DNA of 40,491 nt from Singulisphaera sp. GP187 (GTDB taxonomy: Bacteria > Planctomycetota > Phycisphaerae > Phycisphaerales > SM1A02), in assembly GCA_945888705.1 (NCBI GenBank), contig CAMDAQ010000008.1, forward strand, positions 1-40,491, written 5' to 3'. Under the pieces are notes generated by a model that ran no database searches, was not told the DNA's origin, and saw nothing but the letters and a program-made list of their open reading frames with translations. This document shows positions 1 to 40,491 of the stretch, in pieces (the first letter of the stretch is position 1; each line of letters starts with the position of its first letter). Made by a program: the position numbers and the translations under genes.

Positions 1-1
1 G

Positions 2-796
2 GATGTGGCATTCGACGGCGGACTCGTCCATGTGATCGATGCCGTCATGCTGCCTGAACTGCGCAGCATCGAGCAGATCGTCGCCGAGGACGAACGCTTC
101 ACCACGCTGCGTGCCGCCATTGAGGCCGCCGGCATCGGTTCGCACCTGGGCAGCCGGAACCCGGGCCCCTGGACCTTGCTTGCGCCGTCGAACCAAGCCT
201 TCAGCGCGATCCCGGCGGACGCACTCAAGGAGCTGCTCCAGGACCGCCCTGCCCTCACCGCCGTGCTCGGAGCGCACGTCGTGCCGACCGCAATCCGCCG
301 CGAGGAGATGCTCGCGCAAGGCTCGGCACGCACGCTGCTGGGCGACGGAAGCGTGCCGTTCGCGCTCGATGCTGGGTCGATCACGGTGGGCGGCGCGCGC
401 ATCGAGGTCGCCGACATCGAAGCCGCCAACGGCATCATTCACATCATCGATCGCGTGCTGCCGGCGCAGTCAGCGGCCACGGGGACTGGGTCCGCACCGT
501 CGATGCCGCAGCGCGCTCGACAGGCGGCGGCGATCCTCGAGCTGGCCATCGAGCGCGGGGTCCCCCGCTTCAATGCCGGCGACCAGGCTTCGTGTGCGGC
601 GCTCTATGAGCTGGCGATCACCTCGGTGGTGGTGCTGGGCGCCGATGCGATCGGCAATGCCGCCGCGGCCGAACTCGCGGCTGCGCTCAAGAAGGGCGCG
701 GAGCATGAGGATGCCGCGGAGCGCGCCTGGGTCTACCGTCGCGCGATGGATCGCACGCTCGGCAGCATGGCCGAGCTGATGTCGCCGTCGGAGTGA
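2..796 (+). CDS. Fasciclin (FAS1) domain protein, 5'-truncated by window edge
   Basis: Frame is open to the window start; 'GGLVHVIDAVMLP' looks like the end of one FAS1 repeat, followed by a second FAS1 repeat (TLLAPSNQAFSAIP...NGIIHIIDRVLLP-like). Confidence 0.85.
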   Translation, partial: DVAFDGGLVHVIDAVMLPELRSIEQIVAEDERFTTLRAAIEAAGIGSHLGSRNPGPWTLLAPSNQAFSAIPADALKELLQDRPALTAVLGAHVVPTAIRREEMLAQGSARTLLGDGSVPFALDAGSITVGGARIEVADIEAANGIIHIIDRVLPAQSAATGTGSAPSMPQRARQAAAILELAIERGVPRFNAGDQASCAALYELAITSVVVLGADAIGNAAAAELAAALKKGAEHEDAAERAWVYRRAMDRTLGSMAELMSPSE

Positions 797-797
797 A

Positions 798-2513
798 TCA
801 CCCGATCACCGTGCGCCGCATGCGCACGTAGTCCCAGACCACGAATCGGTCCAGATCCTCACCGCCCACGAACAGCACGCGGCCGCCGGTGGCTTCGGCC
901 ATGCGGTGGGCGAACTGGACGTCTTCCTCGGTCTGCGACCACGATGGCAGCAGGAACACGTTGATCACGATGCCCTCGGCCTTGCAACGCATGGCCTCGC
1001 GCATCGTCTCGCGCTCGGTGCGCGGATCCGGCGGGTAGAGCATCAGGAGATCGCTGCCCTCGAAGTGCGCAGTGGGCAGGCCGTCGGTGAGCAGGAAGAC
1101 CTGGCGATTGGGCGTGTCCTGCGCAGCGAGCACTTGGCGCGAGAGCGAGAGCGCCCGCTGGATGTTCGTGAAGTGCAGCGGCAGGTCGAACTCCGTGACC
1201 TGTGGATCGGACATGTCGGCCCGCAGCCGGACCACCGGATCGTTGATCGAGACCGGCTTGGGCATCATCTCGATGATCTCGCCCGAGGGCCGCAGCTTGG
1301 CCAGCGTGTACATCTCGATCGCCTGCAGGAAGTCGCCCGGGTACTCGCTGCGGATCAAGCCATCGAGCGCGAGCGCCATGCGCTTGCAGGCGATGTACTG
1401 GCCGCCGTAACGCATGGAGCCCGACATGTCGAGGATGAGCGCGGTGGCGCAGCGCGGCGTGCGTCGCGTGCGGTGCACGACGAGGTCATCCTGCCCAGGA
1501 CGCGCCTGACCCGTGCGCGCCACGGCGTTCAGGATCGACTGCGGGACATCGAGCCCCGCCGGCGAATCACCGAATTCGAAGGGCCGCACCGATGGAAGTT
1601 CGACCGATCCCTCGCGGGACTGGACCCCCTCGTGACGCCCGCGGCGTGCGTCGGCAAGATCAGCGAAGATCGACGAGAGCAGATGCCGCTGGTAGGTGCG
1701 CAGCGCCTTCGGCGAGGCGCGGTAGCCCTCGGGCGAGCGCTCCAGTCCGGCCTCCTCGGCCATGCGCTTGAGGAGCTCATTGACCTGCCGCTGCAGGCGA
1801 TCAAGATCGCCCATTTGTTCTTCGGAGGCGAACTCGCTCAGGGCCTCCATGTCGATGATCGCCGGCTTGGCGTTGCGCAGGGCTTCCTCGATCTGCTTGA
1901 GCAGGCGGTCGATGCGCGCGAGTTCTTCCTTGATCGCCAGCGCCGCAGCGACGTCGAGTTCCTCGCGGCCCGTGAAGGCATGATCCGAGGCGAGCTGCTC
2001 GACGGCGAATCGCTCGCGCAACCGGGCGATCGCACGCATGAGCGAGCGCGAGGCCTCGGTGCCATCCGGAATGCGGCGGTACATGCGCTCGAGCTGCGCG
2101 AGCTGGCCATCGGCGAGCGCGAGCGGCAAGCGCTCGGCGACGGCAGGCGGGATCTCGACCCGCTGCGCCGCCGACGCGTACGCCTCGGCAGCCACGCGTT
2201 GCACACCGTCCGTACTGAAACGCTCGAGGATCCTGCGCTTGCGCTCTTCCAGCATCGCCTTGAGCGCATCAAGGCTGGGACCGAGCCCCTTGATCTGCGA
2301 GGGATCCAGGCGGATCGCCTCGGCGAGTTCGCGGTCGGTGAATCGACGCCGCGAGCCATAGGCAAGCATGTGCTCCATCATGGCATCAGCGGCCGCGCCC
2401 GATGGAGGCTGGGTGGGCGACGGGTACTCCTCGGGGTCGTAGCCGAGGTAGGTGTGCACGATGCCGCCAAGCGGACCGGCACGTGGCCGAGGATCGGGGC
2501 CCGGCTCGGTCAC
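798..2513 (-). CDS. VWA-domain protein (Mg-chelatase ChlD-like), partner of the upstream AAA ATPase
   Basis: 571 aa; MIDAS-type motif 'LILDMSGSM'; 4-bp overlap with the AAA ATPase gene. Confidence 0.88.
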
Positions 2514-3973
2514 GATCCCGGCACCTCGTAGGAGACGCGCCCGTGGCGCTCGGTGCGCGAGACTTGGTCAGTGGCCCACAGCCCGGCGAGCACGAATTCG
2601 ACGCAGGATGCGCGCACGGCCTCGTTCGCCGAGGCATTGACCTCGAAGGCCTTCTGCCACGCGTCAGGCACGGACGACAGCGCCCGCTCATACGCCGCGG
2701 ACGGCAGCATGTCGCCCACTTCGACGCGCACGCCGGTAGCGAAGGTGCCCGCGATCGCCTCAAGGCCGTGCGACTGCACGTACTCATTGAAGACGCGACC
2801 GATGGCTTCCGCCACGATGGCCTCGATCGCCTGGCGCTCGGACATCTGGTGCGACCCCATGAGGTCGAGCTCCAGCTTGCCCACGGCGCTTGAACCAAGA
2901 TGCGAGAGATCGCTGATGCGCGGCACCGCAGGCCGTTCGCCGAGCACGATGCCGCGCCGACGCGCATTGGCCACCATCGTGCGATAGTTGGCGATGCCAA
3001 AGCGTGCGCTGACGCCGCTCGCCTGATCGACGTAGCGCGATGCCCGCGCCACGCGCGAGATCTCTTCGCACACCTCTTCCATGAAGGGCGGCACCAGCAC
3101 CGGGTAGTCACCGCCCAGGTCAAGGCCGGCTTCCTGGCGGGTGATGGAGATGCCCAGCTCGCGTTCGTTGGGATAATGCGTCTGGATCGTGGAACCGATG
3201 CGGTCCTTGAGCTGCGGGATCACCTTGCCGGAACGGTTGTAGGTGCCCGGGTTGGCGCTGAAGAGCACCAGCACATCGAGCTCGAACCGCACGGGATAGC
3301 CGCGGATCTGCACATCGCGCTCCTCGAGGATGTTGAAGAGGCCCACCTGCACCAGTTCATCGAGGTCAGGCAGCTCGTTCATCGCGAAGATCCCACGGTG
3401 TTGGCGCGGGATCAGACCGAAATGGAGCGCATCTTCGGCGGCCATCGACGTTCCGGCGATGAGCTTCGCAGGGTCGATCTCGCCGATGACGTCGGCGAAC
3501 TTGGTGCCCGGCGCGAGCCGCTCGGCATAGCGGTCCGAGCGGTGCCACCACGCGATCGGCACGTCCGTGGGCGATCGCGATGCCAAGAGTTCACGCCCCG
3601 CGCGGGTGATGGGCGCTTCGGGATCTTCGTGGACCGGGCAGCCAGGCAGGTCGAGGTACGGCAGCCACTCATCCAAGAATCGTGGCAGCAGGCGCATGAG
3701 GCGGCTCTTGCCCTGCCCCTTCTCGCCGAGGAACAGCATGTCGTGCCCCGCGATCATCGCGTTGGCGACTTCCGGCAGCACGGTGTCGTCGTAACCGACG
3801 ATGCCCGGGAAGAGCGACCCTGCAGCAGAATCGCCACGTGCGGTGGCCGCGGCGAGCTCACGCACGAAGTTGTCGCGCAGCTCTGCCTTGACCGAGCGCG
3901 AACGCCACCCTGATCGGCGGAGGTCGTCAAGCGTGCGGATGGCTGGCGGCACAGTGGCTGGTTCGGTGGGCAT
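2510..3973 (-). CDS. AAA+ ATPase of the magnesium chelatase ChlI/MoxR-like group
   Basis: 487 aa; Walker A-like 'GEKGQGKS', '[33 protein letters not shown]'; coupled to VWA gene. Confidence 0.87.
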
Positions 3974-4038
3974 CGGTCACGGCTTCGCAGCCCGGGCATC
4001 GTTGGACGCAGGGAAAGTCCGTCCTGCTCTGCCTACCC

Positions 4039-5388
4039 TTGATCTTCGTGACCGGTGCCCACGAACCCATTGCCATCGTCTGGCACCGTACGGACCTGCG
4101 CGTCCATGACCAGGCCGCGGTCACGGCAGCTGCGCCGTCGGCGAGCGGTCAGGTTGTTGGCGTGGTCTGCGTGCCGGACGATCCGTTCGGGCATGTCGAT
4201 CTTGCGCGCGGGCTTTCCTTTCCGCGCGCGAGCCACCGGCGCGTCGGGCACTGGCTGCAAGCGATCGATGGCCTTCGGCAGGATTGGCGCGCAATCGGGT
4301 CGGCGCTCTGCGTGCATCGAGGCGCGCCGGAGGACGTGATCGGTGCGCTCGCTGCCGAACTCGGTGCCACCGAGGTGCACACCGCACCCTGCCCCGCCCA
4401 CGATGAACTCGCGCAGAACCGGCGTGTGGCGCGTTCGCTGAAGGCTCACGGTGCACGGCTCGTGGTGCACGACGAGACCACGATGATCGCCTCGGCCGAC
4501 CTGCCGTTCGCCATCGAGGAGCTGCCCGAGGTCTTCTCGAACTACCGTCGATTGGTCGAGCGGTCGTGTCGGACGAGGGATCCTGTCGCCGCGCCGAGTG
4601 GTCTGCGTGTGTCGGATGATGTTCGTGCGTCCGCGGAAATAAGGGCCACCGCCACGCTGGCCAGCGCGGATCTGGATGCGGCACGCGCCGCCGCCGCGCA
4701 GATCGATCCCCGCGCCGGGTGGATCGCGCGCGGCGATCGTGCCGCCGGGCTCGAGCGCCTGCGACAGTGGATCTGGCAGGATGACTGCTTGGCGCGCTAC
4801 AAGGAAACGCGCGATGGATTGCTCGGATCGGACTTCTCCTCGCGCCTGTCGACCTGGCTCGCGCTTGGAACGCTCTCGCCGCGTGAAGTGGCTGCCGAGA
4901 TCCGTCGCTACGAGGGCGAGCGCGTGGCCAACGACTCGACGTACTGGCTCTGGTTCGAGCTGCTCTGGCGCGACTACTTCCATCTGTGGGTTCGTCGTTG
5001 GCAATCGCGGGCCTTCAAGGCCAGCGGCATGATGGGGCGTACTCCGTGCGGCGCGCAGGACGTGGAGACCTTTCATCGTTGGCGCACGGGCACGACCGGA
5101 GAGCCCTTCGTGGATGCCTGCATGCACGAACTGGCCGCAACAGGTTGGCTCTCCAATCGCGGGCGGCAGAACACCGCGAGTTGGCTCGCCAAGACCGCGG
5201 GCGTTGATTGGCGATGGGGTGCGTGGTGGTTCGAGAGCCAGCTGCTTGATCATGATGTTGGCCCCAACTGGGGGAACTGGCAGTACGTCGCCGGCGTCGG
5301 CAACGACCCGCGCAACCGCACCTTCAACATGCGCGCCCAGGCCGACCGCTACGACGCCGATGGCGCGTACCGGAGGGTGTGGGGATGA
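4039..5388 (+). CDS. Cryptochrome/deoxyribodipyrimidine photolyase, DASH-like
   Basis: 449 aa; 'IVWHRTDLRVHD' N-terminus and FAD-domain motifs 'WLSNRGRQNTASWLAKTAGVDWRWGAWWFESQLLDHDVGPNWGNWQYVAGVGNDPRNRTFN'. TTG start; GTG at 4048 is an alternative. Confidence 0.93.
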   Translation: MIFVTGAHEPIAIVWHRTDLRVHDQAAVTAAAPSASGQVVGVVCVPDDPFGHVDLARGLSFPRASHRRVGHWLQAIDGLRQDWRAIGSALCVHRGAPEDVIGALAAELGATEVHTAPCPAHDELAQNRRVARSLKAHGARLVVHDETTMIASADLPFAIEELPEVFSNYRRLVERSCRTRDPVAAPSGLRVSDDVRASAEIRATATLASADLDAARAAAAQIDPRAGWIARGDRAAGLERLRQWIWQDDCLARYKETRDGLLGSDFSSRLSTWLALGTLSPREVAAEIRRYEGERVANDSTYWLWFELLWRDYFHLWVRRWQSRAFKASGMMGRTPCGAQDVETFHRWRTGTTGEPFVDACMHELAATGWLSNRGRQNTASWLAKTAGVDWRWGAWWFESQLLDHDVGPNWGNWQYVAGVGNDPRNRTFNMRAQADRYDADGAYRRVWG

Positions 5389-5453
5389 ACCAGGCCCCGC
5401 CGACCGCCAAGAATCGCCGATCGCCGCTGCGATGATTCCTGCATACTGCGCGG

Positions 5454-5918
5454 ATGCCAACCCTTCCGAGCGGTCGTGCCTTGGCCCTGTCGACCGACCA
5501 CATCCTGCCCCCCGGAGTGGTGACGTTCAAGTGTCCCGAGGGGCACTTCTGGTTCCATCAACTCGACCGGAAGATCTGCCCGCCTCCGCTCAAGCCGGAT
5601 CAGGAGTGGCTGTGCGACTTCGCGCACGCCCCTTGCCCGACCACACGCGAGGAAGCGCTTTCCCTGCTGTGGGTGCTTGAGCGCTTCGGATCAGATGACT
5701 TCCAGTGGCGCGGCTACACGATGTCGGATCCCGAAGCGCTGGCCGACTTCACGCCCGAAGATCGGGCAGCGTGGGATGCGTGGATCGCCGAACCACGGGT
5801 GGGTGCGCTCCTCGACGACGTGATCGCGCGCTGCCGCGAACAGGCGCAAGCGAACCGCAGCAACCCGGGTTTCATGGTGTTCGGCAGCATGCCGCCCGCC
5901 GAGCCGAACGAGGATTGA
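5454..5918 (+). CDS. Hypothetical protein (154 aa)
   Basis: Complete ORF in a consistent gene order; no family recognised. Confidence 0.6.
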   Translation: MPTLPSGRALALSTDHILPPGVVTFKCPEGHFWFHQLDRKICPPPLKPDQEWLCDFAHAPCPTTREEALSLLWVLERFGSDDFQWRGYTMSDPEALADFTPEDRAAWDAWIAEPRVGALLDDVIARCREQAQANRSNPGFMVFGSMPPAEPNED

Positions 5919-5978
5919 GTGTGCGGGCTGGTCATGAGGTCGTCCGCGGCGCCCCAACGATCGTCATACGCTGACACC

Positions 5979-6437
5979 ATGGCACCGCACACGGACGGCA
6001 CCGGACCCACGCAACCGACAGCGGATGAGGTGATCGACATCCTCGGCTTGCAACGTCATCCCGAGGGCGGTTTCTACCGCGAGACGTTCCGCGCACCCGA
6101 CGCGCCGCGCGGCGCCAGCACGTCGATCCTGTTCCTGCTTCCTGCTGGCGAGCAGAGCCGATGGCACCGCGTCGATGCCGACGAGCATTGGCTCTTTCAC
6201 GACGGCGACCCGATGGAGCTGCTGCTGGCCGACCCTGCGACGGGCGCGCGCACGCGCATCGTGCTGGGCCGCGGCATTGGGCACGGCGATGCACCGCAGG
6301 CCGTTGTTCCTCGAGGCTGGTGGCAGGCGGCGCGGCCGCTCGGCGCATGGACGCTCGTCGGCTGCGTCGTGGCGCCGGCGTTCGAGTTCGCCCGCTTCGA
6401 GATGGCACCCGAGGGCTGGGAGCCGGGTGGGGCGTGA
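5979..6437 (+). CDS. Cupin-fold DUF985 family protein
   Basis: 'LGLQRHPEGGFYRETFRAP...LFLLPAGEQSRWHRVDADEHWLFHDGDPMELLL' is characteristic of DUF985; ATG at 5979 preferred over the longer ORF. Confidence 0.88.
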   Translation: MAPHTDGTGPTQPTADEVIDILGLQRHPEGGFYRETFRAPDAPRGASTSILFLLPAGEQSRWHRVDADEHWLFHDGDPMELLLADPATGARTRIVLGRGIGHGDAPQAVVPRGWWQAARPLGAWTLVGCVVAPAFEFARFEMAPEGWEPGGA

Positions 6438-6440
6438 GAC

Positions 6441-6507
6441 GGTGCGGCGAGCCACGCCGTGCTGATCGTGCCGATCACGCCGGAGCTCCGGCCCATCCTG
6501 CAGGCGC
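6441..6507 (+). pseudogene. Tyrosine recombinase/integrase relic (short fragment)
   Basis: Encodes 'HAVLIVPITPELRPILQA'; 41 bp at 6465-6505 identical to 9330-9370 in the larger integrase fragment. Confidence 0.75.
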
Positions 6508-6956
6508 CTGTCGACCGTGAACTTCCCCCAGAAACCATGCCAAGCCGGACTTTGGTCTGAATTCAGGGGAAGGAGCATCGGGCTAAACCTCAAGCTGCTC
6601 GCTGTGGCCAAACAATTCAAGGCACGGACTGAACCAAGAGTGCAGGTCTCCGGCATCTCCGCTGCAGCAGGGAGTCACTCGCCCGACAGCCGAGGTCGGG
6701 TTCAAGCGCGTATCACTCGTAAGCGGGACCGAAGGACGAAAGGTGTTTGGCTCGTCCACCTCGCCGCATCAAGACGACGCAGAGAGCGCTTGGCTGGGAG
6801 TGCGCGATTGCGCTCTGGAACGCAGGACTTGCCGCGTCATCGCGCCGCGCCATCCGTCGTGTGCACGCTGCTTCCGTGGAGTAGATTCCATTCGCACGGG
6901 TGTCGCGTACCGGTCGCGACCTGCTGCGAAATCGACTTTGTTCCTTGAGAGCCTGC

Positions 6957-8177
6957 GTGACCACTCCGCTTCCATCGTCCGAAGAAGAACTCGCCGTCGC
7001 GCTGCGCGACTCGCTCGCCACCACCCTTGAGAAGCACATCGAGCGTGGCAGGAGTTCGCGCGACTTCGCGCGACGACTCGGCCTCGACAAATCGCTTGGT
7101 TGGAAACTGTGGCGCATGAGCACGGCGCCATCGGCCGCCGCGCTTCTACGGGTGCTCCCAAAGTCTCGTGGCATGCAAACCATGCTCGACGCGGTGCGCG
7201 CGCACAGCCCATCGCGGGCGCTTGCCGACCAAGTCTCAGCGATCGCAACGGCACTCCTCGCTGCACGAGCGTCGGCCGAGAAGCAGGCCGCGGAAGCAGG
7301 CCTTGGCGGACCCGCGACGCCGGGGCCGTCCAGGCCACTGGCAAAGATGCCACGCGTAACCGTTGTCGCCCGGCTCGCGCAACGCTTCGACGAGGATTCG
7401 GATCGGGTCGGGACATCGCTCGAGCTGCGGGTCGGCGCATTTCTCCTTGCGCCCGACGAGAAGCGCGAGCGAGTGCACGTCTCCGCATGCGCCATGATCG
7501 TCGGCCCCCGCTGCTTCCGACCGAATCTGCGTGCCATCGTGTACTCGCCCATCGCACGCTGGGAAGGCAGCTCAGAGATCGATGTCCGCGCATCTGATGT
7601 CACCACCATGCAGCAGGCGCCCGGGTTCCTGCCCGAGCTCTCGACGGTCGGCATTCACGCCGAACAGTTTGAAGCCATCGAGTTCGATCGTGGCCAGCCA
7701 CTTCGCTACTGCACCTTCCTTCCGCGGCCTGGCGTGCCGGAGACGCTCTCGTTCCTCGAGGTGGTGCGGAGCGCGGGGGATGTCTGGGCCAAGGACCGCC
7801 ACGCCTTTGGCTCGCTGTCGATGAGGATCTCCGCGCCAACACGCCGAGCGACACTCGACATCTGGGTTCATCGGTCCCTGCCGACTCCCGATTTCACCGT
7901 GTCGTGCCGAGAGGTTCCGTCCATCATCCCTCATCCCGCGGCGCCTTCCGCGCCGCTGCCGAGTCCTCTTCCCGATGGAGTGCTGCTGGGCAGCAAGTCA
8001 TCGAGCCTGGGACCTGCGATGCGCGAAGACAACGAACGCTATCGAATGCTCCTTGATCGCGGCGCGGCGCAGATTGGCGCCGAGTCGCGGGATTTCCGTC
8101 TGTTCCGCGCCTCTGTGAAGCATCCGGCGCTCGGGGCATCAATCGTGGCCGACTGGCCGCTTCCGAAACGACGCTAG
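6957..8177 (+). CDS. Uncharacterised protein, possible N-terminal helix-turn-helix
   Basis: ~406 aa from GTG 6957; 'SSRDFARRLGLDKSLGWKLWRMS' resembles an HTH; rest unrecognised. Confidence 0.65.
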   Translation: MTTPLPSSEEELAVALRDSLATTLEKHIERGRSSRDFARRLGLDKSLGWKLWRMSTAPSAAALLRVLPKSRGMQTMLDAVRAHSPSRALADQVSAIATALLAARASAEKQAAEAGLGGPATPGPSRPLAKMPRVTVVARLAQRFDEDSDRVGTSLELRVGAFLLAPDEKRERVHVSACAMIVGPRCFRPNLRAIVYSPIARWEGSSEIDVRASDVTTMQQAPGFLPELSTVGIHAEQFEAIEFDRGQPLRYCTFLPRPGVPETLSFLEVVRSAGDVWAKDRHAFGSLSMRISAPTRRATLDIWVHRSLPTPDFTVSCREVPSIIPHPAAPSAPLPSPLPDGVLLGSKSSSLGPAMREDNERYRMLLDRGAAQIGAESRDFRLFRASVKHPALGASIVADWPLPKRR

Positions 8178-8401
8178 AGACATGATGTTGTCTTCAGAGG
8201 CACCCCAATGCCTCGGAAGACGCGAAATCGCCAACTGATCGATGTCGCGTGTTGGAGCGACTCGCACTTCGCGTTACACCTGCAGAGGAGTGGAGCGTCA
8301 GATCTGGGCCGCGCGCCGACGGACTCGGCTGTGGAACCGCGCGTGGGCCATTGATGGTCTTCCCCATCTCTACCCCCACCGCGCAATCTGAGGAGTATGG
8401 C

Positions 8402-9091
8402 ATGCGCACTGCAGCGCTCGTCTTTGTCGCGACTTCGCTTGTGTCCGTCATTGGAACCTCCGCGAAAGCGGAACTGATCGCCGGCTGGTCCATCACCACC
8501 GCTATCTCAACGCCCACCACGGGCTCCGCGTTCAGCTATGGGGCCGCCGATCAGGGCGCACTGACCGCTGGCACGATGCTGAGCGGTTTTCATGCACAGT
8601 CCTCCACGGCGTGGACCACGCCGGCCGGAAACGGATCGACCTACTCGCTCTCGAGCGACAAGTGGTCACAGGGCGACTACTACCAGATCGCGTTCTCGAC
8701 AGTGGGCTACGAGTCCATCTCAGTCGAATGGGACCAGACCCGATCCGGCACGGGCCCGTCTGAGTTCCGCGTCGATGTCAGCGTCGACGGAGGGAATTCG
8801 TTCACGACCGCACTCAGCTACTCGGTCATCCAGGCGGGAGCCGTCCTGTCGGGCACGAACGCGTGGAGCTCATCCAGTGCTCGACAGCCTCAGTTCACGC
8901 TTTCGACTCCCTTGCTTGTGGGCGCAAGCGATTCCTCCGTCATCCTTCGGTTCATCGCAACCGGCCTCAACCTCGGTGCCGGCACCAACCGCATCGACAA
9001 CATCAGCGTGACGGGCAACGCGATCGTTCCGGCGCCCGGCGCGGCAGCACTGCTCGGCCTCGCGGGTCTCGCCGCGCGCCGTCGTCGCTGA
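8402..9091 (+). CDS. Secreted protein with PEP-CTERM-like C-terminal sorting signal
   Basis: Signal peptide 'MRTAALVFVATSLVSVIGTSAKA'; C-terminus 'VPAPGAAALLGLAGLAARRRR'; 'gaggag' ribosome-binding site upstream of ATG 8402. Confidence 0.85.
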   Translation: MRTAALVFVATSLVSVIGTSAKAELIAGWSITTAISTPTTGSAFSYGAADQGALTAGTMLSGFHAQSSTAWTTPAGNGSTYSLSSDKWSQGDYYQIAFSTVGYESISVEWDQTRSGTGPSEFRVDVSVDGGNSFTTALSYSVIQAGAVLSGTNAWSSSSARQPQFTLSTPLLVGASDSSVILRFIATGLNLGAGTNRIDNISVTGNAIVPAPGAAALLGLAGLAARRRR

Positions 9092-9154
9092 GCGGCACGA
9101 ACGCATCGGCTCAGTGCGGTTTCCGCCAGCGGCCCGTTCCGTCGCACCAAAATC

Positions 9155-9193
9155 CCCCTCGCTGGGACACACCCCGCGAGGGGTTTCTCTTTT
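9155..9193 (+). terminator. Rho-independent terminator of the PEP-CTERM-like gene
   Basis: Perfect 8-bp stem CCCCTCGC (9155-9162) / GCGAGGGG (9176-9183) followed by TTTCTCTTTT. Confidence 0.85.
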
Positions 9194-9198
9194 GCATG

Positions 9199-9701
9199 CG
9201 CGATTCGGACGACTCCTCTGCTGCCCTACCGAGATTTCCGAGTTCGGCTCTGGCGCCATCAACTGCGAGCGCAGCCTGATGACCGCGCGCAGCCCGAAGA
9301 CCGCCGCCCACGACGGCCACGCGGTGCGCATCGTGCCGATCACGCCGGAGCTCCGGCCCATCCTGCAGGCCCTCTTCGACCAGGCACCCGAGGGCAGCGA
9401 GGCCGTCGTGCCGCGCCTCACCGACCCGACCACGAACCTGCGCACCACGTTCATGAAGCTGATCACCCGCGCGGGCTACGAGCCCTGGCCGCGGCTCTTC
9501 CACAACATGCGCGCCAGCTGCGCCACCGACTGGGCCGAGGCGTTGCCTGCCCACGTGGTCGCGAAGTGGCTCGGCCACAGCCCGCTGGTGGCGGCGAAGC
9601 ACGACCTGCAGACGCGCGACGCGCACTTCGAGGTGGCGATCAGGGGCGGGGCGCGGCTGGGGTCGGGCGTGATAGAGCAACCCCTCCGGACAACGGCCTG
9701 A
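9199..9701 (+). pseudogene. Tyrosine-type site-specific integrase, C-terminal remnant
   Basis: 'ARFGRLLCCPTEI...AINCERSLMTARSPKTAAHDG...LFHNMRASCATDWAEALPAHVVAKWLGHSPLVAAKHDLQ'; N-terminal part absent, expected catalytic Tyr (KHYLQ) is Asp (KHDLQ). Confidence 0.85.
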
Positions 9702-9752
9702 GCCCCGAGAGCCAAGCCTTCTAGGAAAACCGCAGGAATGGCGGATCGTAGA

Positions 9753-9778
9753 TGCTACACTTGTCGATATCTGTAGCA
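9753..9778. promoter_or_regulatory. Inverted repeat, candidate operator for the AbiEi-like gene
   Basis: TGCTACA (9753-9759) and TGTAGCA (9772-9778), perfect 7-bp inverted repeat, 12-bp spacer, 12 bp before ATG 9791. Confidence 0.65.
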
Positions 9779-9790
9779 CTTTCGCTCCCC

Positions 9791-10432
9791 ATGCCCCGCG
9801 CCCCCTCCAGCACCCCGATCCCGAAGCCCCCAACCCGGAGGGCAACGGCCGTCTTCCGGCGCGCTGGGGGCATCCTCCGCACCCAAGAGGCCAAGGCTGC
9901 TGGCATCCATCCGCGCACGCTGGCGGCGCTCGTGGAGGATGGCACGGTGCTCAGGCTCGACCGCGGCGTCTACCAACTTGCCGATGCAGCGCCATCGGAA
10001 CCCGATCTCGCGGTGGTGGCCCGAAAGGTGCCCAAGGCAATCGTCTGTCTTGTCTCGGCGCTGGCCCACCACCGTCTCACCACGCAGATCCCGCATGCGG
10101 TCGACCTCGCGGTGCCGCGCGGCTTCAAGGACCGCAAGCTTGAACACCCACCGGTGCGCTTCTATCGCTTCGGTGACGAATCGTTTGCCGTCGGCATCGA
10201 GCGCATCAAGGTCGGTGGCGGGGAGCTTCGCGTCTACGGTGCGGCGAAGACGGTCGCCGACTGCTTCAAGTTCCGCAACAAGATCGGCAAGGACATCGCG
10301 ATCGAGGCGCTGCGCACCTACCTGCGCCGCAAGGATGCGAAGGCGAAGGACCTGCTGCACTTCGCGCGCATCAACCGCGTGCAGGCCGTGCTGGCGCCGT
10401 ACGTCGACGTCCTGCTCGCGGCCGAGGGCTGA
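9791..10432 (+). CDS. AbiEi-like (type IV toxin-antitoxin antitoxin family) transcriptional regulator
   Basis: 'GGILRTQEAKAAGIHPRTLAALVEDGTVLRLDRGVYQL...AIVCLVSALAHHRLTTQIPHAVDLAVPRG...ERIKVGGGELRVYGAAKTVADCFKFRNKIGKDIAIEAL'. Confidence 0.88.
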   Translation: MPRAPSSTPIPKPPTRRATAVFRRAGGILRTQEAKAAGIHPRTLAALVEDGTVLRLDRGVYQLADAAPSEPDLAVVARKVPKAIVCLVSALAHHRLTTQIPHAVDLAVPRGFKDRKLEHPPVRFYRFGDESFAVGIERIKVGGGELRVYGAAKTVADCFKFRNKIGKDIAIEALRTYLRRKDAKAKDLLHFARINRVQAVLAPYVDVLLAAEG

Positions 10433-10556
10433 CCGCCTAGGGCGTGCCGTCGGTGTCGCCGAAATCGATGGCGGGCACGCGGGAGAAGGGGTTTCGGTTC
10501 CGGTGACGCGGTGACACCGTGGTGACGAGGGCACGTCGGACCTGCATGCCGGGACC

Positions 10557-10615
10557 ATCTGTCCTTCTCAGACGGCCAGTTTCCCGCAAATCTGTCCTTC
10601 TCAGACGGCCAGTTT
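10557..10615. repeat. 26-bp direct repeat, two exact copies, period 33 bp
   Basis: atctgtccttctcagacggccagttt at 10557-10582 and 10590-10615. Confidence 0.97.
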
Positions 10616-10632
10616 TGGACTACCCTTGCGAC

Positions 10633-11976
10633 ATGCCCCTGCTCGACGCGCTCCAGGAGAAACTCAGCGACGCGCTGCTGCCGCTTGCAGCCACCACCCT
10701 CACTCGGCGCGACGCCGTCCTCCCCGCCGTGCCGGGGAAGGCGCATGCGGTGATCGGGATGCGGCGTGCGGGCAAGACGTGCTTCCTCAAGCAGCTGCTT
10801 GCCGAGCGGCGCAAGGACGGTCCGCCGGAACGATCGATCTACCTGAGCTTCGACGATGACCGTCTTGCAGGAATCGACGCGTCTCAGCTCGACGCCCTGC
10901 TCGAGGAGTACTTCCGCCGCCATCCGGAAATCCGTCGCAAGGGTGCGACGAAGGGCCGCGCCGCGTGGTTCCTTGACGAGATCCAGCTGGTGGAAGGCTG
11001 GGATCGTTTCGTCCGACGCGTGCTCGACACAGAGTCGATCGACATCGTCGTGTCCGGCTCGTCTGCGCGCATGCTTTCGCGCGAGATCCACAGCTCCCTC
11101 CGCGGCCGCGCCATGCCCACCGTGATCGCGCCTTTCAGCTTCCGCGAGGCGCTCCGCCACCGTGGCGAGGAGCCGACGGTGCGAGCGGAGCGACTGACAG
11201 CAGCGGCCAGGAGCGCGGTCGAGAAGCGCCTGCGCGAGTACCTCGCGGTGGGCGGGTTTCCCGAAGCGCAAGGTTCGGGCAAGCGGCCGCTCGACCGTCC
11301 CACCCGGATCGCGCTCCTGCAGGGCTACGTCGACACCGTGCTGTTCCGCGACGTGATCGAGCGGCACGCGGTGTCGCAGGTCGCCGCGCTGCGCTGGATC
11401 ATCCGCCATGCGCTGCGGAACCCATGCGGCAGCTTCAGCGCGACCAAGCTGCACGACGACCTTCGTTCGCAAGGCCACAACGTCGCGAAGGACACCGTCC
11501 ATGCGCTGCTGGACCACCTGATCGACGCCTTCGTCATCGCCGCGGTGCCGGTCGCCACGGATTCCGAGCGCCGCCGCAACACGAACCCGCGCAAGATCTA
11601 TCTCGCGGATCCCGGCCTGATCGACGCCTTCGACACGAGCGGGCGATCGAACACCGGCCACGCGCTCGAGACCGCCGTCTACAACGAGCTGTCCCGGCGC
11701 GGTGCGGACATCGCCTACGTGAAGACCAAGGACGGGTTCGAGGTCGACTTCCTTGCGCGCCACCCCGACGGGCGGCAGGAGCTGATCCAGGTCTGCGCCG
11801 ACCCGACTGACGCCGCCACGTGGCAGCGCGAAACCCGCGCACTCGACGCGGCTCACTCAGAACACCCGAGGACCGAGCGGCTCGTCATCGTGCTGGACGC
11901 CAGCGGGGCACGGGCACTCAGGCACCCGAAGACGCAGGTGCTGCCTGCGCATCAGTGGCTGCTGGCATCGGAGTGA
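10633..11976 (+). CDS. AAA (AAA_14) ATPase with C-terminal DUF4143 domain
   Basis: 'AVIGMRRAGKTCFLKQLL', 'SIYLSFDDDRL', 'WFLDEIQLVEGWDRFVRRVLD', 'VSGSSARMLSREIHSSLRGRAMP', C-terminal '...HALETAVYNELSRRGADIAYVKTKDGFEVDFLA'. Confidence 0.92.
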   Translation: MPLLDALQEKLSDALLPLAATTLTRRDAVLPAVPGKAHAVIGMRRAGKTCFLKQLLAERRKDGPPERSIYLSFDDDRLAGIDASQLDALLEEYFRRHPEIRRKGATKGRAAWFLDEIQLVEGWDRFVRRVLDTESIDIVVSGSSARMLSREIHSSLRGRAMPTVIAPFSFREALRHRGEEPTVRAERLTAAARSAVEKRLREYLAVGGFPEAQGSGKRPLDRPTRIALLQGYVDTVLFRDVIERHAVSQVAALRWIIRHALRNPCGSFSATKLHDDLRSQGHNVAKDTVHALLDHLIDAFVIAAVPVATDSERRRNTNPRKIYLADPGLIDAFDTSGRSNTGHALETAVYNELSRRGADIAYVKTKDGFEVDFLARHPDGRQELIQVCADPTDAATWQRETRALDAAHSEHPRTERLVIVLDASGARALRHPKTQVLPAHQWLLASE

Positions 11977-12094
11977 AGGCGCCGACAGAGATTGAGGCGG
12001 CCGTCTGACGCGCGTTCCCTGGATGCGACGATCCCAGCGCGACCGTGGCAATCAACGGTGACCTCCACAGTACATGCCGTGCAGACACTCAGCC

Positions 12095-12121
12095 GTGTCC
12101 AGATTTCACAGTTTGGGACAC
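12095..12121. promoter_or_regulatory. Inverted repeat upstream of the GNAT-AAA gene (possible operator or IS-end relic)
   Basis: GTGTCC (12095-12100) / GGACAC (12116-12121), 15-bp spacer. Confidence 0.4.
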
Positions 12122-12163
12122 AGATGGCGACAATCCGTCTAGATCACGGTCTATCGTCCGCAC

Positions 12164-13435
12164 ATGGACGCGCAAATCTGCGACTTCGCCCCCGCTGATC
12201 TCGGTGCCGCCGCTCAGCTCCTCGAGCGCCTCCGGACGCTCCCGGACAGTGCGCCGATCGAGATCGCGCAGTTCATTGCGGACATCAATGATGGCGCGAT
12301 CGCGGTAGTCGCCCTTGGGGGTGGCACGCTGGTCGGCGTGGCCAGTGCCCGTGTCGCCGGCGATAGGGCCTGGACACAGATGGTGGCCATCGATCCCGGC
12401 TGGCGACGGCGCGGCATCGGATCCGCGCTCGCACGGCGTCTTGAAGAGCGGCTGCTGCACCTTGGCGTGCGCAAGATCTCAGCACTGATCGGACCAGGCG
12501 AGGTCGGTGAACAGGCGCTCCTCAATCGCGGCTTCACCGCGCGCAAAGGCATGGTGCTCTACGAGAAGTTCCTTGCCCTGCAGCCGGCTGATGTGCGCAC
12601 CATCGACAAGTGGGGCGGACAGATCGTGGATGGCGAACTGTGGGACCAGGCCGCGGGCATGAAGCGCGAGAAGGCGCTTATCGACGGGCGCATAGTGGCG
12701 CCGCTGGCGGATCCGGCGCTGGCGGCGCAGGCCGGACTGCGTCCCCCCGCGACCGTGCTGATGTTCGGTCCTCCCGGCACGGGCAAGACCACGTTCGCCC
12801 GGGCGCTCGCAGGCCGACTCGGCTGGCCATTCGTGGAGTTGCTGCCGTCGAAACTGGCGACGGGCGAGGGCATGCTCGCCAACGAGCTGCGCGAGGCGCT
12901 GCTTGAACTCGGCCAGCTCGACCATGTCGTGATCTTCATCGACGAGTTCGACGAGATCGCACCAGCCCGCGAAAGTCGACCCGCCTCCGCGGGAGTCGTG
13001 AATCAGTTGCTGAAGTCCATTCCAGAATTGCGAAGGCGCCCGGGCAAGCTGCTGATCTGTGCCACCAACTTCGTCAACACCATCGATCCGGCGGTGATAC
13101 GTCCGGGGCGCTTCGATCTGCTGATCGGCATCGGCCCGCCCGACCACGCGGCGCTGACCGCGCTGTGGGAGCGCGCGCTGTCCACGATGCACGTCCAGCG
13201 AGGAGTCGATGCATCGGCCCTCGCGACCAGCTGCAGCGGGTTCACGCCGGGCGACGTGGACCTTGCCGCGCAGCGGGCGGCCGCCGAAGCCTTCTCTCGC
13301 GCGCGCGGAACCGGCCAGACCGCCGTGGTCACCAGCGATGACCTGACGATGTCCGTCCATCGCACCCGTGCATCCATCACGCCGACCATGCTCGAAGCCT
13401 TCAACGCTGAGGTGGAGCGGTTCGAGCGGGTCTGA
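12164..13435 (+). CDS. Fusion protein: N-terminal GNAT acetyltransferase-like domain + C-terminal AAA+ ATPase
   Basis: GNAT: 'MVAIDPGWRRRGIGSALARRLEERL...LLNRGF'; AAA+: 'LMFGPPGTGKTTFARALA', 'VVIFIDEFDEIA', 'LLICATNFVNTIDPAVIRPGRFD'. Confidence 0.92.
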   Translation: MDAQICDFAPADLGAAAQLLERLRTLPDSAPIEIAQFIADINDGAIAVVALGGGTLVGVASARVAGDRAWTQMVAIDPGWRRRGIGSALARRLEERLLHLGVRKISALIGPGEVGEQALLNRGFTARKGMVLYEKFLALQPADVRTIDKWGGQIVDGELWDQAAGMKREKALIDGRIVAPLADPALAAQAGLRPPATVLMFGPPGTGKTTFARALAGRLGWPFVELLPSKLATGEGMLANELREALLELGQLDHVVIFIDEFDEIAPARESRPASAGVVNQLLKSIPELRRRPGKLLICATNFVNTIDPAVIRPGRFDLLIGIGPPDHAALTALWERALSTMHVQRGVDASALATSCSGFTPGDVDLAAQRAAAEAFSRARGTGQTAVVTSDDLTMSVHRTRASITPTMLEAFNAEVERFERV

Positions 13436-13559
13436 TCCGCGCCTCCCAAGGCGACGCACTTCGCCCCCAAAGCGGCGCCCGAAACTGAGACTTTGGGCGT
13501 CACAGCACCCGACCGCCCCGGTTCGCACTGCTTCGTTCCGCCCCCGCGTAACCCCCCAA

Positions 13560-13608
13560 ACGCAGCGTGGTTGTGCCGCTCGGTGCGAGCGAACACAACC
13601 ACGTGCGT
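13560..13608. other. Long imperfect hairpin in intergenic DNA
   Basis: acgca(g)cgtggttgtg (13560-13575) pairs with cacaaccacgtgcgt (13594-13608); inner stem gctcg/cgagc. Confidence 0.85.
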
Positions 13609-13615
13609 TCTTCTT

Positions 13616-13636
13616 CAGTGGGCGGAGAGGGTTCGA
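13616..13636 (-). other. tRNA 3'-end-like fragment, copy 1
   Basis: cagtgggcggagagggttcga; reverse complement TCGAACCCTCTCCGCCCACTG resembles T-arm plus acceptor 3' strand. Confidence 0.6.
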
Positions 13637-13760
13637 CGTCCGCGAAGCGGGCGCCGCAATCCCGGCGCGGCGCAGCCGCGCGCGGACCGGCGCAGCCGGG
13701 ACGCCCTACGCCCACGAAACGAAGGAGCACGCTCGCCAAAGGCGACCGTGATCCTGAGTG

Positions 13761-13783
13761 CAGTGGGCGGAGAGGGATTCGAA
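13761..13783 (-). other. tRNA 3'-end-like fragment, copy 2
   Basis: cagtgggcggagagggattcgaa; reverse complement TTCGAATCCCTCTCCGCCCACTG; shares 16 bp with copy 1; no matching 5' acceptor strand found nearby. Confidence 0.6.
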
Positions 13784-13963
13784 CCACCCCCTCCTCGTCA
13801 GCCGGCAGCTTCAAACCGTCATGGAAGACCCGGCTCGAGCCCAATCGCGATTCACTGGTGCACCTTTCACGAACTTCCCCCCACCAGGTCTCGTTTGACT
13901 GCCAACCCAGTGGTAGAACATGTCCGTGCTTCGCCGCAACAGGCTGCACCTTCCGGAGGTCCC

Positions 13964-15136
13964 ATGGCCGACATCACGCCCGACTCGCGTTCGCGCCCCT
14001 CGCCCGTCGAACTCCAGCCCCCGACCTTCGAGCACCTCACCGAAGCACCCTCGATCGCTTCGCTCCTCACGAAGACCGTCTCGAACAGCCTGCATTCGCG
14101 ATCGCGATTCCCGCACACGCTCCTGGTCGGCCCACCGGACAGTGGCAAGCAGATCATGGCCGCCACGATCGCCTCCGAGATGGGGGTCTCCCTGACCACC
14201 ATCCACGCTCCGTCGATCACCGACATGCGAGACTTGGATCACAAGCTCCGCGCAGTACCCGCCAGCTCTGTCGTGCTGTTCTCGCAGATCGACCGTGCCG
14301 ATTGGATCTCGGCCCAGTTCTGCCGGATTGCGGCTGGCCTGCCCGTGTCCGTACCGCAGAGCTGGCGTGGAGCCGACGCCCCCGGTGACGAGTGGAGCTC
14401 CAAGATCGACAACCACCCGTATCACGACTTCACCATCATCGCCACCAGCCGTGCGCCGCGGGCCGATCACCGCGTCATGAACGAATGGGCCGAGGTCACG
14501 ATTCGCACCGAGCGCACCGAGCGATCCGAGTCCATCCGCCTGGAGCGGGTGTTCCATCGGCTCGGCGTCAAGGTCGCGCCAGCCGCGCTCGCTAGGCTCG
14601 CCTCGTTCGGGACCAACAGCCAGATCCGCACGCTCATGCTCGCGCGCAACGTGGTCGCCCTGACGGAAGCACGGCACGGAAGCTCGATCGACCTCGCTGC
14701 TGTAGAGCCCGCGCTGCATGACATCACCGAGATCATGCTGACCCGCGCCGAACGCGAGCGGCTCCGATCGGGCGATTCGCTCTCGCGGAGCGAGAGTACG
14801 GCCAACCGGGGCCTGCTCGGCGCGCTTGCGGGATCACTCGACCGCTCCATCGACATCGATCCCGAAGTCAAGCGGAAGAAGCGCAACAAGACCATTCGTG
14901 AAGTCGTGCTTGTGAGCCTCGGCGTGATCGTGGTGTTCTCGACCAGCGTGTTCCTGGCGAAGTGGATCGACCATCGCTTCATCGAACTGCGAAGGACCAA
15001 CGCCGAGGCATCCGGGCAGTCCCTGACGGCAGCCGATCCCGGAACAACCAGTCCGCCTGTGGAGGGCTCGGTTTCCGAAGGTGCCTCCGCGGCACCAACC
15101 TCGGATGCGAGCGCCGCATCACCTACCCCACCCTGA
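13964..15136 (+). CDS. RuvB-like AAA protein with degenerate nucleotide-binding motifs and a C-terminal transmembrane segment
   Basis: RuvB-like order: 'HTLLVGPPDSGKQIMAATIASEMG', 'SSVVLFSQIDRAD', 'DFTIIATSRAPRADHRVMNEWAEVTIR'; TM 'EVVLVSLGVIVVFSTSVFLAKW'. Confidence 0.7.
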   Translation: MADITPDSRSRPSPVELQPPTFEHLTEAPSIASLLTKTVSNSLHSRSRFPHTLLVGPPDSGKQIMAATIASEMGVSLTTIHAPSITDMRDLDHKLRAVPASSVVLFSQIDRADWISAQFCRIAAGLPVSVPQSWRGADAPGDEWSSKIDNHPYHDFTIIATSRAPRADHRVMNEWAEVTIRTERTERSESIRLERVFHRLGVKVAPAALARLASFGTNSQIRTLMLARNVVALTEARHGSSIDLAAVEPALHDITEIMLTRAERERLRSGDSLSRSESTANRGLLGALAGSLDRSIDIDPEVKRKKRNKTIREVVLVSLGVIVVFSTSVFLAKWIDHRFIELRRTNAEASGQSLTAADPGTTSPPVEGSVSEGASAAPTSDASAASPTPP

Positions 15137-16019
15137 CCGCCTGGCGGTACACGCTCGCGTGGAGCTGCGCCGTGCGGTGCGGGCTCGACGCATAGCCGCC
15201 TGAGAGCGTGATCGTGACGGGCAGGCCCGCCCCGCGCAGCAGCGACAGGGCCAGGCGGTCGCGCTCGGCGAGCCCCGCCTCGGTCAGCGCAAGCCGCCCG
15301 AAGCGATCCCCCGCCACCACATCCACGCCCGCCAGGAGGAACGCCAGATCCGCACGCGCGGCCTCGATCACGCGTGGCAGGTGCTCGCCGAGCAGACGCA
15401 GGTACTGCTCATCGCCCGTGCCGTCCTCGAGCGGCACATCGAGCGAGCTCGGCGGCTTGATGAGCGGAAAGTTCCTCGCACCGTGCATGCTGAAGGTGAA
15501 GACCCGATCGTCGTCGGCGAAGAGCGCGGCGTTGGCGTTGCCGTGGTGCACGTCAAGGTCCACCACCAGCACGCGGCACGCTTCGCCCGTCGACTGCAGG
15601 TGTCGCACGGCCACGCCCACGTCGTTGATGACGCAGTAACCCTCGCCGCCATCCCAGAGCGCATGGTGCGTGCCGCCGGCAAGGTTTCCGCCGAGCCCAT
15701 CCTCGAGCGCGAAGCGCGCCGCGTTCAGCGTGCCCTGCGTGGCCAGGCGGCTGCGGCGCACGAGCGCCGGGCTCCACGGCAAGCCGAGCCGGCGGACCTC
15801 TCGCTCCGTGAGCGTGCCATCGCGCAACGCCCCCAGGTATTCCGGCGCGTGGGCCCCTGCCAGCAGCTCCCACTCGGCCTCGTGCGGCGCGACAACCTCA
15901 TGCGGCCGCACGATTCCCTGCGACAAGAGCATCGCGTGCAACTCGCTGAACTTGCGCATCGGGAACGCATGCCCCGGCGGCAGCTCGACGACGTAGCCAG
16001 GGTGGTACGACACGCGCAT
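15123..16019 (-). CDS. Histone deacetylase family (HDAC/acetoin utilisation-like) protein
   Basis: 'GGTHHALWDGGEGYCVINDVGVAV', 'VVDLDVHHGNANAALF', 'LLAGVDVVAGDRFGRLALTEAGL', 'ITLSGGYA'. Confidence 0.93.
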   Translation of the reverse strand: MRVSYHPGYVVELPPGHAFPMRKFSELHAMLLSQGIVRPHEVVAPHEAEWELLAGAHAPEYLGALRDGTLTEREVRRLGLPWSPALVRRSRLATQGTLNAARFALEDGLGGNLAGGTHHALWDGGEGYCVINDVGVAVRHLQSTGEACRVLVVDLDVHHGNANAALFADDDRVFTFSMHGARNFPLIKPPSSLDVPLEDGTGDEQYLRLLGEHLPRVIEAARADLAFLLAGVDVVAGDRFGRLALTEAGLAERDRLALSLLRGAGLPVTITLSGGYASSPHRTAQLHASVYRQAVRVG

Positions 16020-16063
16020 GGGGCAACCTTAGGATCGAGCGGCGCCATCGACGCGGCCCAACG

Positions 16064-16094
16064 AAAAACGCGAGGCCGCACTCATGGCCTCGCG
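16064..16094 (-). terminator. Rho-independent terminator downstream of the LysM gene
   Basis: CGCGAGGCC (16069-16077) / GGCCTCGCG (16086-16094); AAAAA at 16064-16068 gives a T-run on the minus strand. Confidence 0.88.
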
Positions 16095-16133
16095 CTCGGT
16101 TGGGCATGTTCGGCCGCGAGTCGCGGCCAGTGA

Positions 16134-16976
16134 TCACTTGGCCGGGATCGTCAGGCTCTGGCCAGCCTTGAGCGAGCCATCGGAACCGATCGAGTTGGCC
16201 TCGCGGATGCGATCGACATTGGCCTTGGTCGCGGTGCCGTATTCGGCCTTGGCGATCTTCCACAGGGTGTCACCGTTCTTGACGGTGTAGCGACGGCCGG
16301 TCGTGCCGGTCGACTTGCTGCCGCCCTTCTTCGCCGGTGCCGACGAGCCACGCGTTGCTCCACGGGTCGACTTGCCGGCGGCTGCGATCTGCTCACCAGC
16401 GGGAAGCTGGTCAGCGGCGGGCAGCTTGAGGGCGGTGCCGACCTTCAGGTTGTTGGGGTTGACGCCGGGGTTGGCATCACGGATGGCCGTCCACGCGGAC
16501 TCGCGGCCGTAGGTCTTCTTGGCGATGCCACCAAGGGTGTCGCCCGAAGCCACGGTGTAGGTCGAGGTCGCGGCAACTGGAGCGACGGGCTCCACGATCG
16601 CGGGCGTGACGGGAGCAAGACCGTTGGGACCGCCGCCGCCGTTGGTGGCGCCGGGGCCAGTCGACACCGCTGCCGGATCCTGGTTGGCCAGCGCGGGATC
16701 AACAGCCGGCTGGTCGAAGATGTCGATTTCGGTGCCCGCCGGAGGAGCGATCACTTCGATCGACGGGGTTCCCGTGGCGCCAGGGCCAAGGACGATCGTC
16801 TCGGGGAACGCCGCATCGGTCGGGCTCTGGGTGCCAAAACCACCGTCGGCGGTCAGCCCACCGCTCGAGAGCTCCCCGGTGGGGTTCGGCGAGGGGCCGG
16901 TGAGGGTGAAATAGATGCCAGTTCCGACAAAGAGAACCAGCAGGAAAGCCAACGCAATCTTCGTACCACGGGCCAT
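16134..16976 (-). CDS. LysM-domain protein, membrane anchored, two LysM repeats
   Basis: N-terminal TM 'IALAFLLVLFVGTGIYF'; 'YTVASGDTLGGIAKKTYG' and 'YTVKNGDTLWKIAKAEYG'. Confidence 0.93.
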   Translation of the reverse strand: MARGTKIALAFLLVLFVGTGIYFTLTGPSPNPTGELSSGGLTADGGFGTQSPTDAAFPETIVLGPGATGTPSIEVIAPPAGTEIDIFDQPAVDPALANQDPAAVSTGPGATNGGGGPNGLAPVTPAIVEPVAPVAATSTYTVASGDTLGGIAKKTYGRESAWTAIRDANPGVNPNNLKVGTALKLPAADQLPAGEQIAAAGKSTRGATRGSSAPAKKGGSKSTGTTGRRYTVKNGDTLWKIAKAEYGTATKANVDRIREANSIGSDGSLKAGQSLTIPAK

Positions 16977-17043
16977 GACATGCTCCTTCCGTGAAGCGGT
17001 GTGTCTGGGAATATCGGCAGCGTCCTGCTGCCGGGCTCAGATA

Positions 17044-20000
17044 TTATTGAACATTCTTCGGGCGCGCCACATAGCACAGCGGCGCCGCGATCAGCACCGA
17101 ACTGGCCGTACCCGCAATGAGGCCGACCAGGAAGGTGTAGGCAAACGGCCGGATGCCGGTGCCGCCGAGCCAGAACAGGATCAGTGCCGTGGCCAGGGTC
17201 GCGCCGCCGGTGAGCACCGTACGGCTGAAGGTCTGGTTGATGGCGTCGTTGACCATGTCGCGCGTGGCGAACTCGGCCTTGCCCTTGTTCTCGCGGATGC
17301 GGTCGAGGATGACGATCGTGTCGTTCAGCGAGTAACCGATGATCGTCAGCAAGCCCGAGATCACGTTCAGGTCGATGCGGAAGCCCTCGATGAGCGTGGA
17401 GGCGCCAAAGGCCGAACCCTCGGTGCGGATGCTGAACGCCAGCGCGCCCAGGCAGACGCAGACGTTGAACGACACGGCCACGATCGTCGCCATGCTGTAC
17501 CGCAGGCTGCCGAAGCGCAGCCAGATGTACAGCAGCATGCCGATCATGCTGAGGACGACCGCCACCACGGCGCTTGCCGCCAGGTTCTCGGCGACCTTGG
17601 GCGAGAAGCTGCTCACCTGCTCCAGGCTGAGCTTCTGCGTGAGCGCCGCGTTGACGAGCTTCCACTCCGGCTGGGCCACCACACGATCCCACGTTGCGGC
17701 ATCGACCTTGGAGAGCAGCGCCTTGGGATCGACCGTCAGCATGACGATCGACGTGTAGCCCGCATTCGGATTGCCGGCCTGCGCCATGTCGAGGCCGATG
17801 AGCTCGGTCTCGCGCGACGAGATGGGCCCGAAGTCAGGCTGCGACCGCATGCGGCCGAGGCGCGCCTGCGCATCGGCCAGCGTGATCGGCGGAGCGATGC
17901 CCTCGATCAGCACGGCGACGCCACCGGCGTACTCGCGCACGCTCTCGTTGCGGCCATCGCGCCCGATGACCGCGCCGAGCGTCTCGGCGTTGACCGGCCG
18001 GGTCTGGAGCGCAGCAGCATCGGAGCCCGCGCCCTTGAAGGTCAGGGGCAGCGTGACTTCGATGTCCTTGGCGAAGGCGTTGGCGACCGCGTCGACGACG
18101 GGCTCGGTGGCCGTGTCGTCGCCGCTGAAGTCAGCGGGGTTGGCGACCTTGATCTGGAAGGACGAGGCCTTGCCATCGGCGGTCGAATCACCCACGGTCA
18201 GCACGCTGGCGTTGCGCAGCTGGGCCACCGCGGCCGAAGCACCCGCGGCCTCTCCGATCGCGCGGATGCGCTGTTCGACCTCGGCGCGAGTCAGGGCCAG
18301 GCGGCCATCTGCGCTTGCGGCCTCGCCCGTCGCGGCGCGACGGGTGACGAGCGTCATCGTCATGCCGCCGCGGAACTCGGTGTCGAGCATCTCGCGGCCG
18401 CTGGTGAAGGTCGCCACGATGCTGACGACCGCCAGCACGATGCAGCCGAGCCAGAGCACGCCGCGCTTGCCGATCCAGTCGATGTTCGGACGCAGCGCCG
18501 AGGCGATGCCCGGGAAGATCGTGGTGATGAACGGCAGGCTCTTGCGGTTCAGGACCGTGGTCCACACGTCGAGCAGCACTCGGGTCACCACGATGGCCGT
18601 GAAGAGCGTGGTGATCACGCCGATGGCCATGGTGAGCGCGAAGCCCTTCACTTCCGTCGCCGCGACCTTGTACAGCACGACGCAGACGATCAGGTTCGTG
18701 ATGTTGCCGTCGACGATCGCGCTGAAGGCACGCTTGTAGGCGATGTCGACCGCGTCGCGCAGACGCTCCTTGTGCTCGGCCATCTCCTCGCGCAGGCGCT
18801 CGAAGATGAGCACGTTGGCATCGACCGCCATGGCGATCGAGAGTGCCACGCCAGCGAGGCCCGGCAGCGTGAACGAACCGTCGATCGCCGCCATCGTGCC
18901 GAACAGGAACAAGGCGTTGAGGGCCAGGGCGATCACGGCGATGATGCCGCCGCCGAGGTACCAGGCCACCATGATCACGGCCGTTGCACCGGCCGAGAGC
19001 AGGAGCGCCTCGAACCCGCGGGCCAGGTTGTCCTTGCCGAGCGCCGGGCCGAGGATGCTGACCGAGACGGGCTCGGGCTTGAGCTTGGCCTCGAGTTCGC
19101 CGCCTTCGAGCACGCGGATCAGGTAGGTGATGTCCTCGTTGGAGAAGTTGCCGGTGATGCGGCCTGAGCCGTTGATCTGCGACTGCAGGGTGGGCGCGGT
19201 GTAGAGCTCGCCGTCGAGCACGATGCCCATGGGGCGCTGCAGGTTGGCGCCGGTGAGCCGGCCCATCGCGATGCCGCCCTGCTGGTCAAGCTGGAACGCG
19301 ACGCACGGACGTCCGAACTCGTCGGCGTCGCGGCGCGCGCTCTTCATCGACCAGACCTGGCCCGGCGCGTGCGTCATGCTCATCGCATCGGTGTCGTAGA
19401 GCAGGACGTAGACCTGGCCCTCGTGCTGAGCCGACACCATGTCGCGGCCGCGGAAGAAGGTCGCGGGATCAGCCAGCAGTGCCTCGAGCTGGCGCGGATC
19501 GTCGTACCACTGCTTCAGGTCGTTGAGCCGGTACCAGCTCGCAACCACGCTGTCGGTGCCATCGGGGCCGCGCTCGGACAGCTGCGTCTGCAGCTCGCCC
19601 ACGTTCACGCCCTGCGGGTTCGCAGCGCTGACGGGGATGTGGAACTCAAGCACGCCCGCGGCGCGCAGCAGGCGCTTCAGGTCCTCGGGATCCTCGTAGC
19701 CGGTCATCGCCGACGCGTAGGCGTCGTACTCCTTGACCAGTGCATCGAGCTCGGCCGAGTATTCGGGGCACTGCTTGGCGATCGCCTCGAGCTCGCGCTC
19801 GCGGGGGCTCGGGCCGTACACAGGGTTGCCGGCCTCGTCGAAGAGGGCCTTGCCCTTGTCGTCGCGAAGGCGGTCACCCTTGGTCGAGAGCTGGAAGGCG
19901 CGCTTGAGGCGCGACTCGTTCACGCTCGAGGCAAGCAGCGACTCCCGGGCCTTGCGCTCGAGGAGTTCGGCGGAAGCGATGCGCTCCTCGATGGGAGCGA

Positions 20001-20547
20001 GCGCGGCGGCATCGGCGGCCTGCTCAAGCGCGGCCTGGTAGGCGGCGCGGGCCTCGATGGCCTGGTCGTGCGAGGTCTGCAGCTGGGCAAGCAGTTCCGC
20101 GCGGCTGCCGGCTGCGGGTGCGGCACCATCCTTGGGTGCGGGCACGAGCGAGGTCGCGCTGCGTTCCTGCAGCGCGCGGTCGAGTTCGCGCGCGGTGAGC
20201 TGCATGCGACCGGCCACTTCTGCCAGGCGGATTCGGAAGGCATCCTGCAGCCCCTTGCCTTCTTCCGAAGGCAGTGGCATGACGATCTCGATGCGGTCCC
20301 GACCCTGCGGGGTCATGCTGATGTCGAGCACACCCTGCGGGTTCACGCGCCGCTTGAGCGCATCGATCACCTGCGTGAGCACCGACGGCGAATCGACGCC
20401 CTCGGGCATCTCGACGGCGTAGACGAGGCTGACCCCGCCGCGCAGGTCCTTGCCCAGGCGGATCTTCTCCTTGGGCGGCCAGACGGCGAGCGCCGCGAGC
20501 ACGGCAAGGACAGCGATGAGGATGATCTTCGTGGTCAGCTTGTTCAT
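17044..20547 (-). CDS. secDF: Protein translocase subunit SecDF (fused SecD-SecF)
   Basis: 1167 aa; SecD: 'KIRLGKDLRGGVSLVY', 'AIDGSFTLPGLAGVALSIAMAVDANVLIFERLREE'; SecF: 'LDTEFRGGMTMTLV', 'TIIGYSLNDTIVILDRIREN'. Confidence 0.97.
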   Translation of the reverse strand: MNKLTTKIILIAVLAVLAALAVWPPKEKIRLGKDLRGGVSLVYAVEMPEGVDSPSVLTQVIDALKRRVNPQGVLDISMTPQGRDRIEIVMPLPSEEGKGLQDAFRIRLAEVAGRMQLTARELDRALQERSATSLVPAPKDGAAPAAGSRAELLAQLQTSHDQAIEARAAYQAALEQAADAAALAPIEERIASAELLERKARESLLASSVNESRLKRAFQLSTKGDRLRDDKGKALFDEAGNPVYGPSPRERELEAIAKQCPEYSAELDALVKEYDAYASAMTGYEDPEDLKRLLRAAGVLEFHIPVSAANPQGVNVGELQTQLSERGPDGTDSVVASWYRLNDLKQWYDDPRQLEALLADPATFFRGRDMVSAQHEGQVYVLLYDTDAMSMTHAPGQVWSMKSARRDADEFGRPCVAFQLDQQGGIAMGRLTGANLQRPMGIVLDGELYTAPTLQSQINGSGRITGNFSNEDITYLIRVLEGGELEAKLKPEPVSVSILGPALGKDNLARGFEALLLSAGATAVIMVAWYLGGGIIAVIALALNALFLFGTMAAIDGSFTLPGLAGVALSIAMAVDANVLIFERLREEMAEHKERLRDAVDIAYKRAFSAIVDGNITNLIVCVVLYKVAATEVKGFALTMAIGVITTLFTAIVVTRVLLDVWTTVLNRKSLPFITTIFPGIASALRPNIDWIGKRGVLWLGCIVLAVVSIVATFTSGREMLDTEFRGGMTMTLVTRRAATGEAASADGRLALTRAEVEQRIRAIGEAAGASAAVAQLRNASVLTVGDSTADGKASSFQIKVANPADFSGDDTATEPVVDAVANAFAKDIEVTLPLTFKGAGSDAAALQTRPVNAETLGAVIGRDGRNESVREYAGGVAVLIEGIAPPITLADAQARLGRMRSQPDFGPISSRETELIGLDMAQAGNPNAGYTSIVMLTVDPKALLSKVDAATWDRVVAQPEWKLVNAALTQKLSLEQVSSFSPKVAENLAASAVVAVVLSMIGMLLYIWLRFGSLRYSMATIVAVSFNVCVCLGALAFSIRTEGSAFGASTLIEGFRIDLNVISGLLTIIGYSLNDTIVILDRIRENKGKAEFATRDMVNDAINQTFSRTVLTGGATLATALILFWLGGTGIRPFAYTFLVGLIAGTASSVLIAAPLCYVARPKNVQ

Positions 20548-20563
20548 GGTGGTCCCGCGCCGA

Positions 20564-20960
20564 TCAGTCGGCGCTCTTGGCCTTCTCGATGATGTCGCTC
20601 ACGGCGCTCCGCGCGAAGGTGAGCTTGGTGCCCGACGACTCATCCACGCGCAGCGTGACCTGGTCGCTCTTGACCTCGGTCACCACGCCGATGATGCCGC
20701 CAATCGTCTGCACGCGGTCGCGGTTGGCGATCGACGCGAGCATGGCTTCGCGCTTCTTGCGCTCCTTGCGGCCGGTGATCATGGGCAGCACGAGGATGAC
20801 GAGCATCATCGGGATGAGGATCCAGAAGAACCCGCCCGGATCCTGCGGAGCGGCCGCCGGTGCGGCGCCGCCGGCCGGGGCGGAGCCCTCGACGGCGACT
20901 GGTGCGGGAGCTGGCTGGCCCGGAAGAGGCGGTGCCTGCAGGATGGCGGCGGCGATGAAA

Positions 20961-20968
<8 letters not shown>
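20564..20968 (-). CDS. yajC: Preprotein translocase subunit YajC
   Basis: 'FFWILIPMMLVILVLPMITGRKERKKREAMLASIANRDRVQTIGGIIGVVTEVKSDQVTLRVDESSGTKLTFARSAVSDI'; next to secDF. Confidence 0.95.
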
Positions 20969-22118
<1,150 letters not shown>

Positions 22119-22119
22119 G

Positions 22120-23232
22120 TCAGGTGTCCCGGCTCGCGCGGCTCAGGGTCTCGCGCTCGGAGCGCGTGAGCGAGCCGATGCCCTGCACCTGGATCTTGGC
22201 CAGGATGCGATCGATCTCGGCGTTGTCGGGTGCCTGGCGACGGGCGCGGCGTGCCGCACCCGCGCGGCTCGTGGGATCGACGCGGCCGAGGAAGTCGAAG
22301 AAGCCGTGCAGGTGGTGCGTGTTCCCGATGAAGTACCAACCCGCGATCGCGCCGCCGAGGTGCGCCGCCTCGCCGCCGGCGTTGTTGCCCGCGCGCACGA
22401 TTGTCCAGATCGCCCAGCCCAGGAGCAGGATCGCCAGCGTGCGCAGCTTCATGGGAATGACGAAGAAGAGCAGCACCTGCGTGTTGGGGGCCAGCCGTGC
22501 TGCGGCGAACATGATGCCGAAGATGCCGGCGCTCGCACCCACGAGCGGCGTGGTGGGATCGTTGAAGAGCAGGCCGGGGATCGCCGGCAGCTTGAGCAGC
22601 GCGAGCGCCCATCCGCCCAGGTTGAGCGCCAGGTACATCAGCGCGCCGAAGATCCCGCAGAGCAGGTAGAAGGCCAGGTAACGCTTCTTCCCGAGGTAGC
22701 TCTCGATCACGCCACCGAAGAAGAAGAGCCCGAGCATGTTGAAGATCAGGTGGTTCCCATCGGCATGCACGAACTGGAAGCCGACGATGCGCCAGAACTC
22801 CAGGCCGGTCCAGCCGATGAACGGCTGCTCGACGATGAGCGCCTTGGCGGTCGAGAAGTAGAGCCAGCTGTTGAGAAACGGCATCAACTGGTAGCTGATG
22901 GTCCCGACCTGCGTCTTGGTGCCGGCGAGCACGATGGGCGCATCGCCTCCCATGGCGGGAACGGTGCGCTCGGCCAGCCGGCCGTTCGGCAACCGCTCGA
23001 CGCGGGTCTGCGAGACTGGCTCGAGCAGCACGACCTGCTTGCCGCGGACCTCATCGATGTCCACGCCCGGCGCCACGCTGACCTCCAGCGGCACCATGCG
23101 CGGCGGCAGGAAGCCATCGACCACGAAGACCGCGACGCAAGCGATGATGATCCACGCGGTCACGCTGAGCGAGGCCAGCGCACCGGCACCCCCCGGCGGT
23201 GGTTCGCGCCAGCGCCGCGACTCAACGCCCAT
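22120..23232 (-). CDS. Rhomboid family intramembrane serine protease
   Basis: 'HLIFNMLGLFFFG', 'VGASAGIFGIMFA' (GxSx), 'AAHLGGAIAGWYF'; start set to ATG 23232. Confidence 0.92.
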   Translation of the reverse strand: MGVESRRWREPPPGGAGALASLSVTAWIIIACVAVFVVDGFLPPRMVPLEVSVAPGVDIDEVRGKQVVLLEPVSQTRVERLPNGRLAERTVPAMGGDAPIVLAGTKTQVGTISYQLMPFLNSWLYFSTAKALIVEQPFIGWTGLEFWRIVGFQFVHADGNHLIFNMLGLFFFGGVIESYLGKKRYLAFYLLCGIFGALMYLALNLGGWALALLKLPAIPGLLFNDPTTPLVGASAGIFGIMFAAARLAPNTQVLLFFVIPMKLRTLAILLLGWAIWTIVRAGNNAGGEAAHLGGAIAGWYFIGNTHHLHGFFDFLGRVDPTSRAGAARRARRQAPDNAEIDRILAKIQVQGIGSLTRSERETLSRASRDT

Positions 23233-23776
23233 GTCCGCTGCCTCCTGAAGCCCGCCAGAGGTGGAAGGCCGCGATCGTCTTGCCATCCTTGATCTGCCCG
23301 CTGGCGATGCGACGCTGCACCTCGTCGGGATGCACGAGCTCCACTTCGATCTGCTCGTCGGCCTCGAGTGCCTGCTCGCACGGCGTGAGCGCGGTGGCTT
23401 CGTAGAGGTGCATGAGCTCGTCACAGAATCCCGGCGACGTCAGGTAGGCGCCCAGGCGGCGCACGGCACCGGCGCGGTAGCCGCATTCCTCCTCGAGTTC
23501 GCGGCCTGCCGCGGGTTCCGGATCCTCGCCGGGTTCGAGCTTGCCCGCGCAGAACTCCTCGAGCCACTCGCCGACGGCGATGCGGTAGTTGCGGATCATG
23601 ACGAGGCGACCGTCGTCGAGGACGGGCACCACCGTGACCGCGCCGGGATGACGGACCACGTGGCGATCGAGCATGCGGCCATCGCGAGCCTGGACCTGCA
23701 GGCACTCGATGCGCAGGAAGCCTGCTTGGTGGACGATTCGACCAGTCACGCGCGCTCCTTCCAAGGGGTCGGGCAT
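23222..23776 (-). CDS. NUDIX hydrolase (ADP-ribose pyrophosphatase-like)
   Basis: Nudix box 'GKLEPGEDPEPAAGRELEEECGYRAG'. Confidence 0.93.
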   Translation of the reverse strand: MPDPLEGARVTGRIVHQAGFLRIECLQVQARDGRMLDRHVVRHPGAVTVVPVLDDGRLVMIRNYRIAVGEWLEEFCAGKLEPGEDPEPAAGRELEEECGYRAGAVRRLGAYLTSPGFCDELMHLYEATALTPCEQALEADEQIEVELVHPDEVQRRIASGQIKDGKTIAAFHLWRASGGSGHGR

Positions 23777-23790
23777 GATAGGGTTCCGCC

Positions 23791-24600
23791 GTGGAATCGT
23801 CGTCGTCCAACGAACCGCTCATCCGTGTCGCGCGCCTGCGCAAGCGCTTCGGCCGCCTGCAGGTGCTCAAGGGCGTGGATGTCGCGTTCGCCGCGGGCCA
23901 GACGACGGTGGTGCTCGGGCCAAGCGGCTGCGGCAAGAGCGTGCTGCTCAAGCACATCGTGGGCCTGCTGCGGCCCGATGCCGGCGAAGTCTGGTTCGAC
24001 GGCCTCCGCGTGGACCGCATGCGCGAGGCCGAGCTCGGTTCGGTCCGGCGGCACATCGGATTCCTGTTCCAGATGAGCGCCCTCTTCGATTCGCTGAGCG
24101 TGGCCGACAACCTGGCGTTCCCGCTGCGCGAGCACGGCGTGACCGACGAGGCCGTGGTGCAGGCGCGGATCCAGCGCGTGGCCACCATGGTCGGGCTCTC
24201 GTCCTCGCTGAACCAGATGCCTGCGGAACTCTCCGGCGGCCAGCGCAAGCGCATCGCCCTCGCCCGGGCGATCGTGCGCGATCCCAAGGTCGTGCTGTAC
24301 GACGAGCCGACCACCGGCCTCGACCCGATCCGTTCGGACATCATCAATGAGCTCATCCTGAAGCTCAAGCGCGAGCTGCGCATCACCGGCATCGTGGTCA
24401 CGCACGACCTGCAGTCGGCCTTCAAGGTCGGTGACCGGTTCGTGCTGATGCACGAGGGTTCCGTGCGATTCGAGGGCTCCGCCGCTGAACTTCGAGCATG
24501 CCAGGACCCGGTCGTCCACCGGTTCCTCCAGGGCGAGGCGTCGCCGGAGGAACTCGCGGAGATCCGCGGCAACGGTGCCTCTACACTGGGCGCCCCATGA
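23791..24600 (+). CDS. ABC transporter ATP-binding protein, MlaF-like
   Basis: 'LGPSGCGKSVLLKHIVGLLRPDAGEVWFDG', 'LSGGQRKRIALARAI', 'VLYDEPTTGLDPIRSDIINELI'; overlaps downstream MCE gene by 4 bp. Confidence 0.93.
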   Translation: MESSSSNEPLIRVARLRKRFGRLQVLKGVDVAFAAGQTTVVLGPSGCGKSVLLKHIVGLLRPDAGEVWFDGLRVDRMREAELGSVRRHIGFLFQMSALFDSLSVADNLAFPLREHGVTDEAVVQARIQRVATMVGLSSSLNQMPAELSGGQRKRIALARAIVRDPKVVLYDEPTTGLDPIRSDIINELILKLKRELRITGIVVTHDLQSAFKVGDRFVLMHEGSVRFEGSAAELRACQDPVVHRFLQGEASPEELAEIRGNGASTLGAP

Positions 24601-25571
24601 AGGACTCGACGCGCAACTTCGTCACGGGCCTGGTGAGCATCGGCGCGATCGGCGTGCTGATCGGCCTGCTCCTGATGTTCGGCGAACTGCGCTGGCTGAT
24701 CCAGCCGTCGTACCGGGTCACGGTCGCCGCCAACATCGGAGCTGGGCTGCGCACGGGTTCGCAGGTCATGCTCAATGGCGTACCCATCGGCGAAGTCGTC
24801 TCGGTGAAGGTTCGTCCTTCCGAGGAACCGCCGGTGCGTGTCGAGGCCGACATCAACGCCGAGATCGACCTTCCGCAGTCGTGCGAGGTTTCGAGCGAGA
24901 GCGGCCTGATCGGCGGCGGATCGCGACTGAACTTCCGCCTGCCCGAGGATCCGGCCGCGCGCACGGCGATGGCCCCGCGCGATGGAACGTGGATCGCCAC
25001 GGCCACCTTCATGACCTTCGAGGATCGCATCGCCTCGATCGTGAGCGAGGACTTCACGGAGCTTGCGCGCAACCTCAACGAGCTCGTGGCGCCGCTGAAG
25101 GGCAGCCCCGACGATCCGGCCAACGAGGGCTCGATCCGCACAAGCGTGACGCGGCTGAACCGCATGCTCGCCTCGGCCGAGGCGGCGTTCGACGGCGCCA
25201 ACACCTGGCTCAACGACGAGCAGCTGCGCACCGATGCGAAGAGCGCCGTCTGGAAGGCGAGCCAGCTCATCGACCAGGCCAGCGCCGCGATGGAGGCTGT
25301 CGCCGGCGCCGCCAAGGGCGTGGAAGGGCAGGCCACCACGCTCGCCGCCGATCTGCGCCCCGTCATCGAGCGCATGCGCCAGACGCTCGAGAACGTGCAA
25401 GCGATCAGCGAGAAGGTCAACGCGGGCGAAGGCACCGTGGGCCAGCTTGTGAACAACCCCGACCTCTACCGCTCGCTCGAGGATGCCGGCCGCCGGCTCG
25501 CGGCGACGTTGGCTGAGGTGGAGCTCCTCGTCAAGAAGGTCAAGGACGAAGGCCTGCGCGTGGAATGGTGA
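24597..25571 (+). CDS. MCE (MlaD-like) domain protein
   Basis: N-terminal TM then 'YRVTVAANIGAGLRTGSQVMLNGVPIGEVVSVKV...VEADINAEIDLPQSCEVSSESGLIGGGSRLNF'. Confidence 0.92.
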   Translation: MKDSTRNFVTGLVSIGAIGVLIGLLLMFGELRWLIQPSYRVTVAANIGAGLRTGSQVMLNGVPIGEVVSVKVRPSEEPPVRVEADINAEIDLPQSCEVSSESGLIGGGSRLNFRLPEDPAARTAMAPRDGTWIATATFMTFEDRIASIVSEDFTELARNLNELVAPLKGSPDDPANEGSIRTSVTRLNRMLASAEAAFDGANTWLNDEQLRTDAKSAVWKASQLIDQASAAMEAVAGAAKGVEGQATTLAADLRPVIERMRQTLENVQAISEKVNAGEGTVGQLVNNPDLYRSLEDAGRRLAATLAEVELLVKKVKDEGLRVEW

Positions 25572-25626
25572 GCCGGGTGGCGTGAACCATTCGGTGCGCG
25601 ACCGTTCGCATCATGCAACAAACGAC

Positions 25627-25657
25627 AACGCGGAGCCGTACAGCACGGCTCCGCGTT
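25627..25657. terminator. Bidirectional terminator-type hairpin between convergent genes
   Basis: Perfect 13-bp stem aacgcggagccgt (25627-25639) / acggctccgcgtt (25645-25657), loop acagc, between convergent MCE and OmpA genes; no strong T-run. Confidence 0.75.
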
Positions 25658-25681
25658 CCCTTGTCTCCATCCGGAGGCGGT

Positions 25682-26338
25682 TCAGCCCGCTCCGCCGAGC
25701 ACGACCACCTCGACGCGACGGCTGCGCGCCTTGGTGCCGGCCGGCTTGTCCGGTCCCCACGAGCTGAGCTTGATGGCGTCCTTCGGCAGGCCCTTGGCGA
25801 TCAGGTACTCGCGCACCGCGTAGGCGCGCTCGAAGCCGAGGTGATAGTTGGTGGCGAAGCGATCCTTGGTGGCCTTGATCGGATCAGTGTCGGTGAAGCC
25901 GACGACGTCGAGCGATCGGCCCGCGTGCGACTCCTTGATGATCGTCACGATGCGGTCGAGGCTGCGCTTGCTGGCAACCTTGAGCGTGCTCTTGCCGCTG
26001 TCGAAGAGCACATCGCCCTCGATCACGACGTGGATGTCGTCACCGATCTTCTCGGCGCTCACGCCTTCGATGCCGTTGAACTCCTCGGCGGCACCCTCGC
26101 TCACCGGCGCCGCGGCGACGGGCGTGCGCGCGAGTTCGGCCGCTGCCTGCTCGGCCGTGCGTGCGCGCTGCTCGGCAGCGCGACGGGCTTCTTCGCTCTC
26201 TTCGAGCGCACGGCTGCGGTCATCGAGCTGCGCCTTCAGCGCATCGATCTCGGTGGTGCTGGCCTGCTTCTGCTGCCCTTCGCAGCCGACCATCGTCAGC
26301 AGCGACACGGCGATCCCGGTCATCATGAACTTCGTCAT
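25682..26338 (-). CDS. OmpA-family (peptidoglycan-associated) lipoprotein
   Basis: Lipobox-like 'VSLLTMVGCEG'; C-terminal OmpA domain 'DVVGFTDTDPIKATKDRFATNYHLGFERAYAVREYLIAKGLPKDAIKLSSWG...RSRRVEVVV'. Confidence 0.92.
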   Translation of the reverse strand: MTKFMMTGIAVSLLTMVGCEGQQKQASTTEIDALKAQLDDRSRALEESEEARRAAEQRARTAEQAAAELARTPVAAAPVSEGAAEEFNGIEGVSAEKIGDDIHVVIEGDVLFDSGKSTLKVASKRSLDRIVTIIKESHAGRSLDVVGFTDTDPIKATKDRFATNYHLGFERAYAVREYLIAKGLPKDAIKLSSWGPDKPAGTKARSRRVEVVVLGGAG

Positions 26339-26420
26339 CCTTGACTCCTCTGGTGTGGACGGCACCACGCGGCGCCGGGGCATCCTGCCCGCGCGCATGG
26401 TAATCGCCTTGGATAACAGG

Positions 26421-27623
26421 TCAAGGACCTTCGACGATGCCCGGGAAGGCCACGCGCCCGAGGTCAACGAACCAAGGCCGGAAGTAGACGAGCAGCAGCA
26501 CCGCAGCGGCAAGGTACGGACCGTACGGCAGCTCGCGCCGGGTGCCGCGGCGGGCAGCCAGCGCAAGCAGAGCCATCGCCGCGAGCGCCACGAAGGGCGC
26601 GATGAAGAATCCCGCCAGCGGCACGATCCAACCGAAGGCAGCGCCAGCACAGCCCAGGATGTGGACGTCGCCGTAGCCCATGGCCTCGCGGCCGAAGGCC
26701 AGCGTGCCAGCGATGCGGATCGCCCAGATGATGCCGCCACCGACGAGGTACCCCATCATGCTCGCAGCCACGGGCTCGAGCCAGGGTGGCGTGGTGCCGA
26801 TCGATGCGCCGAGGAACGCGCCGATGAACGCGCCGAGCACTGCTGGCGCCAGCACGATGCAGGCGTGACCGAGCTCACGCACGGCCTCGCGCCGAGCATG
26901 CGGGTAGTCAGCGAAGAGTTCCCCCTCGGGCACGAACCGCTCGTAATCGTGGAAGCCCGGCCGCAGCACGCCGGCGCGCAGCAGCGTGGCCAGCTTGATC
27001 ACGCCGATCATGCCGCCGATCGCGGCGCCGGCCATCCACAGCGGTGCCGTCGGCAGCGGCGAGACCATCGTGCCTGGATGCGGCACCCAACCCTGGACCG
27101 CCGCGGCGGCGAACGAGACGACCGTCGAAAGCACTGGAATCGCCAGAGGGATCGTGAAGGTCCGAGCATCGATCATCGTGATCGCCACCAGGGCTCCGAT
27201 GCACCACGCCCACGACACGATCATCGGGAGCGCACGCCAGAACCCCTGCTGTGCGAACCAGCCAAGACCGGCCTCGCGCGCACGGTCCGCGGCGGTGCCG
27301 CCGAAGCACTGCCACCAGAGCGCCGCGAACAGCACGCCGACGACGAGTTCCACGACGAGGTACTGCGGCGAGATGCGGACCCCGCAGCCAGCGCAGCGGC
27401 CTCGCACGATGAACCAGCCCAGGACCGGCAGGTTCTGCCACCACGCCAGGCGAAGTCCGCACACGGGGCATCGGCTCGGCGGCGCAACGACGCTCATGCC
27501 TTCCGGCCAGCGCACCGCCACGACGTTGATGAAGCTGCCCGCGCACGCCCCCATGCAGAAGGCAAACACCGCACCGAGCGCGGCGAGGCCATGCACGAGG
27601 AGCCAGTCGGGCATCGAGTCCAT
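26421..27623 (-). CDS. Prepilin peptidase (A24 family)
   Basis: 'GACAGSFINVVAVRWPEGMSVVAPPSRCPVCGLRLAWWQNLPVLGWFIVRGRCAGCGVRISPQYLVVEL', 'AMGYGDVHILGCAGAAFGW'. Confidence 0.94.
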   Translation of the reverse strand: MDSMPDWLLVHGLAALGAVFAFCMGACAGSFINVVAVRWPEGMSVVAPPSRCPVCGLRLAWWQNLPVLGWFIVRGRCAGCGVRISPQYLVVELVVGVLFAALWWQCFGGTAADRAREAGLGWFAQQGFWRALPMIVSWAWCIGALVAITMIDARTFTIPLAIPVLSTVVSFAAAAVQGWVPHPGTMVSPLPTAPLWMAGAAIGGMIGVIKLATLLRAGVLRPGFHDYERFVPEGELFADYPHARREAVRELGHACIVLAPAVLGAFIGAFLGASIGTTPPWLEPVAASMMGYLVGGGIIWAIRIAGTLAFGREAMGYGDVHILGCAGAAFGWIVPLAGFFIAPFVALAAMALLALAARRGTRRELPYGPYLAAAVLLLVYFRPWFVDLGRVAFPGIVEGP

Positions 27624-27631
27624 GGGCAGGC

Positions 27632-27865
27632 TCAGCGATCCCCGGCCGAGAGGCGGCCGATCTCCTCGTCGGCCTCCTTGAGGAGCGCGCGGCAGTGCTT
27701 CACGAGCGCAGCACCGCGCCGATAGTCATCAAGGCTCTCCTTCAGTCCCGACGCACCGGACTCCATGCGCTCGACGAGCTGCTGCAACTGCTCCATGGCC
27801 TGCTCGAACGTGAGCGTGGCAAGATCGTCGGCGGCGGGTTCCTTGGCTGGCTTGGCTGGGCTCAT
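27632..27865 (-). CDS. xseB: Exodeoxyribonuclease VII small subunit
   Basis: 'LTFEQAMEQLQQLVERMESGASGLKESLDDYRRGAALVKHCRALLKEADEEI'; 4-bp overlap with xseA. Confidence 0.95.
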   Translation of the reverse strand: MSPAKPAKEPAADDLATLTFEQAMEQLQQLVERMESGASGLKESLDDYRRGAALVKHCRALLKEADEEIGRLSAGDR

Positions 27866-29319
27866 GTCGACTCCTTCTCTCGGCTGGTGACGGTACTGCT
27901 GATGCGGCCATCGGCCACGACGGTGGACAGTTCGGTTCCCGGCGGCGCGCGATCGATGGATCGCACCGGCTGGCCATCGGCACCGAGCGTGATCGAGTAG
28001 CCGCGTTCGAGGACGCGCGTCGGCGAGAGCGCAGCCAGCTGGCGCGCCACGAGATCCACGCGCGCGGCCGAGCGTTCGGCGCGACGGGCAGTCGCCTGCG
28101 CCAGACGGCGCGCGGCATCCTCGACGCGCGCGCGTGCCGCGGCCTGTCGCGCGCCCGGATCCAAGCGCGCCAAGCGAGCCTCGATCGCTGCCAACCTCTT
28201 CGCAAGCTCGCTCGCCGAACTCCGCGCAGCCAGTTGGGCACGTGCAGCAAGCCCATCGACCCGCGCCCGTGCCGGCACGATCGCCGCAGCCGGCGACTGC
28301 ATGACTGGGCGGCTGGTGAGGCGTTCAAGCGCCAGCGAGCAGGCATCGATCGCATCGCGCACCGCACGATCAAGGTCGGCGGCGCGTACGGCGAGTTCCT
28401 CGACGAGCGCAGCGCGATCGGCGAAGACGATGGCGGCGGCCAGCGACGGCGTGGCTGCGGTGCCATCGGCTGCGAGATCCGCGAGGCTGACATCGATCTG
28501 GTGACCGATGCCGGTGATGACGGGCAGTCGGCTGCGGACGATGGCTTCCACGATCGCCGACTCGTTGAAGGCCCAGAGGTCTTCCTTGCTGCCACCACCT
28601 CGCACGAGCAGGATGCAGTCGAAGGGCAGCGACGGCGATGCTGCATTGGCGCGCTCAATCGCGGCGGCGACCTCGGCAGCAGCGCGGTCCCCCTGCACCA
28701 GAGTTGGCACGAGCGTGAGCCTGCACGTGCGCCCGCGTTCCCGGTGCACGTTGAGGACATCCTGCAGGGCTGCGGCGCCTTCACTCGTGACGATGGCCAC
28801 GTGGCGCGGCACGCGCGGCCATGCTCGCTTGCGCTCGGCATTGAACCAGCCGCGCTCGCGGAAGAGCCGCTCGAGTTCGCGCTTTCGGGCATCGAGGTCG
28901 CCCTGGCCATCCGGCTCCATGGACTCGGCGATCACTTGCAGCTTGCCCTGCGGACCGTAGAAGTCGAGGCGCCCTCGCACGATGACGGCCAGCCCCTCGC
29001 GCGGCTCGAAGCCCACGCGCGAGAGTTCGCGCGCGAACATGACAAGACCGATCGTGGCCTCTTGCTCGCGGAGCGTCGCATACAGGTGCTGCGAGCGGCT
29101 CACCCGGCCGAGTTCGCCACGCACGGTGAACGACCCGGGAACACCCAGGCGCAGCGCTTCCTTGATGCGGGCTGCGAGTGCAGAGACCGTCATGGGCGGG
29201 ACGGCGGCCGCACGCGCATCGCTCGACGCGTCGTTGGTACTGCCCTGCTCCGGTCCAGCCGACTGCTGGCGAAAGAGCGCACCCTGCGCAAGACTGGGAT
29301 CGAAGGGCTTCCGTGCCAC
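27862..29319 (-). CDS. xseA: Exodeoxyribonuclease VII large subunit
   Basis: 'TVSALAARIKEALRLGVPGSFTVRGELGRVSRSQHLYATLRE', 'VAIVTSEGAAALQDVLNV', 'ILLVRGGGSKEDLWAFNES', 'PVITGIGHQIDVSLADLAADGTAATPSLAAA'. Confidence 0.97.
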   Translation of the reverse strand: MARKPFDPSLAQGALFRQQSAGPEQGSTNDASSDARAAAVPPMTVSALAARIKEALRLGVPGSFTVRGELGRVSRSQHLYATLREQEATIGLVMFARELSRVGFEPREGLAVIVRGRLDFYGPQGKLQVIAESMEPDGQGDLDARKRELERLFRERGWFNAERKRAWPRVPRHVAIVTSEGAAALQDVLNVHRERGRTCRLTLVPTLVQGDRAAAEVAAAIERANAASPSLPFDCILLVRGGGSKEDLWAFNESAIVEAIVRSRLPVITGIGHQIDVSLADLAADGTAATPSLAAAIVFADRAALVEELAVRAADLDRAVRDAIDACSLALERLTSRPVMQSPAAAIVPARARVDGLAARAQLAARSSASELAKRLAAIEARLARLDPGARQAAARARVEDAARRLAQATARRAERSAARVDLVARQLAALSPTRVLERGYSITLGADGQPVRSIDRAPPGTELSTVVADGRISSTVTSREKEST

Positions 29320-29337
29320 AGGGGTATGGTACGGACG

Positions 29338-31446
29338 ATGCCCTCAGGCGATGACGCCATCACGCTCCACTCCGGTGTCACCGCCCTGCCGGGTGTGGCG
29401 GAGCGCGTGGCCGCCAGCCTGCGATCGCTCGGGATCCGCACGGTGGCCGACCTCGTGCGCCACCTGCCGATTCGGTACGAGCAGGACCTTGGCGAGCAGA
29501 CTGCCGAACAAGCCCGGGCGAGCGCGCGCGAGGACGGCGTGGTCGGCGAGATGAGCGCCCGCGGCATGATCACGGCGGTCCGTCACATTCCCGGCCGACG
29601 GCCGCGCGTGGAAGCCACGCTCGAGGATGAGTCCGGCAGCGTGCGCTTGGTCTGGTTCAACGCGCCGTGGATCGCTCGCAGGCTGCGGCCCGGCCTGCGC
29701 GGCGTGGCGCAAGGCAAGGCGAAGAGCCGTGCCGGCTACGTCGAGATGAGCAATCCGCGATGGCGTGACGAGGCACCGAGCGAGGGCGACACGCCGATCG
29801 CCGGCCGGCTGCGCCCGGTGTACGCGGCGACCGAGGAGCTGTCGAGCCTGCGCATCGAATCGTTCCTCAAGGCTGCACTGCCCCATGCGTTGCCGCTGAT
29901 CGACGATCCCGTCCGCGCCGTGATCGTCGCGCGGCATGGACTTCCGCCGCTCGCTGATGCCTATCGCATGGTGCACCTGCCTGCCGACGCGGCCGAGGCC
30001 GAGCGCGGCCGGGCCCGCCTGGCCTTCGACGAACTGCTGCTGCTCCAGCTCGGGCTGGCGATGCGCCGGTGGCAGGCGCGCCACCAGGAGCGCGCCGTGT
30101 CCCTGCCACGCACCGAGGCGATCCACCAAGCCATCGTCGATCGCTTCCCGTTTGAGTTCACGCCGGACCAGATGGCCGTGTGCGACGAGATCGCCAACGA
30201 CCTTGCAGGCAGCGCGCCCATGAATCGACTGGTGCAGGGCGACGTCGGCTCAGGCAAGACAGCCGTGGCGCTCTATGCGGCGCTGCTGGCGATCGCGCAT
30301 GGGCACCAGGCCGCCATCGTGGCACCGACCGAGCTCCTCGCCGAACAGCACTTCCGCAACGTCGTCGCGCTCCTGCGCGACAGCCGCGTGCGCTTCCGCC
30401 TGGTCACGGGCTCGCTCGGAGCGCGCGAGCGCGCGGAAGCCAACGCCGCGCTGGCCGGGGGCCAGGTCGACCTCGCGATCGGCACGCACGCACTGCTGGG
30501 TGAAGGCGTTCAGTTCCGCAGTCTCGGGCTGGCCGTCATCGACGAACAGCATCGCTTCGGCGTCGAGCAGCGTGCGGCACTACGGGCCAAGGGTGACGGG
30601 CACATGCCGCACATGCTCGTCATGACGGCAACGCCGATCCCGCGCACGCTCTCGCTCACGCTCTTCGGTGACCTCGACGTGAGTTCGATCCGCGCGCTGC
30701 CGCCCGGCCGGCAACCCATCGCCACGCGCGTGATGCCGCGCTCGCGATCAGCCGAGGTCTACGCCTACGCGCGCACGCGCATCGATCGTGGCGAACAGGT
30801 CTACGTGGTGGTTCCCGCCGTCGAGGAGAGCGACCAGGGCCTGGTCGACGTCGCGAGCCATGCCGCTGCGCTCGAGGCCGGCCCATTCGCCGGTCTGGCG
30901 ATCGGCCAGATGCATGGCCGGCTCGCTCCTGCCGAACGCGATGCGGTGATGAGCGCCTTCAAGGATGGCCGAACGCAGGTCTTGGTGAGCACGGTCGTGA
31001 TCGAGGTGGGCGTGGATGTGCCCAACGCCACGGTCATGATCGTGGAGCACGCGGAGCGGTTCGGGCTGGCGCAGCTCCACCAGCTGCGTGGCCGGGTCGG
31101 ACGCGGCTCGAAGGCGAGCCTGTGCGTGCTCATCGGCGATCCCACCGCCGATGACGGCGAGCGGCGGCTCAAGGCCATGGCCGGCACCACCGACGGCTTC
31201 GCGATCGCCGAGGAAGACCTGAAGCTGCGAGGACCGGGCGAGTTCTTCGGCACGCGGCAAAGCGGGCTGCCGCCGCTGCGCGTGGCGGACCTCACGCGCG
31301 ACACGGCACTGCTCCTCGCGGCTCGCGACGAAGCCCAGCGCGCGATCGATGCCTCGCCCACGCTCGGCGATCCTGTGGATGCACGCCTGCGCCGCAAGCT
31401 CATGTCGACCTACGGCGATGCACTCGGTCTGGCCGACGTGGGCTAG
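29338..31446 (+). CDS. recG: ATP-dependent DNA helicase RecG
   Basis: 'RLVQGDVGSGKTAVALYAALLAI', 'AVIDEQHRFGVEQR', 'MTATPIPRTL', 'RGRVGRGSKASLCVL', 'DLKLRGPGEFFGTRQSGLP'. In-frame ATG at 29326 is also possible. Confidence 0.97.
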   Translation: MPSGDDAITLHSGVTALPGVAERVAASLRSLGIRTVADLVRHLPIRYEQDLGEQTAEQARASAREDGVVGEMSARGMITAVRHIPGRRPRVEATLEDESGSVRLVWFNAPWIARRLRPGLRGVAQGKAKSRAGYVEMSNPRWRDEAPSEGDTPIAGRLRPVYAATEELSSLRIESFLKAALPHALPLIDDPVRAVIVARHGLPPLADAYRMVHLPADAAEAERGRARLAFDELLLLQLGLAMRRWQARHQERAVSLPRTEAIHQAIVDRFPFEFTPDQMAVCDEIANDLAGSAPMNRLVQGDVGSGKTAVALYAALLAIAHGHQAAIVAPTELLAEQHFRNVVALLRDSRVRFRLVTGSLGARERAEANAALAGGQVDLAIGTHALLGEGVQFRSLGLAVIDEQHRFGVEQRAALRAKGDGHMPHMLVMTATPIPRTLSLTLFGDLDVSSIRALPPGRQPIATRVMPRSRSAEVYAYARTRIDRGEQVYVVVPAVEESDQGLVDVASHAAALEAGPFAGLAIGQMHGRLAPAERDAVMSAFKDGRTQVLVSTVVIEVGVDVPNATVMIVEHAERFGLAQLHQLRGRVGRGSKASLCVLIGDPTADDGERRLKAMAGTTDGFAIAEEDLKLRGPGEFFGTRQSGLPPLRVADLTRDTALLLAARDEAQRAIDASPTLGDPVDARLRRKLMSTYGDALGLADVG

Positions 31447-31466
31447 ACGGCTACCATCCTTCCGCC

Positions 31467-32123
31467 GTGAACGCCCTCTCCATCACTGGTCTTGAACTCG
31501 CCCGGTCGGGCGGCTTCAGGCTCTCCGTTCCATCGCTCTCGCTTGCGCAAGGCGAGCAGGCCCTCCTGGTCGCGCCCTCGGGCGGCGGCAAGAGCACGCT
31601 CCTGCACCTGATCGCGGGGCTCGAGGATCCCGACGCCGGTTCGATCACGGTCGCCGACATGCCCATCAGTGCACTGCGCGGTGCAGCACGCGATGGGTTC
31701 CGGGGTGCATCGATCGGCATGGTCTTCCAGACCTTCAACCTGCTCCACGGCTTCTCGGCGATCGAGAACCTGATGGTCGCCATGATGTTCAGCTCGGTGC
31801 CTGCGGCCACGCACGATGCTCGTGCGCGCGCGCTGCTTGCGGAACTCGGCATCGATCGGCCCGAGCAGGCGGTCGAGACGATGAGCGTGGGCCAGCAGCA
31901 GCGCGTGGCGGTGGCGCGCGCGCTCGCTTGCCGGCCGACCTTGGTGCTCGCCGACGAGCCGACGGCGAGCCTGGATCCAGCGAACGCCGCGACGGCCATC
32001 GGGCTCCTGCAGCGGGCATGCCGCGATCACGGCGCCGCACTCCTGTGCACGAGCCATGATCCTTCGCTGCGCGCGCACTTCAGCCGCGTGATCGACCTTG
32101 GTACCGCGGAGGCAGCACGATGA
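31467..32123 (+). CDS. ABC transporter ATP-binding protein, LolD/MacB-like
   Basis: 'VAPSGGGKSTLLHLIAGLEDPDAG', 'MSVGQQQRVAVARALACRPTLVLADEPTASLDP'; overlaps permease by 4 bp. Confidence 0.94.
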   Translation: MNALSITGLELARSGGFRLSVPSLSLAQGEQALLVAPSGGGKSTLLHLIAGLEDPDAGSITVADMPISALRGAARDGFRGASIGMVFQTFNLLHGFSAIENLMVAMMFSSVPAATHDARARALLAELGIDRPEQAVETMSVGQQQRVAVARALACRPTLVLADEPTASLDPANAATAIGLLQRACRDHGAALLCTSHDPSLRAHFSRVIDLGTAEAAR

Positions 32124-33421
32124 CCGACTTCACGATCGTCCTGCGCAGCCTCTCGCTGCGCCGCTTCTCGACCACCGTGACCGTGACCATGGTCGCCGTC
32201 AGCGTGGCGCTCCTCCTCGTTCTGCTCGCCATGCGCGATGCGGGGCGTGCGGCGTTCCGGCGCGGTACCGGCAACGCGCACCTGCTCGTGAGCGCGGACA
32301 CCAGCCCACTCGTCGCCGTGCTCAACGGCATGTTCTACGCCAACGCGCCCTCGCAACCGATCGACTGGGCCGCGTACATGAAGATCCGCGAGGCGTTCCC
32401 ATGGTCGTGGACGATTCCCACGCAGCTGGGCGACAGCTTCCGAGGCTCGCCGGTGATGGCCACGAGCAAGGAGTTCTTCACGAGCTTCGAGCCGGTGCTC
32501 GGACAGCCGTGGTCCTTCGTCGCAGGCAAGGCGTTCGAGGCCCCGTACGAAGCTGTGGTCGGCGCCGAGGCGGCGCGCCTGCACGGACTCAGGGTCGGCT
32601 CCGAACTCGTGCTCGCCCATGGCGTCGGGACCGCCAGCGGCGAGGCTGCGCATGAGCATGAGGATCACCCGGTCGAAGTCGTGGGGATTCTCGCTCCCAC
32701 CGGCAGCGCGCACGACCGCGCGATCTTCACGAGCCTCGAGACTGGCTGGTGCGTGCACGCCGAGGAATCACGACTGAAGGAAGCCGGCGCCGCGAATCCC
32801 GGTGAGGACGACCACGGTCACCTGCACGTCGATCCGGAAGACCTGCGCGACAGCGAGAAGCTCATCACGGGCATCCTGCTCCGCGTGCCGACGCGCCCGG
32901 GCGAGCAGGTCAGCAGCGCGCTGCCAGTCGCTTTCGACCTCCTGCGCCGACAGTTCCCGTTCACGGTCGCACAGCCTGCTCAGCAGGTCGGGAGGCTCTT
33001 CGAGATCGTCAGTGGCGTCGACACGCTCTTCATCGCGATGGCCGTGGCGGTCATGGTCGCCGGCGCACTCAGCGTGATGCTGGCGCTCTACAACAGCATG
33101 GACTTGCGACGTCGACAAGTCGCGATCCTGCGCGTGCTCGGCGCGAGCCAGGGCCGGGTGTTCGGCCTCGTGCTCGCCGAGAGCGCCATCATCGGCCTGC
33201 TCGGCTCTGGGCTCGGCATCGCGCTGGCTGCCATCTTCGGCACGGTCGCCAGCGCCGAGCTGCAGCGCCGCGTGGGCTTGGTGATCGATCCGACGATGGA
33301 CCTGCGCACCATCGTGCTCTGCACGGCGGCCGCCACGTTCCTTGCCTGCGCGGCAGGCATCGTGCCGGCACTGCGCGCCTACCGCACGGCGGTCGTGCAG
33401 GGCCTTCGCCCACTGGGCTGA
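32120..33421 (+). CDS. ABC transporter permease, FtsX-like
   Basis: N-terminal TM, large extracytoplasmic domain with His-rich segment, then 3 TM FtsX-like C-terminus 'RRRQVAILRVLGASQGRVFGLVLAESAIIGLLGSGLGIAL'. Confidence 0.92.
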   Translation: MTDFTIVLRSLSLRRFSTTVTVTMVAVSVALLLVLLAMRDAGRAAFRRGTGNAHLLVSADTSPLVAVLNGMFYANAPSQPIDWAAYMKIREAFPWSWTIPTQLGDSFRGSPVMATSKEFFTSFEPVLGQPWSFVAGKAFEAPYEAVVGAEAARLHGLRVGSELVLAHGVGTASGEAAHEHEDHPVEVVGILAPTGSAHDRAIFTSLETGWCVHAEESRLKEAGAANPGEDDHGHLHVDPEDLRDSEKLITGILLRVPTRPGEQVSSALPVAFDLLRRQFPFTVAQPAQQVGRLFEIVSGVDTLFIAMAVAVMVAGALSVMLALYNSMDLRRRQVAILRVLGASQGRVFGLVLAESAIIGLLGSGLGIALAAIFGTVASAELQRRVGLVIDPTMDLRTIVLCTAAATFLACAAGIVPALRAYRTAVVQGLRPLG

Positions 33422-33436
33422 GCCGCGAGCCGTTCC

Positions 33437-34189
33437 ATGAAGCTCTTCTGGTCGCTGCTCGCTCTCCTCATCGCCGCCGGTGCGTGGATCCTCCTCGCGC
33501 CGGAGGGCGGCGATGCACCACCCGCGATGGATGCGGTCAATACGGTCGGCCGCTCAATCGACCTGCCCATGCGCGGCGGCTCGACGCCTGCAGCCCGTGA
33601 CGGGGCCAAGGAAGCCGAAGCCACCGTCGCGACAGGCGCCCCGGTGCGCGAGCCCGAGAAGGCGCCCGAAGGCGGACTTTCGGTCGGGCTCGATGCGCGC
33701 ATCGAGGATGCCATGGTCAAGGCCGGCATGCTGAAGCAGGAGGACGGCGAGATCGTCGCCGACGGCAACTTCATCATCCGCGGTTCGGGCACCAAGGATG
33801 CTCCGTACGAAGTCTCGTGGGACCTTCTCCAGAGCAGCTCGAACACCTACGTGCCGCGGCTGAGCGAGAAGATCATCCCGCAGCGCATCGCGATGCTGCA
33901 TGGCAAGTGGGTGACGATCGCGGGGTACATCGCCTTCCCGATCGTCTCGACGGAGTCGGATGAGCTCCTGGCCATGCTGAACCAGTGGGATGGCTGCTGC
34001 ATCGGCGTGCCGCCATCGCCCTACGACGCGGTCGAGGTCAAGCTCGCGGCGCCCGTCGAGGTCGGCCTCAAGCACCAGATCAGGTTTGCCTCGATCACCG
34101 GCATCTTCCGCGTGCAGCCGTACGTGATGGAGCGCTGGCTCGTCGGCCTCTACCTGATGGATGAGGCCACGCTCTCGCAGGACATGTGA
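33437..34189 (+). CDS. DUF3299-like exported protein
   Basis: 'VSWDLLQSSSN...MLHGKWVTIAGYIAFPI...LNQWDGCCIGVPPSPYDAVEVKL' resembles DUF3299. Confidence 0.65.
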   Translation: MKLFWSLLALLIAAGAWILLAPEGGDAPPAMDAVNTVGRSIDLPMRGGSTPAARDGAKEAEATVATGAPVREPEKAPEGGLSVGLDARIEDAMVKAGMLKQEDGEIVADGNFIIRGSGTKDAPYEVSWDLLQSSSNTYVPRLSEKIIPQRIAMLHGKWVTIAGYIAFPIVSTESDELLAMLNQWDGCCIGVPPSPYDAVEVKLAAPVEVGLKHQIRFASITGIFRVQPYVMERWLVGLYLMDEATLSQDM

Positions 34190-34204
34190 AGCAGAGGATT
34201 CCCC

Positions 34205-36004
34205 ATGATGACCGCCCCGCTCGTCGTCCTTCAGCTCGCCTTCCTGCAGGATGCCGCCGTGCCCGCGCAACCTCCGGCGCCCGCGCCAACTCCGGCCCCC
34301 GCACCGGCCTCCGAGCCGACCAAGCCCACGCCACCGCCAACGAGCTTTGGTGAACTCGTCTCGCTTGAGGCGCTCGAGCAGTCACTGCGGCAGCTCGCTG
34401 CAGCGAGCGATGGAAAGGTCACGCTCTCGTCGATCGGCACCAGCACGGCCGGCCGGACCATCCACGCGCTGCACGCGACGAACCAGCCCAAGCGCAAGGT
34501 GCCCGTGCCCGCGGTGCTGATCGTGGCGGGCCTCGACGGCTGGCATCGCTCAGGAAGCTTGGTGGCCGCCGGTGTCGCGGAGCGCTTCGCGCTCGAGCAG
34601 CGGGCTGCGATCGATGCTCGAACCGTGCTCGATGGACTCGACCTGTGGGTGATCCCCGTGGCGAATCCCGATGCGTGGGCCACGGGCCTCGGTCGCCCGC
34701 AGGACCACGCCGGCCGAGTGGGCACGGGGATCGACGATGACCGCGATGGCCGCGTCGATGAGGATGCCCCGCGCGATGTCAATGGTGATGGCGTGATCGC
34801 CATGATGCGTCGACTCGACTGTCCTTCAGATGCGCCTGCGACACGCGTGGCCGATGCGGCCGATCCACGGCTCGACCGTGCGCCGGATGGCGCCAAGGGT
34901 GAACTCGCCGCGTTCTCGCTGGTAATCGAAGGCCTTGACCAGGATGGCGACGGCAGCGTGGGCGAGGATGCCATCGGCGGCATCACCGTGGATGCGAACT
35001 TCCCCCACCTCTGGCGAGAATTCGCCGCCGATGCCGCTCGATTCCCGCTCGAGGCTCCCGAAGCCAAGGCCCTCGCCGAGTTCATCCGCACCCATCCGGG
35101 GCTCGGAGCGGTCTATGTCCTCGGGCGCCAGGATTCGCTGGCGCGCACGCCCAACCATGAGCGGCGCGACATCACGGGCCGCACGCCGGTCTTCATCGAT
35201 GGCGATGACAAGGCGCTCTATGAACGCATCGGCAAGCTCTACCGCGACTCGACCGGGATCGAGCGCGCGCGCGACGCCGCACACGAGGGTTCGTTCGCAG
35301 CATGGTGCTACGCGCATCGCGGGCTGCCCACGTTCTGCAGCCAGGTCTGGCAGCGGCCGGATCCCTCGCCGCCGCCAGAGGACAAGAAGCCAGAGGACAA
35401 GAAGGATGCTCCCAAGCCCAACGACGAGGAGTCCGCGGCGTGGCTTGCATGGAGCGATCGCGATCAAGGCGGCCGGGGCTTCCTGCCATGGAAGCCGTTC
35501 GACCACCCAACCCTGGGCAAGGTCGAGATCGGAGGCTGGGCACCGGGCTTTCGCACCGAGCCACCGGGCGCCCTGCTGCCCGAGCTCATCACCAAGCACG
35601 CGGGTTTCGTCGCTGCGCTCGCCGGTGAATCCGCGCGCGTGCGCGTGGAGCGCGTGAAGGCGCGCGAGATCGCACCGGGCGTCACGGAGATCACGGTCGA
35701 CCTCGTCAATGATGGCCGCATGCCGATGACGACCTCGATGGCCCGCACCAACGATGCCGTGCCGCCGCTGCGCCTGCGGGCCAAGGTCGGTGTCGATGCG
35801 CTGCTCTCGGGCGACATCGAACGCCGCATCGAGCGGCTCGACCCGGGCTCGCGCGCGAGCGTCTCGTGGACGGTGCGGCGCGCCCCAAAGTCCCTCGTCG
35901 AGATCGGTGTGCACTACCCGAACGGACGCTTCGACCGGGTCATGGTGGATGATGATGCGCTGCCCCACGGCGGTCGCGTGCTCGAAGGAGGCTGGGAATG
36001 GTGA
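34205..36004 (+). CDS. M14 carboxypeptidase-like protein, catalytic residues apparently lost (pseudoenzyme candidate)
   Basis: Aligns with the adjacent downstream M14 protein, same Ca-binding-like loops (DDDRDGRVDED, DQDGDGSVGED), but zinc and catalytic positions differ. Confidence 0.8.
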   Translation: MMTAPLVVLQLAFLQDAAVPAQPPAPAPTPAPAPASEPTKPTPPPTSFGELVSLEALEQSLRQLAAASDGKVTLSSIGTSTAGRTIHALHATNQPKRKVPVPAVLIVAGLDGWHRSGSLVAAGVAERFALEQRAAIDARTVLDGLDLWVIPVANPDAWATGLGRPQDHAGRVGTGIDDDRDGRVDEDAPRDVNGDGVIAMMRRLDCPSDAPATRVADAADPRLDRAPDGAKGELAAFSLVIEGLDQDGDGSVGEDAIGGITVDANFPHLWREFAADAARFPLEAPEAKALAEFIRTHPGLGAVYVLGRQDSLARTPNHERRDITGRTPVFIDGDDKALYERIGKLYRDSTGIERARDAAHEGSFAAWCYAHRGLPTFCSQVWQRPDPSPPPEDKKPEDKKDAPKPNDEESAAWLAWSDRDQGGRGFLPWKPFDHPTLGKVEIGGWAPGFRTEPPGALLPELITKHAGFVAALAGESARVRVERVKAREIAPGVTEITVDLVNDGRMPMTTSMARTNDAVPPLRLRAKVGVDALLSGDIERRIERLDPGSRASVSWTVRRAPKSLVEIGVHYPNGRFDRVMVDDDALPHGGRVLEGGWEW

Positions 36005-37749
36005 TGGCTCCGATGATCGTGATCGCAGCGGCGGCGTTCGCGCCGCAGGATGCCCTGCCGAGCAAGTCGGGCATCGCGTGGAACCGCTATCGCGACTACG
36101 ACGAGCTGCTCGAGGCCGTGCGGCAGATCGCCGCACGTTCGCCGGACCTCGTGCGCATCGAGGAGATCGGCAAGAGCGCCCTCGGCCGGCCGATGGTCGT
36201 GGCGATCGTCAACAACCCGGCGACCGGCCCCGAGGCCTCGAAGCCCGCGATGTGGATCGACGGCAACATCCACGGCAACGAAGTGCAGGCCGGCGAGGTC
36301 GTGGGCTACACGCTCGATGCGCTCTGCAACGCGCACGGCCGGGTGCCGGAGCTCACGGAACTCATCGACCGCTCGGTCTTCTACCTCTGCCCGAGTGTGA
36401 ATCCCGATGGCCGCGATGAGTGGTTCAGCAAGGCCCACACGCCGCACTCCAACCGCACCGGGCTGCAGCCGTTCGACAACGATCGCGACGGCGAACTCGA
36501 CGAGGATGGCCCGGATGACCTTGACGGCGACGGGTCGATCGGCCAGATGTGGCGCAAGGATCCCAACGGCACGCACCGTCGCGATCCGCGCGACCCGCGG
36601 CGATTCACGCCGGTGTCGCGCGAACCCAAGCCCGACGGCACCTTGGAACGCGGCGACTGGAGCTTCGCCGGCGAGGAAGGGATCGACAACGACGGCGATG
36701 GCCGCGTGAACGAGGATGGCCAGGGCGGCTATGACATGAACCGCAACTGGCCGAGCGACTGGCAACCGGACCACGTCCAGCGCGGCGCGGGGCCGTGGCC
36801 GCTCTCCTACCCGGAAACGCGCTGCGTGGCGGAGTTCATCCTGGCTCGCCCGAACATCGCCGCGGTGCAGAGCTACCACAACGCCGGCGGGATGATCCTG
36901 CGCGGCCCGGGCGCGCAATACAACGAGTCGGCCTACCCCGCGAGCGATCGCGCTGCCTATGACGCGATCGCCGCCGCTGGCGCGCAGATGCTCCCTGCCT
37001 ACCGGCCGATGGTGATCTACAAGGATCTCTACACCGTGCATGGCGGCTTCGTGAACTGGACCGCCGAGGGCCTGGGCATCGTCTCGTTCACCAACGAGCT
37101 CTGGAGCGACCAGCGCATCATGCAGAACGGGCAGGACCCCAACGAGGAGCAGCGGGCGCGGTGGCGCGACGATGTCCTTTTCGGGCGCACCTTCAAGAAC
37201 TGGACCGAAGTGCAGCATCCGACGCTCGGCACCATCCTGGTGGGCGGGCAGAACAAGTGGTCCAGCCGCGTCACGCCGCACTTCATGCTCGAGGAAGAGT
37301 GCCACCGCAACTTCGCGTTCACGACCTTCCATGCGAGCCAGATCCCGCTCCTCCGGGCTGGCCACACGCGCGTACGATCGCTCAGCGAAGGCGTGTGGGA
37401 AGTCTCGGTCGAGGTGTGCAACGATCGACGCATCCCCACGCGCACCGGTCGTGCCGCAGATCGCGGCATCGCGCGGCCTGATCTCCTGTCGATCGGGCTC
37501 ACCGATCCTGCTGGCGTGGTCGCCGCGGGCGGCGTGGCTGAGGGGGGCGTGCTCGATCGCACCTTCACGCCGGTCAAGGCGGAGCCAAGCCGGCTACGGG
37601 TCGAGCGCGGCATTCCCGGCCTTGGTTCGACGGTCTTCCGGTTCATCGTGCGCGCGAGCGCAGGATCGACGGCACGGCTTCGATACGAGAGCCAGAAGGC
37701 AACGCCACTGGACGTCGAGGTCGTGCTGCAGGAGCCCGTCGCGCCGTGA
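35998..37749 (+). CDS. M14 family zinc carboxypeptidase
   Basis: 'MWIDGNIHGNEVQAGEVVGYTLDAL' (HxxE), 'YDMNRNWPSDW', 'VQSYHNAGG' (third Zn His), 'SFTNELWS' (catalytic Glu); DxDGDG-type loops. Confidence 0.93.
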   Translation: MVMAPMIVIAAAAFAPQDALPSKSGIAWNRYRDYDELLEAVRQIAARSPDLVRIEEIGKSALGRPMVVAIVNNPATGPEASKPAMWIDGNIHGNEVQAGEVVGYTLDALCNAHGRVPELTELIDRSVFYLCPSVNPDGRDEWFSKAHTPHSNRTGLQPFDNDRDGELDEDGPDDLDGDGSIGQMWRKDPNGTHRRDPRDPRRFTPVSREPKPDGTLERGDWSFAGEEGIDNDGDGRVNEDGQGGYDMNRNWPSDWQPDHVQRGAGPWPLSYPETRCVAEFILARPNIAAVQSYHNAGGMILRGPGAQYNESAYPASDRAAYDAIAAAGAQMLPAYRPMVIYKDLYTVHGGFVNWTAEGLGIVSFTNELWSDQRIMQNGQDPNEEQRARWRDDVLFGRTFKNWTEVQHPTLGTILVGGQNKWSSRVTPHFMLEEECHRNFAFTTFHASQIPLLRAGHTRVRSLSEGVWEVSVEVCNDRRIPTRTGRAADRGIARPDLLSIGLTDPAGVVAAGGVAEGGVLDRTFTPVKAEPSRLRVERGIPGLGSTVFRFIVRASAGSTARLRYESQKATPLDVEVVLQEPVAP

Positions 37750-39023
37750 CCGTGCCGGCCGAGGCTGACCTGTGCATCGTCGGCGCCGGGGCCGCGGGCT
37801 TGATGGCAGCCGTCGCCGCGGGGCGGTCGATGCAGGCGAACGGCGCACCGGGCACGATCGTCGCGCTCGACGGCGCGAAGACGCTCGGGGCCAAGATCCT
37901 CGTCGCCGGAGGCGGCCGATGCAACGTCACGCATTGGCGGGTCACCGAATCGGAGTACGCGGTCAACCGGCCGGCCGTGCGCAGTGTGCTGAGGCGTTTC
38001 GGCGCCGACGAAACCGTGCGGTTCTTCGCCGAGCTCGGCGTGGAGCTCAAGCGCGAGGACACCGGAAAGCTCTTCCCCGTCACCGACAGCGCGCGCACGG
38101 TGCTCAACGCGCTGCTGAGGGCGGTCGAGGATGCAGGCGCAACGATTGTGCACCCTGCCCGCGTCACGGGCGTGAGCCGCAGCGAGCAGGGCTTCACGAT
38201 CACGGGCGAGTGGGGCTCGATGCGTGCCGCGCGCGTGATCCTGGCCACAGGCGGCATGGCGCTGCCGCGCAGCGGATCGGATGGAGCCGGCTACGAATTC
38301 GCGCGGGCGCTGGGCCACACGCTCACGCCAGCGATCAGGCCTGCGCTCGTGCCGCTCACGCTGCCGAGCGGGCACTGGATCACCGAACTCAGCGGGCTGA
38401 CCGTGCACGCGGAGCTTGTCCTTCGCGGGCCGACCGGCAAGCGCCTCGTGCATTTCGCCAACAGCACGCTGTGCACGCACTTCGGCCTCAGCGGCCCGAG
38501 CGTGCTCGACATCAGTCGCTACCTCCTCGATGCGCGCGATCGCGAACCGGGAACGACGCTCAGCCTGAACTGGATGCCCGGCGAAACGCCCGAAGCGGCC
38601 GACGCGTGGCTCCTGGCTGCGAAGGGCCGAGGCCTCCTGTCCGTGCTGCGCGAACGACTGCCTGAGCGCCTCGCACGAGCGATCCTGGTGCAAGCCCGAC
38701 TCGCGCCCGATGCCACGGTGCAGCAGACGCCGCGCGAGGCTCGTCGGACCCTCTTCGAACTGCTCGTCGCCACGAGCCTGCCGATCGAGGGCGACCGTGG
38801 ATTCACGCACGCGGAAGTCACGGCCGGAGGCGTGCCGATCGAGGAAGTCGACCTTGGTTCGATGGAGAGCCAGCGTTGTCCGGGGCTGTTCCTCTGCGGC
38901 GAGGTCCTTGACGTGGATGGTCGAATCGGCGGCTTCAACTTCCAGTGGGCCTGGGCGACCGGTTGGATCGCAGGCCAAGCCGCGGCGCGGGCGATCGCGC
39001 CGATCCCCCAGCCCACGGGCTGA
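37746..39023 (+). CDS. HI0933/BaiN-type FAD-dependent oxidoreductase
   Basis: 'LCIVGAGAAGLMAAVAAG', 'LGAKILVAGGGRCNVTH', 'FTHAEVTAGGVPIEEVDLGSMESQRCPGLFLCGEVLDVDGRIGGFNFQWAWATGWIAG'. GTG start. Confidence 0.95.
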   Translation: MTVPAEADLCIVGAGAAGLMAAVAAGRSMQANGAPGTIVALDGAKTLGAKILVAGGGRCNVTHWRVTESEYAVNRPAVRSVLRRFGADETVRFFAELGVELKREDTGKLFPVTDSARTVLNALLRAVEDAGATIVHPARVTGVSRSEQGFTITGEWGSMRAARVILATGGMALPRSGSDGAGYEFARALGHTLTPAIRPALVPLTLPSGHWITELSGLTVHAELVLRGPTGKRLVHFANSTLCTHFGLSGPSVLDISRYLLDARDREPGTTLSLNWMPGETPEAADAWLLAAKGRGLLSVLRERLPERLARAILVQARLAPDATVQQTPREARRTLFELLVATSLPIEGDRGFTHAEVTAGGVPIEEVDLGSMESQRCPGLFLCGEVLDVDGRIGGFNFQWAWATGWIAGQAAARAIAPIPQPTG

Positions 39024-39026
39024 CGC

Positions 39027-39473
39027 TCAGAGCGCGGCGGCAAGCAGCGTGCGCAGGCGATGGCATGCCTCGTGGACCGCAGCACCATCGGCGGCGATCG
39101 ATGGATCGCGCATGCACGCTCGGTATCCGTCGGCAAGCCCCCACGCAGCCAGATCGTCGCGATCCGCGCGGCGCGGCACGAGATGCATGTGCAGGTGGCG
39201 CGCACTCTCGCCGAAGGCGATCGAATAGACCCGATCGACGCCCAGCGCCCGCTTCATGCACGCAGCGATGCGCGCATGCAGCACGCCGAAGCGCGCCGCG
39301 TCCTCGTCACTGAGGTCGGCCACGCCGCCGACATGATCCACCGCATCCAGCCGCAGCCAACCCGCGAGCGGACTCGGCTCAGGATGATGGATCACAAGGA
39401 AGCGGCCATCGGTCCAGAGCACGTGCCCTGCCGCTCGCGCCGCAACGTGCTGCTCGCAGACCGCGCAGTTCAC
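39027..39473 (-). CDS. HIT family protein
   Basis: HIT motif 'RHLHMHLVPR' plus 'CAVCEQ' N-terminus. Confidence 0.88.
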   Translation of the reverse strand: MNCAVCEQHVAARAAGHVLWTDGRFLVIHHPEPSPLAGWLRLDAVDHVGGVADLSDEDAARFGVLHARIAACMKRALGVDRVYSIAFGESARHLHMHLVPRRADRDDLAAWGLADGYRACMRDPSIAADGAAVHEACHRLRTLLAAAL

Positions 39474-39754
39474 TTGGTTCCCTTGGGGCCGCCGCCCTCG
39501 AGGTACTTCTCGCGGATCGCTTCCTCAAGATCGACGCCCGCGATGTTGGCCAGCGTGCACATCCACGCCAGGCAGTCGGCGAACTCCTCGCGAAGGTTCG
39601 CCGGGTCCGGCTCGCCGCGCTCAAGCTTGCCGAGCGCATGGGCGAGCTCGCCGAACTCCTCGGCGAACCACAGGAAGGTCTTGCCCGCACCGCGCGCACT
39701 GTCCGTGGCGTAGTAGCGGTCGTGGATCAGCTTCTGGAACTCGGCTATGCGCAT
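39470..39754 (-). CDS. MazG-like nucleotide pyrophosphohydrolase
   Basis: 'WFAEEFGELAHALGK...REEFADCLAWMCTLANIAGVDLEEAIREKY' (EExxE...ExxD). Confidence 0.9.
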   Translation of the reverse strand: MRIAEFQKLIHDRYYATDSARGAGKTFLWFAEEFGELAHALGKLERGEPDPANLREEFADCLAWMCTLANIAGVDLEEAIREKYLEGGGPKGTK

Positions 39755-39809
39755 CCGCGGACTCTACGCGGCGCCGTTCGCGGTCGTCGTTGCGCTCCCT
39801 CGCGATCGT

Positions 39810-39987
39810 GCGCTCGTCCGTTCGCTTCCTCGGGTCCCTGCCGCGCGAAGGCGCGACGTTGCAAGTTCTGCAATCTTGACCCCCGAAAGTGACTTCGGAG
39901 TGATGTCAACGAGGAGTGTTCTACAGGGTGACGTACGCGGTGCGTGCCAGCGCTCGTCCTCCCGCGACCTCGGGTCCCAGCCGCGCG
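39810..39987. repeat. Two imperfect 38-bp direct repeats in the intergenic region beside the tRNA
   Basis: 39810-39847 and 39950-39987 match at 32/38 positions by manual alignment (gcgctcgtcc...cctcgggtccc.gccgcgcg). Confidence 0.7.
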
Positions 39988-40103
39988 GACGAGCACGGCA
40001 CTACGCGATTGCTTCCCTGCGGCCGTCGCGGAAAGGGGGCGCCGGCCGCGAACCATCAGCGGCGGCCTCAGCTCATCGACGCGCTCAGCGCATCGAACCA
40101 AAA

Positions 40104-40177
40104 CGTCCTGGGCGGGACTTGAACCCACAGCCTTCGCCTTCGGAGGGCGACGCTCTATCCAATTGAGCTACCAAGAC
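40104..40177 (-). tRNA. tRNA-Arg(CCG)
   Basis: GTCTTGGTAGCTCAATTGGATAGAGCGTCGCCCTCCGAAGGCGAAGGCTGTGGGTTCAAGTCCCGCCCAGGACG; acceptor, anticodon (TCGCC/GGCGA) and T arms pair; anticodon CCG. Confidence 0.96.
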
Positions 40178-40232
40178 AACGAACGGACAAGGACTGTACC
40201 AAGGCCCCCACCGATCGCGCTAGCCTTGCCGC

Positions 40233-40491
40233 GTGCCCGGCACGGATGCTGTCCAACGCCCCGGATCGAGCGAGTGCCGCGCGCCGTCTGCGCGCGCGCA
40301 GACCTGGGCGCTCCACACGATCACCTGTGTGAATTCGCTGGGCACCGGCGTGCTTTGGAACGGGCTGAGCTTCCTGGTCGAGCGCGAGTACGCCTACACG
40401 CGGCAGGAGACGCTGGCCCTGTACGTCGGCACCGCGCTGGCCTACGCCGTCGCGGCATGGTGGACGGGATCGCTGCTGCGGCGGCTGGGCA
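40233..40491 (+). CDS. Membrane protein N-terminus, possibly an MFS-type transporter, 3'-truncated by window edge
   Basis: GTG start, open frame to window end: 'TWALHTITCVNSLGTGVLWNGLSFLVEREYAYTRQETLALYVGTALAYAVAAWWTGSLLRRLG'. Confidence 0.65.
   Translation, partial: MPGTDAVQRPGSSECRAPSARAQTWALHTITCVNSLGTGVLWNGLSFLVEREYAYTRQETLALYVGTALAYAVAAWWTGSLLRRLG

Follow-up and report, generated by a model that had tools for sequence, protein, structure and literature searches.

A conserved tandem pair of M14 carboxypeptidase homologues in Planctomycetota, with an apparently inactive first member that may be a partner subunit of the second

The stretch of DNA analyzed here (the window, 40,491 nucleotides) is one contig of a 2.36 Mb genome and carries, on the plus strand, two adjacent genes for homologues of M14 family carboxypeptidases. 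The first (copy 1, 34205..36004; ORF list, Pfam, BLASTP, alignment and AF2 model) encodes a probably exported pseudo-carboxypeptidase of 599 aa, and the second (copy 2, 35998..37749; ORF list, Pfam and alignment) encodes a probably exported carboxypeptidase of 583 aa that is predicted to be active. In Pfam, copy 1 matches Peptidase_M14 (PF00246) over residues 58-156 with 43 bits (cut-off 21.6), a match that spans the N-terminal 100 residues of the domain; copy 2 matches the same family in two stretches with 150 bits. The two proteins are 27% identical over 500 columns (BLASTP, E=1e-29), in agreement with a preceding sequence-only reading of this DNA that described them as a tandem M14 pair. 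At the junction of the two genes (35984..36006, plus strand), an AAGGAGG-type ribosome site lies inside the end of copy 1, the ATG of copy 2 at 35998 is located 3' of this site and still within copy 1, and a second in-frame ATG overlaps the stop codon of copy 1 (TGATG, 36002-36006). Such a stop/start overlap favors translational coupling; the two genes are probably co-transcribed, presumably as a shared operon, and translationally coupled.

The residues that correspond to each other in the two copies were read from two alignments, of 83 and 160 sequences, which gave the same result. Copy 2 contains the complete set expected of a catalytic M14 peptidase, namely the zinc ligands H92 and E95 of the HGNE motif (36271..36282), the third zinc ligand H294 (36877..36879), the general base E367 (37096..37098), the N248-R249 pair of the C-terminal carboxylate site (36739..36744) and Y345, the equivalent of Tyr248. 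The corresponding positions of copy 1, all on the same strand, are occupied by D111 and H114 in place of the zinc ligands H69 and E72 of the HxxE motif (34535..34546), G307 in place of His196 (35123..35125), Q380 in place of the general base Glu270 (35342..35344), D263-A264 in place of Asn144/Arg145 (34991..34996), and A358 opposite Y345. Two ligands of the zinc triad are therefore gone and the third, E72, is replaced by His. The sequence-only reading had pointed to the losses in the HGNE motif, the third zinc His, the Asn-Arg pair and the catalytic Glu, all of which hold in both alignments; the change of Tyr248 is an addition to them. Its broader statement, that every catalytic position is lost, is borne out for the zinc ligands, E270 and Y248 but not for the Arg127-equivalent column, where this copy 1 retains Arg (R203). 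The Arg145-equivalent column is likewise more varied, with Arg present in 45 of 77 copy-1 proteins, so that its absence is a feature of certain lineages, among them the one studied here. Misalignment and a wrong reading frame were considered as sources of these differences and ruled out because two alignments made separately and including many orthologues recovered identical residues. Judging from these substitutions, copy 1 would be unable to bind a catalytic zinc in the M14 manner or to activate water, and is accordingly predicted to be inactive as a peptidase.

The division between the two copies is strict among the scored proteins from the order, the class and the phylum. H69, E72, H196 and E270 are present in all of the 80, 80, 78 and 77 copy-2 proteins scored for the respective columns, and N144, R145 and Y248 are intact in every copy-2 protein as well (77-80 scored for each). 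Conversely, E270 is found in 0 of 76 copy-1 proteins, the whole zinc triad in none of 76, and H196 in a single protein out of 77, 70 of which have Gly at this position. Chance can be excluded as the source of these losses because they are the same in all 76 scored copy-1 proteins. Two deep copy-1 branches have partial triads: L138 (genome G372) contains HxxE without the third His, and L137 (G392) contains AxxE together with His196, both with Arg in the general-base column. Partial triads of this kind are expected if catalytic residues were lost stepwise from an active ancestor, and these two proteins might be intermediates of that process.

Apart from the active site, copy 1 retains the features of the family. 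The AF2 model built on its orthologues (pLDDT 86.6, pTM 0.87) has carboxypeptidases A, B, T and D as its best Foldseek matches in the PDB, with target-length TM-scores of about 0.5-0.7 that are modest due to the long inserts and an extra domain. Together with the PF00246 match, these results place copy 1 within the M14 fold, as had been suggested from the sequence. Two acidic loops are common to both copies: the first, DDDRDGRVDEDAPRDVNGDG in copy 1 (34733..34792) and DNDRDGELDEDGPDDLDGDG in copy 2 (36475..36534), and the second, DQDGDGSVGED (34937..34969) and DNDGDGRVNED (36685..36717), respectively, all on the plus strand. Their shared patterns (DxDRDGxxDED...DxxGDG and DxDGDGxxxED) resemble calcium-binding loops, and by this resemblance the loops probably bind Ca; the proposal that such loops persist in copy 1 is upheld by the alignments. 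They belong to the conserved positions of copy 1, which also include core glycines, tryptophans and positions in the C-terminal domain. The columns of the old active site drift, with the exception of Gly in place of His196: the E72 column also contains R, F, Q, D and other residues, and the E270 column, with R, P, Q, T, S, N and others, is unconstrained. The combination of a drifting old active site with conserved loops and a conserved C-terminal domain points to a structural or binding role rather than to a replacement catalytic site.

The selection regime and phylogeny of the two genes indicate that copy 1 is maintained and old. In six genomes of the genus (Nei-Gojobori), dN/dS is 0.07-0.17 for copy 1, mostly about 0.1, and 0.055-0.12 for copy 2, so that copy 1, too, is maintained by purifying selection, although it evolves faster (mean column identity of 36% versus 58% for copy 2 in the order-level sets). 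With the catalytic residues lost, the fold preserved in the model and purifying selection acting on the gene, copy 1 has the properties of an M14 pseudopeptidase. In a tree that included other M14 proteins of the same genomes as the outgroup, copy 1 is monophyletic (SH-aLRT 97.8), as is copy 2 (SH-aLRT 100). FastTree, applied to a larger set, gave concordant support (0.976 and 0.987, respectively), and an earlier FastTree run recovered both groups, with a support of just 0.27 for copy 1. The single copy-1 clade implies that the catalytic loss is ancient. The lineages of G392, G372 and G412 are basal in both halves of the tree, and the pairwise distances within copy 1 and within copy 2 are correlated (r=0.88), a value that common descent could produce by itself; the matching topology, too, is in part what shared ancestry would give. 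M14 proteins that carry these acidic loops and occur singly in other Planctomycetota families fall beside the copy-2 clade; several have intact zinc and NR motifs, and no second copy was matched in their genomes. These single proteins comprise L164-L177 and L180-L181, several with an intact HxxE; in those of G453, G594, G536, G639 and G572, the simple HxxE motif was not matched.

The pair recurs widely. Among the genome itself and 60 relatives (61 genomes), copy 1 is matched in 44 and copy 2 in 51, some of the latter through weak matches to other M14 genes. In the class, 51 of 298 genomes are matched by the copy-1 profile, and in the phylum sample 93 of 343, numbers that include cross-matches to copy 2. 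In 75 of the loci extracted from the order, the class and the phylum, a number that is biased as a frequency because the loci were picked for having matched, both genes are on one strand and copy 1 is directly upstream of copy 2; the reversed order was not encountered in any extracted locus. A dead and a live homologue thus lie side by side in all 75 loci, as would be expected of a two-subunit peptidase. There are few exceptions. The copy 1 and copy 2 genes of G285 lie on separate contigs, well away from the contig ends, and in G019, the immediate upstream neighbor of copy 2 was not recognized as copy 1. Contig ends fall within or next to the pair in G039, in part of G236 and in G366; the last of these has the usual order, but its copy 1 is truncated at the start of the contig. 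The surroundings are less stable: RecG, ABC/FtsX and DUF3299-like genes upstream and HI0933/HIT-like genes downstream are common to only a part of the family, outside of which the pair alone remains, and the other neighbors in the window are not found beside it. The recurrence of the dead and live pair across Planctomycetota suggests a probable function for the dead copy itself, most likely exercised together with the live neighbor.

Directly upstream of copy 1, the gene at 33437-34189 encodes an exported protein that is conserved with the pair in a part of the family and shows a sub-threshold match to DUF3299 (18 bits against a cut-off of 22); it adjoins genes for an ABC ATPase and a MacB/FtsX-type permease. 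Farther away, a 1167-aa protein encoded on the minus strand (17047-20547) combines SecD and SecF parts, and one plus-strand ORF (12164-13435) contains a GNAT acetyltransferase domain with an AAA ATPase domain C-terminal to it and adjoins an AAA/RuvB-like ORF (13493-15136).

In one genome, G023, the dead and live M14 units are encoded in a single ORF of 1255 aa (L083:4644-8408), with copy 1 as the N-terminal half. The linker lacks the hydrophobic leader or signal peptide that separate copy-2 genes carry, which makes a simple sequencing error unlikely. In the AF2 model of the fusion (pTM 0.56, pLDDT 77), the halves fold and their orientation and interface are not confident; the underlying alignment is shallow, with 20 rows for the first half and 8 for the second, and in some rows copy 1 and copy 2 are in one frame with the single intergenic stop read through as an alignment device. 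By a crude run-length test, a hydrophobic leader is present in 69 of 75 copy-1 and 76 of 79 copy-2 proteins, so both copies are probably exported. The signal peptide attributed to copy 1 from the sequence is thus supported by most relatives, but in the genus represented here the leader is weak, without a basic n-region. In three genomes (G037, G046 and G250; L096, L102 and L119), the leader of copy 1 ends in a lipobox-like LAAC or LTGC, which is found in no copy 2; judging by this motif, copy 1 may be membrane-anchored in a few species.

Taken together, these observations make it somewhat better than an even bet that copy 1 is an ancient, selectively kept pseudo-carboxypeptidase that most likely serves as a non-catalytic partner subunit of copy 2. 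Under this interpretation, copy 1 would be an M14-folded protein that still has its C-terminal domain and the acidic loops, which probably bind Ca; copy 2 would be the active exported carboxypeptidase, and copy 1 would hold or present the substrate, or stabilize the live subunit, beyond the cytoplasmic membrane. The proposal of the sequence-only reading that the dead copy was retained for a non-catalytic role is strengthened by purifying selection, the retention of the pair, the ancient single origin and the lack of a conserved substitute set of ligands. Its suggestion that copy 1 binds or regulates its neighbor is plausible given the tandem retention while the neighbors change, the one fusion and the correlated divergence. 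We infer the physical partnership of the two copies and the exact role of copy 1, with substrate binding preferred over a chaperone or inhibitor function.

Of the other explanations, the one that fares best, though we consider it unlikely, is that the pseudoenzyme copy 1 has a binding function independent of copy 2, with cell-envelope or extracellular polymers or peptides as conceivable targets, and that the two genes have nothing more than an operon in common. The concentration of conservation in the acidic loops and the C-terminal domain, away from the old active site, would suit such a role, as would the different anchoring that the lipoprotein-type leaders of a few copy-1 proteins imply and the unlinked genes of G285. 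Eukaryotic M14 pseudopeptidases do act in this way, e.g., AEBP1 on collagen (PMC11266112). The phylum-wide retention of the pair despite changing neighbors and the fusion in G023 point instead to a shared function.

The position of copy 1, always upstream and as the N-terminal half of the fusion, is that of a propeptide, and coupled translation, favored by the stop/start overlap in the window, would fit a prodomain-like protein or a dedicated chaperone or inhibitor that folds copy 2 or holds it inactive until export. However, copy 1 spans the full length of an M14 homologue and has a conserved C-terminal domain of its own, whereas known M14 prodomains are much smaller, and the single intact relatives that occur without a matched partner indicate that the fold needs none. 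We consider this explanation improbable. A still fainter prospect is that copy 1 is an enzyme of a different kind, with a relocated metal site formed by Asp111, His114 and the His two residues past the old His196. Asp (53/75) and His (40/75) are indeed the commonest copy-1 residues in the old H69 and E72 columns, and a G-R-H-D motif is found near the old H196 in many relatives, but none of these candidates is invariant, the GRHD His is Gln in the genus of the window, the E72 column is variable, and the E270 column is unconstrained. With no conserved substitute set of ligands found, the D111/H114/GRHD site was rejected. Finally, the lost active site and the faster divergence of copy 1 might suggest a recent pseudogene that is open by chance, a reading that is refuted by dN/dS of about 0.1 and phylum-wide conservation in one ancient clade, with the reading frame intact in almost every genome across many families, and retains next to no credibility.

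One 'zinc carboxypeptidase' in each such dead and live pair is unlikely to be an enzyme, which would be a warning for annotation. The roles of M14 pseudopeptidases are hard to test in the systems covered by the review literature; here, about 75 natural variants, one fusion and, as controls, unpaired intact relatives with the same family membership and loops make the role of a dead peptidase toward its active paralogue directly testable.

Among known systems, the M14 pseudopeptidases covered by a 2024 review are animal or fungal (PMC11266112), and no bacterial or planctomycete one was found in the open-access literature, which is weak evidence of absence. AEBP1/ACLP, CPXM1, CPXM2 and Ecm14 resemble copy 1 in being secreted M14 homologues without some of the catalytic or substrate-binding residues. 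They are, however, eukaryotic, the review describes no conserved pairing with an active paralogue, and all four keep H69 and E72 (PMC11266112), in contrast to the loss of the zinc set from copy 1. In the animal M14 protein carboxypeptidase D (CPD), active and dead units are kept together, with two active units and one dead unit, the third, in one polypeptide; a role of the dead unit in binding proteins or in substrate presentation has been proposed (PMC11266112). The pair differs from CPD in comprising two bacterial genes, separate in the window and fused only in G023, in the dead unit coming first, and in the acidic loop inserts. A bacterial parallel in gene organization is provided by the M16B heterodimers (TTHA1264/TTHA1265, SPH2681/SPH2682 and AlbF/AlbE), in which the genes for a zinc-peptidase subunit and its homologous partner adjoin. 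The zinc motif is present in one chain, and TTHA1264, encoded with its neighbor in a two-gene operon (PMC11266112), is inactive alone and forms the active enzyme with the product of that neighbor (PMC12731061). The M16 fold and clam-shell are different, and association is proven there, whereas for the present pair it is a proposal. That the pair constitutes a two-subunit M14 carboxypeptidase of Planctomycetota, a counterpart of the M16B heterodimers in which the dead paralogue has been an obligate partner since the early history of the phylum, is a tentative proposal with chances slightly short of even. A pseudoenzyme encoded beside its enzyme is a known kind of arrangement; its M14 version, spread across a bacterial phylum, appears to be new.
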